Source: Methylophaga thalassica MP (GTDB taxonomy: Bacteria; Pseudomonadota; Gammaproteobacteria; Nitrosococcales; Methylophagaceae). From it: a stretch of DNA of 64,000 nt. Shown here in pieces: positions 1-64,000 of the stretch; positions within the stretch are counted from its first letter, which is position 1, and every line of letters begins with the position of its first letter. Location: contig NZ_AFIG01000001.1 in the NCBI RefSeq assembly GCF_000214595.1, positions 124,001 to 188,000 of the forward strand, given 5' to 3'. Position numbers and translations under genes: made by a program. The notes under the pieces were generated by a model. The model was not told the DNA's origin. It made no database searches and was given only the letters and a program-made list of their open reading frames with translations.

Positions 1-1
1 T

Positions 2-610
2 TCGATTGTCTGGTATTGGACCACCCAATGGCAAAGTGAACAAAACAAACACCTTGCTGAACTAACAAAACAGAACAAAATTCTTCAGGAAGAAAACAAG
101 AAGTTACTTGAGCAAAATAAACTTCTCTCCTCGCAGGTAAATGATATTTCGCGAATGCAGGCGATGCAGGATGCCACCGACTCTCAGTTACAATCGAATC
201 TAGAAAGATTGCAGGATCAAGTCATTGAGCTGAACAAAGAACTATTGTTCTATCAGAATATTACCCAGGGTAATGCCAGTAGTGAACTTCAGATACGAGA
301 GCTTCATCTCAGAGCCAATCCAGATAATCTATCGCAGTATTTTTATCGGATTGTTATTACCCAAGGGAAAAAAATCTCAAAAGCAATCAAAGGTGATGTA
401 TTGGTGACATTGAATTTTGCCGATGATAAAACCAAACCTCGGCTGGCCAATAAACACAGTTTGAAACTAAAACATGTGCAAGTGCTTGAAGGTGTATTCA
501 GCATCGAAGAGAATGAACAACCGAAAAGCATTGATATCGAATTAAAACAAAATAAAAAAGTCTTAACTAAACGTACTTTTCAGTGGGAAGTGTCCACTAC
601 CCTGCCATAA
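2..610 (+). CDS. DUF6776-type membrane-anchored coiled-coil protein, 5' end outside the window
   Basis: The reading frame is open from the first bases of the window, so the true start lies upstream. The visible 202 residues begin with a hydrophobic, Trp-rich stretch that looks like the end of an N-terminal membrane anchor. A long Gln/Glu/Lys-rich coiled coil follows to about residue 85, then a beta-rich C-terminal domain. This layout, directly upstream of a bactofilin gene, is typical of the gammaproteobacterial DUF6776 family, whose function is unknown. The stop codon lies 12 bases before the preferred bactofilin start, so the two genes are probably co-transcribed and may act together at the envelope; that role is inference. 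Confidence 0.7.
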   Translation, partial: SIVWYWTTQWQSEQNKHLAELTKQNKILQEENKKLLEQNKLLSSQVNDISRMQAMQDATDSQLQSNLERLQDQVIELNKELLFYQNITQGNASSELQIRELHLRANPDNLSQYFYRIVITQGKKISKAIKGDVLVTLNFADDKTKPRLANKHSLKLKHVQVLEGVFSIEENEQPKSIDIELKQNKKVLTKRTFQWEVSTTLP

Positions 611-622
611 ATGAGGTTCATC

Positions 623-1066
623 ATGTTCAAAAAAGATAAACCAAAAAAGAAAAAAACAACGACCCGCATAGATACATTAATTGGTCGTGATACACACCTA
701 AAAGGCGATATCAACTTCAGTGGTGGTTTACGTATCGATGGCAGCATTCAAGGAACTATTGTTGCCAATGATGATGGTTCCTTATTAACCCTGAGTGAAC
801 AAGGAAAAATTGATGGGGAAGTCCGTGTGCCTAATCTCATCATCAATGGTGAAATAAATGGTAATGTCTTCGCATCAGAACATGTGGAGCTTGCGCCAAA
901 AGCACGTATCAATGGCAACCTTTATTACCGCATGATCGAGATGGCCATGGGAAGTGAAGTGAACGGTCACTTAATTCGCTCTCAGGACGAAGAGGAAGAT
1001 ATACTCCATGTCGAGCATGAAGTCTTTGATGAAAAAGCGTCTTTCCACCTTGAGCAAAAAAGCTAA
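623..1066 (+). CDS. Bactofilin (polymer-forming cytoskeletal protein)
   Basis: Bactofilins are small right-handed beta-helix proteins that polymerise without nucleotide and scaffold cell-wall or envelope processes. The product (147 residues) has a Lys-rich N-terminal tail, a central repetitive Gly/Ile/Val-rich domain (about residues 20-110) with the alternating pattern of a beta helix, and an acidic C-terminal tail. An in-frame ATG at 611 directly abuts the previous stop, but a GAGG at 614-617 sits 5 bases before the ATG at 623, so I prefer 623. The Lys-rich N-terminus could bind membrane or DNA. Family assignment is firm; the specific partner is unknown. Confidence 0.88.
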   Translation: MFKKDKPKKKKTTTRIDTLIGRDTHLKGDINFSGGLRIDGSIQGTIVANDDGSLLTLSEQGKIDGEVRVPNLIINGEINGNVFASEHVELAPKARINGNLYYRMIEMAMGSEVNGHLIRSQDEEEDILHVEHEVFDEKASFHLEQKS

Positions 1067-1069
1067 ATC

Positions 1070-1097
1070 TTGACTATTTTAGTCAGAATTGGATAAT
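1070..1097 (+). promoter_or_regulatory. Putative sigma70 promoter for erpA
   Basis: TTGACT at 1070-1075 and GATAAT at 1092-1097 are separated by 16 bases and lie 35 bases before the erpA start. A small inverted repeat (GACTA, three T, TAGTC; 1072-1084) overlaps the -35 element and could be an operator. This is judged by eye only. Confidence 0.45.
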
Positions 1098-1131
1098 GGC
1101 TATTAATTAACCATTTATTCGGAGTGATGAC

Positions 1132-1476
1132 ATGACAAGCGAAATGCCCAGCCCAATCATTTTTACCGAGGCAGCGGCAGCAAAAGTCAGCAATCTTATC
1201 GCTGAAGAAGGTAATGATCAGCTCAAGCTGCGAGTATTCATTACTGGAGGCGGTTGCTCAGGTTTCCAATATGGCTTTACCTTCGAAGAAGAAGTCAGTG
1301 ATGGTGATACACAAGTAGAAAAAGGTGGTGTCACTTTATTGATTGATCCAGCAAGTTATCAATACTTGGTTGGTGCAGAGATTGATTACACAGATGGCAT
1401 TGAAGGTTCTCAATTCGTCATTCGTAATCCAAATGCTACAACAACCTGTGGTTGCGGCTCTTCTTTCTCGCCATAA
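1132..1476 (+). CDS. erpA: Iron-sulfur cluster insertion protein ErpA
   Basis: A-type carrier that passes Fe-S clusters to apo-proteins, including those of isoprenoid synthesis and respiration. The 114-residue product has the three family cysteines: Cys42 in a GGGCSGF motif and Cys106/Cys108 in the C-terminal CGCG motif. An EEV acidic stretch after the first Cys motif and the overall length fit ErpA better than IscA. It appears monocistronic, with its own promoter-like sequence upstream and a terminator just downstream. The start follows a GGAGTGATGAC ribosome-binding region at the expected distance. Confidence 0.94.
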
Positions 1477-1494
1477 GTAAAAACATATGACCTC

Positions 1495-1529
1495 AAAAAA
1501 CCGGTGTTTCAACATCGGTTTTTTTTTGC
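1495..1529 (+). terminator. Rho-independent terminator after erpA
   Basis: Inverted repeat ACCGGTG / CATCGGT with loop TTTCAA, preceded by A residues and followed by a run of nine T. It ends the erpA transcript 20-50 bases past the stop codon. Confidence 0.85.
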
Positions 1530-1602
1530 CGTCATTTATTGTCTTTGTTGCCTGTTAACGACGGGTTCATTATTCTGAAACGATACGGATAGAGGGTAGA
1601 AG

Positions 1603-2868
1603 ATGATATCAAAATGGCAATGGTTATTAACTCAACTCACGCGCACATTGTGGTTGAGAGCCTCATTATTTGCAGTACTGGCTATTGTGACAGCATTAAT
1701 TGCCATTCCCGCACAATCATTGATACACAGCCCTCTTCCATTTGAGATTGGTGCTGAGGCTGTTCGAGGCATCCTAAATATCCTCGCTTCGAGCATGCTT
1801 GCCGTCACGACGTTTTCTCTCAGTGTTATGGTCTCTGCTTATGCAGCAGCAAGCTCAAGTGCGACCCCAAGAGCAACCCAACTGGTCAGGCAAGACACCA
1901 CGACCCAGAATGTACTTGCAACGTTCATCGGCTCTTTTTTGTTCAGTCTGGTCGGTATTATTGCCTTGAGCACCGATATCTATGGAGAAAATGGTCGTTT
2001 AATCCTGTTTACCGTGACTATCGGCGTTATCATCCTGATCGTTGTCACCATCTTGCGTTGGATAGAGCACCTATCTTTATTAGGTCGATTGAGTGAAACC
2101 ACGAACCGTGTGGAAGAAGCTCTTACAGAAGCCATGAAACAACGTATTGACTATCCATGCCTTGGTGCAAAACGCTTAGACAAAGACAACCCACCCAAGA
2201 AAGGCAAAAACGCTGTTTATGTTAAGCACATTGGTTATATCGAGCATATTGATTTGGGTGGACTCAACCGCTGTGCCGAATCAAATGAAACTGAAATCTG
2301 TTTGTATATAGAGCCAGGTCACTTCGTTCATCCAGGTGAAGCTGTTGCTTATTATGACGGTGCTCAATCTGATACGATTGACGAAACTATCAATAAAGCA
2401 CTTACCATCAATGACTTGAGATCATTTGATCAGGATCCTCGCTTTGGTTTCACTGTACTCGCTGAAATCGCCTCCCGCGCACTCTCTCCTGCCGTGAATG
2501 ATCCGGGTACTGCCATTGATATTTTGAGTCGGGCAGTCAGAGTCCTGTCACTATGGCAAGAGCATAAAAATCTTGATGATGCTGACGAGAGTATTGCCTA
2601 CCCACATGTTCGTATGCCAGAAGTGAAGCTAGATAATCTTTTTGATGATATTTTTCTACCCATCAGCCGGGATGGGGCTAGCATGCTTGAGATTCATATA
2701 CGACTGCAAAAATCATTACTAGCCTTAAAACAAATCTGTCCCGAATGCTTTGAGAGCTGTGTAGACAAACACTCTGAACTTGCTTATCAACGTGCTTTAT
2801 TAAGCTTAAAGTTAGATGCAGATAAACAACGCTTGCAAGTATTACGAGACACGATCAAATCTTCATAA
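1603..2868 (+). CDS. DUF2254 integral membrane protein
   Basis: Protein of 421 residues. The first 160 carry four predicted membrane segments (about 18-38, 58-82, 103-122, 128-150), with a Ser/Ala-rich stretch after the second. The remaining 260 residues are a soluble domain with a conserved-looking DPRFGFTVLAEIASRALSPA segment. This matches the DUF2254 family of predicted membrane proteins, for which I know no established function. The start follows an AGAGGG ribosome-binding site. It stands alone between the erpA terminator and the TetR regulator. Confidence 0.8.
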   Translation: MISKWQWLLTQLTRTLWLRASLFAVLAIVTALIAIPAQSLIHSPLPFEIGAEAVRGILNILASSMLAVTTFSLSVMVSAYAAASSSATPRATQLVRQDTTTQNVLATFIGSFLFSLVGIIALSTDIYGENGRLILFTVTIGVIILIVVTILRWIEHLSLLGRLSETTNRVEEALTEAMKQRIDYPCLGAKRLDKDNPPKKGKNAVYVKHIGYIEHIDLGGLNRCAESNETEICLYIEPGHFVHPGEAVAYYDGAQSDTIDETINKALTINDLRSFDQDPRFGFTVLAEIASRALSPAVNDPGTAIDILSRAVRVLSLWQEHKNLDDADESIAYPHVRMPEVKLDNLFDDIFLPISRDGASMLEIHIRLQKSLLALKQICPECFESCVDKHSELAYQRALLSLKLDADKQRLQVLRDTIKSS

Positions 2869-2895
2869 TTTAAACATTTGTCACAAAAAATACAC

Positions 2896-2924
2896 TTTAC
2901 TAAAATTTGTTTTAACCCTAAAAT
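2896..2924 (+). promoter_or_regulatory. Putative sigma70 promoter of the tetR-RND operon
   Basis: TTTACT (2896-2901) and TAAAAT (2919-2924) are spaced by exactly 17 bases. The -10 element runs into a perfect palindrome at 2922-2943, so a repressor bound there would block RNA polymerase. Confidence 0.55.
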
Positions 2925-2943
2925 GAATGAACGTTCATTCATT
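2922..2943. promoter_or_regulatory. Perfect 22-bp palindromic operator, probable TetR-family site
   Basis: Both strands read the same over all 22 bases, with the core TGAATGAACGTTCATTCA at 2924-2941. It overlaps the -10 element and lies 14 bases before the tetR start. TetR-family operators are commonly palindromes of this size, so autoregulation by the product of the gene at 2958 is the simple reading. Confidence 0.75.
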
Positions 2944-2957
2944 ATGGGTAGAATTTC

Positions 2958-3554
2958 ATGTGTGCATCCTCATGCAAGGATAAACATCAAGCTATCTTAT
3001 CTGCGAGCTTAAAGTTGTTAGCTGAGAAAGGTTTTCACGGTTTCTCAATTAAACAACTTTCAAATGAAGCTGGCGTTGCTGCAGGAACTATCTATCTTTA
3101 TTTCAAAGATAAAGATGCACTTATTGCTGATTTACACAGTACGATTATTAGTGCCGTAGCTAAAGCCATATTTAAAAACAAGAATGGCGCATTACCAATA
3201 AAAGATCAGCATCGACAAATGTGTCTGAATTTATGGCAATTCTGTCTCGAAAATGAGTCTATTACGTTATGTAAGCCGCAGTTTGATCATTTACCAATGG
3301 ATGTACTTCACCACTTATATGATGATACATGGTCACAATTGAAACCGATTGCAGAATTGTATGAACAAGGACGTCAGCAAGGCGTATTAAAGAACTTACC
3401 TGATGACGTATTAAGCGCTTTTAGTTTTGAACCTATTGTAAATCTGGCCGGTCAGCAGCTTCGACGTACTATCGATATTACAAATGATGACCTAAATACT
3501 ATGTTGGAAGCATCATGGAGTGCTATATCAACATCAACAATTGAGACTCAATAA
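2958..3554 (+). CDS. TetR/AcrR-family transcriptional repressor of the adjacent efflux pump
   Basis: A 198-residue regulator. The N-terminal TetR helix-turn-helix lies at about residues 10-55, with the typical segment GVAAGTIYLYFKDKDALI. The C-terminal half is a ligand-binding domain without a recognisable subtype. It is the first gene of an operon; its stop lies 11 bases before the preferred start of the membrane-fusion gene. AcrR, TtgR and MexR-like repressors control RND pumps in the same way, so it probably derepresses the pump when a toxic ligand binds. A 22-bp palindrome over its own promoter supports autoregulation. Confidence 0.9.
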   Translation: MCASSCKDKHQAILSASLKLLAEKGFHGFSIKQLSNEAGVAAGTIYLYFKDKDALIADLHSTIISAVAKAIFKNKNGALPIKDQHRQMCLNLWQFCLENESITLCKPQFDHLPMDVLHHLYDDTWSQLKPIAELYEQGRQQGVLKNLPDDVLSAFSFEPIVNLAGQQLRRTIDITNDDLNTMLEASWSAISTSTIETQ

Positions 3555-3565
3555 TGGAGTTATTC

Positions 3566-4720
3566 ATGAAAATCTCACCTTCAATCTCACGTGTTATAGC
3601 ACTATCGGCTTTATTGATATTAACCGCATGTCAATCGGATGAGCAGCAACAAGGTGCTCAACAACAGGAGAGTCATGTTGATGTTGTCACTCTCGCCCCA
3701 CAAAAGGTCACATTACGTAGTTCATTACCAGCTCGCACTACCGCCTTTAGGCAAGCAGAAGTTCGCCCACAGGTGAATGGAATTATCGAGAAACGCCTAT
3801 TTGAAGAAGGCGCTCAGGTGAAAGAAGGCCAACAGTTATATCAAATTGATGCCGCTTTATATGAAGCTGAAGTAGCCAATGCCAAAGCACAATTAATGCG
3901 TGCCAAAGCGGCTCTCCAGACAGCTAAATCGAAAGAAGCCAGATATAAAAATCTGCTCGCTGATAATGCCATCAGTCAACAAGATTATGATGATGCCTTA
4001 GCAACCTATCAGCAAACAGAAGCTGATATCAAAGTTCAAGAAGCCACATTAAAAACGGCCGAAACCAACTTAAACTACACGCATGTCTATGCACCTATTT
4101 CTGGGCAAATTGGTAAATCAAACTTCACAGAAGGTGCATTAGTGACAGCCCAGCAAACAGCGGTGCTAACTACAATCTATCAACTTGACCCTATATACAT
4201 TGATGTATCACAACCATCGAAACAACTACTGGATTTACGTAAACGTATTATTGCCCGTCAAATCAACAAGGAAAAGGCTCCAAAGGTCACTATAACACTG
4301 GAAGATGGAACGGCTTACTCTGAAACAGGCACCTTGCAGTTCGCTGAGGCTAATGTGGATCCAACAACGGGTGATGTGGTATTGAGAGCCATTATGCCAA
4401 ACCCAGATAATCTGCTGTTACCCGGCATGTTCGTCAAAGCGACAATTGAGGAAGGACAACTGGACAATGTCATTTTAGCCCCACAAAAAGGGATCACTTT
4501 TGATCGTGAAGGCAATGCCACAGCTTTAGTTGTTAACAAAGAAAATAAAGTGGAGTTACGTCAACTAGAACTTGATCAGGCTGTTAATGACAACTGGATT
4601 GTTAAATCAGGGCTTAATGCTGGTGATCAAATCATTGTTGAGGGTCTGCAAAAAGTCGCACCAGAAGCATCAGTTAAGATTGATAACAATACATTACAAA
4701 CAGCGGATAGTGGAGCGTAA
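3566..4720 (+). CDS. RND efflux periplasmic membrane-fusion lipoprotein (AcrA/MexA type)
   Basis: Periplasmic adaptor linking the RND permease to the outer-membrane channel. The ATG at 3566 is preferred over 3554 because GGAG at 3556-3559 is correctly spaced. It gives a lipoprotein signal ending in the lipobox LTAC, with lipidation at Cys22. A biotinyl/lipoyl-like domain ([22 protein letters not shown]), an alpha-helical hairpin rich in Ala/Lys/Gln (about 95-170), the second lipoyl half and beta-barrel domains follow. It lies between tetR and the permease gene, with a 2-base gap to the latter. Confidence 0.92.
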
Positions 4721-4722
4721 CC

Positions 4723-7700
4723 ATGGCTAGATTTTTTATTGATCGCCCTGTTTTTGCCTGGGTTATCTCCATTATCATCATGTTGGCGGGGATAATTTCC
4801 ATTTTTCAATTACCGATATCCCAGTATCCGACGGTAGCTCCACCCTCAGTAGAAATCAGTACAACCTATCCTGGCGCTTCTGCAAAAACGGTTGAGGATA
4901 CGGTTATTCAGGTTATCGAACAAAACCTAACGGGGATTGATAATGTACTTTATATGTCTGGTACCAGTGATTCCTCTGGTGCTGGCTCGTTAACGGTCAC
5001 CTTTAATGCAGGTACTGATGCCGATATTGCCCAGGTACAAGTACAGAACAAACTACAATCTGCCATGCCTTTGCTACCTCAAGCAGTTCAGAATCAGGGC
5101 ATAGAAGTTACCAAGTCCAGTGCGGCGTTTTTAATGGTGCTTGGCTTTTACTCTGATAATGGCAGTCTGGACAAATATGACATTGCTGACTATGTCTCGG
5201 CCAATATCAAAGATCCCTTAAGCCGTATAAATGGTGTAGGTCAAATCCAAGTATTTGGCTCGCAATACGCCATGCGTATCTGGCTCAATCCAGATAAATT
5301 AGCACATTACAAATTGACCACAGCTGATGTAACCAGTGCCATTAGTGCACAGAACGTGCAAATTGCTGCCGGTGAACTCGGAGGAGCACCCGCTGTTAAA
5401 GGTCAAGAATTTAATGCCAGTATTATCGTACAGACCCAGCTGGAAACACCGGAAGAGTTCGGCCAAATCATCTTACGTGTGAATGAAGATGGTTCACGCA
5501 TCAAACTGTCTGATGTGGCTCGTATTGAATTAGGTGGTGAGAATTACCAATTTGAAACGGAATACAATAGACAACCGGCTGCTGGTATCGGTATTAATTT
5601 AGCTTCAGGCGCCAATGCACTGGAAACAGCCAAAAAAATTCGTGAGCGTATCGACGAGTTATCACCTTATTTTCCAGAAAGCCTGAAAGTCGTTTATCCA
5701 TACGATACGACACCTTCGGTCAGAATCTCGATAGAAAACGTTATTCACACCTTAATTGAGGCGATCGTTTTAGTGTTCCTGGTCATGTATTTATTCTTAC
5801 AGAATATCCGGGCCACATTGATTCCAACCATCGCCGTGCCGATTGTATTATTAGGGACGTTCGGTGTGCTGTTCGCTTTCGGCTTTAGTATCAATACACT
5901 GACGATGTTTGCCATGGTGCTGGCGATAGGTTTGCTGGTTGATGATGCGATCGTGGTGGTTGAAAACGTGGAGCGGGTCATGCATGAAGATGGGCTCTCC
6001 CCTAGGGAGGCCACCCGCAAATCAATGGATCAGATTACTAGTGCGCTCGTGGGCATCGTTCTGGTACTTTCAGCCGTATTTATTCCTATGGCCTTTTTTG
6101 GTGGCTCAACGGGCGTAATTTACCGACAATTCTCGGTAGCCATCGTCTCTGCTATGGCCTTATCGGTTCTGGTTGCCCTGACATTGACCCCCGCCCTATG
6201 TGCAACATTGCTCAGAGCAGGCGATGATGAACACAATGATAAAAAAGGCTTCTTCGGCTGGTTTAACCGTAATTTCAACAGAGCAACGAATAAATACCAA
6301 AGCTCTGTCGGCCATATGATTCACCGTACTGGCAGATATATGCTTATTTATTTATTGATTGTGGGCGTATTGGCGGTTTTATTCACTAAACTTCCCACCT
6401 CTTTCTTGCCAGAAGAAGATCAGGGCACCATGTTTACTTTGATGACATTGCCTGCCAATGCCTCAAAACAACGTTCTGCTGAGGTGATGAATAAAATAGA
6501 AGATTATTATCTTGATCAAGAGAAAGAGAGTGTCAACTCAGTCTTCTCTATCATCGGCTTCAGCTTTGCTGGTCGTGGTCAAAATAATGGTATGGCCTTT
6601 ACCGATATGAAACCTTGGGATGAAAGACCTGGTCAGGAGTTAAGCGTACAAGGTGTTGCCGGACGTGCATTCCAATATTTTTCATCCATCAAGAATGCCA
6701 TGATATTCCCTATCATCCCTCCTCCCATTACTGAACTCGGTAATGCCAGCGGCTTTGATTTACAGCTCAAAGATGTGGGTGGACAAGGTCATGCTGCATT
6801 GATGAATGCTAGAAATCAATTACTGGGTATGGCTGCTCAAGATCCAAGGTTAACGGGTGTGAGACCCAATGGTCAGGAAGATACGCCTCAATTTAAAATC
6901 GATGTGGATCATACAAAAGCAGCGGCTTTTGGGGTGGACTTAAACCAAATTAATCAGACCTTTAACACAGCTTGGGCATCCACCTATGTCAATGATTTTA
7001 TTGATAATGGTCGGGTCAAGAAAGTCTACGTGCAAGGCGATGCGCCATATCGTATGATGCCGGAGGATGTATCAAAATGGTATGTCCGTAATAATGATAA
7101 TGAGATGGTGTCACTGGGTTCTCTGTCAGAAGGACGCTGGATTTATGGTTCACCACGACTTGAACGCTATAACGGTGTCTCATCAGTGAACATTCAGGGT
7201 GAAGGTGCGCCTGGTGTCAGTTCTGGTGACGCGATGAAAGCCATGGAAGAGTTAGTAGCTAAACTACCTCCAGGTTTTTCTTATGAATGGACAGGTCAAT
7301 CTTATCAAGAACGTGAGTCTGGCGATCAGGCACCACTACTCTATGCTATCTCTATCATGGTAGTGTTCCTGTGTCTGGCAGCACTATATGAAAGCTGGTC
7401 AGTGCCTTTCTCCGTTTTAATGGTTATACCTTTGGGTATTATCGGGGCTGTCTTGTTTACCATGGCCCGTGGATTATCGAATGACGTGTATTTCCAGGTA
7501 GGCCTATTAACGACTATTGGTCTGGCATCAAAAAATGCCATCTTAATTGTTGAGTTTGCTAAATCACTTTATGAAGATGGTATGTCGCTGATTGATGCCA
7601 CCATGGAAGCGGTCAGAATGCGTCTTCGCCCTATCATCATGACATCACTTGCCTTTATGCTTGGCGTATTACCTCTGATGGTAGCTACGGGGGCTGGCTC

Positions 7701-7857
7701 TGGCAGTCAAAATGCCATTGGTACAGGTGTTTTTGGTGGTGTTTTCACTGCTACCGCATTAGCCATATTCTTTATACCCGTCTTCTTTGTTGTGGTATTT
7801 AGTTTGCGTGAAAAAGTGACTAAAAAATCATCACATAATGAAGTTAAAAAGGCCTGA
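4723..7857 (+). CDS. RND multidrug efflux permease, HAE1 family (AcrB/MexB type)
   Basis: Inner-membrane proton/drug antiporter of 1044 residues, the usual HAE1 length. The start ([15 protein letters not shown]) is characteristic. Twelve membrane segments flank two large periplasmic loops. The proton-relay motif [19 protein letters not shown] in TM4, with its Asp-Asp pair, is intact, as is the second-half motif [15 protein letters not shown]. It is encoded with its own fusion protein and outer-membrane channel, so the operon makes a complete pump. Substrates cannot be told from sequence; AcrB/TtgB relatives export solvents, dyes and antibiotics. Confidence 0.94.
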
Positions 7858-7859
7858 TT

Positions 7860-9281
7860 ATGATAAAACCTCTTAAACTATCTGTTGCTATAACGGCGAT
7901 ATTAACGATATCAGCATGTTCTTTGATGCCAGATTATCAAAGACCTGAGCCGAATATTGCCATTGCTAATCAATCAGTCGAGAGTTCAACCGATGTGGCT
8001 GAACTCGGCTGGAAAGATTTTTATCTTGATCCGAAATTGGATCAATTGATCAGCATTGCGTTAGCCAATAACCAGGATCTTAGAGTTTCATCGCTGACGG
8101 TCGAACAATTACGTGAACAATTTCGTATTCAAAAAGCCGCCAAATTACCCACTGTTAATGCAGAAGGCTCGGTGACACGTCAACGCACCCCAGAGTCATT
8201 AACTGGTACAGGCCGAAGTGGCATTACTGATACTTATAGTGTAGGGCTAGGTGTATCTGCTTGGGAACTCGATTTCTTTGGACGAATAGATAGCCTGTCA
8301 GAGTCTGCATTACAACAGTTCCTGGCTTCTAAATCATCACGCGACAGCATGCAACTGACCCTGATTGCCCAAGTAGCTGATGCCTGGTTTAGTTGGTTAG
8401 CGAGTGATGCACAACATCAATTATCATCGGAAACACGGGAAGCACGTGCTGAAAGTTATCAACTGATTGAAAAACGCTTCAAAAGTGGCTTAGCTTCTGA
8501 ACTGGATGTCAGACAAGCTGAAACAGCTCTGCACGAAGCACGTGTTCTGGAAGCGCAGTACCAGCAACAAGCAAATCAGAACTTCACCAACTTACAGCTC
8601 TTAGTGGGCCAAAGCTTGGATAAGGATGAATGGAAAAAAGACTGGTATGAAATAAAAACACTGCGTGATATTCCTGCTAATCTGACTTCTGATGTGTTGT
8701 TAAAACGTCCTGATGTGATGCAGGCTGAGTACAATATTAAGTCTGCAAATGCTGATATTGGTGCAGCCAGAGCCGCATTCTTCCCGCGTATCAGTCTGAC
8801 CACCTCACTCGGTTTTGGCGGTACAAGCTTTGGTCAATTAGGGGAGGCATCAAGCCGTCAATGGTCTATCGCACCGCAATTTACCCTGCCATTACTTGAT
8901 TGGGGTGTAAATCAAGCCAACCTGAATGTGGCAGAGTTACAAAAAGACATTAATATCGCTCAGTATCAACAAGTGATTCAGGAAGCATTTAAGGAAGTGC
9001 GTGATGAGATGGAAGCGCGTTATACCTTAGATGCACAATTGCAAGCGCAGAATGATCTAACGGCATCCACCAAACGCAGTCTGGAATTAGCTCAATATCG
9101 TTTCAACGCTGGTATAGATAGTTACCTGGATGTATTGGATGCTCAGCGTAGTTCTATCAACAGTGAATTAAATCAGATTGATACCCGACTGCTCAGACTT
9201 CGTAATCAATTAACGCTATACAAAGCATTGGGTGGTGGCCTGTATGAAGAAACACCATCGCCTTCGCCACAACAGAAATAA
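7860..9281 (+). CDS. Outer-membrane efflux lipoprotein (NodT/OprM type)
   Basis: TolC-like channel of 473 residues. It has a lipoprotein signal peptide with the lipobox ISAC, then two outer-membrane-efflux repeats rich in Ala/Gln/Leu. Each repeat carries the usual motif for its half (DLRVSSLTVEQLREQF near residue 75; SANADIGAARAAFFPRISL near 290). It is the last gene of the tetR-MFP-RND operon and begins 2 bases after the permease stop. This channel might also serve the second RND pump at 14.9-19.2 kb, which has none of its own; that is inference. Confidence 0.92.
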   Translation: MIKPLKLSVAITAILTISACSLMPDYQRPEPNIAIANQSVESSTDVAELGWKDFYLDPKLDQLISIALANNQDLRVSSLTVEQLREQFRIQKAAKLPTVNAEGSVTRQRTPESLTGTGRSGITDTYSVGLGVSAWELDFFGRIDSLSESALQQFLASKSSRDSMQLTLIAQVADAWFSWLASDAQHQLSSETREARAESYQLIEKRFKSGLASELDVRQAETALHEARVLEAQYQQQANQNFTNLQLLVGQSLDKDEWKKDWYEIKTLRDIPANLTSDVLLKRPDVMQAEYNIKSANADIGAARAAFFPRISLTTSLGFGGTSFGQLGEASSRQWSIAPQFTLPLLDWGVNQANLNVAELQKDINIAQYQQVIQEAFKEVRDEMEARYTLDAQLQAQNDLTASTKRSLELAQYRFNAGIDSYLDVLDAQRSSINSELNQIDTRLLRLRNQLTLYKALGGGLYEETPSPSPQQK

Positions 9282-9344
9282 TTTTGTATCCGTCATCAGC
9301 TTAATTTAAGCTGACTTATATTTGTTGAAATTAAGGAGAGAAAA

Positions 9345-9524
9345 ATGGATTTACAAGTGGGCGGCATATTAGGTCTGATTTGGTTAATCATTGTTATCTG
9401 GGCCATTATTAAGGTTGCCAATAGCCCTGCTGGTGGTGGCGCTAAGATATTATGGATACTTATCCTTCTGCTATTTCCTGTATTAGGTCTGCTGATTTGG
9501 TTCCTGCTTGGACCTAAAAGCTAG
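9345..9524 (+). CDS. Small two-helix membrane protein, PLDc_N-like
   Basis: A 59-residue protein starting at an ATG with a strong AAGGAGAG ribosome-binding site at 9333-9340. Two hydrophobic helices (about 7-24 and 35-54) are separated by a short polar loop (SPAGGGAK). The WLIIVIWAIIKV and FPVLGLLIWFLLGPK segments resemble the phospholipase D/cardiolipin synthase N-terminal (PLDc_N) family, which often occurs as stand-alone membrane proteins of unknown role. It lies 63 bases after the outer-membrane channel gene, just before a terminator, and could be the tail of the pump operon. Confidence 0.75.
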   Translation: MDLQVGGILGLIWLIIVIWAIIKVANSPAGGGAKILWILILLLFPVLGLLIWFLLGPKS

Positions 9525-9537
9525 TCTAACCAGCCAC

Positions 9538-9570
9538 GCAAAAAAAAGGGGCTTAACGCCCCTTTTTTAA
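9538..9570. terminator. Bidirectional rho-independent terminator
   Basis: An A-run, GGGGC, loop TTAAC, GCCCC and a T-run. It lies between the rightward small gene at 9345 and the leftward gloA, and can serve both strands. Confidence 0.85.
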
Positions 9571-9579
9571 TGCTTTCAT

Positions 9580-10134
9580 TTAACCTAAGTGATCTTTTAG
9601 TAATTCTGGCTGACGTTCAGGCGTGAAAATTTCAATCCAGTAACCATCCGGATCTTGAATAAAGGCAATGCCTTTCATTTTGCCATCATTCGGTTTCTTC
9701 ACAAACGGCACGCCAAATGATTCAAACCGCTCACATGCCGCATCAATATCCGGTACCGCAAAGCCGATATGACCAAAGCCACGAGGATCACTATTGCCAT
9801 TGTGATAACTGACCTCATCATTATCTTCATCACCCCAGTTATGTGTCAGTTCCAACATCGCAGGCATGGCAAACGTTTGTTTGATACGTTCATCATTATC
9901 CGTTGAAATCATTTTCACTTGTTCGGGCGATAAAGCGGCCATAAAGTAAAGCGTGAACTTCATCTCTGGAAAATCAAACCGTTTAACTAAAGTCATACCC
10001 ATCACTTCAGTGTAAAAAGCCAGAGTTCGTTTGGGATCTTTAATCCGGAACATGGTTTGATTAAATACAAAATCATGGGTAGCAGGATCATGTGTCTCGC
10101 TCAAGCCTTCAGCATTGTCAAAATGACGACTCAT
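9580..10134 (-). CDS. gloA: Lactoylglutathione lyase (glyoxalase I)
   Basis: Converts the hemithioacetal of methylglyoxal and glutathione to S-lactoylglutathione in the cytoplasm. The 184-residue product is the long form with an N-terminal extension, like the zinc-dependent eukaryotic and Pseudomonas enzymes rather than the 135-residue nickel-type E. coli enzyme. Characteristic segments are [20 protein letters not shown] near residue 24, LELTHNWG near 94, [19 protein letters not shown] near 119 and [13 protein letters not shown] near 154. It appears monocistronic, with an AGAGAACA ribosome-binding region before the ATG. Confidence 0.95.
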
Positions 10135-10189
10135 TGTTCTCTCCTTTATATAAAACAGATAGTGTTATGACCATTCTTATGATGATGGT

Positions 10190-11515
10190 TCACTTGGTAT
10201 TAAAATAACGCTGACTTTCCTCTTTCACTACTTTCGAAAGCAGTAAAATACCAATGAGATTAGGAATGGCCATCAAGCCATTCATCAAATCAGAAAAGTC
10301 CCAGACAAATTTCAGCTCGCGGGTTGCGCCAACAATGACTGCGGCAACAAACACAATACGAAATACGATGATGGCTTTCTCACCCAATAAATATTCCAGT
10401 GCTTTTTCACCGTAATAGCTCCAACCTATTAAGGTGGAAAAGGCAAATAAAGCCGTGGCTATCGCAACAATATAAGTGCCGGTTGGCCCTAATGTTTCGG
10501 CAAAACTGATACTGGTTAAGATATTGGCTTTCACCCCGTCCTGCCAGGCCGTGGCCGTTAAGATCACCAACGCTGTTGCTGTACACACCACCAGGGTATC
10601 AATAAATGTCTGAGTCATAGACACCAGTGCTTGTTTCACCGGATCATTGGTCCGGGCCGCAGCGGCAGCAATTGGCGCAGAACCTAAGCCTGATTCGTTA
10701 GAAAACACACCACGAGCGACACCATAGCGAATCGCCGCCGCCACTGCGGCACCAGCAAAGCCACCACCCGCCGCAATCGGGTTGAAGGCGTGCCAGAAAA
10801 TTAAATGAAAGGCTGCTGGCACTTCATCTATATTGATACCAATCACAATCAGTGCCGCACCTAAATAGGCCACAATCATAAAAGGCACTAACATTGAAGT
10901 GAATCGTCCGATTGAACGAATTCCGCCAATTAATACCAGCCCCGTTAAAACCATCAGTACAAAACCCGTGGTACTGGTTTCGATGCCAAATACCTGCTGT
11001 ACGGCTGCAGCTGCGGAATTGGCCTGGGTCATATTACCAATACCAAACGCGGCACCGACAGTGAAAACAGCAAATAAACTGCCTAGCCACGGTAAACCTA
11101 CGCCTTTTGATATGTAATACATCGGGCCACCACGCATACCGTTCTCGCCCTCTTCACGGTATTTCACCGCCAACATGGCTTCTGCATATTTGGTCGCCAT
11201 GCCGACCAGCCCTGTCACCCACATCCAAAATACGGCGCCTGGGCCACCTAATGAAATCGCGGTCGCCACCCCAACAATATTGCCAATTCCGACCGTTGCA
11301 GCCAGCGCAGTGGTTAAAGCGGCAAAATGACTGATATCACCATCCGCTTTATCTTCTTTATGAAATACTAACTTGAGTGCATGGCCTAACGCCCGAAACT
11401 GGAGCCCCTTTAACATCACGGTCAGATAAAGCCCGGTGCCGACCAGCAAGATGAGCATCGGTGGTCCCCAAACCCAGCCGGATAAAACCGACACCCAGTG
11501 TGAAAGAAATTCCAT
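10190..11515 (-). CDS. Alanine/glycine:cation symporter (AGCS family)
   Basis: Sodium-coupled amino-acid uptake protein of 441 residues with about 10-11 membrane segments. Family marks visible are the N-terminal [19 protein letters not shown], the [13 protein letters not shown] segment, the GTGNIVGVA-like [19 protein letters not shown] stretch and the [20 protein letters not shown] motif in the middle. The substrate (alanine, glycine or another small amino acid) cannot be fixed from sequence. It stands alone between gloA and the MFS gene, with about 100 bases on its upstream side. Confidence 0.9.
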
Positions 11516-11619
11516 GTATGCCTGACCTGTTAAAAGTTATTAATGCATTTGAAGTTAAGTGAGATACATGCTGCTGTCAAACTTTACGAACAACCACGCT
11601 TTCAGCACCATTAACCAGA

Positions 11620-13047
11620 TCAAGACACTGTTTTAGCTTTGAGAATAGAAGCACCCGCATCTCTTGATAAACTCAATGTATCGGCAATTGAAATTAACGC
11701 CAAGACAGCAATGATCCAAAAGGCTAACTGGAAGTCCTCAGTCTGAGTTTCCACTAGTGTGGTTCCATGTAAAAACCACATGGAAAAAGCCAATACCAGA
11801 GCGGCAAAGGCGATGCCAATACCCCGACTCATCTGCTGCAGGACTGAAAATAGTGTGCTGGCATCACGCATTTGCTGTTCACCCACATCAGCAAAGCCAA
11901 TAGTATTAAGTGCAGTGAAATGCATGGAGCGATTCATGCCACTAATAAATAACACCAGAACCATTAACCAATGTGGTGTATTCACTGTAAACATGGCCAT
12001 AGCAACAAACCCAGCCGATACCATCAGTCCATTCGCTATCAGCACCCGGCGGAAACCAAAGGTATTCATAATCCAGGTGGTGGCAGGTTTCATGCACAAA
12101 TTACCAACAAATAACCACAGTAATAAAATGCCAGCATCCACCGCTGACATGCCGAACCCTAGTTGGAACATCAACGGCAATAAGAAAGGCACGGATGCCA
12201 CAGCTATTCGGAAAAACGAACCACCCACAGCGGTAATTCTGAAAGTTTTAATCGCTAAAGGCTTCAAACTAAATAATGGATATTGACTGCCAAGTAAGTG
12301 TTTAATTGATAAAGCCAACAAAGCTAAACCAACCATGATTAAACTGAGACTGTATGCCACCTGCAGTCTGCCTGCACTCAAACATTCCACACCGGCCATG
12401 AAAATACCAAAGCCGGTTCCGGTCATTAAAAAACCACGGATATCAAAAGGTTCTCGTTGCATTACACGATGTGCCTGAGGCTGAATTAAGCAGTGGGTAA
12501 CGATTAATATCAGTAAACCAATGGGTACATTAATCAGAAAAATCCAATGCCAGCTCCAGTGGGTTGCGATCCAGCCCCCCAAAAAAGGGCCTAATACCGG
12601 CCCGAATAAGGCCGGCCAGGTTAGAATAGCCACCGCTTTCACAATCTGATTTTTGGGTGTATCTCGTAATACCACTAGGCGGCCAACAGGCACCATCATC
12701 GCGCCACCAAAACCTTGTAAGACCCTGGCCGCTGTAAAGCTCATCAGCCCAGTACTCAAAGCACATAACACTGAGGAAAAAATAAATATCAGTACCGCCA
12801 GCGAAAAGACCCGTCGCGCACCAAACCGATCAGCCGCCCAGCCGCTTAATGGCATAAACACTGTTAAGGCGACGAGATAAGCTGAGACCCCGACCGACAA
12901 ATGAGCTGCCGCAATATCAAAATCCTTGGCGATAACAGGCAAAGCCGTTGCAATAATCGTGGCATCAAGCGTTTCCATAAAAAACGCCGCCGCCACTAAT
13001 AAAGCAATCGCAATCCGTCTGTTTATCTCAATGGGTCCTAAATGCAT
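11620..13047 (-). CDS. MFS multidrug efflux transporter, DHA2 (EmrB/QacA) type
   Basis: Proton-driven exporter of 475 residues with about 14 membrane segments. DHA2 marks include MDTLDATIIATALP-like sequence in TM1 (METLDATIIATALPVIA), motif A GWAADRFGARRVF between TM2 and TM3, and the motif C-like GPVLGPFLGGWIATHWSWHWIFLINVPIG. It lies 14 bases after the SDR gene on the same strand, so the two form an operon. Together with the divergent LysR gene this suggests regulated export or detoxification of one compound. The substrate is unknown. Confidence 0.88.
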   Translation of the reverse strand: MHLGPIEINRRIAIALLVAAAFFMETLDATIIATALPVIAKDFDIAAAHLSVGVSAYLVALTVFMPLSGWAADRFGARRVFSLAVLIFIFSSVLCALSTGLMSFTAARVLQGFGGAMMVPVGRLVVLRDTPKNQIVKAVAILTWPALFGPVLGPFLGGWIATHWSWHWIFLINVPIGLLILIVTHCLIQPQAHRVMQREPFDIRGFLMTGTGFGIFMAGVECLSAGRLQVAYSLSLIMVGLALLALSIKHLLGSQYPLFSLKPLAIKTFRITAVGGSFFRIAVASVPFLLPLMFQLGFGMSAVDAGILLLWLFVGNLCMKPATTWIMNTFGFRRVLIANGLMVSAGFVAMAMFTVNTPHWLMVLVLFISGMNRSMHFTALNTIGFADVGEQQMRDASTLFSVLQQMSRGIGIAFAALVLAFSMWFLHGTTLVETQTEDFQLAFWIIAVLALISIADTLSLSRDAGASILKAKTVS

Positions 13048-13061
13048 TTTATGCCTGATAG

Positions 13062-13856
13062 TTAAACAATATCATCTACTACGCCACCATCCACTCTAAG
13101 CGCTGCACCGCTGGTCGCTGATGCTTGCTCAGAACAAACATACATCACCATATTGGCGACCTCTTCCACGGATGCTGGCCGTTGTATGATTGAACTTGGT
13201 CTGGCTGCCATCACAAAGTCTTTGCCGATGTCTTCATAAGACTTGCCTGTTTTTTCCACTTCATCGGCAATCATGGCTTTAAAACCATCAGAAAGGGTTG
13301 GCCCAGGCAAAACACTATTCACCGTCACGCCACTGCCAGCGACACGCTTTGCTAAACCTCGTGAAAGTGATAACTGAGCTGTTTTGGTGACACCATAATG
13401 AATCATATCGTCGGGAATATTACGTCCTGACTCTGACGAAATAAATACCACACGTCCCCATTGCTTCGCTTGCATGGCAGGCAGGTAGGCACGAGACAAA
13501 CGCATACCTGACATCACATTGGTAGCCCAATAGGTATCCCAGGTTTGATCGTCAGTTTCAAAAAAATCGGCTGGGCCAAAGATGCCAGCGTTGTTTACTA
13601 AAATATCCACATCAGGCACTTTACTGACTAATTGTTGGCAACCCTCTGCGGTGGATAAATCTGCAGCGGCAGCGATGAGTTTTGCCTCAGGTAGTTGTGT
13701 TTTGATGCGTGCTATCGCCTTGTCAACGGTTTCCTGACTGCGACCATTAATCACCACCTCGGCTCCCGACTCAGCTAAACCTGACGCAATGGCAAAACCA
13801 ATGCCAGCCGTTGATGCTGTCACTAATGCTTTTTTTCCGGTGAAATCGATCTTCAT
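13062..13856 (-). CDS. Short-chain dehydrogenase/reductase (SDR) oxidoreductase
   Basis: NAD(P)-dependent oxidoreductase of 264 residues. The Rossmann nucleotide motif TASTAGIGFA is at residues 12-21, NNAG near residue 89, the catalytic Ser in VVFISSES, and YGVTK with the Tyr and Lys near residues 154-158. It starts after a good AAGGAGAA ribosome-binding site. It is the first gene of a two-gene unit with the MFS exporter downstream and is transcribed divergently from a LysR regulator. The substrate is unknown. Confidence 0.9.
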   Translation of the reverse strand: MKIDFTGKKALVTASTAGIGFAIASGLAESGAEVVINGRSQETVDKAIARIKTQLPEAKLIAAAADLSTAEGCQQLVSKVPDVDILVNNAGIFGPADFFETDDQTWDTYWATNVMSGMRLSRAYLPAMQAKQWGRVVFISSESGRNIPDDMIHYGVTKTAQLSLSRGLAKRVAGSGVTVNSVLPGPTLSDGFKAMIADEVEKTGKSYEDIGKDFVMAARPSSIIQRPASVEEVANMVMYVCSEQASATSGAALRVDGGVVDDIV

Positions 13857-13933
13857 CGTGTTCTCCTTAGTTATTTATCTGTTTATATTGTAGGCGACCA
13901 CTAATATTGATTAAATAGAGAGAATGTAAATTC

Positions 13934-13949
13934 ACTATTTCGAAATAGT
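13934..13949. promoter_or_regulatory. Perfect 16-bp palindrome between the SDR and LysR genes
   Basis: ACTATTTCGAAATAGT reads the same on both strands and ends 5 bases before the LysR start. LysR-type regulators bind imperfect palindromes with a T-N11-A core in divergent promoters, so this is a candidate autoregulatory site. A different factor could use it. Confidence 0.5.
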
Positions 13950-13954
13950 TAACA

Positions 13955-14857
13955 ATGAAACGTATTGATGATCTGCTGGGTTTAAGAGTATTTGAAAGAG
14001 TTGTAACATTGGGTAGCCTGACAGCCGCCGCCCAAGAATTAGGCATCTCCCTCGCAGCAGCCAGTAAACGACTGACTAAGCTGGAGCAGTATCTGGATGT
14101 ACAACTGATTCATCGCAGTACACGGCGATTATCTGTCAGTGATGAAGGACAAACCCTTTATGACTACGCACAACGCATTGTGGCTGAATTAGCACAAGCG
14201 GAAGAGGCGATCTTGCAAAAGTCAGAGCAACTCTCCGGCTCTTTAACCATTACCTCTCCCAACAGTTTTGGTCGACGCCACTTGGTCAAACTGATTGCTG
14301 AGTTTAAACGTCGACACCCTGACATTAGCATCCAGCTGCTGCTCAGTGACAGCATTGAAGATATGATTGCAGAAGGTATCGATGTCGCCATTCGTTATGG
14401 TGAACTGCCAGACTCAAGACTGGTTGCTCGTCGTTTGCTGAATAATGAGCGTATCTTATGCGCCTCACCCGACTATCTTGCCCGATATGGCACGCCTAAG
14501 GCCTTAGAGGAACTGCATCAGCATCAATGTATTATTATCAGTCGTCATACTGAAATTAACTGGGCTTTCCCAAGCCACACCTTACATATCCAGCAAGCGA
14601 TAAGCAGTAATGACGGTGAGGCCGCACATGTCATGGCATTACAAGGCATGGGTATCGTGCTGAAATCATACTGGGATGTGGCAGAAGACCTGATGGCAGG
14701 CAAATTAATTCAGGTCTTACCAGAGCAAGCCGTTATCAGTGCCCCCATCAATATCATTACCCTAAAAAATCAGCGTCAACCCGCAAGAATCCGGCTATTT
14801 ATCGACTTTTTACTCAGTAGTTTGCAACCAATGCATATGCATAAAGAAAAAACCTGA
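13955..14857 (+). CDS. LysR-family transcriptional regulator
   Basis: Protein of 300 residues with a winged helix-turn-helix at residues 5-64 (FERVVTLGSLTAAAQELGISLAAASKRLTKLEQYLD) and a LysR substrate-binding domain at about 92-295. This resembles the AaeR/YafC-like subgroup that commonly sits beside SDR or MFS genes. It is divergent from the SDR-MFS unit with a 98-bp shared control region, so it probably controls that unit. No clear ribosome-binding site precedes the ATG; a palindrome occupies that place. Confidence 0.9.
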   Translation: MKRIDDLLGLRVFERVVTLGSLTAAAQELGISLAAASKRLTKLEQYLDVQLIHRSTRRLSVSDEGQTLYDYAQRIVAELAQAEEAILQKSEQLSGSLTITSPNSFGRRHLVKLIAEFKRRHPDISIQLLLSDSIEDMIAEGIDVAIRYGELPDSRLVARRLLNNERILCASPDYLARYGTPKALEELHQHQCIIISRHTEINWAFPSHTLHIQQAISSNDGEAAHVMALQGMGIVLKSYWDVAEDLMAGKLIQVLPEQAVISAPINIITLKNQRQPARIRLFIDFLLSSLQPMHMHKEKT

Positions 14858-14884
14858 CCGCCCTCGTTGCCAACACCAAAACGG

Positions 14885-17800
14885 TTATCCTACGCTCATA
14901 GAACGGCGACGCCAGGCGCTCAAACGTTCTTGTAATCCGATAACAAACACATAGAAGGCCGGTACAAAAAACACAGCCAATATCGTACCGCTGAGCATGC
15001 CACCAAACACGCCTGTGCCAATGGCATGCTGGGTTTCAGCACTGGCGCCACTGGCAAGCATCAATGGAACGACACCAAGCGTGAAGGCCAGCGAAGTCAT
15101 TAGAATGGGTCGCAGGCGCAGACATGCTGCTGTCACAGCGGCATCTATCAATGTGCGCCCTTCAGCATGTAACTGACGAGCAAACTCTACAATAAGGATA
15201 GCGTTCTTTGCTGACAAACCTATGATCGTTATCATGCCGACTTTGAAGAACACATCATTGGGCATGTCACGCAGTAGCACAGCCGCCACTGCCCCCAACA
15301 AACCCAACGGTACTACCAGCATCACCGATAGCGGAATCGACCAGCTCTCATACAATGCCGCCAATACCAGAAATACAACCAGGCCTGATAACAACATCAG
15401 CATCGGTGCTTGCGAGGCAGATTGCCGTTCCTGCAGTGACAGTCCTGACCAGGCTATCGCAAAACCTTTGGGTAACTGTGCGACTAAACGTTCCATCTCC
15501 ACCATCGCTGCACCACTGGAAAAGCCTGGCGAAGCTTCCCCTGAGATACGTACAGAAGGAAAGCCCTGAAAGCGAATCATCTGCTGCGGCGACTCACCCC
15601 ATATAGGCGTTACAACTTCTCGCAGTGGTACCATGCCACCATTCACATTACGCACTCGCAGGCCGAGTACATCATCCAATTGCATACGAGCATGGGCGTC
15701 AGCCTGTATGATAACTTGCTGCATACGTCCCGCATTGGGAAAGTCATTCACATACAGTGACCCCATCGCTGCCGATAAAGTACTGCTCACAGCAGTGAAG
15801 GACAGCCCCATTGCCTCAGCTTTTTGCCGATTGATATCCAAGCGAATGCTCTCGCCAGGTGGCAAGCCATCGGGATAGACATTGCTGACCACTTCGCTCT
15901 GTGCTGCCAATGCCAGAAGTTGTGCCTGTGCCTCCAACAAGGCCGCTTCACCTTGATGTGCCCGATCCTGTAAAAACAGGCTGAAACCAGAGGAAGTACC
16001 CAACTCGTCGATGGCCGGAGGCATCAGACTCATTACCGTTCCCTCGATATTATCAGCCATGGCCTGCTGTGCCAGAGCCGCTTCCTCAGCTGCGGTAGCA
16101 CCATTACGCTGGTTCCAGTCTTTAAGCATAGTGAAGGCCATAGCTGCGTTTGGACCTGAACCGGCAAAACTAAAGCCCAATACCACCAGATTGGCATCCA
16201 GAGCTGGACGTGAAGCAACGTGTGCCTCATAAGCCTTGACCACTTCCAGAGTGCGTTCACTGGTGGCACCTGTGGGTAACTGGATAGAGGTCATGAAATA
16301 CCCCTGATCTTCCTCAGGCAGGAAAGATGAGGGTAACTGCTTGGCAGCGACGATAAGCACCACACAAAGCACAGCAAATAACGCCATCATCCGGCCAGTA
16401 TGGCCAATCATGCTCGCCACCCGTGCACCATAGCCCGCTGTCAGACGCTCAAAGCTTCGGTTGAAAGCGCCAAAAAAACCAGGCTTGTGATGGTGCTCAA
16501 CACTGACCGGGCGTAATAAATTAGCGCAAAGAGCAGGCGTCAGAGTCAGCGCAAGAAACGCTGAGAACAAAATAGACACGGTCATCGACAGAGTGAATTG
16601 CTGGTAGATAATCCCCACTGAACCGCTGCCAAAAGCCATAGGGATAAACACAGCGGTTAACACCAGAGTGATACCAATCACTGCACCAGTAATCTCTTTC
16701 ATCGCTCTTGAGGTTGCTTCCCTTGGCGACAGCCCTTTGGTCGCCATCAATCGCTCGACATTTTCAACCACCACGATGGCGTCATCAACGATAATACCAA
16801 TGGCCAGCACCATGCCGAACATAGTGAGTGAATTGATCGAAAATCCGGCAAGCAGCATCACTGCAAAGGTGCCAAGTAACGCGATAGGCGCGACAATGGC
16901 AGGAATCAATGTATAACGCAGGTTTTGCAGGAATAAGAGCATCACCAGGAACACCAGTGCCATAGCTTCAAACAAGGTGTAGATCACCTTCTCAATAGAA
17001 ACTTTGACGAAAGGCGCCGTATCGAACGGCACTGAGTAGGCCATGCCAACAGGCAGACTCGGTGCAAGTTCGGCCAGACGCTCGCGTATCGCAGAAGCCG
17101 TCTGCACAGCGTTTGCGCCGGGTGATAATTGGATAGCCGCGCTGGTTGCCGCCACACCATTCTCACGATTAGAGAAACCGTACGACTGCGCGCCTAGCTC
17201 AACTCGCGCCACGTCACCCAGTACCAGCTTCGCCCCATCAGCACTGGCACGCAGAACAATAGCAGCAAACTCCTTGGGGGTCGTCAGTTGTCCCTGTACA
17301 GTCAGTGGCATGGTCAGGCGTTGTCCCGGCAGTGCTGGCTCATCACCAATTCGTCCTGGCGCAATCTGTACATTCTGCTGCTCAATGGCCTGAGCCAGTT
17401 CATTCATTGTCAGACCATAAGCGTTAAGTTTATTCGGATCGACCCAAACGCGCATCGCCTGCTCGGCACCAAATAACTGCACACGCCCCACCCCTGCAAT
17501 TCGACGTAATTCCTCGACAATATTCCGCGCCAGATAGTCGTTCAATGCAACTTCATCGAACTGACCGTCGGGTGAGGTCATACCGACCATCATCAAAAAA
17601 CTGGAGGAGGCCGATTCAACCTGCAGGCCGCTCTGTCTTACAGTTTGGGGCAGTCGCGGTTCCACAGCTTTAATACGGTTTTGCACATCGACCTGGGCCA
17701 ACTCCGCATTAGTACCGGGTTTAAATGTAGCGGTTATCTGTGCAGTACCAGAGGTATCTACCGATGACTCGAAGTACAGCAAATTTTTCACTCCTGACAA

Positions 17801-18004
17801 TTCGCGCTCGATCAAGCTCACTACCGAATCATTAAGTGTCTGAGGTGTCGCTCCTGGATAAGTCGCATAAATGCTGACCGAGACCGGCGCTACAGAAGGA
17901 TAGCGAGAGATAGGCAATTGCGGGATGGCAATAACGCCGATCAATACAATAAACAAGGCGATCACCCATGCAAATACTGGGCGGTTTATGAAAAACTGGG
18001 GCAT
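14885..18004 (-). CDS. adeB: RND efflux permease resembling Acinetobacter AdeB
   Basis: HAE1-family drug/proton antiporter. The start at 18004 follows AGGAGA; a longer frame to 18082 overlaps the upstream gene and has no support. The 1039-residue product follows AdeB closely from memory, for example [15 protein letters not shown] at the N-terminus, the TM4 relay [39 protein letters not shown]-like sequence, and [15 protein letters not shown] in the second half. It begins 16 bases after the fusion-protein gene. No outer-membrane channel follows, as in those Acinetobacter loci that lack adeC. The gene is distinctly more GC-rich than neighbours where sampled. Confidence 0.92.
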   Translation of the reverse strand: MPQFFINRPVFAWVIALFIVLIGVIAIPQLPISRYPSVAPVSVSIYATYPGATPQTLNDSVVSLIERELSGVKNLLYFESSVDTSGTAQITATFKPGTNAELAQVDVQNRIKAVEPRLPQTVRQSGLQVESASSSFLMMVGMTSPDGQFDEVALNDYLARNIVEELRRIAGVGRVQLFGAEQAMRVWVDPNKLNAYGLTMNELAQAIEQQNVQIAPGRIGDEPALPGQRLTMPLTVQGQLTTPKEFAAIVLRASADGAKLVLGDVARVELGAQSYGFSNRENGVAATSAAIQLSPGANAVQTASAIRERLAELAPSLPVGMAYSVPFDTAPFVKVSIEKVIYTLFEAMALVFLVMLLFLQNLRYTLIPAIVAPIALLGTFAVMLLAGFSINSLTMFGMVLAIGIIVDDAIVVVENVERLMATKGLSPREATSRAMKEITGAVIGITLVLTAVFIPMAFGSGSVGIIYQQFTLSMTVSILFSAFLALTLTPALCANLLRPVSVEHHHKPGFFGAFNRSFERLTAGYGARVASMIGHTGRMMALFAVLCVVLIVAAKQLPSSFLPEEDQGYFMTSIQLPTGATSERTLEVVKAYEAHVASRPALDANLVVLGFSFAGSGPNAAMAFTMLKDWNQRNGATAAEEAALAQQAMADNIEGTVMSLMPPAIDELGTSSGFSLFLQDRAHQGEAALLEAQAQLLALAAQSEVVSNVYPDGLPPGESIRLDINRQKAEAMGLSFTAVSSTLSAAMGSLYVNDFPNAGRMQQVIIQADAHARMQLDDVLGLRVRNVNGGMVPLREVVTPIWGESPQQMIRFQGFPSVRISGEASPGFSSGAAMVEMERLVAQLPKGFAIAWSGLSLQERQSASQAPMLMLLSGLVVFLVLAALYESWSIPLSVMLVVPLGLLGAVAAVLLRDMPNDVFFKVGMITIIGLSAKNAILIVEFARQLHAEGRTLIDAAVTAACLRLRPILMTSLAFTLGVVPLMLASGASAETQHAIGTGVFGGMLSGTILAVFFVPAFYVFVIGLQERLSAWRRRSMSVG

Positions 18005-18020
18005 GTTGACTTCTCCTGGC

Positions 18021-19175
18021 TCAGTGTTGGTTGGCACTAAGCTGATGACTCTCAGCAGCAGATTGCCAAGGGCGTGTGACAACCTGTATAGCCGGACTCA
18101 GGCGCTCAATGCCCTCAATGACTACCGACTGACCAGCGCTTAGGCCGGAGATGACACGATAATCGCGTCCCACCAGCTCACCAAGCTCAACGGCGACCAG
18201 CTCTGCCTTATCATTTGCATCGACTATCCACACACTGGCTTGACCCGCCGTACGAGTCACTGCCTGCTGGGGGACACTCAGAGCATCCGCATAGTATGCT
18301 TTGGCGATACGTGCTTGTACGTAAAGGCCGGGCAACAGACGATAGTCAGGGTTATCCACCAACACACGTAACAACACATCGCCGGTACCAACATTTACCT
18401 CTGTGCCAGAAAACAAAATATGCCCTTGTATACCGAGAGGCTTACCATCACTACTCAAAATATCCACTGCCAAGTTTGACCCTGCCGTGCCAGCCAGTTG
18501 ACGCATCGTTTCCAACTCTGATGCTGGTAGACGGATGTCTACGTATACTTGATTGATTTGTTGGATTCTGGCCAAAGGAGTGGCATCTGTTGGCGAAACT
18601 AATGCCCCCTCACTAACCAGCGCTTGATCAATACGGCCATCAATAGGGGCCTCAACACTGGCGAATTGCAAATCCAGTTTACGTCGAGCCAGGGTAGCTT
18701 GAGCTTGAGCTACATTCGCTCTAGCCTGGTTTCGCAATGAAACAGCATCATCATAAACTTGACGGCTGACCCCGCCGGCCTCCGTCAGAGAAACGAGACG
18801 GTCTACCTCCAAACGTGCTCGTTCCAACACGGCTTCAGCATGCTGTAAAGCTGCCGCTGCAATATCGACATCGACTTTAAATGGCGCTGGATTAATTTGA
18901 AACAGCACTGAGCCGGCTTTAATTTCAGCCCCCTCTTCAAACAGACGGTGTTGCAAGATACCACCAACTTGAGCGCGGATCTCAGCACTACGAATAGCAG
19001 TGACTCGGCCTGGCAAGTCTTCAGTAACTAATAACGTTCTGGCTTGTGGCGTCAACACTGATACCTTTACCGAATTGGGCGTTTCTGCAAGCTGCTGTGT
19101 TGAATCACAACCTGACAATACCAACACGGCAAGCCCTACTAAAACAATGCTTAGGTGCCACGGTTTGATGAACAT
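18021..19175 (-). CDS. adeA: RND membrane-fusion lipoprotein resembling AdeA
   Basis: Periplasmic adaptor of 384 residues with a lipoprotein signal ending in LSGC (lipidated Cys23). Lipoyl-like halves surround an Ala/Leu/Glu-rich hairpin, and the segments VEAPIDGRIDQALVSEGALVSPTD and VLLRVLVDNPDYRLLPGLYVQARI are typical of the AcrA/AdeA family. It is the first gene of a two-gene efflux unit with the AdeB-like permease and is divergent from an AdeRS-like two-component system 117 bp away. This is the same arrangement as adeRS-adeAB in Acinetobacter. Confidence 0.9.
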   Translation of the reverse strand: MFIKPWHLSIVLVGLAVLVLSGCDSTQQLAETPNSVKVSVLTPQARTLLVTEDLPGRVTAIRSAEIRAQVGGILQHRLFEEGAEIKAGSVLFQINPAPFKVDVDIAAAALQHAEAVLERARLEVDRLVSLTEAGGVSRQVYDDAVSLRNQARANVAQAQATLARRKLDLQFASVEAPIDGRIDQALVSEGALVSPTDATPLARIQQINQVYVDIRLPASELETMRQLAGTAGSNLAVDILSSDGKPLGIQGHILFSGTEVNVGTGDVLLRVLVDNPDYRLLPGLYVQARIAKAYYADALSVPQQAVTRTAGQASVWIVDANDKAELVAVELGELVGRDYRVISGLSAGQSVVIEGIERLSPAIQVVTRPWQSAAESHQLSANQH

Positions 19176-19241
19176 AAACGACTCCTTGCTAAACGTATCT
19201 TTTGATAACGCCGCTCTATTAAACGCTAGATAAACAAGGCT

Positions 19242-19272
19242 GAATTATGACGAGCTGCTATTGCGAATTATT
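19242..19272. promoter_or_regulatory. Candidate AdeR-like direct repeat in the adeA/adeR intergenic region
   Basis: GAATTAT occurs at 19242-19248 and again at 19265-19271, 23 bp apart, about two helical turns. Each copy is followed closely by CGAG (GAATTATGACGAG and GAATTATTCGAG). OmpR-type regulators bind direct repeats, and AdeR is known to bind a direct repeat between adeR and adeA. The assignment is by position and pattern only. Confidence 0.35.
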
Positions 19273-19292
19273 CGAGGCTTTATGGAGAAAGT

Positions 19293-20066
19293 ATGGAGGG
19301 AGTGATACAGTTCAACAATTTAGTGTTGGAGCAATCCGTGTCCAGTCTTAATTCCCCTGTAAGCCCAACAAATTCGGCACTCGTATTGATTGCAGAGGAT
19401 GAAATAGAGATTGCTGATATTCTTATTGCTTATCTACAGCGCAGTGGGCTACGTACTCAACATGCCGCTGATGGTCAACAAGCATTGGCCATGCATCAAA
19501 CTCACAAGCCTGATCTATTGCTACTCGACGTACAGATGCCACATATGGACGGTTGGAATGTACTAAATGAAATTCGCTCTCATAGTGATACACCGGTCAT
19601 CATGCTCACAGCACTTGATCAGGATATCGATAAGTTAATGGGCTTACGCCTGGGTGCAGATGACTATGTGGTGAAACCATTCAATCCAGCTGAAGTAGTC
19701 GCTCGTGTACAGGCAGTATTGCGACGCGTACAAAGCAGTACCCCGACCACGACTAAGATGCTGCGTGTTGGCAAGTTCCAAATCGACTTAGATAACCACG
19801 AGGCCAGCATCTACTGTAACGAGCAACAATTGACATTGGATCTCACCCTGACCGAATTCAAGCTTCTCGCCTGTCTGATGCGTTCACCAAAACGGGCTTT
19901 CAGCCGTGAAGAACTGTTGATCAACTGTCTACCTGAGGGTGATTCTCAGGAACGTACCGTAGATAGTCATATCAGCAAATTACGTAAAAAACTTGAGGCG
20001 CTTGATATTCACGGTGTGCCTGCCAGTGTCTGGGGAGTAGGTTATCGCTTTGGTGGTGAAACATGA
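19293..20066 (+). CDS. adeR: OmpR-family response regulator resembling AdeR
   Basis: Response regulator of 257 residues. The receiver domain (about 28-145) has the acidic pair in AEDE, the phosphoacceptor in LLLLDVQMPHMDGW, and an alpha4-beta5 stretch TPVIMLTALDQDIDKLMGLR that I recall as nearly the same in AdeR. The DNA-binding winged helix (about 165-255) contains LTEFKLLACLMRSP and ERTVDSHISKLRKKLE. It overlaps the kinase gene by 4 bases (ATGA). The start is uncertain; a 20-residue unstructured leader precedes the receiver domain. Probable function: activation of the divergent adeAB-like pump. Confidence 0.88.
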   Translation: MEGVIQFNNLVLEQSVSSLNSPVSPTNSALVLIAEDEIEIADILIAYLQRSGLRTQHAADGQQALAMHQTHKPDLLLLDVQMPHMDGWNVLNEIRSHSDTPVIMLTALDQDIDKLMGLRLGADDYVVKPFNPAEVVARVQAVLRRVQSSTPTTTKMLRVGKFQIDLDNHEASIYCNEQQLTLDLTLTEFKLLACLMRSPKRAFSREELLINCLPEGDSQERTVDSHISKLRKKLEALDIHGVPASVWGVGYRFGGET

Positions 20067-21136
20067 AATCAGCAGCGGGGTTACGTCGGCAAATCATCAA
20101 GTCGCTGGCCGTGATGACGATGGGCATCATTTTTCTGTCAGTGTTCGGATCCTATGTGTTTTATGGTGTTGCCACGGCCTATATGCCGGGCAGCATATCC
20201 GAAACCTGGATACCCTCCCAGGTGGAGATGATCTGGATCGTTTGTACAATCATCACTGCGCTGGGGATCGCTCTGTTCGTCGCCATTCGTTTGTCACGGC
20301 GTATTCTCACACCACTTAACTCTGTGGCATTCAGCTTACGTGAAGTCGCCCAGGGTAAACTTAACGCCCGTGCCAAAATCGACCAACATGCGATGGGAGA
20401 GACGGCACAACTGGTGCAAGACTTCAATGCTATGGCTGAACGCTTACAGTATATGACCCGGGAACGAGAATTCTGGAATGCTGCCATTGCTCATGAACTT
20501 CGTACACCGGTTACCATTCTTCGCGGTCGTTTACAGGGTTTGGCCGAAGGTGTCTTCACACCTAATAACGATATTTTCGAAGGATTACTTCGACAGGTCG
20601 AAGGACTCAACCGTCTGATAGAAGATTTACGAGTATTAAGTCTCAATGACAGTGGTCACTTAGAGTTACAGCTGGACGAGGTGATGCTGGCCGAAGAACT
20701 CAGCGTAGTAATAGAGAGTTTTACTTCAACACTGAACGCAAGAGGATTTACGCTAAAGCAGCAACTTGATCCCACACTAAAAGTTCGCTGTGATGTTATA
20801 CGAATACGGCAGGCTTTGATGGCACTGCTGGATAATGCCTGTCAACATGCCGATCCTGGTGCGCTGACAGTCCGCCTTAACAGTTCAGAGGACAGCTGTT
20901 ATTTGAGCGTGGAAGATGAAGGCCCAGGTATTCCTGCAGAGGCCGCAACTGATGTGTTCGAGGCATTTCACCGTGTTGAACCTTCTCGCTCACGAAAAAG
21001 TGGCGGTAGTGGACTTGGTCTTGCCGTTGTTAAAGCGATAGTTGAGGCACATCGAGGGCATGCAATTTGCCAATCCACTAGCGCTGGAGGCACGATTTTC
21101 ATTCTGTCATGGCCCATTCAGCTAGAGACAAAATGA
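20063..21136 (+). CDS. adeS: Membrane sensor histidine kinase resembling AdeS
   Basis: Kinase of 357 residues with two membrane helices (about 15-37 and 57-76), a HAMP linker (about 78-130), a phosphoacceptor box WNAAIAHELRTPVTILRGRL, and a HATPase domain with a DNACQHA N-box, DEGPGI and GGSGLGLAVVKAI. The H-box region through QVEGLNRLIEDLRVLSL strongly resembles AdeS. The periplasmic loop is only about 20 residues, so stimuli are probably sensed in or near the membrane. It is translationally coupled to the adeR-like gene. Its stop lies 27 bases from the convergent mnmE stop. Confidence 0.9.
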   Translation: MKSAAGLRRQIIKSLAVMTMGIIFLSVFGSYVFYGVATAYMPGSISETWIPSQVEMIWIVCTIITALGIALFVAIRLSRRILTPLNSVAFSLREVAQGKLNARAKIDQHAMGETAQLVQDFNAMAERLQYMTREREFWNAAIAHELRTPVTILRGRLQGLAEGVFTPNNDIFEGLLRQVEGLNRLIEDLRVLSLNDSGHLELQLDEVMLAEELSVVIESFTSTLNARGFTLKQQLDPTLKVRCDVIRIRQALMALLDNACQHADPGALTVRLNSSEDSCYLSVEDEGPGIPAEAATDVFEAFHRVEPSRSRKSGGSGLGLAVVKAIVEAHRGHAICQSTSAGGTIFILSWPIQLETK

Positions 21137-21163
21137 AAAGTACTGATTAAAGATTTTTTCTAT

Positions 21164-22507
21164 TTACTTACCAATACAAAAACTGGAGAAGATATGATCC
21201 AATAAGTCTTCAGTAGTAAATGTGCCGGTAATTTCACCTAGGGCCTGCTGTGCAAGACGCAGCTCTTCAGCTAACAACTCACCAGCCCCCATGCCTGAGA
21301 GACAGTCATAACCATTGACGATAGACTGTCTGGCACGAGCTAAAGCATCAAGATGTCGACGGCGGGCAATAAATACGCCTTCTTCTTCCGGATGAAACCC
21401 TACTGCCTGATAAAGATGTTGTTGTAATAACTCAAGCCCATCCCCAGACTTCGCCGAGAGATACAAAGTGGGGTAACCATTTTCTTCGGTCAAACCTGTC
21501 TGATGACCACTTTTATCAATCTTATTACGGATAATAGTCAGTGGTTTATTCGCTGGTAGCTCAGCCAGAATCTTTTTATCCTGCTCGGTAAGCCCTTTAC
21601 TATCGTCAATCAATAATAAAATATGATCCGCTTGAGCAAGTTCATTTTGGGTACGGCGAATGCCTTCTAGCTCAACGATATCGTCTGTAGCATCATGCAA
21701 ACCGGCGGTATCAGAAATACGTAACGGTAGACCACCGAGGTGAATTTGTTCACGCAATACATCGCGTGTCGTGCCTGCCACATCAGTCACTATCGCTGCA
21801 TCATGACCCGCTAGCTGATTGTGTAAACTTGATTTACCTGCATTGGGCTGGCCGGCCAACACCACGCTGATACCTTCGCGTAATAAGCGGCCTTGTTTGG
21901 CAGAACCGGTAATACCATCAAGAGTTTTTAATAAATCCTGTAATTGCACATCCACTTGCGCTTCAGCGAGAAAATCAATTTCTTCATCGCTGAAATCAAT
22001 AGAGGCTTCAACATACATTCTCAGATGAGTCAGTTCTTGCAGAAAATCATTAATGCGATTGGAAAAATCACCTTGCAGGGATCGCATCGCACTTCTTGCT
22101 GCTTGCTCTGTTGAGCTTTCAATTAAATCGGCAACAGCCTCAGCCTGAGCTAAATCCATTTTGTTATTGAGGAAGGCACGCTCAGAGAACTCGCCGGGTC
22201 TGGCCATTCTGGCGCCCAACTCAACAGCGCGCTGACAAAGCCTGTCCATAACAAGTGGACTGCCATGCCCTTGAAGTTCGACAACATCCTCACCAGTAAA
22301 TGAAGCCGGACCAGGAAAATAAAGCGCAATGCCTTCATCTATAACGTCATTATCGACATCACGAAAGTGAGTAAATTTGGCGTAACGCGGTGTCGGCAAC
22401 TTGCCACAAATCGCTGCCACAATCTCAGCGCTTTTTTTACCTGAAATTCTGACGACACCCACACCACCGCGTCCGGGCGCGGTGGCTACTGCAACGATCG
22501 TATCCAT
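21164..22507 (-). CDS. mnmE: tRNA uridine-5-carboxymethylaminomethyl synthesis GTPase MnmE
   Basis: With MnmG it modifies wobble uridine 34 of certain tRNAs, using a 5-formyl-tetrahydrofolate-derived one-carbon unit. The 447-residue product has the N-terminal folate-binding domain (1-118), a helical domain, an inserted G domain with GQPNAGKSS, DVAGTTRD, DTAGLHD and NKID motifs (about 218-375), and the C-terminal CIGK with the catalytic cysteine. It follows yidC with 9 bases between, in the conserved rpmH-rnpA-yidD-yidC-mnmE order. Confidence 0.97.
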   Translation of the reverse strand: MDTIVAVATAPGRGGVGVVRISGKKSAEIVAAICGKLPTPRYAKFTHFRDVDNDVIDEGIALYFPGPASFTGEDVVELQGHGSPLVMDRLCQRAVELGARMARPGEFSERAFLNNKMDLAQAEAVADLIESSTEQAARSAMRSLQGDFSNRINDFLQELTHLRMYVEASIDFSDEEIDFLAEAQVDVQLQDLLKTLDGITGSAKQGRLLREGISVVLAGQPNAGKSSLHNQLAGHDAAIVTDVAGTTRDVLREQIHLGGLPLRISDTAGLHDATDDIVELEGIRRTQNELAQADHILLLIDDSKGLTEQDKKILAELPANKPLTIIRNKIDKSGHQTGLTEENGYPTLYLSAKSGDGLELLQQHLYQAVGFHPEEEGVFIARRRHLDALARARQSIVNGYDCLSGMGAGELLAEELRLAQQALGEITGTFTTEDLLDHIFSSFCIGK

Positions 22508-22516
22508 CAGCGCTGC

Positions 22517-24163
22517 TTAGAGTGCATCCATCTTACGAGTGATATACCACTGCTGTGCAATCGACAACACATTATTCACCACCCAGTACAACACCAGACC
22601 CGATGGGAAGAAGGCGAAGAAGACGGTAAACACCAGCGGGAAGAACTTCATCATCATTGCTTGTGCAGGATCTTGTGGTGCAGGATTCAATGTTTGTTGG
22701 AACCACATTGAAATACCAAACAACACTGGCAAGATGAAGTAGGGGTCCATGGCCGTTAAGTCATTAATCCAAAGAATAAAATCAGCCTGACGCAGTTCAA
22801 TACTTTCTACCAGAACCCAGTAGAAAGACAGGAATACTGGCATTTGCACCAGAATAGGTAAACAGCCGCCTAATGGGTTAATTTTCTCAGTGCGATAAAG
22901 ATCCATCATCGCCTGATTGAACTTCTGCTTGTCATCGCCATAACGTTCTTTCAGACTCGCCAGCTTTGGCGTTAACTTACGCATAGCCGCCATTGAGCGG
23001 TAGCTCGCGGCAGATAGTTTGAAGAAAACTAACTTGATCAATACCGTCAGTAGCACAATAGACCAACCCCAGTTGCCAGTCAGTTTGTGTAACCATTCCA
23101 TCACCCAGAATAAGGGTTCAGAAATAATAGTAAAGATGCCGTAATCAACCGTCAGTTGTAAGTTCTTAGCTACTTTTTCCAGACGTTCGGCTTTTTTCGG
23201 CCCCAGATACATTTCATAATCCGCATGACCTTCACTGCCAGCCGCAACAGAAATAGCTGGCATTCTGACACCGGCAGTGTAATTAGTGCCATTAAGAGAG
23301 CGTGCGTAGTAACCTTTTTCTTCATCATTTTGTTCAGGCACTATCGCCGCTACAAAATAATGCTCAATCATCGCTGCCCAGCCATCCTTCGCTTTCTGAT
23401 CGAATGGTTTTTCATCCAAATCATCAAACTTCACTTTTTCATATTCATTACCTGTGTTTGAGAATACAGGTCCGCTATAGGTATAAATGAAGCGTGAACC
23501 ACTGGATTGTTTTTGACGATTGAATTGTGCATACGGGTAAGCAGAAAATGCATCAGCGGTATTATTGATAATCTTGTAGTCAACATTCACCACATAGCTA
23601 TCACGTTTGAATGTATAGGTTTTCACTACTGTCAGGCCGTTATCAGCTTGCCAGTAGAGCGGCACTTTAATTTCGTCCTGGCCATCTCTTAATTGATAGT
23701 TTTGCTGATCAGCTTTATAGATAGCGTAGTGTGTTGGCACATCCATATTCGAACGCAAGCCAGATTGTGAAACGAAATAAGCATCACTTTTATCACTCAA
23801 AAACTGCACCGGTGTATTGGGTTCTTCAGAGCTAACGGCATATTTCAATAAGGCCAGATTTTGAATATCACCACCTTGTGTGCTGATTTCAATATCCATC
23901 ACATCCGTTGTTACATGGATTTTTTGTTTCGTCGCTGCAGACGATTGCGCCGATTCAGGCACATCAGGTAAGGCTTCAGCAGAAACCGAAGGCATATCTG
24001 GCAACGCTGCATCGTTTGCGGCCAACGAGCCATCATCGATCTGGGTCGAGGTCGTATTTTGTTCGGTTTGTTGAGGATGTACGTAATCTTTTTGCCATGC
24101 CTGCCATAACAATAATGACACGATGAGCAGACCAAAAATAAATAGGGTTCTGAGATTATCCAT
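22517..24163 (-). CDS. yidC: Membrane protein insertase YidC
   Basis: Inner-membrane insertase and chaperone acting alone or with SecYEG. At 548 residues it has the gammaproteobacterial form: an N-terminal membrane anchor (about 6-22), a large periplasmic beta domain (about 60-330) and the conserved five-helix insertase core (about 345-545). The core contains [17 protein letters not shown], the [20 protein letters not shown] cytoplasmic hairpin and [23 protein letters not shown]. Its start overlaps the yidD end by 8 bases. Confidence 0.97.
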
Positions 24164-24392
24164 TACGATTCTTTGTTTTTAGTTCAGGTACAGGATCAAG
24201 TCCACCCTCATGCCAAGGGTGACAGCGGGATATTCGACGCAAACCAAGCCAAGTTCCTTTTACAGAACCATGACGTTCGATTGCTTCTATCATGTATTGT
24301 GAGCAGGTTGGCTGAAAACGACAATGCATGCCGATGAAAGGGCTCAGTAAAAGTCTATAACCTCGGACGAGGCTGATTAGGATTTTTGCCAT
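24156..24392 (-). CDS. yidD: Membrane protein insertion efficiency factor YidD
   Basis: Small amphipathic protein that aids YidC-dependent insertion. The product (78 residues from ATG 24392) has the family signature [24 protein letters not shown] and [22 protein letters not shown]. Three cysteines are in the expected places. The chosen start overlaps the end of rnpA by 16 bases; an in-frame start 42 bases upstream lies deeper inside rnpA and adds residues not found in the family. It also overlaps yidC by 8 bases. Confidence 0.94.
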
Positions 24393-24730
24393 TGCGCCAC
24401 CACTGTTAACCAATGTCGCTCCAATGCTGCCCATATTTGAGTGCTATCTCGTTCTGTCACACCGGGGCGTGACAATACAACAATATCGATGTTTGATAAG
24501 GCGGATTGATTCTGTCGAAATGATTCGCGAATAATCCGCTTTAAGCGGTTGCGTTGATTGGCTAATTTCACGTGTTTTTTAGCTATCGCTAGTCCCAGTC
24601 GGGGATGTCCCACTGAGTTCTCAACCGTTAAAACCGTCAGGCCCCCACCACCAGTGCGTTTTCCTTGACGGAACACCCGAGAAAAGTCTCCCGGGCGATT
24701 CATTTTCATGGCTCGGCCGAATGTTGCCAA
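24377..24730 (-). CDS. rnpA: Ribonuclease P protein component
   Basis: Protein subunit of RNase P that matures the 5' ends of tRNAs. The 117-residue product has the [10 protein letters not shown] region, [27 protein letters not shown] (the RNR signature) and [11 protein letters not shown] place the start at TTG 24730 because a GGGAGGG ribosome-binding site lies 7 bases upstream and the resulting N-terminus aligns with the E. coli protein; the first ATG is 21 bases further in. It overlaps yidD by 16 bases. Confidence 0.93.
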
Positions 24731-24762
24731 GTCATGCCCTCCCTGAAGGATGTCAGAGAAGA

Positions 24763-24897
24763 TTATACTGACAGTCTTGCGCGACCTTTTGCACGACGTG
24801 CGTTAATAACGCGACGACCACCAACTGTTTTCATACGTGCGCGGAAACCGTGTGTGCGTTTGCGCTTCAGATTGCTAGGCTGAAAAGTTCTTTTCAT
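24763..24897 (-). CDS. rpmH: Large ribosomal subunit protein bL34
   Basis: The 44-residue bL34 starts [19 protein letters not shown] and ends in the usual basic tail with GRARLSV. Upstream in-frame residues to 25008 are not part of the family and are left out. It is the first gene of the leftward operon rpmH-rnpA-yidD-yidC-mnmE, and it faces dnaA across 270 bp. Confidence 0.96.
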
Positions 24898-25167
24898 TTC
24901 ACCAACTCCAGAAATATTGATTGTTTTGCTGCCTGCGGTGCTAACAGCAGCAAAAACCGCCGAGGCAAAAGACACGGGATTATAAAGTTTTAAGGCATAA
25001 CAAGTCAAACCAGAGTGACTTTCATTTTTTCTGTGGTTATTTTACTTGCCAAAAAGCTGGCTTAAGGATAACTTTAGACCTCCTGCGTTACCAGCTATAC
25101 TATCAAAAAGCTTAGCTATCCAACGCACCTCATTTTTGTTTAAACCGGTATAAATCAAGGAGTTAAT
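24898..25167. other. rpmH-dnaA intergenic region, candidate replication origin
   Basis: In many gammaproteobacteria (for example Pseudomonas) oriC lies between rpmH and dnaA. Here the genes on the left run left and dnaA-dnaN run right, as expected around an origin. However I find no exact DnaA box (TTATCCACA). The nearest candidates each have two mismatches: 25032-25040 (TGTGGTTAT) and 25065-25073 (AGGATAACT, reverse orientation). The area near dnaA also carries the promoters for both operons. I treat the origin as possible only. Confidence 0.35.
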
Positions 25168-26535
25168 GTGTCATCACCCCTTTGGGAAAAATGTCTGTCC
25201 CATCTCGAAGGTGATTTGTCGGCACAGCAGCTGAATACTTGGCTTAGGCCGCTGCAAGCGATCGAAACCGAAGAGAGCTTACGCTTACTAGCGCCCAATC
25301 CTTATGTTAAAGCGTGGGTTCAGGAGCAGCTAGAAGCACAGATAAATCAGCTGGTTCATCAATTAACTCAAGGCCTTATCGAATATGTTTCGATTGAAGT
25401 AGGTACTATTGATCATGTGCCTCAACGGCCAAAACGTGTGGCAACCACTTCCGCGCCAGCTAAAACCAATAAAGAAGAAAAGTCAGAAACGATAAAGTCA
25501 GAACCCGCACTAGGTAGTCCTATCAATCCACTCTTCACCTTTGATAGTTATGTCGAAGGTAAATCTAACCAGATTGCACGAGCGGCATCGCTGCATGTAG
25601 CGGAAGCACCGGGAACAAGCGGTTATAACCCACTCTTTTTATATGGCGGTACCGGACTCGGCAAAACCCATTTGATGTTGGCCGTGGGTAATAAAATCAA
25701 GCAAAACAATCCTAAGGCTCGTGTGATTTACTTGTCATCTGAACGTTTTGTTCAGGACATGATTACCGCATTACGCAACAACGCTATCGATCAATTTAAA
25801 ACTCACTATCGTAGTGCAGACGCATTATTGATTGATGATATTCAGTTCTTTGCCAAAAAAGAGCGCTCGCAAGAAGAGTTTTTCTATACCTTTAATAGTT
25901 TGTTAGAGGGTCAGCGCCAAATCATTCTGACCTGTGACCGTTTCCCCAAAGAAGTCGACAACTTGGATGAGCGTTTGCAATCACGCCTGGGTTGGGGCTT
26001 AACCGTGGCTATCGAACCACCAGAGCTTGAAACACGTGTGGCGATTCTGATCAAAAAAGCGCAACAAAACCTGATTACACTACCGGAAGACGTGGCCTTT
26101 TTTATTGCCAAGCGTATAAAATCGAATGTGCGTGATCTAGAAGGTGCATTGCAGCGCGTTCTGGCTTTTTCTCGCTTTACCAATCAGCCCATGTCGATTG
26201 ATATGGCACAGGAAGCATTGAAAGATCTGCTGGCACTTCACCAAAAGCTAGTCACACTGGAAAGCATCCAGAAAACAGTGGCGGAATATTTCAAAGTGCG
26301 TGTGTCTGAATTACTGGCGAAAAAACGTACACGCTCCATCGCGCGACCACGGCAAATCGCCATGGCGCTTGCCAAAGAACTAACCAGTCACAGCCTGCCA
26401 GAAATTGGTGAGTCTTTTGGTGGCCGTGACCATACAACTGTCCTGCATGCGTGCCGGAAAGTTGCTGAATTAAAAGAGTCGGATCCCCGCGTGGCTGAAG
26501 ACTACCGTAACCTTTTACGAACACTGTCGAGTTAA
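25168..26535 (+). CDS. dnaA: Chromosomal replication initiator DnaA
   Basis: AAA+ ATPase that melts oriC. The 455-residue product starts at GTG 25168, preceded by AAGGAG at the proper distance. Domain I (1-80) has [26 protein letters not shown] variable linker follows, then the AAA+ domain with Walker [10 protein letters not shown] near residue 165 and Walker [10 protein letters not shown]. The C-terminal DNA-binding domain has the signature [15 protein letters not shown]. dnaN follows after 15 bases. Confidence 0.97.
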
Positions 26536-26550
26536 CCCGAGAGAATCATC

Positions 26551-27654
26551 ATGCAATTTACTGTCAGCCAAGATACTTTAGTGCGACCGCTGCAACTGGT
26601 GTGCAGTATTGTTGAACGCCGCGCTACGCTACCGATCCTGTCTAACGTTTTATTACGTGTTCAAGGTGACCAACTATCTATGACCAGTACCGATATGGAA
26701 CTGGAAATGATCGCTACCTTACCCGTAGCCGTTGAAGAAGAAGGTAAAACCACCGTTTCAGCACGTAAGTTGCTGGATATCGTCAGAGCGCTGCCAGGCA
26801 ATGCAACCATCAGCGTGAATGCGGCAGATGGTAAAGCGGTAGTCAAAGCCGGTAAAAGTCGCTTTTCATTGGCGACATTGTCCAGTGATGACTTCCCGGA
26901 CAGCGAAGGTGCTAATTACATTGATGAAATTTCATTGCCACAGTCGGCACTGAAATCTTTACTCGACGAAACCAGTTTTGCCATGGCAAGCCAGGACGTG
27001 CGTTATTACCTGAATGGTTTATTGCTCGAACGTGACGATACGACCTTACGAGCTGTTGCTACCGATGGACATCGTCTCGCATTGGGCAGCCTGACCACAG
27101 CTATCCCTGTCAGCGAAAAAAACAGTGTTATCGTGCCGCGTAAAGCGATTATTGAACTCGGTCGCCTGCTCAATGACAGTGATGACATCGTTAAAATGGC
27201 CTTCAGTAATCAACAGATCAAAGTTGAATTACCTGATATTCACTTTACCTCCAAGCTGATTGATGGCCAGTTCCCTAACTATGAACGCGTGTTGCCACTC
27301 GGGGGTGATAAAGAAGTTCTGGCGGATCGTGATGAATTAAAACAAGCCTTATCACGAGCGGCTATCTTGTCGAATGATAAACACCGTAGCGTACGTATCA
27401 ACTTAGATACCGATCAATTAAAAGCTACGGTTACTAACCAGGAACAAGAATCCGCTGAAGAAGAAATCAGCGTGGACTACAAAGGCGCCCCATTAGAAAT
27501 TGCCTTTAATAATGCCTATCTGCTGGACTTACTGAATGCCATTCCGGATAACAAAGTGAAACTGCTTTTCACTGATGAAACCAGTAGCGCACTTGTTACC
27601 CCGGCTGATGAAAAATTCGAACGCCAATACGTCGTTATGCCAATGCGTCTCTGA
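26551..27654 (+). CDS. dnaN: DNA polymerase III beta subunit (sliding clamp)
   Basis: Ring-forming processivity clamp of 367 residues, the standard length, with three similar domains. Recognisable segments are the N-terminal MQFTVSQDTLVRPLQLVCSIVERR, the ATDGHRLALG motif of the second domain, and the C-terminal VVMPMRL. It follows dnaA by 15 bases. Unlike many gammaproteobacteria, recF and gyrB do not follow; the next gene encodes an unrelated lipoprotein. Confidence 0.97.
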   Translation: MQFTVSQDTLVRPLQLVCSIVERRATLPILSNVLLRVQGDQLSMTSTDMELEMIATLPVAVEEEGKTTVSARKLLDIVRALPGNATISVNAADGKAVVKAGKSRFSLATLSSDDFPDSEGANYIDEISLPQSALKSLLDETSFAMASQDVRYYLNGLLLERDDTTLRAVATDGHRLALGSLTTAIPVSEKNSVIVPRKAIIELGRLLNDSDDIVKMAFSNQQIKVELPDIHFTSKLIDGQFPNYERVLPLGGDKEVLADRDELKQALSRAAILSNDKHRSVRINLDTDQLKATVTNQEQESAEEEISVDYKGAPLEIAFNNAYLLDLLNAIPDNKVKLLFTDETSSALVTPADEKFERQYVVMPMRL

Positions 27655-27751
27655 TATGTTTTAGAGAAACATCCTTAAACTCACATCAGCACCACATTAA
27701 CAATACAAGTTTATTTGTATTCAATATGAAGGACTTGGAGAGAGTAACAGT

Positions 27752-28912
27752 ATGAAACTAACGCCCTTTTACAAAAGGACTTTAGTCGGTCTACTGAGTT
27801 TATTTTTTATTGCTTTAGCAAGTTGTGGTCAATCACGTGATGTTGAACTGCCTGAAGACATCAAACAAATAACCCATGGCGATCTCGACGCATGGCTAAA
27901 AAAGACGCCTTTTGAAGGCTTATGGGATCCCGGCGAAGACAAAAAAGCAGAGACCATTGTCATCACCAATGTGCATCAAGTATTTCCTTTTATCGGCAAA
28001 TTAAAAAATGCCTCGGATGATAATAAAAACTTTACCGGGCAAGATGGTGATATCCACGAAGATGCCTGGCAGGTATTCAAAGATCCCAAATGGGGTGAAG
28101 TTGTCACCTACGCACAACTGGCTTACGACCCAGAAGAGCTGTTTTTATCTCCTTCTTACTCCGAAATGGGAAATCCGGCATTTTCAGGTAGCCAGGACAT
28201 CAAGTTAAGTTATTCAGGCAATCTGACAGCCACGCAGGTCATAGATCGTAAGGGCGATAGTAAAGCCGCTATCTACTGGGTAAACAGTAATATGCAAACG
28301 TATCTGATGGGGTTTTATCAGAATCAGAACCTGGTATTTGAGGTGGCATTTCCCTGCAAAATAGAAGAGAAAGCCATGTGTCTTGGAAAATTAAAAGACA
28401 TTAATAAAAAGCTGCAACTCAATATCTCAAGCTGGGAGAATGCCAGCGTCGATATGCTTCAGCCCAGTGATAATAAGGATAGTTTCTGGCAAGACCCTTA
28501 TATCGGCATCTTTCCGGATGACTATGAAATCCCTTCGGTAAAGGTCAAAACTCGTTTCACTGATTTCAAACTGCAAAACCTGAATGTCCCACAGCAAAAT
28601 GCTGCCTATCTATTCAGCTATGAAAATAACTATGGGCTGCATTACATCGGTTTCAATAAAGAGCCATCACCGCTGAGCCGTGCTGAGTTTGATAAAGCAC
28701 ATGAAACTCAGAAACATATCGAGGCAGCTAGTATCGATGTAAAAATTTATCTGTCAGAAAGCGAGAAAGATAATCTTCATCAGATTAAAGCAACCGCTTA
28801 TATGAAGAACAAACAACAGCTGACCATTAACGCCCGTTATCCTGTTAAGGACCCAGATGCCCGTGATGAAATCATGGATATTCTTGAGCATCTGAAAATC
28901 GCTCAATTCTGA
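27752..28912 (+). CDS. Predicted lipoprotein of unknown function
   Basis: A 386-residue protein with a signal peptide ending in the lipobox LASC (Cys26). I do not recognise the family. The mature part is rich in Asp/Lys and aromatic residues, with two Cys in CKIEEKAMC near residues 206-213 that could form a disulfide, and mixed alpha/beta character throughout. It begins 97 bases after dnaN with its own GGAGAG ribosome-binding site, occupying the place where recF often lies. There is no sign of relation to replication; it is probably an independent envelope protein. Confidence 0.7.
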   Translation: MKLTPFYKRTLVGLLSLFFIALASCGQSRDVELPEDIKQITHGDLDAWLKKTPFEGLWDPGEDKKAETIVITNVHQVFPFIGKLKNASDDNKNFTGQDGDIHEDAWQVFKDPKWGEVVTYAQLAYDPEELFLSPSYSEMGNPAFSGSQDIKLSYSGNLTATQVIDRKGDSKAAIYWVNSNMQTYLMGFYQNQNLVFEVAFPCKIEEKAMCLGKLKDINKKLQLNISSWENASVDMLQPSDNKDSFWQDPYIGIFPDDYEIPSVKVKTRFTDFKLQNLNVPQQNAAYLFSYENNYGLHYIGFNKEPSPLSRAEFDKAHETQKHIEAASIDVKIYLSESEKDNLHQIKATAYMKNKQQLTINARYPVKDPDARDEIMDILEHLKIAQF

Positions 28913-29048
28913 TAAATAACAAGGCGTAGATAAGAACTGTTCATATAGAAGCCAAAACCTTGATTTATTATGCGCTTGATTACGATAAGCTTAGTTAGGG
29001 CTAGTTGGTATTTATAAGGCTAATAAGGACAGAAGGAACAGATAGACC

Positions 29049-29636
29049 ATGATGCATAAGATTCAATGTGAATGTGGCAGCCTGCTTGGACATATTGACG
29101 GTAAAGGCATCACCAGCCGAGTGATTTGTTATTGTTCAGACTGTCAGGCATTTGCAAAGTATCTTGGTAAGTCGGATAACATTCTCGACGCGCATGGTGG
29201 CACCGATATCGTCCAGTTAGCCCAGCCTCGCTTGCATATTACCCAAGGGTTAGAGCATCTGGCCCTATTACGACTTTCTCCTAAAGGATTATTACGCTGG
29301 TACGCCTCCTGCTGTAATACTCCCATCGGTAATACTCTGAACAATCCAAAAGTATCGTTTATTGGTTTGGTGCACACTTGTCTGGATAAGACGTGGTTAG
29401 AAACCGATTTTGGTCGTGACGTGGCCAAAGTGAATACGGAATCCGCAACAGGTGAGCCTAAACCCAAAACCAGTGGTTTATTCGGGAATGTCATGCGTTT
29501 TTTTGGCATTGTCCTGTCGACGTTGATTAGTGGTAAATATAAACACTCCGAATTATTTACCAAAGATGGCGCACCCATCGTGACGCCAACCATTCTCACC
29601 GATGAGCAACTCGGCCAGTTAAAAAAGCAGAAGTAA
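29049..29636 (+). CDS. DUF6151 protein with a Gfa-like cysteine pattern
   Basis: Protein of 195 residues. The N-terminal half has cysteines at 7 and 9, then 27, 29 and 32 (CYCSDC), and 88-89 (SCCNTP). This spacing is like the Mss4/Gfa fold, whose best-known member is the glutathione-dependent formaldehyde-activating enzyme; here it defines DUF6151. Two structural zinc sites are likely. The C-terminal third contains a hydrophobic helix (FGNVMRFFGIVLSTLIS) that may touch the membrane. In a methylotroph a formaldehyde-related role is conceivable, but the sequence does not show it. Confidence 0.75.
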   Translation: MMHKIQCECGSLLGHIDGKGITSRVICYCSDCQAFAKYLGKSDNILDAHGGTDIVQLAQPRLHITQGLEHLALLRLSPKGLLRWYASCCNTPIGNTLNNPKVSFIGLVHTCLDKTWLETDFGRDVAKVNTESATGEPKPKTSGLFGNVMRFFGIVLSTLISGKYKHSELFTKDGAPIVTPTILTDEQLGQLKKQK

Positions 29637-29707
29637 TATCAACATGATTTTTCGGCTTCATACCCCGATTATGATAAACCGTTATAAACCTTAAAAAGGC
29701 ACAGAAT

Positions 29708-30223
29708 ATGGATATCATCAAATGGTCTGAAAAACTGATGTCGATGGATGAAAAAAGTTGGCAACGGCATGCTAACCCATGGAGTGTGTATTCACGTTTT
29801 ACTACCTTGCCCTTGCTCTCTCTCGCCTTTTATTCACGTGAGTGGATGGGGATTTATTCGTTAGTACCTATTGTTTTGGCTTTTGTCTGGATTTGGCTTA
29901 ACCCACGATTATTTAACGTCCCATCATCCACCGATAACTGGGCGTCGATGGGCACCTTTGGCGAACGACTGTATTTAAATCGCAAAAATATCCCTATACC
30001 CGTTCATCATCAACAGGTTTGTATGCTGCTGCAAACATTGTCAGCTTTAGGCATACCGTTTTTTATTTATAGCTTATACAGCCTGAATGTTGGGTTGCTG
30101 ATTGCCAGTAATATCTGGATTATGGTGTTCAAAGCCTGGTTTGTGGATCGTATGGTGTGGCTATACAGGGAGATGAAAAACAGCAATGGCAAGTACGCTT
30201 CCGAGGAAAACCATAAACAATAA
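29708..30223 (+). CDS. DUF6653-type small membrane protein
   Basis: A 171-residue protein with about four hydrophobic segments (near 32-48, 50-66, 108-126, 128-146) and a conserved-looking N-terminal motif HANPWSVYSRFTTLPLLSLAFYSR. This fits the DUF6653 family as I remember it; no function is known. It follows the DUF6151 gene by about 70 bases on the same strand and may belong to a loose operon running to 31.7 kb. Confidence 0.65.
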   Translation: MDIIKWSEKLMSMDEKSWQRHANPWSVYSRFTTLPLLSLAFYSREWMGIYSLVPIVLAFVWIWLNPRLFNVPSSTDNWASMGTFGERLYLNRKNIPIPVHHQQVCMLLQTLSALGIPFFIYSLYSLNVGLLIASNIWIMVFKAWFVDRMVWLYREMKNSNGKYASEENHKQ

Positions 30224-30295
30224 AAGGTAATCCCATCAATTATCTACATCCTATATAATCACTGACTGATTTATACAAGCCAGACAAAAAATACG

Positions 30296-31006
30296 ATGAT
30301 AAATAGCACGCCAACACATAAGCCACGCCCGTTTGTAGACCTGATGGTCAGTATCGTTTTACCGTCAGTTATTTTGATGAAATTGAGCGGACCGGAAGAC
30401 TTGGGAGCCAGTGGTGCATTAATGGCGGCACTGGCTTTTCCTCTTGGCTGGGGAATATTCGAACTTATCAAATACCGTAAATTCAACTTTATCGCTCTGC
30501 TGGGTTTAATCAGTGTATTACTCACCGGCGGCATTGGTTTATTTGAGCTAGATACTAAATGGTTAGCCATCAAAGAAGCGGCTATCCCTGCCATTATAGG
30601 TATTGCTGTTCTCGGCTCAACATTTACCCGATACCCACTGATCAGAGCCCTTTTATATAACCGTGAAATCATGGATGTCGATAAGATCAAAGACCGCCTT
30701 GAAGAAAAAAACAGTACGGCATTATTTGAAAAGCGTCTTCTCAACGCGACCTATTTATTAGCAGGTACCTTTTTATTTTCAGCCATTATGAATTTTTTAC
30801 TGGTGAAATGGTTGGTCACCAGTCCAACTGGCAGTGAGGAGTTTAATGAGCAACTAGGCTTGCTTACACTTTATAGCTACCCGGTTATTGCGATTCCTTC
30901 CATGCTGATGATGATCGGTATCTTTTATTATTTATGGCGGACTATTCATGATTTAACCGGCCTTAAACTTGAAGAAGTTGTATCACCGAAGGTCGCCAAT
31001 AAATAA
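30296..31006 (+). CDS. VC0807-family integral membrane protein
   Basis: Protein of 236 residues with about six membrane helices. The N-terminal segment PFVDLMVSIVLPSVILMKLSG and the RYPLIRALLYNREIMDV stretch fit the VC0807 family of bacterial membrane proteins with no assigned function. Its 3' end lies 4 bases before the preferred GTG start of cbiZ, so the two are translated close together. No catalytic motif is evident. Confidence 0.65.
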   Translation: MINSTPTHKPRPFVDLMVSIVLPSVILMKLSGPEDLGASGALMAALAFPLGWGIFELIKYRKFNFIALLGLISVLLTGGIGLFELDTKWLAIKEAAIPAIIGIAVLGSTFTRYPLIRALLYNREIMDVDKIKDRLEEKNSTALFEKRLLNATYLLAGTFLFSAIMNFLLVKWLVTSPTGSEEFNEQLGLLTLYSYPVIAIPSMLMMIGIFYYLWRTIHDLTGLKLEEVVSPKVANK

Positions 31007-31010
31007 TCAC

Positions 31011-31679
31011 GTGTCCTCTGTCAGACTGATTCATCATCCAGACTATCTCGTGCTGTTGCCAGCAGAGCGATGCAGAGTTTTAAGCTCGGCTGTGTTAAAC
31101 GGCGGACTGCAAAAAGCCAGCGCTTTACTCAATATGCGGGTGGATAAACATTCTCCGCTACCCTGCCTGGCACCAGAGCAAACCTTACTAGATAAAGCAG
31201 AAGCACTGGCATTACCACCAGTCATTATCGGCATGATGACCGCTGCCTCCATGCAGTCATTAGGTCACCATATTGAACACAGAGAGGCTTTAACGGTTGA
31301 GTGCTGGGTAACGAGCGGGCTGAGTAATGTTAGACGAGTAGGTGATAAAGCCGATGACCACGCTGTGCCTGGCACCATCAATATTTGCTTATATATTAAT
31401 CAAGCATTATCCGATGCTGCACTTGCCGAAGCCTTGATATTACTCACCGAGAGTAAAGTGACAGCTATTCGTGATGCCGAGATTATCAGTCCGGTTTCTG
31501 GCCTGCCCGCCAGCGGCACAGGCACTGATAGCCATGCCGTTTTTTGTCCCGACGCTGAACCCCAACATGCTTATTGCGGCAAACACACAACGCTCGGTGA
31601 GTTAATAGGTCGGGTGGTACTGCAGGCCTGTTCCATCAGTCTGAATCATTGTTTACGCAGTCTAACCGAAAGCTCATAA
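31011..31679 (+). CDS. cbiZ: Adenosylcobinamide amidohydrolase CbiZ
   Basis: Removes the aminopropanol side chain of adenosylcobinamide or pseudo-cobalamin to give adenosylcobyric acid, allowing salvage and remodelling of corrinoids. The family signature is clear: GLSNVRRVGDKAD, PGTINICLYINQALSDAALAEAL, SGLPASGTGTDSHAVFCP and HTTLGELIGRVVLQA. I choose GTG 31011, 4 bases after the preceding stop (222 residues); a TTG at 30969 would overlap that gene. Corrinoid salvage fits the presence, elsewhere in the window, of the adenosylcobalamin-dependent EutBC. Confidence 0.87.
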   Translation: MSSVRLIHHPDYLVLLPAERCRVLSSAVLNGGLQKASALLNMRVDKHSPLPCLAPEQTLLDKAEALALPPVIIGMMTAASMQSLGHHIEHREALTVECWVTSGLSNVRRVGDKADDHAVPGTINICLYINQALSDAALAEALILLTESKVTAIRDAEIISPVSGLPASGTGTDSHAVFCPDAEPQHAYCGKHTTLGELIGRVVLQACSISLNHCLRSLTESS

Positions 31680-31748
31680 CACGATTTCCCCCTTTTCGAT
31701 TCGGCTCAGCTATCATGCTACGAATTTTGTCTGCTGAGTGATGACTGT

Positions 31749-32513
31749 ATGGATATTCTTCAAAGTATTATTTTGGGGTTTGTTGAAGGCCTGACCGAGT
31801 TTTTACCCATTTCTTCCACCGGACATCTGATTGTCGTCAGTGACTGGCTCGGACTGGCACAAACAGACAGCAATAAAGCCTTTGAAGTCATTATCCAGTT
31901 AGCCGCAATTCTGGCGGTGATTGCCAGTTATAAAGAGCGTTTTTCACCTAAGTATGTCGGTTTGTGGACAAAGGTTGCTTTATCTTTTGTCCCGGTCGGG
32001 CTTGTTGGTTTGTTATTTCACGATCAGATAAAAGCCCTGTTTTCTGTTCAGATTGTCGCTGTGATGTTTATCGTCGGCGGTATTATTTTTTTACTGACAG
32101 AAAAATTTATCGGCGAGAAACCACCACAAGTTGATGATATCAATGAGGTTAGCTACACGCAGTCTTTGATTATCGGCATTGCTCAGGTGTTTGCATTAAT
32201 TCCCGGCACCAGTCGAGCAGGTTCCACCATTATCGGTGCACTGCTTGTAGGCTTGAGTCGCAAAGCCAGTGCTGAATTCTCATTTTTACTTGCCCTGCCA
32301 GTCATGGCGGCTGCATCAGGGCTGGATTTGATATCGCATTATCAGGATTTTGCCAATACATCCTTCTTACCGCTGATCGTTGGTTTTGTTGTCGCTTTTA
32401 TCACCGCTTATCTGGTCATTAAATTATTTATCCGTTTTCTGGCGAACTTTACTTTTGTTGCTTTCGGCTGGTATCGCATTGTGTTTGGCGTCTTGTTACT
32501 CGTGCTGTATTAA
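31749..32513 (+). CDS. uppP: Undecaprenyl-diphosphatase UppP (BacA)
   Basis: Integral membrane enzyme that dephosphorylates undecaprenyl diphosphate to recycle the lipid carrier for peptidoglycan synthesis and confers bacitracin tolerance. The 254-residue product shows both conserved motifs: [18 protein letters not shown] near the N-terminus with the catalytic Glu, and [21 protein letters not shown] in the middle. About eight membrane segments are visible. It appears monocistronic. Confidence 0.96.
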
Positions 32514-32576
32514 ACAACATCGCCTTGAACAGACTCATTTCAGCTTGAATTCATCGTATTTTGTATACTAGCTTGC

Positions 32577-33872
32577 ATGGCCTCTAAACACGTCACTAAA
32601 GCTATTGAGCAATTTTTCTTCAAAGGTGGAGCTACACGAGCATTATTTCGTTGGCTGGATTTTCGTTTATTTGTTTCACAAAAAAATAATAAGTTAATAC
32701 CGTCATCTGACAACCGTTCTCACTCCGCCACAGAGTACTTACAGGCATGGCAACAGCAGATGTCACTGACCACACCAGCCACGGGTATTTTACGGCTCCT
32801 TGCTGTCATCGCCGTGCTGATTGGTTTTACTGCCATGGCTGGGGTGTTAAATGTCAGTCAAGCCTCATTTATTAACATCTGGGTGCCACTCGCTTTATTT
32901 GCGTTTTTACCGCTATTACTCACATTAAGCAGCTTTTACTTTTCTTTTTTATCGCCCGCCAAACATAATCTGCATCATCATCCATTGCTGCATTGGTTGA
33001 TAAATAAACTGAACCTGCAACAATTCATTCGCTACAAAAATTTACTGCTACCCTGGTTATTGTGGCAATTACAATCAGCGGCTATTTTATTTTCAGCCTC
33101 TGCATTACTGTCATTTTTTATTCTGGCGACCTTTCAGGACTATCTGTTTGGCTGGTCATCCACCCTCATTACTGATAGTGCGACTATGACGCAATTAATG
33201 ACGGCGATAAGCTGGCCCTGGCATTGGCTGCTAGAAGCGCCCACCGCCGAGTTAATCCAGCAAACTCGATTTAATGCTCAGGCCAGTGATCTGACTGTTT
33301 CGGCCAACGATGTATGGTGGATGACATTGGTGATGGCTATCGTGGTTTACGGTATTCTGCCCCGCCTGCTGTTAGCATTATTATTGCGACAACAGTTTAT
33401 CCGTCAATTGCGTCGTAATATTCAAAACAGTAGTGATGTGGAACAGTTTATTGTGGCGCAACAACATCAGGTCAGTCGTAATCCTATTCAATCTGATGAT
33501 CATCATGTGGAAAGCGGCACGGTCAGTTTACCCTCGACAGAAACCGCCCTGATAAGCTGGCAGCAACCTGACATTCACTTTAATGTGGAAAAAAACTTAG
33601 GATCAGATGACTGGTTACAAGATGAACAATGGCTAAACTCAGCAGCCAGCCAGTTTGATAAACCAGTATGGATTATCATTGATCCTATGCAGACACCCAC
33701 AGGTGAACTGGCAGATTGTATTGAATTACTTCAACAGTATAATAAATCAATCAGTCTGGTGTTGTACCCGATTAATGCTGATGATTCACGTTACCAGCAG
33801 CAACAAAAATCATGGCAGTTTTTTGCTCAACGGCACGTGGTTACATTAAAAGAAGGTCATGCACATGTCTGA
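32577..33872 (+). CDS. DUF2868 membrane protein
   Basis: Protein of 431 residues with about four strong membrane segments (near 80-100, 105-125, 165-195, 250-275) and a cytosolic C-terminal domain rich in Gln, His and Trp. It fits DUF2868, whose members are encoded next to DUF3482 GTPases. Its stop overlaps the next gene by 8 bases from the preferred start (14 from the earliest ATG), indicating translational coupling. No function is established; a membrane partner of the GTPase is the natural inference. Confidence 0.8.
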   Translation: MASKHVTKAIEQFFFKGGATRALFRWLDFRLFVSQKNNKLIPSSDNRSHSATEYLQAWQQQMSLTTPATGILRLLAVIAVLIGFTAMAGVLNVSQASFINIWVPLALFAFLPLLLTLSSFYFSFLSPAKHNLHHHPLLHWLINKLNLQQFIRYKNLLLPWLLWQLQSAAILFSASALLSFFILATFQDYLFGWSSTLITDSATMTQLMTAISWPWHWLLEAPTAELIQQTRFNAQASDLTVSANDVWWMTLVMAIVVYGILPRLLLALLLRQQFIRQLRRNIQNSSDVEQFIVAQQHQVSRNPIQSDDHHVESGTVSLPSTETALISWQQPDIHFNVEKNLGSDDWLQDEQWLNSAASQFDKPVWIIIDPMQTPTGELADCIELLQQYNKSISLVLYPINADDSRYQQQQKSWQFFAQRHVVTLKEGHAHV

Positions 33873-35268
33873 GTCTGTCACGCATCCTGTCTTCGCCGTC
33901 GTGGGCCATCCAAATAAAGGTAAATCCAGTATTGTCGCTACCCTGACCCGTCAGGATGCCGTCAAAATATCGGAAATTTCCGGCACCACCACATCGGCAC
34001 AGACCTTTGATCTGAATATTGATGGTGAGACACAGTACACACTGGTGGATACACCCGGCTTTCAACGTCCAAGACAAGTGATGTCCTGGTGTCAGCAACA
34101 CGCCCCGAACGCAGCTGAACGCAAAAATACCATTCAGGCATTTGTACGTGAGCAGCACGCCTCAGGCAATCATAAATTTCATGATGAAGTTGAGTTATTA
34201 CAGCCAATTTTAAATGGTGCCGGCATTATTTATGTGGTGGATGGTTCTATTCCCTATAGCCCTGAATTTGAGGCCGAAATGACCATTCTGCAATGGACAG
34301 GTCAACCACGTATGGCATTGATCAACCCGATTGGTGGCGAAGCCTATGTGCAGGAATGGCAGGATGCATTAAGCCAGTATTTCAGTGTGGTGCGGGTGTT
34401 TAACCCCATGACGGCAGACCATCAGAAACAATTCACTATTTTGTCGGCCTTTGCTGAGTTATACGAACCCTGGCGTCACAATATCGAGTCCACAGTTGAA
34501 CTACTCAAGCAATATTTCGAATCCCTCGAACGACAAGGTGCATTCGTGGTAGCAGAGCATATTCAACGAATACTCAGTCATGTCAGTGAAATCAAAGTGC
34601 CTGCCGACTTTGTGAAATCGCGTTTGCAAGACAAATTGAAACATGATTATCAAAGCAGCCTGCGTCATATTGAAGCCAGCATGCAAAAACAGTTACAAGC
34701 CTTATTCGCACATCCAGAAATGCAGATGCAAACGCAGCAATTAAGCGCTGACTATCCTGACTTATTTGATAGCAGTCATTGGTATCTTTATGGTTTAGAC
34801 AGACAAAAAATTGTCGCTTTATCTGCCTCTGCCGGCGCGGCGGCTGGTGCTGTCATTGATGTTGGTATGGGTGGCACATCACTGATGACCGGCGCATTTT
34901 TTGGTGGCTTAGTGTCTGGCGCCGCATCATTATTCGCCACAGCCAAACCAGAAAACCTCAAAATTAATGGCATCCCCTTAGCGGGTGAGACATTAAAAGC
35001 CGGGCCAATGAAAGAACTGACCTTTATTTTTGTGGTGCTGGGTCGTGCTGTCGATTTTCTGGAAATCATTCTACGCCGCACCCATGCCGATCGTTCTGTC
35101 GCGGAGCTACCTGAGACTAACCTGACCGCACGTATGAATCATTTACCCAAAGTTGAACAGGTGCAACTCACCCGTTTACTACAAAAAGCGCACAAAGGTT
35201 TAAGTGACTCAGAATTAGTCAAACTGCGTGACTGGATATTAAAACTCTGCCTATCCCCTTCAGCATAA
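33865..35268 (+). CDS. DUF3482 GTP-binding protein
   Basis: Predicted GTPase of 467 residues. The G domain (about 5-190) shows the P-loop GHPNKGKSS at 14-22, a switch-I TTTS, and DTPGF for the DxxG motif. A long helical region (about 200-300) with YqeH/Era-unlike sequence follows, then a glycine/alanine-rich hydrophobic stretch near 310-355 that could insert in membrane. The ATG at 33865 has AAGG 8 bases upstream; 33859 is the alternative. It is coupled to the DUF2868 membrane protein. The pair is conserved but not characterised to my knowledge. Confidence 0.85.
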   Translation: MSESVTHPVFAVVGHPNKGKSSIVATLTRQDAVKISEISGTTTSAQTFDLNIDGETQYTLVDTPGFQRPRQVMSWCQQHAPNAAERKNTIQAFVREQHASGNHKFHDEVELLQPILNGAGIIYVVDGSIPYSPEFEAEMTILQWTGQPRMALINPIGGEAYVQEWQDALSQYFSVVRVFNPMTADHQKQFTILSAFAELYEPWRHNIESTVELLKQYFESLERQGAFVVAEHIQRILSHVSEIKVPADFVKSRLQDKLKHDYQSSLRHIEASMQKQLQALFAHPEMQMQTQQLSADYPDLFDSSHWYLYGLDRQKIVALSASAGAAAGAVIDVGMGGTSLMTGAFFGGLVSGAASLFATAKPENLKINGIPLAGETLKAGPMKELTFIFVVLGRAVDFLEIILRRTHADRSVAELPETNLTARMNHLPKVEQVQLTRLLQKAHKGLSDSELVKLRDWILKLCLSPSA

Positions 35269-35346
35269 ACCGGACAGTATTTACATTTTCTTAACAACGG
35301 CTTTTATACCTTGGTTTTATCATTTTGATAAATGAAGGGGGCAGCT

Positions 35347-35766
35347 ATGTCTCGTATTTTGCTGATTTTACTTATGCTATTAAGTCCTATTGCCTGGGCA
35401 GAGGCAGTGCAAAGCCTGCACTCGCTGTCTGATCTGAAATGGAAAAACCGGCTTATCCTGATTGATGCCGGTGATGATATTAATACCTATCAGGATGAAC
35501 TCTCGCAGAGGGATGCAGAGATAAATGACCGTGATATTGTCTGGTTTCTGATCAACCAAAGTTCTCTACGTACTAACTACACAGGTACAGTTACGGATAA
35601 TCTCACCAGAGAAGTTCGTCAAAAACTACAACACCATAACAGCTCAGTTTTATTAATGGGTAAAGATGGTGGAGTCAAAGCTACTGACACACAGTTAAGA
35701 CTTCATAAGCTCTTCAGCGAAATCGATAGCATGCCGATGCGTCAGCGTGAATTACAACATCCCTAG
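35347..35766 (+). CDS. DUF4174 periplasmic protein
   Basis: A 139-residue protein with a cleavable signal peptide (cleavage likely after AWA, residue 18). The mature domain has the pattern of DUF4174: a WKNRLILIDAGDD strand, a DREIV-like strand (DRDIVWFLI) and SSVLLMGKDGGVK, similar to a thioredoxin-like fold without cysteines. ATG 35347 is preferred because AAGGGGG is 5-6 bases upstream. Function unknown. Confidence 0.75.
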   Translation: MSRILLILLMLLSPIAWAEAVQSLHSLSDLKWKNRLILIDAGDDINTYQDELSQRDAEINDRDIVWFLINQSSLRTNYTGTVTDNLTREVRQKLQHHNSSVLLMGKDGGVKATDTQLRLHKLFSEIDSMPMRQRELQHP

Positions 35767-35920
35767 TTATATTAGTCACTTGTAAGCTGAACCAGCTATG
35801 ACTTGTGTCTAACTATACGCAGTCAAGACACTATGCTATTAATGATCATAAACCGGTGCGAAGAGTCATCAGTGTGATGCTGCTTTCGTCAACGCTGTTT
35901 TAGTCATGGAGGGTGTGTCT

Positions 35921-36916
35921 GTGGATATCATCAGTGCATTATTTGATGGCAGTTTTATGCCCCATGGCCATTGTTTAAAATGGCAAGCAGACTTACTTTT
36001 CCTGCATGTTGTTGGCGATACGCTGACAGTCATTGCCTATTTCCTAATTCCTATCGCCCTCATTCAGCTGGTCAGAAAAAGAGACGATCTCGCCTTTAAC
36101 TGGATATTTGTGATGTTCGCTGCCTTTATTTTTCTCTGCGGCGTGACACATCTAATGGCTCTGATTAATATCTGGCATGGTTATTATTTCCTTAGCGGAC
36201 TCAGTAAACTCGCTACCGGCATCGTATCCATTATGACCACCGTGATGATTGTCTATTTATTACCCAAAGTGATTGCGATTCCCAGTAATAAAGACTTTAA
36301 AGTAAAAAATGAACAATTACTGTTGGTACAAAAAGAGTTACTTGCAGCAAATCAATTATTAGAACAACGGGTGGAAGCACGTACCAAAGAATTAGAAAAG
36401 TTAGCTCGTACTGATGCACTGACCGGTGTACTTAATCGAGGTGGTTTGATAAACAATTTAACGGATGAAATTGATCGGTCAGTTCGCTATAAACATCCGC
36501 TAAGCTTGTTGATGATTGATCTTGATCATTTCAAACATGTGAATGACCAATTTGGTCACCAACGTGGCGATACCGTATTAATTGAGGCTGTTAACATCGT
36601 CTCGAAAGCATCTCGACACAGTGACACACTAGGCCGCTACGGTGGGGAGGAGTTCCTTTTACTGCTTCCTGAGACAAATGTTACCGAGGCAAAAATACTC
36701 GCTGAACGCATCAGACAGGATATTGAGCAACATCCATTTTGTCAGGATGAGGGCCTCAATATTTCATTGACCTGTAGTATCGGGGTGACTGAATATGAAG
36801 CTGGGCAGACACAATCCAAACTACTACAAACTGTCGACCGATTGTTATACAGTGCCAAAAATTCTGGCAGAAACAGAGTCACCGTTAATGATGATATAGC
36901 CGCAAAAAATCCATAA
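35921..36916 (+). CDS. Diguanylate cyclase with an ethylene-receptor-like (ETR1-type) membrane sensor domain
   Basis: Protein of 331 residues. I place the start at GTG 35921, since GGAGGG sits 7 bases upstream; ATG 35906 is the alternative. Residues about 20-120 form three membrane helices. They contain Asp33, Tyr40, Ile70, Cys73 and His77, the last two in FIFLCGVTHL. ETR1 has Asp25, Tyr32, Ile62, Cys65 and His69, the same spacing throughout; the Cys and His bind copper(I) for ethylene sensing. A coiled coil (125-160) leads to a GGDEF domain with GGEEF at 241-245 and an inhibitory I-site RHSD at 232-235, so it should make cyclic di-GMP. A real ethylene ligand is inference. Confidence 0.88.
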   Translation: MDIISALFDGSFMPHGHCLKWQADLLFLHVVGDTLTVIAYFLIPIALIQLVRKRDDLAFNWIFVMFAAFIFLCGVTHLMALINIWHGYYFLSGLSKLATGIVSIMTTVMIVYLLPKVIAIPSNKDFKVKNEQLLLVQKELLAANQLLEQRVEARTKELEKLARTDALTGVLNRGGLINNLTDEIDRSVRYKHPLSLLMIDLDHFKHVNDQFGHQRGDTVLIEAVNIVSKASRHSDTLGRYGGEEFLLLLPETNVTEAKILAERIRQDIEQHPFCQDEGLNISLTCSIGVTEYEAGQTQSKLLQTVDRLLYSAKNSGRNRVTVNDDIAAKNP

Positions 36917-36944
36917 AAAAGCCATACGGCATGGGGCTTTTACC
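36914..36944. terminator. Probable terminator after the diguanylate cyclase gene
   Basis: AAAAGCC (36917-36923) pairs with GGCTTTT (36935-36941); the A and T flanks make it usable in both directions. A longer alternative stem pairs GCCATACGG with CCGCATGGC, ending near 36958. It lies between this gene and the convergent siderophore-receptor gene. Confidence 0.6.
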
Positions 36945-36995
36945 CAATTCCGCATGGCTAATCAGCTTTCGGATATGAACTTAACTTATTCCGGC

Positions 36996-39032
36996 TTAGA
37001 ACTCATAACCATAACTCACCATATATTCTGCCGGTGCGCCATAACCAATTTGGTTTCGACCTGAGGAGCCACCTGTTGCACCCAGGAAATATTTTTCATC
37101 AAAGATGTTGTAGGCATTGAACTGAATTTTATGCTTACCCACCCGATAAGCCGCCATTAGATCCACCAAGGTATAGCTATCTAATTTAACTGCTTCATTG
37201 TCACCAGCATAGCGTTCTCCGACATACTTGATGTTGCCACCCACTCGCCAGTGACTATCAATTTGATAGGTTGAACCTAATGAGAATAACTGATCGGACA
37301 CATCATTCGGTTTTTTACCTGTATCTTCATCTTCTGCATCTAAATAAGTATAGCTGGCAGTGGTACTCCATTGCTCTGTCAACTGACCACGAAGCTCTAA
37401 TTCAAAACCATTATGTTTTGAGGTATTTCTATCCGTTACATCGCCTGTTGTGGCATCCGTTACAGGCCGCTCTTGTTCAATTTGGAATATAGCAGCATTG
37501 AACATTAAAGCATCACCTAATGTATAAGCTTTGAAACCAATTTCTTTTAGATCAGCCGAGTAAAACTCCGCCGCACCATTACTTACAAAGGTGCCGGCAT
37601 TGGGCAGTTGCCATGACCGTGAAAACGTCGCATAGGTCGATAAATCTTCAGTCAGACGATAACTGGCACCTACACGATAACTCCATTTGTCGTCATCCAG
37701 GTTTTCTTTCGGGTTACCCACACGCTGTTGTTCCAGGTCCATCTTGTCGTGACGCACATTACCGGTCAACGTCAGATCACCAATGGTGTACATATCCTGC
37801 ACATACAAACCATAGGTTTTGGTGTCATTCTTTCTGAAGGGTTCAAAACCGCCATTAACCACATGCTCGGTGTCAGGAGCATAGATGGATTGGTCTGCTT
37901 TTGAGACAGTACTTAAGTCTAAGTCAATTTTGGTTTGTGTATATTCTGCACCGAACAAGAATTCATGTGAGCCGACAGACCATTTTAATTCCGATTGCAG
38001 TGCGTTAAAACGGCGGGGATCATAGCCAAAATCATTTACAGATTGTCCGACAGTAGCTGTAGCAGCTGTTACATTCCTTTGACGCGTACCTTGTTGTTCC
38101 AGCTCAACACGACTTATCACCACACGATTATTCCAGACTAAATTCGGGGTGAATTTGAATTCATCGTTCAGTGAGAAACGCACACTTTTTGATTCTTGAT
38201 AATCATTGCTACTACCAAAGTAGGTGCTGCGAGACACATTCACTGGTTTGCCATTGATGGATGGCACACCACGGTAAGGTACCAAATCCTGTTTTGATAT
38301 TTCCAAATCGACATCTAAGGTGTGATGATCGCTAGGGGTAAAACGAAGTGTCGGTGCAATGAAATAATCTTTTGAATCAACATAATCGACAAATGAATCG
38401 GCTTTGCGAACTTCCAGATTGATACGGCCATTAACCGTATCTGAAAATGAGGTCGAACTATCTACCCGCCCTATCATTTTTCCATGACTACCTAAACTGG
38501 CATTCAACCGGGTGAACTCATCACCGTTTGCACGTTTTGTCACCAGGTTAATCAAACCACCTGTTGAGCCACGACCATACAAAGCACCCGCGGGGCCTTT
38601 GACTACCTCGATTTGCTCAATATTCGCTAGGCTACGATAAGACTGCAAGCCAGTATCATCGCGCATGCCGTCACGATATACATCGTTCAAGGCATCAAAG
38701 CCACGAATGACAAACTGATCACGGCTGCCTTCCCCAAGTGTGTTATTAACACCAGCTACACCATTTAATGCATCAACCAAGCGCACTGCACCACGATCGG
38801 TAATCTCAGTATCTGTTACTACAGAAACAGATTGCGGCACATCAAGCCATTCTGCATCTGTCTTACTTCCAGATGTGGGTGAGAACTGCGCATAACCTTT
38901 GTATGCCTGACCGGTAACGACTAAGGGATTCATCGTCGCTGCTGAATTGCTGGTCTCATCTGCTAATAAGGGAAATGAATAAATTGAACAGAGTGTGACG
39001 AGAGAAGAAATGAGTCTTTTTTTTGTATTCAC
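36996..39032 (-). CDS. TonB-dependent siderophore receptor
   Basis: Outer-membrane receptor of 678 residues with a signal peptide (cleavage near residue 24), a plug domain (about 45-160) and a 22-stranded barrel ending in Phe (SYGYEF), as outer-membrane proteins do. Motifs such as VPQSVSVVTDTEITDRG, FVIRGFDALNDVYRDGMRDD and VEVVKGPAGALYGRGSTGG-like sequence are those of the ferrichrome/catecholate (FhuA/Fiu) siderophore class. The ligand is not known. A candidate Fur site lies upstream at 39075-39093. No TonB or siderophore synthesis gene adjoins it. Confidence 0.92.
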   Translation of the reverse strand: MNTKKRLISSLVTLCSIYSFPLLADETSNSAATMNPLVVTGQAYKGYAQFSPTSGSKTDAEWLDVPQSVSVVTDTEITDRGAVRLVDALNGVAGVNNTLGEGSRDQFVIRGFDALNDVYRDGMRDDTGLQSYRSLANIEQIEVVKGPAGALYGRGSTGGLINLVTKRANGDEFTRLNASLGSHGKMIGRVDSSTSFSDTVNGRINLEVRKADSFVDYVDSKDYFIAPTLRFTPSDHHTLDVDLEISKQDLVPYRGVPSINGKPVNVSRSTYFGSSNDYQESKSVRFSLNDEFKFTPNLVWNNRVVISRVELEQQGTRQRNVTAATATVGQSVNDFGYDPRRFNALQSELKWSVGSHEFLFGAEYTQTKIDLDLSTVSKADQSIYAPDTEHVVNGGFEPFRKNDTKTYGLYVQDMYTIGDLTLTGNVRHDKMDLEQQRVGNPKENLDDDKWSYRVGASYRLTEDLSTYATFSRSWQLPNAGTFVSNGAAEFYSADLKEIGFKAYTLGDALMFNAAIFQIEQERPVTDATTGDVTDRNTSKHNGFELELRGQLTEQWSTTASYTYLDAEDEDTGKKPNDVSDQLFSLGSTYQIDSHWRVGGNIKYVGERYAGDNEAVKLDSYTLVDLMAAYRVGKHKIQFNAYNIFDEKYFLGATGGSSGRNQIGYGAPAEYMVSYGYEF

Positions 39033-39074
39033 AATGTATGTGCACCAAGCCTATTAAAGAAATTGAGCACAAAT

Positions 39075-39093
39075 CTTATTGATACTTATTAAC
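39075..39093 (-). promoter_or_regulatory. Candidate Fur box upstream of the siderophore receptor
   Basis: On the minus strand this 19-mer matches the Fur consensus (GATAATGATAATCATTATC) at 12 of 19 positions by my count and lies 43 bases before the receptor start. Iron repression of such receptors is usual, but this degree of match in AT-rich DNA is weak evidence. Confidence 0.35.
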
Positions 39094-39130
39094 ATTTGCA
39101 AACATAAAAAAGCATTTATTAACATCAAAC

Positions 39131-39151
39131 ATTCCTAATTATCTTAGGAAT
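39131..39151. repeat. Perfect 8-bp inverted repeat between the antiporter and receptor genes
   Basis: ATTCCTAA, spacer TTATC, TTAGGAAT. It is not followed by a T-run on either strand, so a terminator is unlikely; it could be an operator for the receptor gene. Its function is not known. Confidence 0.4.
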
Positions 39152-39228
39152 GCGTTTATTGAACGGTAAAGAGATGATAATAAAACGTGATACTGAACAA
39201 CAGAAAAAGCAGGCCAAGGCTCAATAGC

Positions 39229-40971
39229 CTAATGTTTTAATTCACCCAGCACGACTTTATTTTCAGTGACTTTTTTCACCACATTCGAATAGTAGTCATC
39301 CCTGAATTCATTGATTACTCGTGTGGCTACCGTATCTTCAACACCACTGCCTAACAAGACTTCTTCTGTCAGCCTTAGGCTGGTTTCCAGTGTTTCTGAA
39401 ACCGTGGTCGTGGCCCCCTGAGTGATTAATTCCGCACAGTGTTTTCTATCACGGGCACGGGCATGAATCGGCATATCCGGATAATACTGACGTACCTGAG
39501 CCACCAATCTATCTACCTGCGTCGGATTATCCAGTGTGACCACAATCATCTTGGCCCGATCGGCTCCGGCGGCCTGTAATACTTTGACCTTACTGGCATC
39601 ACCAAAAAACACCGGGAACCCCTGTGCCCTGGCATCTTTTACCCGATGTTGGCGCATATCCAAAGCAATATAAGGAACGCCGGCAGCACCCAGCAAGGTA
39701 CCGACACGGGCGCCAACACGACCGAAGCCCGCTAGGATAACGTGCTCCTGATCATGCTCAACAAACTCGGTGGTGTAATCTTCCTCATCGTTTTCTGCAT
39801 CAGGTGTATAGAATTTCAATAATAAGTAATTGGTCGCCCTTACAACAAAGGGGGTTAACACCATGGTTAAGGCAATCACCAGCGTCAAAATGTCACTGAC
39901 TTGTGCTTCTAATAAACCCAACGATGCCGCAAAGCTAAACAGAACAAAACCAAACTCACCGCTCTGAGATAACAAGGCCCCTGTTTGTAAGGAAATATCA
40001 TGACGGGCACCGGTAATACGGGCCAGGATATAGACAACAACCGTCTTAATGGTCATCAGGCCCCAGGTCAGCAATAGGATATCGCCCAGACGATCCCATA
40101 ACAGACTGAAATCAATGCCCATGCCGACAGTCATAAAGAACAGTCCAAGCAAGATACCGCGGAAAGGCAGAATATCGGCTTCTATCTGATGTCGGTATTG
40201 TGATTCAGCCAACATCACACCTGCCAGGAAGGCCCCCAGCGCCATCGAGAAACCAACACTTTGCATAATCCAGGCAACGCCCAGTACTAACAGTACCGCG
40301 ACAGCAATAAACACTTCCGGATCCTGGCTGGCAACAATTCTGGCTAATACCGGATTCAACAGGTAACGCCCGGCAAACAGCAGCGCAATAATCACCAGAA
40401 TACCGATTAGCGGATTTACATCTGGACCAACTACTTCGGCACCGTTACCCACAGCGAGATAGGAAACCAAAGCCAATAATGGCACGACGGCAATATCCTG
40501 CAATAACAGCACGGAGAAGGACATGCGTCCCATCACGGTGGAGATACCGCCACGTTCAGCCAATAATTTCAAACAAAAAGCGGTCGATGACAGGGCTAAA
40601 CCAAAACCAATGATAATGGCACTGTGATTATCCAGCCCTAACCAGATGGCAATGCCATAAATGGCGCCCGCAGTAATCAGCACCTGAGCAAGCCCCAGCC
40701 CCAGCACCATTTTACGCATTTGCCAGAGTTTATCCGGCTTGAGTTCAATCCCTAAAACAAACAGCAGAAAAATAACGCCAAACTCAGCTAAATGCCGAAT
40801 ATCTTCAACTTCGGTGATTACACCCAAGCCCCAAGGACCGAGAATCATGCCTGCGGTTAAATAACCCAGAATCGCACCAAGCCGAATAGCATGGAATGTA
40901 GGAATAATAATGACCGTGGCCAATAATAAGGCCAGAATTTCTACCAGATAATCGCCACCCGCTTCTTGCAC
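39229..40971 (-). CDS. Monovalent cation:proton antiporter, CPA2 family with RCK domain (KefB/YbaL-like)
   Basis: Protein of 580 residues starting at GTG. An N-terminal Na+/H+-exchanger domain has about 12-13 membrane segments (residues 8-385), including RLGAILGYLTAGMILGPWGLG, and SLALSSTAFCLKLLAE-like sequence. A TrkA-N (RCK) Rossmann domain follows at about 410-530, with the nucleotide motif LAGFGRVGARVG. KefB/KefC are glutathione-gated potassium exporters that protect against electrophiles; whether this protein is gated in that way is unknown. It lies 18 bases after hemY and may share its transcript. Confidence 0.88.
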   Translation of the reverse strand: MQEAGGDYLVEILALLLATVIIIPTFHAIRLGAILGYLTAGMILGPWGLGVITEVEDIRHLAEFGVIFLLFVLGIELKPDKLWQMRKMVLGLGLAQVLITAGAIYGIAIWLGLDNHSAIIIGFGLALSSTAFCLKLLAERGGISTVMGRMSFSVLLLQDIAVVPLLALVSYLAVGNGAEVVGPDVNPLIGILVIIALLFAGRYLLNPVLARIVASQDPEVFIAVAVLLVLGVAWIMQSVGFSMALGAFLAGVMLAESQYRHQIEADILPFRGILLGLFFMTVGMGIDFSLLWDRLGDILLLTWGLMTIKTVVVYILARITGARHDISLQTGALLSQSGEFGFVLFSFAASLGLLEAQVSDILTLVIALTMVLTPFVVRATNYLLLKFYTPDAENDEEDYTTEFVEHDQEHVILAGFGRVGARVGTLLGAAGVPYIALDMRQHRVKDARAQGFPVFFGDASKVKVLQAAGADRAKMIVVTLDNPTQVDRLVAQVRQYYPDMPIHARARDRKHCAELITQGATTTVSETLETSLRLTEEVLLGSGVEDTVATRVINEFRDDYYSNVVKKVTENKVVLGELKH

Positions 40972-40989
40972 AAATTATCCCTTTGTTAA

Positions 40990-42186
40990 TTAAATGGTTG
41001 CATCAGAACTAAGCATCAATGTCAGTCCTTGCTTATAGGTATCTGCAGCAGCTTCATTTTTGTCCAGCGCCAATTGCACTTCAGCTAAGACCTGATAAGT
41101 CTCGCCTTTGGCATCTAAGCGAATGCTTTGTTGTAAATATTCTTCCGCCTTTGTCCATAACTGGTTGGCTTTCGCCAGACGCCCAACGGTTAGTAATAAA
41201 CAGGCATTATCCGGATTGGCTTTAAGCCACTTTTCTGCCGTCGCTAAACGCGCCAGCAAGTCACCCTGCGTCAGTACGCCATAGATATACACCAGCTTAT
41301 CGCTCCAGCTATTGCGCATAAACTGTTCAATCTGGGCAATGGCCTGCTCTTCCTTGTCTTGCTGAATTAGCCCATTCACATATGGCACAAGCATGGCTTC
41401 TGTCTGCCGTGCTTTGCTGGATGATTTTTCCCACACCTCAGCCATTTTTTGCCAGTCCTGTTTGGCTAATGCCATCTGTAACTGACCTACAGCCGCCTCC
41501 TGATCCAAAGCAGCGACTTCATTACGCTCCAACACATGGCGTTTACGTAAATCCGGTAATACCGATTGCATTTCCTGCCATTGATCCATGTCCTGATAGA
41601 GAGACTGCAATAACTGCAAAACATAAGGATGTTTCGGTGCCACTTCACGCAAATGTTGAAGTGTCGCGAGCGCCTGCTCTTTTTGACCGGCCGATAATTG
41701 TAGCTCTGCCTGAACCACCCCGACGGCAATATCAGCGCCTTCGGTGGTTTCATGGGCCAGGCGTAGATAGTTATCACGACGCTCTGGTGCTTGTTGTTTT
41801 TGCGCCGCTCTCGCTGCCGCCAGATAATGAAGTAATGGTGTTTCACTGTGTGTGGCATGACGTACCAAAATACGTTCGGCCTCTGTCCAGCGACCTTCTT
41901 CCAGAGTGATCAGACCACGGGTTAAAGCTCGATTAGCCCGCTTTTGTCTTTGTGTTGTCTTCCAGGCATTAATTCTTTTTGGCGTCTGTTTTAACAATAC
42001 CAGACTGCGTAATGCTAAATAGCCTGCCACCACCAGTAGGATATAAATAGCCGTAAATACAACTAATGATGTTTCCAGACTCCACTGTCCGTATTGCAGT
42101 AAAACAAACCCTGGTTCAAAATCGGCCGCCCAGATTGCGGCAACACCCAATGCTAATGCTAAAGCGATAATGATCAGCATTTTCAT
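40990..42186 (-). CDS. hemY: HemY, TPR-containing inner-membrane protein
   Basis: Gammaproteobacterial HemY (not the protoporphyrinogen oxidase of the same name in Gram-positives). The 398-residue product has two N-terminal membrane helices (about 2-20 and 38-60), then a series of TPR-like helices to the end, with repeats near 95-130, 150-190 and 320-390. It overlaps the hemX gene by 4 bases. It is linked by context to tetrapyrrole synthesis; its precise role is not settled. Confidence 0.88.
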   Translation of the reverse strand: MKMLIIIALALALGVAAIWAADFEPGFVLLQYGQWSLETSLVVFTAIYILLVVAGYLALRSLVLLKQTPKRINAWKTTQRQKRANRALTRGLITLEEGRWTEAERILVRHATHSETPLLHYLAAARAAQKQQAPERRDNYLRLAHETTEGADIAVGVVQAELQLSAGQKEQALATLQHLREVAPKHPYVLQLLQSLYQDMDQWQEMQSVLPDLRKRHVLERNEVAALDQEAAVGQLQMALAKQDWQKMAEVWEKSSSKARQTEAMLVPYVNGLIQQDKEEQAIAQIEQFMRNSWSDKLVYIYGVLTQGDLLARLATAEKWLKANPDNACLLLTVGRLAKANQLWTKAEEYLQQSIRLDAKGETYQVLAEVQLALDKNEAAADTYKQGLTLMLSSDATI

Positions 42187-43214
42187 TGCTGATACTCCTC
42201 TAGCCAGTTCAACGAGCCTGAAATATCCGGAATAGACACGTCAATTTTCTGTTCAGCCAGTGAATTAAGGCTGGCCAGCATGGCATCACGTTCTTCACCG
42301 GTAAAATATTGGTCCAGCCAGGTAATGGCTGTTTTTAAACTGTGCTGAAAGCTATTATTGTCAGCATTCAGTAAGGCAAGACGTGCACTTTCCAATTGTA
42401 AACGCAGATTTTGATAGAGGAAATAGCGTTGTTCCGGTGCAAGTACAGCCGCTTCACCAGTTTGATCATGGCGAATCACCACTAAAGAGCGCAATTGTTG
42501 CCAAATGTCTGAGATGGCTTGTTTCCATGCCGGCGTTTCTGTGCTGGCAATATCGGCCGTGTCTGGAGACTCAGAGAAATCAACTTCTGGCCCTTTTTTA
42601 ACTCGCAGTTTGTCGACATGGGCAGCCAATGTCTGTAGCTGAATCGCCATGCCCGGGATATCCAGAGTTGTCAGTGATTGTAATGACATTAATTCTTCTG
42701 CAATCTCAGCCCGCAGAGGATGAAGCCGATAATCAGAAAGTGCTTCTAGTTGTTTATCTGCCATGATCAAAGCCTGGATGGCTCCAACCACGTCATGTGC
42801 TAATACAGCGCGCTGGTTGGCGACATTGAGCAGGTATTTGACTTCCTGCAAAGCCCATCTCTTTTGCAGCTCAGCATTAGATAACTGTTGTTTGTCCGTC
42901 AGTTGCTGTAGTTTTTCCGCTAATTGTTTTTGGTCACTATCGAGCCGACCTAACTGCTGCCTGTGCTGTTCTAATTTTGATTGCCAGTCACCATTTTGGC
43001 TCGATAACTCGGTCAGCGAAGATTGAATATCGGCTTCCTGCTGCTGGAGTTGCTGATAAAACCAGCCAATACTGACAGCGGAAAGCAGTACGACAACAAC
43101 AAGCGCAATCCATATCAAGCGATAGACTTTGGCATCATCCTGTTTATTCTTTTCAAGCAGCTCCGCATCCTGCACATTGTTATCTATCGTTTGCTTTGCG
43201 TCTTTATCTGCCAT
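42183..43214 (-). CDS. hemX: HemX-like uroporphyrinogen-III C-methyltransferase-associated protein
   Basis: Membrane-anchored protein of 343 residues with one membrane helix (about 32-52) and a Gln-rich coiled coil (about 55-115), then a helical periplasmic domain. The region LQEVKYLLNVANQRAVLAHDVVGAIQALIMADKQL is characteristic of the gammaproteobacterial HemX family. Despite its frequent name, it has no SAM-binding methyltransferase motif. It sits between hemD (1-base gap) and hemY (4-base overlap). Confidence 0.88.
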   Translation of the reverse strand: MADKDAKQTIDNNVQDAELLEKNKQDDAKVYRLIWIALVVVVLLSAVSIGWFYQQLQQQEADIQSSLTELSSQNGDWQSKLEQHRQQLGRLDSDQKQLAEKLQQLTDKQQLSNAELQKRWALQEVKYLLNVANQRAVLAHDVVGAIQALIMADKQLEALSDYRLHPLRAEIAEELMSLQSLTTLDIPGMAIQLQTLAAHVDKLRVKKGPEVDFSESPDTADIASTETPAWKQAISDIWQQLRSLVVIRHDQTGEAAVLAPEQRYFLYQNLRLQLESARLALLNADNNSFQHSLKTAITWLDQYFTGEERDAMLASLNSLAEQKIDVSIPDISGSLNWLEEYQQ

Positions 43215-43215
43215 G

Positions 43216-43974
43216 TTAATCGTCCATATTTATCAGAGTATCAACAACTGCATTATCACTGGCATCGGCTGATACATGAATGGTTTTGAAGCCTCGTGAG
43301 GAGGCGTGCTGTTTTATCCTATCACTGACCACCGTCAATGGTTTATCTAACAAACCTGGCCATGTATTCATAAAGATACTACAAAGATTATCAACACCCG
43401 CCACACTGGTACAGATGACTTTATCCGCCAACATGGCTTGCTTTTGCATTGTGGCTGTCGGCTTGGCTAAAACACGTTGATAAACTTCAACATAAGTAAT
43501 CTTAGCACCTCTGGCGGTTAAGGTATCGGCCATATGTTCTCTGCCGCCGTTACCCCGCACAATGAGAATATGTTTACCACTGACCTTATCAGCCTGCATT
43601 AGGGGCATTTGCAACAAACCTTCACTGCCGTTAGATATTTCTGGCTGACAATCAACAGGAATAGCATGCTCGCGCATGGCTTGCGCTGTACCTTCACCCA
43701 CTGCGGCAAACTGACACGGCTGAGGCAATTCATCCCCCCAACCAGCCATAAAACTTTCTACGGCATTACGACTGACAAATATCAGCCAGTCAAAACGTTC
43801 GATATTCTCTGTCTGCCAATTTTTTCGTGCGATATGTTCAATATCAATCACTGGCAGAATCAACGCTTTGCCACCGGCGTTTTCAATCAAATCGGCAAGC
43901 GCCTGGCATTGATGCTGTGGGCGGGTCACCAGAATCTGTTGCCCCGCTAAAGGTGCTTTATTCACCGTAAACAT
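43216..43974 (-). CDS. hemD: Uroporphyrinogen-III synthase
   Basis: Cyclises hydroxymethylbilane to uroporphyrinogen III, the branch point to haem, sirohaem and corrinoids. The 252-residue product has the N-terminal [23 protein letters not shown], the central [10 protein letters not shown] and the C-terminal [12 protein letters not shown] segments typical of this very divergent family. I use ATG 43974, which overlaps hemC by 17 bases; a longer frame to 44130 lies inside hemC in another frame and adds unrelated residues. Confidence 0.9.
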
Positions 43975-44887
43975 CTGCCAGAATTTTATCCGCGCCTTTC
44001 GCCAGCAGCATTTCAGCGACTTGAATACCCAGTTTTTCGGCATCTGCCGCTTTACCACGAACTTCCGCAGTGACCGTATTGGTGCCGTCCGGCTGACCGA
44101 CCAGACCACGCAACCAGACGTTGTCATCATCTAACATCGCATAACCGGCAATCGGTACCTGACAACCGCCGGACAAGCGTTTGTTCAAGGCTCTTTCTGC
44201 GCGCAGCACAATAGCGGTTTTATCACAGTGTAAAGGGGCAATAAGTGCGTTCATTTCTGCGTCATCAACTCGGGTTTCAATGCCTAATGCGCCTTGTCCA
44301 ATGGCTGGCAAACTTTGTTCCGGCGTTAAAGCGCTTCGGATACGGTCATCAAAGCCTAAGCGCTTCAAACCGGCCATTGCCAGGATAATCGCATCAAACT
44401 CGCCATCATCGAGTTTACGTAAACGGGTGTTTACATTACCGCGTAAAGGCAGTACTTCCAGATCGGGACGGTGAGTACGTACCTGACATTCACGACGCAG
44501 ACTGGAAGTGCCTAAGCGGGCACCATGCGGTAATTCATCAATACTCTGATAATGGTTGGAAACAAACGCATCATGCGGATCTTCGCGTTCGCAGATAACA
44601 GGCAGATGTAAACCTTCCGGAAACTCAACAGGCACATCTTTCATCGAGTGCACGGCGATATCAGCGCGTCCATCCAACATGCCTTGTTCCAGTTCTTTAA
44701 CAAAAAGCCCTTTGCCGCCTACTTTTGCCAGTGGCGTATCAAGAATGATGTCGCCCTGGGTTTTCATACCAATCAGTTCTACTTCGATATTTTGATGTAA
44801 TTCTAAGAGGCGTGATTTCACAAATTCAGCCTGCCACATGGCAAGAGGACTGTTGCGAGTGGCAATACGAACGATTCTTTTAGTCAT
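43958..44887 (-). CDS. hemC: Porphobilinogen deaminase (hydroxymethylbilane synthase)
   Basis: Condenses four porphobilinogen molecules to hydroxymethylbilane. The 309-residue product shows [38 protein letters not shown], and [31 protein letters not shown], and the dipyrromethane cofactor Cys in [15 protein letters not shown]. It is the first gene of hemC-hemD-hemX-hemY and is divergent from argH, the common gammaproteobacterial arrangement, with 122 bp between the start codons. Confidence 0.97.
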
Positions 44888-45009
44888 GGAATAAGGTCAC
44901 TTCAGCGTTGTCGTTAATAAATAAAGTCGATTCTAGCATTTCACGCATTGACTCTCGACTATCCGCGTTATAATGACGCCCTGTTTTCAACGAGCCTGAT
45001 CTGATTGAC

Positions 45010-46392
45010 ATGACTACAGCCAATAAAAAACTCTCATCTGCCAGACTAACGCAGCCTACCGACAAATTTGTCGAAGAATTTACCGCCTCTGTGCAATTTG
45101 ACCAACGCATGTTCCGGCAAGATATTCGCGGCTCAATTGCGCACGCCACCATGCTGGCCGAAGTGAAGGTGCTGACTATCGAAGAACGCGATCAGATTAT
45201 CGCTGGCTTGCAACAAATCGAACAAGAAATTGAAAGTGGTGACTTTGAATGGTCTATCGCTCAGGAAGATGTGCATATGAATATCGAAGCACGTCTTATC
45301 GCCCTGATTGGTGAAGTGGGTAAAAAACTACACACCGGCCGTTCACGTAACGATCAGGTGGCCACAGATGTGCGCCTCTATCTGCGCGATATGATTGATC
45401 CTATCGGTCAGCAGCTTAATCGCCTGCAAGAAGCCTTATTGAATGTCGCTGAACGTGAAGCTGACACCATCATGCCCGGCTTTACTCATTTACAGACAGC
45501 ACAACCGGTCACATTTGGTCACCATATGATGGCCTGGTATGAAATGTTAGTCAGAGATGCCGAGCGTCTTGAAGACTGTGCCAAACGAGTCAACAGCCTG
45601 CCATTAGGTGCTGCAGCACTGGCAGGTACCACATTCCCGATTGATCGTGAGATGACCGCCAGCTTATTAGGCTTTGATCGTATCTGTCTAAACTCTCTGG
45701 ATGCGGTCAGTGATCGTGACTTTGCGATTGAGTTCAATAGCTTCGCCTCGATTCTGATGATGCATTTATCACGCTTCTCAGAAGAGTTAATCATCTGGTC
45801 TTCGGCGCAGTTTGATTTTGTTGATTTAGGTGATGCCTTCTGCACCGGCTCATCGATCATGCCGCAAAAGAAAAATCCGGATGTGCCTGAATTAATCCGC
45901 GGTAAAACCAGTCGTGTTTATGGCAATATGTTTAACCTGCTGACCTTGATGAAAAACCAGCCATTAGCCTACAACAAAGACAATCAGGAAGATAAAGAGC
46001 CACTGTTTGATACCATCGATACCTTATTAGGTTCTCTGCGTGTTTATGCAGATATGATGTCTGTTATTACGGTCAAAGCTGACAATATGCGTCAGGCCGC
46101 ATTACGTGGTTATGCCACAGCCACCGATCTGGCAGATTATCTAGTGCGTAAAGGCACCCCATTCCGTGATGCTCACGAAGTGGTTGGTTTGTCAGTGGCC
46201 TATGGCATCAAGCATAAAAAAGATTTGTCAGAACTGACGCTGGAAGAGCTGCAGCAGTTTTCAGCCAACATCGAACAAGACGTGTTTGAAGTATTAACAT
46301 TGGAAGGCTCGGTCGCCGCCCGTAATCACTTGGGTGGCACCGCCCCTGAACAAGTCAAAGCGGCTATTCAGAAAGCACGCCGTCAACGCTAA
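45010..46392 (+). CDS. argH: Argininosuccinate lyase
   Basis: Last enzyme of arginine synthesis; splits argininosuccinate to arginine and fumarate. At 460 residues it has the fumarase/aspartase superfamily signature [20 protein letters not shown] and family segments [30 protein letters not shown] and [20 protein letters not shown]. The start ATG follows the hemC/argH divergent promoter region. It is convergent with the DUF3325 gene, with a hairpin between them. Confidence 0.97.
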
Positions 46393-46400
46393 ATTATCTA

Positions 46401-46435
46401 GGTTGATGCAGTAACGACCGGTTACTGCATCAACC
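46401..46435. repeat. 15-bp perfect hairpin between argH and the DUF3325 gene
   Basis: GGTTGATGCAGTAAC, loop GACCG, GTTACTGCATCAACC. One arm is the last four codons and stop of the minus-strand DUF3325 gene. No T-run follows on either strand, so it is not a classic intrinsic terminator; it may still stop transcription or protect 3' ends of the two convergent mRNAs. Confidence 0.6.
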
Positions 46436-46757
46436 ATAAGAAACAGGCCGACAACATCATCAAAAATGCGACTCTGACTGCCCACTTAGGCCAATAGGAC
46501 AAAAGTAACACTAATACGATTGAGGTCACGGATAATACGGAGACCCAAACGACAAAACCTGTTCCTGCACCCCAAACCTGCCACATGGGTAAATAAGCTA
46601 ATATCAGCACAAGACTTGCTGTCCAGCGTAAAACCCGTATCTGTGTAGCCGTTAAACGTCTATCAGTCACATCCATCAAATGTCTTGGCATCGCCAGACT
46701 CAAACCACTCATAGCGGCATAACACAGAGCGACACTCATCATCATCGCCACACTCAT
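46422..46757 (-). CDS. DUF3325 membrane protein of an iron-uptake operon
   Basis: A 111-residue protein with about three to four membrane helices, opening with the family-like MSLALCYAGMSGLSLAM-type sequence (MMSVALCYAAMSGLSLAMPRH). DUF3325 genes are found with PepSY-domain and DUF3649 genes near TonB-dependent siderophore receptors, and that trio is present here. It overlaps the PepSY gene by 4 bases. The arm of a hairpin covers its last codons. Confidence 0.8.
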   Translation of the reverse strand: MSVAMMMSVALCYAAMSGLSLAMPRHLMDVTDRRLTATQIRVLRWTASLVLILAYLPMWQVWGAGTGFVVWVSVLSVTSIVLVLLLSYWPKWAVRVAFLMMLSACFLWLMQ

Positions 46758-48394
46758 GATATGGCCTCCGAACGTTTTGCGGGCTGAGAATAGCGTTCTG
46801 CTGCAGTTAATTTACGGCGTAAAAATAACACCAGTCCCAGACTCATCAAACCAAACACCAGCACCGTTAGCTCAAAGCCAACACTAACCCAATCACCGGT
46901 CTGCCAATACGACACTAGCCAATGTCCCGTGGTGATGAGATTCATCACTGGCAGCAACAGGGCAAGTAAAGTAAATATGCTCCATTGCTCAAACCAGGCT
47001 TTCGTCGCGGGACGACAGGCTGAATGGAATAACATCAATAACCACAGATAGAAAAAGCCTTTTATCTCCCAGGCTGCACGATCAGCAATATCAACAGGAA
47101 TCAATCGGTTCAGCCAGAAATACCCAATACAAGCCACCGCTAGACCACTAATTGCAGCCACATTGATCACTTCAATCACCCTGTAAACCCGTGCGGTTTG
47201 GGCACCAAACTCATTCAATGATTTCTGACGGCGTTTCACCAGAAACAAGATGGCGCCGGTTGCCATCATCAGCGCACCCGCCATACCCATAATGAAATAT
47301 AACCAGCGAACGCTATAGCCACCAAAGTTGGCAAAGTGCATGATTCGCATCACGCGTTGTGAAGCCATCGGCGTACCCTTGTCATATTCGCCGGGCGGAT
47401 TGAGATGCATCACATCACCATTGGTCGCATCAAACTGCACACTGCCGGTTTCATCTCTCAGTAATTGTCCGTAATAATCCTCTTCTTCAAACCAGCCAAA
47501 CACTTTAGTAACGGCACTACTGTCACCAGGATGCTCAACGTTCATAAACCGTCCTGGTTTACCCATCATCACTTCTGCCCGCTTAAACAAAACAGACAAA
47601 TCAACGACATTGGCATGCACACCTGTTTCCGGTCTGTGCATGGGTTCGTCCAGCAACTCAGCAAAGAACTGTTGTGGATTACTGTAATTGGCTAACACCC
47701 CGGCAGGCATATAGATGGATAAAAAGATCACCAATCCGGTATAGGCTATCATCAGCTGAAACGGCAGTGTTAAGACAGCTGAAGCGTTATGCCCATCCAG
47801 CCAGCTGCGCTGCCCTTTCTTTTGTCTGAAGGTGAAAAAGTCTTTGAAAATACGTTTATGAATAATGATGCCGGTGATCAGCGCCACTAGCATAATCATG
47901 GTGAAAAAACCGACCAGCCAGATGCCTGCCATGCCTGCATGAAACTCATAATGCATATGTACAAAATGATGACCACCTTCCGTTTCACGGTTATGGTTAA
48001 CAGGTATCGGTTCACCCGTATTCAAATCCAGCAGGGTATTTTGGAATTCTTGTTTATCGTCCTGCCAGAACAGACGAATTCCCGGTTCGGTTTCAGTTGG
48101 CAGGCCAATCCCCCAGAAATGACTCTCAGCCATATGTGTTTCAAGATAAGCCTGACCTTTTTTTATCACATCAACACGTTGCTGTTCAGTCATAGCCTCT
48201 GGATCAAAATCCGACACAGCCGCTGCCTCAGGTTTCATCCAATGCGTGATATCTTCGTCAAACACCCCAATGGTGCCGGTCAGAAAAATGGTGAAAAGTG
48301 CCCAACTTGCGACCAGTCCGCCCCAGGTATGGAGCCAGCCCATCGCTTGTCGGAAAGACTCTTGTTCCTTTGCCGGTTGATTTAACTCACTCAT
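46754..48394 (-). CDS. PepSY-domain inner-membrane protein (PiuB/FpvG-like)
   Basis: Protein of 546 residues with PepSY-associated membrane helices: a first helix near 27-48, a periplasmic PepSY region (about 50-150), a pair near 158-178 and 210-235, and a cluster toward the C-terminus. The initial AMGWLHTWGGLVASWALFTIFLTGTIGVF motif is typical. Relatives such as FpvG take part in reductive release of iron from siderophores in the periplasm; that function here is inferred from family and operon. It overlaps both neighbours by 4 bases. Confidence 0.88.
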   Translation of the reverse strand: MSELNQPAKEQESFRQAMGWLHTWGGLVASWALFTIFLTGTIGVFDEDITHWMKPEAAAVSDFDPEAMTEQQRVDVIKKGQAYLETHMAESHFWGIGLPTETEPGIRLFWQDDKQEFQNTLLDLNTGEPIPVNHNRETEGGHHFVHMHYEFHAGMAGIWLVGFFTMIMLVALITGIIIHKRIFKDFFTFRQKKGQRSWLDGHNASAVLTLPFQLMIAYTGLVIFLSIYMPAGVLANYSNPQQFFAELLDEPMHRPETGVHANVVDLSVLFKRAEVMMGKPGRFMNVEHPGDSSAVTKVFGWFEEEDYYGQLLRDETGSVQFDATNGDVMHLNPPGEYDKGTPMASQRVMRIMHFANFGGYSVRWLYFIMGMAGALMMATGAILFLVKRRQKSLNEFGAQTARVYRVIEVINVAAISGLAVACIGYFWLNRLIPVDIADRAAWEIKGFFYLWLLMLFHSACRPATKAWFEQWSIFTLLALLLPVMNLITTGHWLVSYWQTGDWVSVGFELTVLVFGLMSLGLVLFLRRKLTAAERYSQPAKRSEAIS

Positions 48395-48672
48395 GACGCC
48401 ATCCTCGAAATAAGTAAACCCGCACCACCGAATATCAGTGTTGGTATTAACATCCCCAACCAGGCACGCTTACTATCTCTGACAACAAAGATCCAAATGA
48501 CCGCTGCCGTGTAAATAGCATAACTAAATAAACTGCTGGCCACGATGGCATCGGGTTTATCCATAGGCACAATAGCCGATAAAAAAATAATAACGGCAGA
48601 CGTTAAAAAATATCCGCCGATTGTGGCGGCCAGAACCAAAGAAATAATTCTAATTGGATATGGTAATTGCAT
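48391..48672 (-). CDS. DUF3649 membrane protein of an iron-uptake operon
   Basis: Protein of 93 residues with three membrane helices, first of the DUF3649-PepSY-DUF3325 unit. The ATG at 48672 is preferred; the in-frame TTG at 48690 adds six residues. Its stop overlaps the PepSY start (ATGA), indicating coupled translation. The family co-occurs with iron-siderophore uptake genes; its own role is not known. Confidence 0.78.
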   Translation of the reverse strand: MQLPYPIRIISLVLAATIGGYFLTSAVIIFLSAIVPMDKPDAIVASSLFSYAIYTAAVIWIFVVRDSKRAWLGMLIPTLIFGGAGLLISRMAS

Positions 48673-49170
48673 AGTAGAGGTAACTCTCAAGTTACTGATT
48701 CAAATTCATTTATCAGGGTAAACAGTCATTACTCAAGGGCAGCTGAGCAAGGACTTTGGATGAGAGAACACAAACTCCCCTCATCACCTATGTCGTATGA
48801 GCGTCAAAAAAAGTGCAATATTTTTCCACTTTTATTTAACAGGCTTAAATTTATCATCTAAATACTATCATCAAATAATAATCATATGCATTTAGATTAA
48901 CTGAAAAACATTCTTTTTTAGCAAACTCAGTTCATGCTTGTCCTTGTAAAGCCGTGTTTGTTTATCTCTAAAATGTCATTTCCAATGCTTCAGCACTATT
49001 CGGTTATCAATTAGTCATGAAGATAAAGCCTGGCGAGTCCGAATTTATCTGCAATTTTTATGTTTAATTTCAGATGCCTGAATACAGACTTCACAGATGG
49101 ATGAATAAAGCATCTAAACATGCTGTCAACATGCCATAATTTGCATCACAAAAATAAGCGTAGGTTGATT
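48673..49170. other. 498-bp intergenic region between the iron operon and the SbmA-like gene
   Basis: AT-rich, with no convincing gene on either strand. It holds an inverted repeat ATCTAAAT / ATTTAGAT (48856-48863 and 48890-48897) enclosing a candidate Fur box at 48871-48889, 12 of 19 matches by my count. This could be the iron-responsive control region of the leftward operon. I see nothing else in it that I can name. Confidence 0.4.
48856..48897. promoter_or_regulatory. Candidate Fur-type control site upstream of the DUF3649-PepSY-DUF3325 operon
   Basis: 8-bp perfect inverted arms around an AT-rich core containing TAATCAT, the centre of the Fur consensus. It lies about 185-225 bp before the operon start. 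Weak, position-based evidence. Confidence 0.3.
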
Positions 49171-50403
49171 ATGTTTAAATCTTTCTTTCCCAACTCTCCC
49201 TGGTTTTGGCCATCAGTTATTTTATGGTTAGCATTTTCCGCCTTTATTTGGGTGGCTTTTGGAGCAGATATATCTGCTGCTATTGGGTTACCAGTTAACC
49301 CGGATGCTGAACAAGTCATCGGCTTACGGCATTTTGTTACCAATGAGTTTTTAACCTTTTACCTATTCTATTTTGTCTCTGTAGCTATCTTTGCTGCATT
49401 TTGGTTTATCAAGGCACCAAGTCGCTGGCAATGGTGGTCGGTCATTGGTTCAGCGGTCATTTTCTTTTCGACTTATTATTCTGTTCAGGTATCGGTGGCG
49501 ATAAATAATTGGCGTCGACCGTTTTTTGATGCGGTACAAAATGCCTTATCACCCACGGGAGGTGTTTCAGTCGATCAGTTATATGACTTGATTGCCATTT
49601 TCGCGGAAATCGCCTTTTTAGCGGTATTCATTTTTGTGATGACCCGTTTTTTAGTCAGCCATTATATTTTCCGCTGGCGCACCGCCATGAATGACTACTA
49701 CACAGAGCAATGGGGGAAGGTGCGTCATATTGAAGGTGCTTCGCAACGGGTTCAGGAAGACACCATGCGTTTCGCAACGATTATGGAGAATCTGGGCGTC
49801 GCATTGATTGATGCCCTGATGACATTATTCGCGTTTTTACCCGTGCTTTGGTCATTATCGCAGTATGTAAAAGAGTTACCTTTAGTCGGTGAAATCGCCT
49901 ATCCCTTATTTGTCGCCGCTATTGTCTGGTCGATCTTCGGCACAGGCTTATTAGCACTGGTTGGTATCAAATTACCCGGCTTAGAATTCAAAAATCAGCG
50001 TGTAGAAGCCGCCTATCGTAAAGAACTGGTTTATGGTGAAGATGACCACCAACGTGCTCAACCGATGAGCTTGAGAGAACTGTTTGCCGATGTGCGTAAA
50101 AACTATTTCACGTTGTACATTCACTATATGTACTTCAATGTGGCCCGCAGCATGTACTTGCAGGCAGATAATATTTTTGCCTATGTAATATTAGTGCCTA
50201 CGATCGCTGCCGGAGCCATTACTTTTGGTATCTTGCAGCAGATTTTAACGGCATTCAGTCAGGTCAGTTCATCATTCCAGTATTTAGTGAACTCATGGAC
50301 GACTATCGTTGAACTATTGTCGGTTTATAAACGTTTAAAATCGTTTGAAGCGTCGATAAACAATGAACCGTTACCAGAAATTGATCAGCAGGTGACATCG
50401 TAA
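49171..50403 (+). CDS. SbmA/BacA-like peptide transporter
   Basis: Inner-membrane protein of 410 residues in the SbmA/BacA family, which imports proline-rich and other peptide antibiotics using the proton gradient. Visible family features are the N-terminal FKSFFPNSPWFWPSV, the SVQVSVAINNWRRPFFDAVQNAL stretch and EGASQRVQEDTMRFATIME, and about seven to eight membrane helices without an ATPase domain. I use ATG 49171; upstream in-frame codons to 49120 are not family-like. It is monocistronic and followed by a strong terminator. Confidence 0.88.
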   Translation: MFKSFFPNSPWFWPSVILWLAFSAFIWVAFGADISAAIGLPVNPDAEQVIGLRHFVTNEFLTFYLFYFVSVAIFAAFWFIKAPSRWQWWSVIGSAVIFFSTYYSVQVSVAINNWRRPFFDAVQNALSPTGGVSVDQLYDLIAIFAEIAFLAVFIFVMTRFLVSHYIFRWRTAMNDYYTEQWGKVRHIEGASQRVQEDTMRFATIMENLGVALIDALMTLFAFLPVLWSLSQYVKELPLVGEIAYPLFVAAIVWSIFGTGLLALVGIKLPGLEFKNQRVEAAYRKELVYGEDDHQRAQPMSLRELFADVRKNYFTLYIHYMYFNVARSMYLQADNIFAYVILVPTIAAGAITFGILQQILTAFSQVSSSFQYLVNSWTTIVELLSVYKRLKSFEASINNEPLPEIDQQVTS

Positions 50404-50465
50404 ATCACGTCGAGATGGAATGGCGTCGTTTAAAAGGTCCTATCAACGTCACAGCTTGAAACAAA

Positions 50466-50498
50466 AAAATAACCCCGATACAAGATCGGGGTTATTTA
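50466..50498. terminator. Strong bidirectional terminator
   Basis: A perfect 12-bp stem AATAACCCCGAT / ATCGGGGTTATT with loop ACAAG, preceded by A-run and followed by T-rich sequence. It ends the rightward SbmA-like gene and the leftward eut-amt operon. Confidence 0.9.
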
Positions 50499-50532
50499 TT
50501 CATCACATGACTAGGTCATGTTTCAGTCTGAC

Positions 50533-50700
50533 TTACTTTTCGATTTTCTCAAATGCTTCATTTTCATGTTTAGCGATTGAGGCAATCAGCGCAACAACAA
50601 TGGCTGCAGCACAGATAGTGAATAAACCTAAAGCAATTGGATTATCAGCAAAAGTAAAGTAAGCCCCTACATTTTCCCATGAACTAATTGATGTTCCCAT
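50533..50700 (-). CDS. 55-residue single-helix membrane protein following the ammonium transporter gene
   Basis: A short gene not noticeable by length alone. ATG 50700 lies 2 bases after the amt stop, and the ribosome-binding site CCAGGAG sits at the very end of amt. The product has a polar N-terminus (GTSISSWENVGAYFTFADNP), one hydrophobic helix at about residues 21-43 and a charged C-terminal tail of Lys and Glu (KHENEAFEKIEK). Codon use looks like its neighbours. I do not recognise the family. Spacing and orientation suggest translational coupling and a role with the transporter, perhaps as an accessory subunit. Confidence 0.72.
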   Translation of the reverse strand: MGTSISSWENVGAYFTFADNPIALGLFTICAAAIVVALIASIAKHENEAFEKIEK

Positions 50701-50702
50701 AA

Positions 50703-52070
50703 TTACACTCCTGGTTCTGGATTAGCCAATTTATTTGGCACGTCACTTGATGTTATTGCTGGTACGCCATTCGCTTCTGGATATGGTTTAGCAATGATTT
50801 CTACTTCATCTAAGCCCAGCTCTTCAGCTGCTTTAGGTACACGTAATGCATTAGCTTTTTTCAGTACCCAAGAGATCGCATAACCTGGGATGAAGCCAAC
50901 TGCAGCCATTACGATGGCACCAATGGTTTGACCGACAAAACTGATAGGTGGCAAATCACCCACATTCGGCATGCCATAAGCAAATACGCCCACTAAGAAC
51001 ACAGCCCACACACCGGTGAAGCCATGAACTGCTACAGCACCTACTGCATCATCAATACCAAAGTTTTCAACGATTTTCGCGACTTTAACTGCCATGATAC
51101 CGGTCACTACAGCAATGATGAACGCTAATTCAGGATCATAAAGATCTAAACCAGCTGCTACTGAGATGATACCGACCAGACCACCAGACATTGTCCAGAA
51201 TGGGTCACGGCTAGCCATGTAACAACCAAGTACACCACCCGCAAAGCCCATCAGCGTATTGAATGCAAACGCAGATAAGTTAGTTGGGTTGTTATAAATA
51301 ATTGTCCAGCCTGTTTCGCCACCGTTGAAAATGATACAGCCACCCAGGAATCCGAAGAAACCAAAGATAATCATCATCAGACCGATTAATGTCATCGGTA
51401 AGCTATGTGGTGCGATAGTTTGAGCCACACCGTTGATGAATTTACCCACACGTGGACCTAAGTTAATCAGTACACCCAATGTGAAGAAACCAGCGACAGC
51501 GTGAACCACACCTGATGCGCCAACATCGTGATAGCCCAACTTCGTCAGTAACCAACCATCTGGATGCCAACCCCAGGCACCGGCCAGAATCCAGACCACG
51601 CTACCCAGGAATACAGTCAGAATCAAAAACGCACTGACACGAATCCGTTCGATAACGGCACCGGACAAGATCGAACCGGTTGTGGCACCGAACATGGCAA
51701 ACGCTGCCCAGAAAATACCTGTGCCCATATCGGTAACATCAGGTCCCATGCTTTTCGCCCAAGGTAATGCACCTGCAGCATCAATTGGAATAAAGCCGTT
51801 CGGGAAAGCGTTATAAATCCACCAGCCAAACAAATAAAACGTGGGAATAATGACCGCTAAAGCGAGAATATTTTTAATACCTGCCGCTAAAGCATTTTTA
51901 CTACGTGAAGCCCCCATTTCGTAGGCCAAGAAACCAGCATGAATCATGATCATAATGGCGGTACACCACCAATAGAACACTTCGACATTCATAGACTGAT
52001 GCATTTGAAAAACCGCTTGCTGAGCATCGAGTGCCGCTTGCAAGGATTCTAGCGTTGGCGCATTGTCCAT
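50703..52070 (-). CDS. amt: Ammonium transporter (Amt family) in the ethanolamine operon
   Basis: Channel-like transporter of 455 residues with 11 predicted helices. The pore twin histidines are present at His190 (GVVHAVAGF) and His349 (AVHGFTG), and the Asp at 182 matches the conserved binding-site Asp of AmtB. The helix with GAVIERIRVSAFLI is typical. There is no cleavable signal peptide, and the N-terminal 30 residues are unusual in length and polarity. It lies 55 bases after eutC on the same strand. Likely work: recapture of ammonium released by EutBC, or transport of a related amine; no ethanolamine permease is visible nearby. Confidence 0.9.
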   Translation of the reverse strand: MDNAPTLESLQAALDAQQAVFQMHQSMNVEVFYWWCTAIMIMIHAGFLAYEMGASRSKNALAAGIKNILALAVIIPTFYLFGWWIYNAFPNGFIPIDAAGALPWAKSMGPDVTDMGTGIFWAAFAMFGATTGSILSGAVIERIRVSAFLILTVFLGSVVWILAGAWGWHPDGWLLTKLGYHDVGASGVVHAVAGFFTLGVLINLGPRVGKFINGVAQTIAPHSLPMTLIGLMMIIFGFFGFLGGCIIFNGGETGWTIIYNNPTNLSAFAFNTLMGFAGGVLGCYMASRDPFWTMSGGLVGIISVAAGLDLYDPELAFIIAVVTGIMAVKVAKIVENFGIDDAVGAVAVHGFTGVWAVFLVGVFAYGMPNVGDLPPISFVGQTIGAIVMAAVGFIPGYAISWVLKKANALRVPKAAEELGLDEVEIIAKPYPEANGVPAITSSDVPNKLANPEPGV

Positions 52071-52125
52071 CTTACTATCCTCTTATTAGTTAACATTAAT
52101 ACACATCCACCTTTATTGGTTGGCG

Positions 52126-52995
52126 CTACTTATCCAGCAAAAAGCTGGTTTGAACGGCGTTGCTATCAATAATCTTATCGGTAGAGCGATCCTTGATAGC
52201 AACGCCAGAACACTGGAGTCTGCGGGCCTCAGTCAGCAAATAAAGGCTTTTCTGAGCCGCAGCAAAATAAGAAAGTCCCGCCTTTCTTACATTGGAAATA
52301 CAGTTACGTTTGTCATCGGTCAGGCCACGTTTCGCCGCCCAGGTCAGATACAGACCCAAACTATCGGGTGAACTTAATCCCGGACGTTCGCCAATCAGTA
52401 CTAACACCGCTTTGGCATTTAAGGCTTCACAGACATCATCACCCACGGCAACACGACCTTGTTCGACCAATACGATGGGGGCTAGTGAGTAAGCGTTTTC
52501 ACTGCCTTGCATGGCTTGCACTAAGGTTTCAATAAACACCACAGCGTTTTCTTTAATAGCGGTGGCGGATAAACCATCGGCAATCACAATGGCTAAATCG
52601 TAGGGTTCTATGGCTTTGTGTGGTTTAAGTGCCGCAAGACTGGCTTCATCAAGCTGTCTGCCCCAGTCCGGACGTTGCAAATAAGTCATTCGATCCGTTG
52701 CCAGACTGTGCAGTACCAGAGGTGTTTCGGTGTTTAATACGGGGTATTTTTCAGCCAAGGCGACTAAGTCTTGCTGTAAGCCGGCAAAATCCAGCTCGGT
52801 ATGCACGGCATCACGTGCCTGGGCATGAGCTAATTGAAATTCGAGAGATTCACGGGTTGGTGTACTGACACCAGCACGACCCAAGCCAATACGGGCATCC
52901 GTAAACTCACGCAGACGACGCCAAGGATTATCCGTGACAACAGCATCATCCGTTTTTTTTCTGATAGGCGTGAGTCGTTCGGTCTTAACCATCAT
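52126..52995 (-). CDS. eutC: Ethanolamine ammonia-lyase small subunit
   Basis: With EutB forms the adenosylcobalamin-dependent lyase that turns ethanolamine into acetaldehyde and ammonia. The 289-residue product has FTDARIGLGRAGVSTPTRESLEFQLAHAQARDAVH, LAIVIADGLSATAIKENA, LVLIGERPGLSSPDSLGLYLTW and CISNVRKAGLSYFAAA. It overlaps the eutB end by 11 bases. An in-frame second ATG at 52992 is an equal start. Confidence 0.96.
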   Translation of the reverse strand: MMVKTERLTPIRKKTDDAVVTDNPWRRLREFTDARIGLGRAGVSTPTRESLEFQLAHAQARDAVHTELDFAGLQQDLVALAEKYPVLNTETPLVLHSLATDRMTYLQRPDWGRQLDEASLAALKPHKAIEPYDLAIVIADGLSATAIKENAVVFIETLVQAMQGSENAYSLAPIVLVEQGRVAVGDDVCEALNAKAVLVLIGERPGLSSPDSLGLYLTWAAKRGLTDDKRNCISNVRKAGLSYFAAAQKSLYLLTEARRLQCSGVAIKDRSTDKIIDSNAVQTSFLLDK

Positions 52996-54397
52996 TGGTT
53001 CCTGTGGCTAAGCCCCTGAGGGTGCCAGCAAAGGCCGGCGGTAACTGATTTGATAACTTGGCATGACTGGCATCGGTCATGATCTGCATTTTTTCCAGCC
53101 ACTTTTCGAACTCAGGTGAAGCACCTAAACCTAAGACCCGGCGCGCATATAGCGCATCATGGAATGAGGTGGTTTGGTAATTAAGCATGATGTCATCAGA
53201 GCCCGGAATGCCCATCACAAACGAACACCCTGCTGTCGCTAATAAAGTCAGCAGATTATCCATATCATTTTGATCGGCTTCGGCATGGTTGGTGTAGCAA
53301 ACATCACACCCCATTGGCAGCCCAAGTAACTTGGCACAGAAATGATCTTCCAGACCTGCACGGGTAATTTCTTTGCCATCAAACAGATATTCAGGGCCGA
53401 TAAAGCCAACTACTGTATTCACCAGTAAAGGATTAAATTTTCTGGCAACCGCATAGGCTCTTGCTTCACAGGTTTGTTGATCCAAACCGTGATGCGCATT
53501 GGCTGATAAGGCACTGCCCTGACCGGTTTCAAAATACATGACATTTTGACCGACCGTGCCTCGTTTCAAAGACAAGGCAGCTTGGTGTGCTTCAGCCAAG
53601 GTCGCTAAATTAAAACCAAAGCTGCTATTGGTTTTTTCTGTGCCACCAATAGATTGGAATACCAAGTCCACTGGTGCCCCGTTTTCAATACATTCAATCG
53701 TGTTAGTGACATGCGTTAACACACAGGATTGAGTAGGAATTTCATAGAGTGAAATCACTTCATCCATCAACTGCATCAGGCGAGTTGCCTGAGCCACATT
53801 GTCTGTCGCGGGATTAATGCCGATAACGGCATCACCGGCACCATACAACAGACCATCGAGAATACTGGCCGCAATACCATTAACGTCATCGGTAGGATGA
53901 TTCGGTTGTAAGCGTGTTGATAAGCGTTTGGGTAAACCAATCGTATTTCTGAATGCACTTACTACCCGGCACTTCTGTGCCACCAGAATCAAATCCTGGT
54001 TACGCATGATTTTAGAAACGGCGGCGGCCATCTCAGGCGTTACACCGGCGCGTATCTGACTCAGCATTTCACTGCTGGCTTTGTCTGATAATAACCAGTT
54101 ACGGAAATCACCTACTGTCATATGTGAAATGGGTTCAAACGCATTCACATCATGTTCATCAATAATCAGTCGTGTGACTTCATCTTCTTCATAAGGCACG
54201 AGGACTTCATTCAGAAATGTTTTAAGAGGCACTTCAGACAACAATAATTGCGCGACAGCACGTTGTTCTGCACTTTCAGCAATGACACCCGCCAGTCGAT
54301 CGCCCGAACGTGCAGGCGTGGCTTTTGCCATCAGATCGGCTAAGTCAGCGAACTGATAGGTCTTGGTGCCTAATTGGTAACGATATGTCTGTGTCAT
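52985..54397 (-). CDS. eutB: Ethanolamine ammonia-lyase large subunit
   Basis: Catalytic subunit, 470 residues, close to the usual length. Typical regions include NTIGLPKRLSTRLQPNHPTDD, GLLYGAGDAVIGINPATDN, VFQSIGGTEKTNSSFGFNLATLAEA, MYFETGQGSALSANAHHGLDQQTCEARAYA and VGFIGPEYLFDG. No microcompartment shell, EutE or EutA genes are present, so this is the short catabolic or nitrogen-scavenging type. It is first in the eutB-eutC-amt-small gene unit, divergent from a EutR-like activator. It needs adenosylcobalamin, for which cbiZ in this window may supply precursor. Confidence 0.97.
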   Translation of the reverse strand: MTQTYRYQLGTKTYQFADLADLMAKATPARSGDRLAGVIAESAEQRAVAQLLLSEVPLKTFLNEVLVPYEEDEVTRLIIDEHDVNAFEPISHMTVGDFRNWLLSDKASSEMLSQIRAGVTPEMAAAVSKIMRNQDLILVAQKCRVVSAFRNTIGLPKRLSTRLQPNHPTDDVNGIAASILDGLLYGAGDAVIGINPATDNVAQATRLMQLMDEVISLYEIPTQSCVLTHVTNTIECIENGAPVDLVFQSIGGTEKTNSSFGFNLATLAEAHQAALSLKRGTVGQNVMYFETGQGSALSANAHHGLDQQTCEARAYAVARKFNPLLVNTVVGFIGPEYLFDGKEITRAGLEDHFCAKLLGLPMGCDVCYTNHAEADQNDMDNLLTLLATAGCSFVMGIPGSDDIMLNYQTTSFHDALYARRVLGLGASPEFEKWLEKMQIMTDASHAKLSNQLPPAFAGTLRGLATGTNDG

Positions 54398-54576
54398 AAA
54401 CTGCTTTATTTCCGATTACTTGGAATAAATTTTGCCTTTAAGTAAACAAAGTTTCCTAAAATGAACTTGCGAGATTTATACCGGGTGACTATCGAAAATT
54501 GGCAAAAGTTTTTTGGGTTGTTATTCAGCAACTTATTGAAACAAATTGCATAATGAAAATGAAACAAGGGGAGCAA

Positions 54577-55545
54577 ATGAAAGAAGAAAATATAAAATTT
54601 GCACCAAAACAGAGCAAAACCGCTACGCGTTGGTGCGTTCTGGAAGCAGAAGATGTGGATGAACAAGCACACAATTTAAAAGCCTGGCAGCAACAATTTG
54701 ATCAAATCAGCCTGGGGCAATTTTATGGGCGTATTGAAGAGGTCATGTTTGAGCATGTTCACGCTTTTCGAGAGCACACCAGTCGTGCCGTTCGTCAGCA
54801 GTGCAATGTCTGGCCGAACGCGATCTGGATGGGCTTTGCTGTGGATGAAAAGTCATGTCGCATCAACGGGCATCAGGTAGAAAAGAACCAGCTAATGATT
54901 CGTCCTGGCAATACCCAGTTTGAACTCATTACACCTGAAGACTTTGATATTTTTGGTGTGGTGGTGAATCAGGACAGTCTGCAACAGATCGCTGAAAAAC
55001 AAGGCATTCTGCTTGATACCAACGTATTCGACTCGCCACTAAGAGTGTGGGAGTCACATAAGCTCAATCAGCTGCGGCGAGTATTAAACGAGGTGATATC
55101 CCCCGTTCAAAGTGATATCGCCAGACAGATACATGAGGAAAACCTGATGATGGCAATGCTTGAAGTCTTACAACAAGATGGGCCGATAACAGAAAAGCCC
55201 AGTTTTAGTAAACGTCGTGCAGTCGTTGAAAAAGTGACGTCTTACCTCGATGCCAACCCAAGCAAACACGTGACGATTACCGAGCTCTGTGATCTGGCTC
55301 ATGTCAGCCGACGAACACTGCAATACAGTTTTGAAGATGTGCTGGATATCAGCCCAGTGAAATTTATTCGAATGGCTCGCTTAAATGCTGTCAGACGCCG
55401 CTTGCTTCAAGGTTTGCAGGAAGATGAAACCATTGCGATGGTGGCTCAGCACTGGGGCTTTACCCATGCCGGGCAATTCACTCACGATTACACCGAACTG
55501 TTTGGTGAGAATCCTTCCATCACCATTTCACGTCGTCATAATTAA
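54577..55545 (+). CDS. eutR: AraC-family activator resembling EutR
   Basis: Regulator of 322 residues. The N-terminal ligand domain resembles EutR in segments such as LKAWQQQFDQISLGQFYGRIEEVMFE and RQQCNVWPNAIWMGFAVDE; the C-terminal AraC DNA-binding domain (about 220-318) has CDLAHVSRRTLQYSFEDVLDISPVKFIRMARLNAVRRRLL. I choose ATG 54577, which follows AAGGGGAG; earlier in-frame ATGs lack a site. It is divergent from eutBC-amt with a 179-bp control region, so it should activate that operon when ethanolamine and B12 are present. Confidence 0.87.
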   Translation: MKEENIKFAPKQSKTATRWCVLEAEDVDEQAHNLKAWQQQFDQISLGQFYGRIEEVMFEHVHAFREHTSRAVRQQCNVWPNAIWMGFAVDEKSCRINGHQVEKNQLMIRPGNTQFELITPEDFDIFGVVVNQDSLQQIAEKQGILLDTNVFDSPLRVWESHKLNQLRRVLNEVISPVQSDIARQIHEENLMMAMLEVLQQDGPITEKPSFSKRRAVVEKVTSYLDANPSKHVTITELCDLAHVSRRTLQYSFEDVLDISPVKFIRMARLNAVRRRLLQGLQEDETIAMVAQHWGFTHAGQFTHDYTELFGENPSITISRRHN

Positions 55546-55589
55546 TTTGCCAGCCACGGATGGCTTTCTTACCAAACCAGTCTCATCTT

Positions 55590-56366
55590 TTACTCTTCAA
55601 AAATCCGACTTAACTCCTGCTGTACCGGCATTCCTTCCACGACCTGAATTTCACCGTCATTATCTTTATACACACTGGTTGGTGTCGCATGCATATGTAA
55701 CGCTTCCATCAAATGATTATTAGCCAAAACGCTATCGTTACCTTTAGATGCTTTTGCGTTGTCTACGGTTATACCGCCTTTGTTACTCAACTGGCGATGT
55801 TGCTGGAAAGCCTCCTCAGGTGAGTCAGATCCCATAATCGTAGCCGCAACAGCCAGGCTGTTTTCCTGCAGAATACCCACAAGAATATGACGAAATTGCA
55901 CCTTGCCTTCAGCAATGAAAGGATCCGCCATATCACGGAATTTATGACAGTAAGGACAAAAAGGATCAGTGAAAGTATAAACAATGCGTGGGGCATTTTT
56001 ATCACCATCCTGCACCCAGTCAGTCTGTTCTAATAGTTGCCAGAGTTTTTCATTCTGTGGTTTGGTGACCAGTTGGTAGATGGCGTCAGCACCCAGATTT
56101 TTACCCTCAGCATCAATCAAGTCGCCCACTACGGCGTAGCGTTTATCCGCCGTCACATAAATACTCATCGGTTCATCTTTATAGGTACCGATATAGCCGG
56201 TTAGCTCTGAAGGCGTCTCAAAGCTATCAATAATCGTCACGCCCTGCTTTTTGATAAATGACAGCACATCACCCTGCTTATCTGTAGCGCCAGAGTGAGT
56301 AAAAATGTACACACCACCCGCAACTACAATGATTGCCAACAACAAGCCGATAAGCATTTTTTTCAT
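55590..56366 (-). CDS. dsbG: Thiol:disulfide isomerase/chaperone DsbG
   Basis: Periplasmic DsbC/DsbG-family protein of 258 residues. An N-terminal membrane or signal helix (about 4-21) precedes a dimerisation domain; the thioredoxin domain carries CPYC at Cys137-Cys140, as in DsbG, and a cis-Pro in HATPTSVY. In E. coli DsbG protects single cysteines from sulfenylation. ATG 56366 is preferred; residues upstream to 56420 do not match the family. It lies after the pseudoazurin gene, separated by a terminator, and is probably expressed independently. Confidence 0.9.
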   Translation of the reverse strand: MKKMLIGLLLAIIVVAGGVYIFTHSGATDKQGDVLSFIKKQGVTIIDSFETPSELTGYIGTYKDEPMSIYVTADKRYAVVGDLIDAEGKNLGADAIYQLVTKPQNEKLWQLLEQTDWVQDGDKNAPRIVYTFTDPFCPYCHKFRDMADPFIAEGKVQFRHILVGILQENSLAVAATIMGSDSPEEAFQQHRQLSNKGGITVDNAKASKGNDSVLANNHLMEALHMHATPTSVYKDNDGEIQVVEGMPVQQELSRIFEE

Positions 56367-56467
56367 CAGAGATCCTAACCCGCGTTTGAGTGTCTTAATT
56401 ACGTGACTGTAAGTCAGCAAAAAAATGAATTAGTTTACCCGGCGCAGAACATTAACGCTCAGAATAC

Positions 56468-56495
56468 AAAAAGGCGCTCCATTGAGCGCCTTTTT
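56468..56495. terminator. Terminator downstream of the pseudoazurin-like gene
   Basis: Perfect 12-bp stem AAAAAGGCGCTC / GAGCGCCTTTTT with a CATT loop. It follows the minus-strand copper-protein gene by 30 bases. Confidence 0.9.
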
Positions 56496-56524
56496 CGAGA
56501 GAGACTTTCTAGAAGGTATGGTGA

Positions 56525-56941
56525 TTATTTAGACTCAGCTTTAATCACTTTATGAGCAATCATGCCAAGTCCACCGTGTAATTTGGTTGATTTCAATGTA
56601 TCCAGATTACTGGGTTTACCTACGACAACAGCACCGCCCATACCTAAACCGATATGAGGATCACATTGGTAAACATAAATACCTTCTTTAGTAAATTCTC
56701 GCGAGGTGTTCTGACCTATTTCAGACTTAAAGTCTTTGGCACCATCTGGCTGGAACATAAAGTGAACATTGTGGATGTCCATATTAGTCCAATAAACTGT
56801 ATCACCTGGATCGACATTGACGATCAGTGGATCAAACTTGGTTCCTTCTGCCTGAACAGTCACATCTTTAGCAAACACTAAACTACTGGAAAATAAGGTA
56901 GCCAGGGTTAAGACAGTAAGTGATTTTTTTAATATACTCAT
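56525..56941 (-). CDS. Pseudoazurin-like periplasmic blue copper protein
   Basis: Type-1 copper electron carrier of 138 residues with a signal peptide cleaved near Ala24. The copper ligands are visible: His57 in DIHNVHF, and Cys93, His96 and Met101 in YQCDPHIGLGM, with the +3 and +5 spacing of pseudoazurin. In methylotrophs such proteins can carry electrons from amine or methanol oxidation or to denitrification enzymes. No partner oxidase is adjacent, so its job here is unknown. It appears monocistronic. Confidence 0.88.
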   Translation of the reverse strand: MSILKKSLTVLTLATLFSSSLVFAKDVTVQAEGTKFDPLIVNVDPGDTVYWTNMDIHNVHFMFQPDGAKDFKSEIGQNTSREFTKEGIYVYQCDPHIGLGMGGAVVVGKPSNLDTLKSTKLHGGLGMIAHKVIKAESK

Positions 56942-57059
56942 TTTTTCTCCTTTTTATTATTAATTCCAAACACTACAGCGACAAACTCATAAGTACGGCA
57001 TGACAATGTCACTAATGGTTCAAGGAGATCATGTAAAGTTATGTAAAACACTGAGATCG

Positions 57060-58061
57060 TTAGTGCTCAGTCTGAGCCATTGTCCGAATTTTGTCGTTGG
57101 CTTCTTCAGTTCGATAAACCAGCTTACGCACCTCATCTGCTACCACTGCAAAGCCTCTACCCGCTTCACCTGCACGGGCTGCCTCAATCGCCGCGTTCAA
57201 AGCCAGCAAATTCGTCTGTTGGGTTATTTCGGTGATCACATCAGCGACGGTGAGGATTTCCGTCATACGGGTTTCTGCCCGCTGCATTTCTAAATTATGC
57301 AGCTCACGTGCACTGTGCTCATGGCTGATATTACGAATTGCACCAGCGGATTTGACGGCAATACCTTCTTCGTTACGTATGGTGGCAGCACGTTCACGAA
57401 ACCAGACATACTCACCAGAGGCCATTTTTAAACGGTATTCAGCCACATAGGGCGTACTACCTGTTTTATCGTTAATATGTTTGGTAAAGGCATCCAAGGT
57501 CACATCCATATCTTCCGGATGAATTGCTTTTAACCAACTGTCCCAACCATCTGGAAAGTCTTCCTGACGCTTATGCCCTAGTAATTGGCGGAATTGCTCT
57601 GACCAGATAATCACACTCTTTTCATCATCAGGATCGCCATTCACCAGGGTTAACATCCAGACGCCCTCTGTCAGTGCCGACTTTGCCAGATTGTTATCAT
57701 CCAACTCGCTCAACAGACGCCGATTTTCACTCTGCAAATGATCCATTTCTGAATAGACAGAAGACAGTGTCTGGTTCAACGAATCTGTTTGCTGGCGAAG
57801 CTCATTCAATTCTCGCTCAAACGCTTCGCGCTGTTGTGCCAAATGTTGTTGATGGGAGTGATTCAGTCGTTCGAGTTCCTCCTGATGCTCTTTTTGCAGG
57901 GATGACAGATAATCACCAATCCGTTCTATCGGAGCGCGTAAATAACCGTGCATCCAAATTGGCACACGGTTATATGGCGACTCAATCGTTTTATCGACGA
58001 CTGATAAAATTGACTCAGAGACATACTGTAAACGCCCAGTATTAAATAGCTTCCACCCCAT
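57060..58061 (-). CDS. Soluble PAS-domain methyl-accepting chemotaxis protein
   Basis: Short chemoreceptor of 333 residues with no membrane segment. An N-terminal helical region (1-60) leads to a long Glu/Gln coiled coil (about 60-125), then a PAS domain with PAC motif (about 130-250; [25 protein letters not shown]). The C-terminal 80 residues hold the hairpin tip that binds CheA/Che[37 protein letters not shown]. The usual long methylation helices are nearly absent, as in some cytosolic receptors. It lies 38 bases downstream of tdm on the same strand, suggesting a shared transcript and a link to methylated-amine metabolism. Confidence 0.85.
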
Positions 58062-58099
58062 ACAAGGTTTCCTTTTTTAAAGGTGATGAATACTGGAAG

Positions 58100-60424
58100 T
58101 TATGAAAGTAATCGCGCTCGCTTAGGATCATAAAACGGCAGTTTTACTACTGTGCCACCTAAACGTTTCTGAATACCGTCAAGCTTACCGACTTCCAGCT
58201 TTGTATCTTGTTTTGCAAACTCCGGGGCTACACGAATCATCGCAATTTGTTTACCTAACAAAGGCGAAAGAATGGCACTTGTCACAATGCCTACTGGAAA
58301 TCGACCTTGATATACCAAATCACCATGAGCTGCAGATTCTCCACCATCAAGAATCAGGCCAACTAATTTGTGTCGACTCTCCGGATTCTCCCGAGCCAGT
58401 GCTTCACGGCCAATAAAGTCCTCCTCTTTTGTACTTAATGGCACACTAAATCCGGTGCCCGCTTCAAAGGGAGTTACATCAGGACCGAACTCATATTCGG
58501 CCATGCTCAGGCCAGCTTCGACACGCAGCATATCCAACGCATCAAAGCCCATAGGCGCGATATCAAATGCTTGCCCGGCTTGCCAAATCGCATCCCATAC
58601 CGCTTCAGCTGCATCCGGATGACACCAGACTTCATAACCCAGCTCACCGGTATAGCCGGTTCTGGACACCATCAATGGCACACCATCCGGCCCACCTAAG
58701 CGGCCAATGGTGAAGTGAAACCATTTCAGTTTTTCCACACTGGTCTGACTTTCTGACGTCCAGATAATCTGGCTGAGTAAGTCACGGCTATTTGGTCCTT
58801 GTACCGCCAGATTATGAATCTGCTCCGTGGCATTACGAATACTGACTTTAAAGCCTTTTTCTTCCGCTTTTTCCGCCATCCACACCATGGTGTAACTATC
58901 ACCACAGAACCAGCGAAAAGCCTGATCAGCCATACGGAAAATGGTGCCATCATCAATCATGCCGCCCGTTTCCAGACAAATGGCTGAGTGAGCAATTTCA
59001 CCTACCGCCATACGCCGTACATTTTGTGTCAACACATACTGTAAAAAGGCCACCGCATCAGGACCGGTAATATCGATTTTACGAAGAGGGGTTAAATCCA
59101 GCACCGCCACCCGTTCACGACAGGCCAGATATTCCGCATTGGCGCCCCAGCCTTCATATTCAGCCGCCACCCAATAGCCGGCATATTCAATAAATTTCTT
59201 GGTTAATGCAGATGTACGGTTATGAAAACCGGATGTTTTGGTCATACGAGGGTGCTCCTCAGCTGTAATTCGGTGGGCAATGGAACGTGGAAAATGGTGT
59301 TCAGCCCCATATATGCGGACGTGGATATCTGTTGGAATCCAGCCATTTGCCGGATCAATATCATCAGGACAGGCCGATGACGCACAGATCAAATCTTTAT
59401 CTGCCCGCATCAACACATAGTCACCAGGACGTGACCAGGGCTCGTCCATAAACACGGTGCCACAAGGCTCAATGCCGGTATTAAAAAACAAGTTTATTGC
59501 AGGCCAGCCTGCACGTGGTTTGATGCCATAAGGCTTAAGCACATTATTGAAGTTTTCAGTACAACTGATATGACCAAAATAACCACTGTCTTCGTAATAT
59601 TTGGCCGTACAGGCAAATAAAAAGCTGTCATGACGTCCCACGGTATCCTGCACCACTTCCACCATCGACATCATATCCGGCCCCAAAAACCGCGAATGTA
59701 ATCCCGGTACAGGGTTGCTTAGTCCCATTACCGTACGTGTCGCGGTGGAATCCAGACCGACTTCTTTGCCCTGCTCCAACGCCTGTTTATCAAACACAAT
59801 AAAGTCAGAGCATTGCTTGCCTGATACATCGATGATCTGGATCCACTCGCCTTTTTTCACCTCATAAGTGCGGGCAGATGCTCGAGGAATACGTATTTCT
59901 TTTTTTACTTCCGCGAGCGGCTCTGGCAGAACTTCATCAATGGGTTCAGCATATTTCACCACCACTTTTAATTCAGTGGGCGGTGTATGCGCTTCAATAG
60001 ACATGCTGGGTCCAGCGGCGACAATCACCACCGTCAGATCGGCATAGGCTACGAATGATGATGACTCATCACCCTCCACACGTAATACCGTCTGATAATC
60101 TTTAGCTTGAATCTGCCAGCTCTCGAACTGCTTAACCAGGGCCTTGGCTGCTGTGCCTGTTTCCTGCAACTGTTGTTGAATATTATCGCCAGTCACAGGT
60201 AGACGGCTATCTAGGAGCTGTGGCGCTGCATGACCATCCATATCCAGCACAATTAACTCAGCCGCCTGCTCGCCATCAACACTGATGATTTCAAGTACAT
60301 CGCCTACCTGTAAACGCAGCCTGATGGCCTGCTGGCCTTCAACACGGAATTGTTGGCTATCTATGGGCGATTGCAGATTCAAAAATCTGTCTTCTTCCGA
60401 TTCTTCTTTAATCATTTCTAGCAT
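58100..60424 (-). CDS. tdm: Trimethylamine-N-oxide demethylase Tdm
   Basis: Converts trimethylamine N-oxide to dimethylamine and formaldehyde; a folate-binding domain may capture the formaldehyde. The 774-residue product joins an N-terminal DUF1989-type region to a C-terminal GcvT-like tetrahydrofolate domain (about 400-770; RVAVLDLTPLRKIDITGPDA, VSRTGYTGELGYEVW, GFDALDMLRVEAGL). Three cysteines of the DUF1989 domain, Cys272, Cys288 and Cys352, have the spacing of the zinc-binding cysteines I recall for Tdm. The first 170 residues look like a decayed duplicate of the DUF1989 start (V..GD.L.I.. and V.KGEWIQIIDV). ATG 60424 follows AAGGTG. Tmm lies 3 kb away. Confidence 0.9.
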   Translation of the reverse strand: MLEMIKEESEEDRFLNLQSPIDSQQFRVEGQQAIRLRLQVGDVLEIISVDGEQAAELIVLDMDGHAAPQLLDSRLPVTGDNIQQQLQETGTAAKALVKQFESWQIQAKDYQTVLRVEGDESSSFVAYADLTVVIVAAGPSMSIEAHTPPTELKVVVKYAEPIDEVLPEPLAEVKKEIRIPRASARTYEVKKGEWIQIIDVSGKQCSDFIVFDKQALEQGKEVGLDSTATRTVMGLSNPVPGLHSRFLGPDMMSMVEVVQDTVGRHDSFLFACTAKYYEDSGYFGHISCTENFNNVLKPYGIKPRAGWPAINLFFNTGIEPCGTVFMDEPWSRPGDYVLMRADKDLICASSACPDDIDPANGWIPTDIHVRIYGAEHHFPRSIAHRITAEEHPRMTKTSGFHNRTSALTKKFIEYAGYWVAAEYEGWGANAEYLACRERVAVLDLTPLRKIDITGPDAVAFLQYVLTQNVRRMAVGEIAHSAICLETGGMIDDGTIFRMADQAFRWFCGDSYTMVWMAEKAEEKGFKVSIRNATEQIHNLAVQGPNSRDLLSQIIWTSESQTSVEKLKWFHFTIGRLGGPDGVPLMVSRTGYTGELGYEVWCHPDAAEAVWDAIWQAGQAFDIAPMGFDALDMLRVEAGLSMAEYEFGPDVTPFEAGTGFSVPLSTKEEDFIGREALARENPESRHKLVGLILDGGESAAHGDLVYQGRFPVGIVTSAILSPLLGKQIAMIRVAPEFAKQDTKLEVGKLDGIQKRLGGTVVKLPFYDPKRARLLS

Positions 60425-60598
60425 GATTCACCTTGTTTTCCAGCCAAAAGCTGAAGTGATTTTGTTCATATCTGGTGCAGACCCATGAGATTTTGAACCA
60501 GAAAAGTGCACCTCATTTCGCTTCATCTCTGATACAAAAATAAATTTCTCTGGGTTTAACAATATTTACCTTCAGGAAACATAAATCAATCCTCCTGA

Positions 60599-60608
60599 TG
60601 GGTTACCC
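60599..60608. promoter_or_regulatory. TGGGTTACCC motif shared with the tmm leader
   Basis: This 10-mer differs by one base from TGGGATACCC at 63412-63421 before tmm. It contains a NarL-type heptamer start (TACCC). It lies 175 bp before tdm and 117 bp before the kinase gene. Candidate site for the NarL-like regulator at 61892; the link is inference. Confidence 0.4.
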
Positions 60609-60641
60609 CATTGGTTATAAACCAGCAAAAATCGAATGAAA

Positions 60642-60657
60642 TGGCACAAAATCTGCT
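60642..60657 (+). promoter_or_regulatory. Candidate sigma54 (-24/-12) promoter of the kinase operon
   Basis: TGGCACAAAATCTGCT matches the consensus TGGCACN5TTGCW with one mismatch and has the invariant GG-N10-GC spacing. The start site would be near 60668, 58 bases before the kinase start. The local regulator is NarL-type and lacks a sigma54-activating AAA+ domain, so an activator would have to come from elsewhere. Confidence 0.35.
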
Positions 60658-60725
60658 GTCATATGACAAAACAGATGTAATACAGGCCACCTCCTTCGAG
60701 TGTGGACATTACAAAGGTAGTAAAG

Positions 60726-61895
60726 ATGCTCAATATCAAACTCAAAACTTGGATAGATGGACAATCCTGGTTTGGTGAAACAGTACGCGCTGTCACTAAA
60801 AAAAAGGAGTTGCCGTCACTCGATTTCAACGATTTAGCTTTTAAACTGGCTACCGCTGAAAATATCAGTGAAACGCTGCCTGCTGTACTTAAATCATTAC
60901 AATCACTTATTAACGATCTTTTTCCACCTGCACAACAGGCGGAACTGATCATTTTATTCAGCAACCCATCTACCTCAGAAACCTTTATGCACCATGGCCT
61001 GCATCAGGCGCCAGCAGCGAAACTGATGCAATCGCTGCATCATCTATTCACTGTGGGTAAAGCCCCCGAGTCCAACGATATGATGATGGTTGATGGCTTA
61101 ACTATCGCGCCCAGCCGTTTATTTGATCACGAGAACATGACCGTCTGGTCTTTATTTTTATTCCGTGATGCCGCGCCTAGTGCTAAACAATTAAAGTGGA
61201 AAACATCCAGCATTGAAAATACCTTATATAAAGGTCTACAAGCCTGGTATCACAGTGAAAGTAAATTAAAAAAAGCGCTGGAATCCGAGCGTGCCATGTA
61301 TGCCGCTGAGCTACATGACTCACTGGCACAAGTCTTGGGTTACTTACGACTGAAAAGCCTGAAGCTGGATAAACTTTGTCAGCAAGATGAATTCAGCTCA
61401 TTGAAACCAATTACCGAAGATTTAGCCTCCTACACCCAATGCGCTTATCATCAAACACGTGAACTCATCACATCTTCACGGTTGACCATGCAAAGTGACA
61501 ACCTGTCACAAGGCGTGATTAATTCCATTAAAGAATTTGAACATCAATCCGCCATCGTGTTTGAGCTGGATAATCGCCTGCCGTTGAATATGCTGTCACC
61601 TCAGCAGTCGATGCAAATGCTGTACATCGTTCGTGAAAGCCTCAGTAATATCGTCCGTCACTCTCATGCCACACATGCGCGAGTCGTGTTGCTGCTTAAG
61701 ACCAGTTCACTAATACATATTCATATCGAAGATAACGGTACCGGTATTAACCCTGAAGCGGCTCGCAGTGACAGCTTTGGTTTACAAATAATGAAAGAAC
61801 GTGCTGATCGCATCGGTGCATCATTAGTGATTAACAATCGTCCGGAAGGCGGAACCCGGGTTGATCTCAGCCTGGATTTGGAGGCGAATGAATGA
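60726..61895 (+). CDS. Soluble NarX-type sensor histidine kinase (HisKA_3)
   Basis: Kinase of 389 residues without membrane helices or signal peptide. Residues about 40-165 form a GAF-like sensory domain of low similarity to anything I recognise. A dimerisation/phosphotransfer domain of the NarX class follows, with His197 in YAAELHDSLAQVLGYLRLKSLKL, then a HATPase domain with RESLSNIVRHSHATHARVV, EDNGTGI and FGLQIMKERADRIGA. ATG 60726 follows AAAGG by 8 bases; GTG 60702 is the alternative. It overlaps the regulator gene by 4 bases. A cytosolic signal, perhaps an amine or its product, is implied. Confidence 0.88.
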   Translation: MLNIKLKTWIDGQSWFGETVRAVTKKKELPSLDFNDLAFKLATAENISETLPAVLKSLQSLINDLFPPAQQAELIILFSNPSTSETFMHHGLHQAPAAKLMQSLHHLFTVGKAPESNDMMMVDGLTIAPSRLFDHENMTVWSLFLFRDAAPSAKQLKWKTSSIENTLYKGLQAWYHSESKLKKALESERAMYAAELHDSLAQVLGYLRLKSLKLDKLCQQDEFSSLKPITEDLASYTQCAYHQTRELITSSRLTMQSDNLSQGVINSIKEFEHQSAIVFELDNRLPLNMLSPQQSMQMLYIVRESLSNIVRHSHATHARVVLLLKTSSLIHIHIEDNGTGINPEAARSDSFGLQIMKERADRIGASLVINNRPEGGTRVDLSLDLEANE

Positions 61896-62572
61896 GTGAC
61901 ACCCCTATTTCTGTGGTGGTTGTCGATGATCACCCTTTATTTCGTCGTGGTGTGGTCGAGTTGCTCAATGACAGTGAGGAAATGACGGTCATTGCTGAGT
62001 ATGACAATGCAGAGGCCTTACTGGACAATATCGAAAACACCTATCCGGATATCTTATTGCTTGATATGCAAATGCCCGGTAAATCAGGTTTGGGCGTATT
62101 AAAACAACTGCGTGAGCACGATAATCAATTAAAAATCATCATTATCACTGCCTGTAACGAACAGGATAAATTACTCGAAGCCTTACGTTACGGCGCCAAT
62201 GGCTATCTGCAAAAAGACACCCCGCCCGATGAAATTTTGTCGCAACTGATGTCGGTATTGCATGGCAATGTGGCGATGAATGCCGGTGCAGTCACCTCAT
62301 TAGCCAGCCATCTTCGTGAAAATAAAGATGATGAAAACAACCCTTCCAGCGCAATTCTGTCTCATATGACTGAACGAGAACGAGAAACCTTGTTTTATAT
62401 CGCCAAAGGGCTGAATAACAAACTCATAGCTCGTGAACTGGGCATCAGTGACGGCACCGTCAAAGTCTATGTAAAAAGTCTGCTGCGTAAAGTGAATCTG
62501 CACTCACGACTTGAGTTGGCTGCCTGGGCACATCGTAACCTCTCAGCCGAATTGCTGGATAAGGAAGTGTAA
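61892..62572 (+). CDS. NarL/FixJ-family response regulator
   Basis: Regulator of 226 residues. The receiver domain (1-125) has the acidic pair Asp12/Asp13 in VVDDHPLFRRG, phosphoacceptor Asp58 in LLLDMQMPG, Thr in IIITACNEQ and Lys in GYLQKDTPP. The LuxR-type helix-turn-helix (about 160-222; MTERERETLFYIAKGLNNKLIARELGISDGTVKVYVKSLLRKV) is notably similar to that of NarL. Since NarL binds TACYYMT heptamers, TACCC repeats before tmm and in the tdm/kinase region are plausible targets. Coupled by ATGA overlap to the kinase gene. Confidence 0.92.
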   Translation: MSDTPISVVVVDDHPLFRRGVVELLNDSEEMTVIAEYDNAEALLDNIENTYPDILLLDMQMPGKSGLGVLKQLREHDNQLKIIIITACNEQDKLLEALRYGANGYLQKDTPPDEILSQLMSVLHGNVAMNAGAVTSLASHLRENKDDENNPSSAILSHMTERERETLFYIAKGLNNKLIARELGISDGTVKVYVKSLLRKVNLHSRLELAAWAHRNLSAELLDKEV

Positions 62573-62574
62573 CC

Positions 62575-63354
62575 ATGACACTGTTGAAGTGGCCTCGCCG
62601 TCACCCGCAGACTCACGGCGAAGAGCCACAATTACTGCAACTATTTAATAGCCTCAATGATGTTGTGTTATTACTCGATAAACAGCATCAGGTGCAATTT
62701 ATTAATCAATACTGGCAAACCATTACGGGTATTCCGGTAGAAGAAACTGTTGGTCGGTTGTTTTCCGATTTTCTGCACCCGGAAGAAATCCCCAGCTGGT
62801 CACAACTGTTAAATAAGATTATTCCCTCACAGCATGAAACCGTCTGGTTTCGTCTGATCAGTGCCAGTGGTGAGCTGCGTTGGTGTGAAATGCGCATTCA
62901 GTCTGTGAATAAAGACCAACTCTATCCCCTCTCCGCGACCTTGTGTGATATCACGCCACAAGTGCGTAACGAAGAAGTCCGCCACGCCAGTCATCGCAGC
63001 TTACAAAGCCTGGTTGATCGTTTGCCTGCCATGTTGTATCGCTCCAGAAATAATGCCAGTTGGAGCATGGAATATGTCAGTGAAGGCTGCGAGCTCATCA
63101 CCGGTTACAGCGCAGAGAGCATGTTAAATCAGTCGCAAGTGTCGCTCGGTTCCATCATTCATCCGGATGATGCCACTCATGTCTGGGAAGAAGTGCAGCA
63201 ATCACTGGAAACATTTTCACCGTTTGATATCCATTATCGTTTAACCAGGGCAGATGGCACTGAAGTCAGCGTCCAGGATAAAGGCCGGGGGCTGTACTCG
63301 AAAAGCGGTATGGTACTTGGTGTTGAAGGCATTTTGTTACTCACTAACAAGTGA
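62575..63354 (+). CDS. Orphan double-PAS protein without an output domain
   Basis: Protein of 259 residues beginning 2 bases after the regulator stop. It has two PAS domains, at about residues 20-130 (VVLLLDKQHQVQFINQYWQTITGIPVEETVGRLFSDFLHPEE) and 142-258 (SMEYVSEGCELITGYSAESMLNQ.. SIIHPDD), each ending in a PAC-like strand. There is no kinase, GGDEF, HTH or chemoreceptor domain and no membrane helix. It is probably a sensory partner of the kinase upstream, feeding a second signal by protein contact; that is inference. Confidence 0.82.
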   Translation: MTLLKWPRRHPQTHGEEPQLLQLFNSLNDVVLLLDKQHQVQFINQYWQTITGIPVEETVGRLFSDFLHPEEIPSWSQLLNKIIPSQHETVWFRLISASGELRWCEMRIQSVNKDQLYPLSATLCDITPQVRNEEVRHASHRSLQSLVDRLPAMLYRSRNNASWSMEYVSEGCELITGYSAESMLNQSQVSLGSIIHPDDATHVWEEVQQSLETFSPFDIHYRLTRADGTEVSVQDKGRGLYSKSGMVLGVEGILLLTNK

Positions 63355-63391
63355 TAACAACCTGATTAGATTTATTTTTTTCAGGCTAATC

Positions 63392-63423
63392 TACCCCCTT
63401 TTTTACCCTTTTGGGATACCCAC
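63392..63423 (+). promoter_or_regulatory. TACCC heptamer array upstream of tmm (candidate NarL-type sites)
   Basis: Three heptamers in the same direction, TACCCCC (63392-63398), TACCCTT (63404-63410) and TACCCAC (63417-63423), are spaced 12 and 13 bp apart. Each fits the NarL consensus TACYYMT at 6 of 7 positions. The last is part of TGGGATACCC (63412-63421), shared but for one base with the tdm/kinase region. The array lies about 104-135 bp before the tmm start. Confidence 0.45.
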
Positions 63424-63526
63424 ACAAGAGGATTTCTCCCACAAAAAAAGCGAGCTATTTTGGTTATTAAGCGCTGTCGATTTTCGCAGCATGATTGACT
63501 AAATAACACTGTATGGAGAGACCCCT

Positions 63527-64000
63527 ATGGCAACTCGTATTGCGATACTTGGTGCAGGCCCAAGTGGTATGGCACAACTCAGAGCATTCCAATCCGCCCA
63601 GGAAAAAGGTGCTGAGATCCCTGAACTCGTTTGTTTTGAAAAACAAGCTGATTGGGGCGGCCAGTGGAATTACACATGGCGCACTGGTTTAGATGAAAAT
63701 GGCGAACCTGTTCATAGCAGTATGTATCGCTATCTGTGGTCAAACGGCCCGAAAGAATGTCTTGAATTTGCTGATTACACGTTTGACGAACACTTTGGTA
63801 AGCCCATCGCCTCTTATCCACCCCGTGAAGTCTTATGGGACTATATTAAAGGCCGTGTTGAAAAAGCCGGCGTCAGAAAATATATCCGTTTTAATACCGC
63901 TGTTCGTCATGTTGAATTCAACGAAGACAGCCAAACTTTTACCGTTACCGTGCAGGACCATACTACTGACACAATTTACTCTGAAGAGTTTGACTATGTT
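63527..64000 (+). CDS. tmm: Trimethylamine monooxygenase Tmm (flavin-containing), 3' end outside the window
   Basis: FAD- and NADPH-dependent oxidation of trimethylamine to its N-oxide; the Methylophaga enzyme also oxidises other amines and, in recombinant hosts, indole. Only the first 158 codons lie in the window. They show the FAD motif GAGPSG near residue 9 and [14 protein letters not shown] near residue 38, and match my memory of the crystallised Methylophaga enzyme. ATG 63527 follows GGAGAG at 63515-63520. It lies 172 bp after the double-PAS gene with no clear terminator between, so both read-through and a private promoter are possible. Confidence 0.96.

Follow-up and report, generated by a model that had tools for sequence, protein, structure and literature searches.

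What controls the consecutive steps of trimethylamine breakdown in Methylophaga is the question raised by one end of the 64,000-nucleotide stretch of DNA analysed here as a whole (the window). Trimethylamine and its N-oxide are described in PMC13390433 as important marine nitrogen and carbon compounds, with Tmm and Tdm as the main aerobic route for their use. The genes of both enzymes lie at this end of the window and enclose a kinase, a regulator and a PAS protein (the trio), in the following arrangement:

57060..58061, minus strand: PAS_3 protein with a short MCP signalling domain, 333 aa (PAS_3 and MCPsignal, Pfam)
58100..60424, minus strand: tdm, trimethylamine N-oxide demethylase, 774 aa (DUF1989, GCV_T and GCV_T_C)
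about 60726..61895, plus strand: soluble NarX/NarQ-type histidine kinase, 389 aa from ATG (HisKA_3 and HATPase_c)
61892..62572, plus strand: NarL-type response regulator, 226 aa (Response_reg and GerE)
62575..63354, plus strand: stand-alone double-PAS protein without an output domain, 259 aa (PAS families only)
63527..64000, running past the window end, plus strand: tmm, trimethylamine monooxygenase, 456 aa (NCBIfam equivalog)

Proteins encoded between tdm and tmm

The gene kinds named in the original prediction are all borne out, as every reading frame is open and carries the expected Pfam domains. Tmm, which is cut by the window end and full-length (456 aa) on L001, passes its NCBIfam equivalog NF058570 with 831.6 bits against a cut-off of 675, and Tdm matches NF053776 over its full length at 1051.5 bits, just below the cut-off of 1100. 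The kinase and regulator genes overlap by 4 bp, and only 2 bp separate the regulator gene from the PAS gene, so that the trio looks like one operon. No RNA family reached its gathering score in an Rfam scan of positions 56000-64000.

The kinase combines a GAF/PHY-like N-terminal domain with a phosphoacceptor histidine (H197 in AAELHDSLAQ) and an ATPase domain; an alternative GTG start is possible at 60702. Neither the kinase nor the PAS protein has a hydrophobic segment of at least 1.6, and the kinase was thus rightly called soluble. The regulator carries a receiver aspartate and a helix-turn-helix (D12, D13, D58, T86 and K108, with a recognition helix TVKV-VK that is the same as in NarL), and its best solved match is 1a04. 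Its residues K191, V192 and K195 align with K188, V189 and K192 of NarL, which we take to be the DNA-contact residues. These three and the catalytic residues of both proteins are invariant in the alignment of 11 family orthologues. Comparison of the kinase N-terminus with known folds gave one GAF/PHY-type match, 6et7 (Z 10.1, 142 residues, rmsd 3.4), from a model of moderate confidence (mean pLDDT 72.8). The PAS protein model is of low confidence (mean pLDDT 68.6), and the PAS profile matches DosP weakly (E 1.5e-4).

Identification of the kinase as a NarX/NarQ nitrate sensor was rejected, as it has no transmembrane periplasmic sensor and scores below both NCBIfam equivalogs (170.5 vs 553 bits for NarQ, 133.7 vs 578 bits for NarX). 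The regulator is likewise below the NarL equivalog (203.5 vs 250 bits). The cassette resembles NarX-NarL and NarQ-NarP of E. coli in its HisKA_3 kinase class, NarL-type regulator, recognition-helix residues and adjacent kinase and regulator genes, whereas the soluble kinase, the extra PAS gene and the adjoining amine genes set it apart from NarX-NarL. By description, NreABC of Staphylococcus also joins a kinase and a regulator to a separate sensory protein, NreA, which according to part of PMC8139620 inhibits NreB when nitrate is absent. The third protein of the cassette is a double PAS and not a GAF protein like NreA, matching PAS families only in Pfam, and target and signal differ.

Linkage of the trio to tmm and tdm

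At E below 1e-100, orthologues of the kinase and of the PAS protein occur in 11/11 tmm-bearing genomes of the family and in 0/46 without tmm (57 genomes). In all 11 the trio adjoins tmm in the same gene order. Ten also have tdm beside it: in 8 the gene is full length, in another it is split over two frames, and in the tenth the contig ends within it. The contig of the remaining genome begins at the kinase. Outside the family the same order is found in Pseudomaricurvus (L061), Billgrantia (L063) and a genome of one further family, G200 (L065). That the five-gene order recurs outside the family, with kinases 33-53% identical, indicates an arrangement beyond chance. A Bradyrhizobium locus (L064, 26%) was set aside as unrelated, and the trio is absent from the stretches read at 29 other tmm loci. 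The Tmm of G200 clusters with the cassette Tmms (99/95), apart from the Tmm of its own family, which argues that the block moved as a unit. The trio is thus truly linked to the tmm/tdm pathway: the neighbourhood on which the original prediction had staked its case is conserved in every tmm genome of the family and in three genomes of other families.

The chemoreceptor behaves differently. Its orthologues (E<1e-180) are confined to 5 of the 57 family genomes, where all adjoin tdm, and none stands beside tdm in L061, L063 or L065; a place in the cassette core was rejected, as it accompanies only 5/14 cassettes. It lies outside tdm, not between tdm and tmm as had been stated. The MCP match spans only profile positions 16-94 of 172, so the C-terminal arm of the signalling hairpin is missing. 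For the claim that the cell swims according to the signal, the only support is the presence of CheA-type genes in the genome. The chemoreceptor thus accompanies the cassette facultatively, within a single lineage of Methylophaga.

Promoter elements of the trio, tmm, tdm and dmm

Two kinds of DNA signal were located in the intergenic regions:

60463..60479, plus strand: NtrC-like site 1, 9/12 consensus positions, 31 bp from site 2
60494..60510, plus strand: NtrC-like site 2, 11/12 consensus positions, the pair being conserved
60642..60657, plus strand: sigma54-type -24/-12 promoter (GG-N10-GC) facing the kinase (pattern and alignment)
60585..60610, minus strand: candidate operator facing tdm (tmm-promoter-only profile, 18.7 bits)
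63412..63437, plus strand: candidate operator upstream of tmm, TGGGATACCC-N4-AAGAGGATTT (promoter alignment and profile)

The GG-N10-GC pattern search returned this promoter as the sole match in 64 kb (expected 0.49). Within the window alone the signals are not significant, sigma54-like sites at 11/12 numbering 4 against about 5 in shuffles and NtrC-like pairs 1 against 0-2; the promoter evidence draws its weight from where the signals lie and how far they are conserved, the Methylophaga sequences being related to each other. The sigma54-type site is kept at 10-11 of 12 positions in 14/14 cassettes and the paired sites, 30-31 bp apart, in 13/14, the pair being absent from the Pseudomaricurvus cassette. 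Upstream of glnA in the same genome there are three NtrC-like sites 31-32 bp apart, and the NtrC gene scores over its cut-off. The conserved promoter with its paired upstream sites implies that the trio would be under nitrogen gating.

The second signal is a candidate 26-bp element, GGGGTACCCCAT-N3-GAGGATTTTT, that precedes tmm, tdm and dmmDCBA. Since the profile was trained on tmm promoters alone, its tdm and dmm sites are untrained matches. The top non-training match in the window is the tdm site, a score (18.7 bits) reached in 3/100 Markov windows, and on L034 it is a site at dmmD (21.6 bits); the maximum over 400 kb of other DNA of the genome (G000) is 17.3 bits. The element occupies the tdm position in 12/14 cassettes. 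For the 20 dmmD promoters, the best match has the matching place and orientation in 16, and in 14 of these at most 9/200 shuffles score as high. A Methylophagaceae-only profile found just three sites of at least 9 bits on the whole 17-kb Pseudomaricurvus locus, at dmm (20.2), tdm (16.7) and tmm (15.8); 200 resampled copies of the locus gave a mean maximum of 8.1 bits and a largest value of 16.7, with 3 copies at 15 or above. The 29 tmm loci without the cassette have no match above 14.6 bits.

The element was not found at tmm or tdm of the Billgrantia and G200 cassettes, nor at dmm of G033 and G032 (at best 0.9 and 2.9 bits), two genomes with the cassette that lack a second system. Their dmmD promoters (L119 and L120), with L126 and L130, are the four without a match in the matching place and orientation. 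Class-wide relatives gave weak matches without clear pattern, the best (18.1 on L165, 17.3 on L167) standing against a joint-profile value of 17.8 in the 400-kb background. The gma/mgd promoters of G000 reach at best 6.1 bits (joint profile, L036), and these genes are therefore not evidently in the regulon. A first cross-comparison of promoters gave only moderate agreement and did not work for Billgrantia or G200; counts of TACCC heptamers, enriched in both intergenic regions, were superseded by the sharper 26-bp element.

Proposed mechanism and its alternatives

Linkage and the promoter elements common to tmm, tdm and dmm support the prediction of a dedicated regulatory trio. Among the literature listed the trio has no earlier description; that like signals precede three gene sets for amine breakdown suggests control of the pathway by this trio. 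We favour, with a probability of roughly 0.75, a NarXL-derived two-component system that is dedicated to the pathway, has its double-PAS receptor as a separate protein and would switch on tmm, tdm and dmm. Judging from the promoter anatomy, NtrC and sigma54 would transcribe the operon under nitrogen limitation. The cytoplasmic kinase may read a pathway compound or its product through its GAF/PHY-like domain, the PAS partner or both, and its intact catalytic residues are consistent with phosphate transfer to the regulator. By binding upstream of tmm, tdm and the distant dmmDCBA, the regulator would turn on together the steps from trimethylamine through its N-oxide and dimethylamine to monomethylamine. 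Such a transferable cassette would unite enzymes and their own sensor with a nitrogen gate and a candidate operator of 26 bp; what the cell measures becomes directly testable in culturable Methylophaga, and the cassette could yield a sensor for methylated amines.

The trio may govern the pathway and sense formaldehyde, redox state or oxygen instead of a methylated amine, which we regard as unlikely but the most serious of the alternatives. Tdm releases formaldehyde, haem and flavin are frequent cofactors of PAS domains, and the weak DosP match fits such a signal; FlhRS of Paracoccus denitrificans offers a precedent, as a two-component system described in part of PMC8879981 as responding to formaldehyde and controlling methanol and methylamine dehydrogenases, a control of C1 and methylamine oxidation comparable to that proposed for the trio. 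That description has other enzymes and mentions no PAS partner. Against a non-amine signal, none of the 46 family genomes that lack tmm has a full-length orthologue of the kinase, and members of Methylophagaceae also make formaldehyde from methanol.

Less probable is repression, in which the regulator would silence tmm and tdm as long as the ligand is absent. NarL-type regulators both activate and repress. The element begins 115 bp upstream of the tmm start codon used and mostly 71-130 bp upstream of that of dmm (88-89 in 7/20 loci), far enough for a promoter to fit downstream of it; this speaks, only suggestively, against repression. The precedent is TmoR, a strong repressor of Ruegeria tmm beside the mild TmaR in the portion of PMC13390433 concerned.

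A second kinase-regulator-PAS set (HK2/RR2) adjoins dmm, and RR2 in place of RR1 might be the true binder of the common element, RR1 having other targets. NarL and NarP share sites, much as two systems would share one element here. The dmm promoters carry the element in genomes that have RR2 and no tmm (L048-L050, L053), where RR2 could be its binder, and lack it in G033 and G032, with RR1 and no second system. We nevertheless judge this improbable, as G054 and G037, which have RR1 but no second dmm set and no HK2-grade kinase match, still carry the element at each of tmm, tdm and dmm, and the Pseudomaricurvus locus, taken as the locus only, shows the RR1 trio alone. That the trio controls something else and merely travels with tmm and tdm is very improbable: the block clearly moves as a unit and the second, differently descended trio is absent from 4/19 dmmA genomes, but the same element stands at tmm, tdm and the unlinked dmm, all three in Pseudomaricurvus, and the trio still lies between two divergent target genes at 33% kinase identity.

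Duplication of one trio into two was rejected for the kinases. In a tree of 11/14 HK1, 7 HK2 and 17/20 fetched class kinases (L097, L100 and L102, with no kinase ORF called, were left out), HK1 (100/99) and HK2 (100/100) form separate clades. A 99/97 branch places 7 PAS-partnered class kinases and all HK1 on one side and 10 PAS-less class kinases on the other; HK2 is PAS-partnered yet falls on the NarX/NarQ side. Class relatives with a double-PAS partner often adjoin methylated-amine genes, and 12/18 of those without one adjoin NarG/NarK matches. Six loci of other Gammaproteobacteria (L164-L169) hold modules of a NarX-type kinase, a NarL-type regulator and a double-PAS(-GGDEF) protein; three adjoin DMADH-, DmmD-, MgdA- or MgsC-like genes and two more Etf/DgcB-like genes only. 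They share with the cassette the gene order, the PAS pair and the kinase position on its side of the 99/97 branch, and differ in that the PAS protein, where read far enough (L104, L106, L108), carries GGDEF, which the cassette protein lacks. Tentatively, at a little under even odds, these observations could be joined in a gammaproteobacterial NarXL-like group, spread over several families, that serves methylated amines instead of nitrate and whose hallmark is a separate double-PAS receptor, which carries GGDEF in some members and lacks it in Methylophaga. The soluble tmm/tdm system and the membrane dmm system of Methylophaga would then act on a shared operator that makes tmm, tdm and dmm one regulon, the soluble system being nitrogen-gated through NtrC/sigma54. 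The sigma54/NtrC-like control region, the common operator, the dmm link and the second set did not figure in the original prediction.

That prediction knew of no such regulator for Tmm/Tdm, which agrees with our literature searches. Among the matches listed, the only described tmm/tdm regulators are the different TmaR and TmoR of Ruegeria pomeroyi, published in 2026 (PMC13390433), and the portions consulted of PMC4543880 and PMC6514802 mention no two-component regulator for either gene. In the part of PMC13390433 concerned, both proteins act on tmm and tdm, as proposed for the trio, and TmaR also on dmm; TmaR answers to a not yet identified monomethylamine catabolite in this one Roseobacter. 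It is AraC-type, whereas the cassette regulator has other domains, and the terms 'two-component', 'histidine kinase', 'LuxR' and 'Methylophaga' do not occur in the main text of that paper. The window's AraC-type gene is EutR-like and adjoins eutBC.

Organization and conservation of the cassette

The window (G000:C3:124001-188000) comes from the 3.26-Mb genome of M. thalassica MP, and named Methylophaga species of its family carry the same locus. The gene list of the original prediction (PAS chemoreceptor, tdm, NarX-type kinase, NarL-type regulator, double-PAS protein, tmm) is correct as judged by Pfam and NCBIfam matches and open frames, with tmm complete on L001, a stretch of the same genome. 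Within the window, successive genes of the kinase-regulator-PAS trio either overlap or are separated by 2 bp. Hydrophobicity analysis shows no membrane segment in the kinase, whose catalytic part is NarQ/NarX-like yet scores far under both cut-offs; a structure model predicts a GAF/PHY-like domain at kinase residues ~31-180 (pLDDT 84-94). Among solved structures, NarL is the closest to the regulator. The third protein consists of two PAS domains, and no output domain was recognised in it. The signalling domain of the chemoreceptor (57060-58061, minus strand) retains the tip and lacks the C-terminal arm. Other Methylophaga genomes contain related short PAS-MCP open frames, 242-251 aa in length.

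The proposal that the kinase-regulator-PAS trio is dedicated to tmm and tdm called for its retention beside these genes in relatives, and this is what the comparison revealed. Among 57 Methylophagaceae genomes, 11 encode tmm, and exactly these 11 contain full-length kinase orthologues (E below 1e-100; next-best kinases in the family, 5.9e-35 or weaker) and PAS orthologues, which adjoin tmm in every case. The tdm gene is seen alongside the trio in 10 of the 11 (eight full length, one in two frames in G037, one cut by the contig end in G033); in the eleventh, G046, the contig begins at the kinase. A scan of named genomes with two short peptide patterns, which is blind to distant relatives, yielded two more cases, Pseudomaricurvus sp. 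HS19 (kinase identity 53%) and Billgrantia endophytica (33%), which share the order tdm (minus), kinase, regulator, PAS, tmm (plus). Of 369 sampled Gammaproteobacteria, 11 encode tmm, and besides M. thalassica only G200 has the trio there.

Altogether, the trio is present in 14 of 43 inspected tmm loci and absent in 29, the latter comprising nine loci of the class sample plus those of 20 out of 31 further tmm genomes of the G200 family; for five of the 29, less than 3 kb was read on one side of tmm. All cassette Tmms except that of Billgrantia, whose placement the tree does not settle, fall into one clade (99/95; 13 of 14). The G200 Tmm falls inside the cassette clade, apart from the Tmms of its own family. 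The cassette has been passed between families as a single block. In the G037 locus (L040), 20 kb contain a shortened eutC as well as tdm, a EutR-like gene and an amidotransferase-like gene that are each split into two frames, a pattern more suggestive of assembly error than of decay.

A shared candidate operator and a second system at dmm

A 26-bp profile built from six tmm promoters only was scanned against the window and other DNA of the genome. After tmm itself, the top window match (18.7 bits) lies between tdm and the kinase gene and faces tdm, and the top match of the dmm locus (L034) starts 89 bp upstream of dmmD (21.6 bits). The maximum in 20 other 20-kb stretches of the genome was 17.3, within a gene; among 100 resampled 64-kb windows, 18.7 was reached in three and 21.6 in none (largest 21.5). 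Twelve of the 14 cassettes have the tdm-facing site, with no more than 3 of 200 shuffles scoring as high; with this profile it was not found in the other two, those of Billgrantia and G200. Upstream of dmmD, a site with matching place and orientation is present in 16 of 20 regions, clearly in 14 of these. A second profile, built from Methylophagaceae only and run across the entire 17.2-kb Pseudomaricurvus locus, gave three matches of at least 9 bits, at the dmm operon (20.2), tdm (16.7) and tmm (15.8); 200 resampled loci had a mean maximum of 8.1 and a largest value of 16.7, with 15 or more in three. With the same profile, the 29 tmm loci lacking the trio gave no match above 14.6. The alignment also shows a short inverted repeat of the GCTG..CAGC type in the tmm leader (63473-63490), ~40 bp upstream of tmm, whose shape appears to be preserved between species despite changes in its sequence and which could be a hairpin or a protein site.

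The dmm locus carries a trio of its own:
L034:7515-11433 (G000:C1:481515-485433), second kinase, NarL-type regulator and membrane double-PAS protein, adjoining dmmDCBA

The kinase (607 aa) and the double-PAS protein (460 aa) each have two hydrophobic segments. Kinase and PAS protein match within each set, being soluble in the cassette and membrane-bound at dmm, which suggests that a kinase and its PAS partner act together. The two kinases lie on different tree branches, so that the second set is no duplicate of the first. Of 19 family genomes with dmmA, 15 have this second set alongside dmm genes; these include G006 (set beside a dmmD copy on a different contig from dmmA), G040 (split across contigs) and G044 (regulator beyond the contig end). 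In G054, G037, G033 and G032 the set is absent at dmm, which lies at contig ends in the latter two, and no kinase match of comparable grade was found elsewhere. G054, of the same species as M. thalassica MP, lacks the second trio and the adjoining Gcw_chp gene, its dmm genes and far flank being otherwise alike. Since G054 and G037 retain the element at dmm, it may be the first regulator that acts on it in these two genomes. No site was found at dmmD in G033 and G032, which have the cassette and lack the second system; this slightly lowers our confidence in the readings set out below, both of the joint control and of the two-system regulon.

The gap between tdm and the kinase spans 264-360 bp where both ends are visible. 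A GG-N10-GC sigma54-type promoter points toward the kinase in all 14 cassettes (10-11 of 12 positions), preceded in 13 by paired NtrC-like sites 30-31 bp apart (12 called by half-site, that of G033 by whole-site score); no such pair was found in the Pseudomaricurvus gap. The M. thalassica genome encodes NtrC, and three NtrC-like sites 31-32 bp apart lie upstream of its glnA. As 64 kb of a single genome yields such matches by chance at about the observed rate, the case for sigma54 and NtrC rests on position and conservation.

Kinase relatives and proposed working

The class sample contained 28 further kinase matches, and surroundings were read for 24 (not for G123, G418, G390 and G263, the last known from a 4.4-kb contig only). 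A double-PAS protein directly follows the regulator in six, and Pfam found GGDEF in the three of these proteins read far enough. Nearby are DMADH-, DmmD-, MgdA- or MgsC-like genes (42-76% identity) in three of the six loci, only Etf/DgcB-like genes in two, of which L164 adds weak Mgd/GmaS/Mgs-like matches (26-31%), and no such neighbors in one. Five loci from other gammaproteobacterial families (L164, L166, L167, L168 and L169) have such a set of NarX-type kinase, NarL-type regulator and a double-PAS protein, with GGDEF in some, near etf/dgcB, DMADH-, dmmD-, mgd- or mgs-like genes. The 18 loci without an adjacent PAS gene contain no amine enzymes; 12 have NarG/NarK matches (one of these NarK alone, at 27%) and six have neither; in one of these last, L170, a double-PAS match lies ~6 kb off. 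In the kinase tree, a 99/97 branch separates seven PAS-partnered class kinases (the six and that of G263, L105) and all first-system kinases from ten class kinases, none with an adjacent PAS gene. The second-system kinase is the exception, PAS-partnered yet on the NarX side.

Our preferred explanation, to which we assign a probability of roughly three in four, is that a NarXL-derived two-component system with a separate double-PAS receptor co-controls tmm, tdm and dmm. The wider reading is more tentative, and we hold it at somewhat below even odds: a methylated-amine family of NarXL-like systems with a double-PAS receptor, two of which in Methylophaga would share one operator at tmm, tdm and dmm, the soluble one being gated by NtrC and sigma54. 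We infer the steps from ligand to DNA. The separate receptor of NreABC holds the kinase back until nitrate arrives (PMC8139620). NreABC offers the best working analogy for the cassette PAS protein, with no family assignment implied. For Ruegeria, the AraC-type TmaR and the repressor TmoR have been described (PMC13390433, June 2026); in the main text of that article the words two-component, histidine kinase, LuxR and Methylophaga do not occur. Full-text searches, in which subscription journals were largely not covered, found no account of a kinase-regulator pair that controls tmm/tdm, and so the regulator, as far as we have seen, is undescribed, its component parts being of known kinds.

Neighboring genes

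Further features in or near the cassettes and elsewhere in the M. thalassica genome are:
50703-55545, consecutive eutB, eutC and AmtB-type transporter genes, and a EutR-like AraC regulator divergent from them
L001:2893-3240, gene for a EutQ-like cupin, immediately following tmm
L035:2163-4355, flavoprotein of 730 aa
L036:7900-8544, HTH-cupin regulator, divergent from an mgdA-like gene

The first group, in which the EutR-like protein scores 220 bits against a cut-off of 319, is read as use of ethanolamine as a nitrogen source, adjoining the cassette. An amtB gene is also near tdm in the Pseudomaricurvus, Billgrantia and G200 loci. The EutQ-like gene is so placed in 9 of 11 family cassettes, and related cupin genes lie beside tdm in Pseudomaricurvus and G200 and after tmm in Billgrantia. 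The flavoprotein, presumably trimethylamine/dimethylamine dehydrogenase-like as named from its family, is present in addition to the Tmm/Tdm/Dmm route; its gene has a weak operator-like site (11.1 bits) 61 bp upstream. The HTH-cupin protein is perhaps a regulator of the monomethylamine branch.
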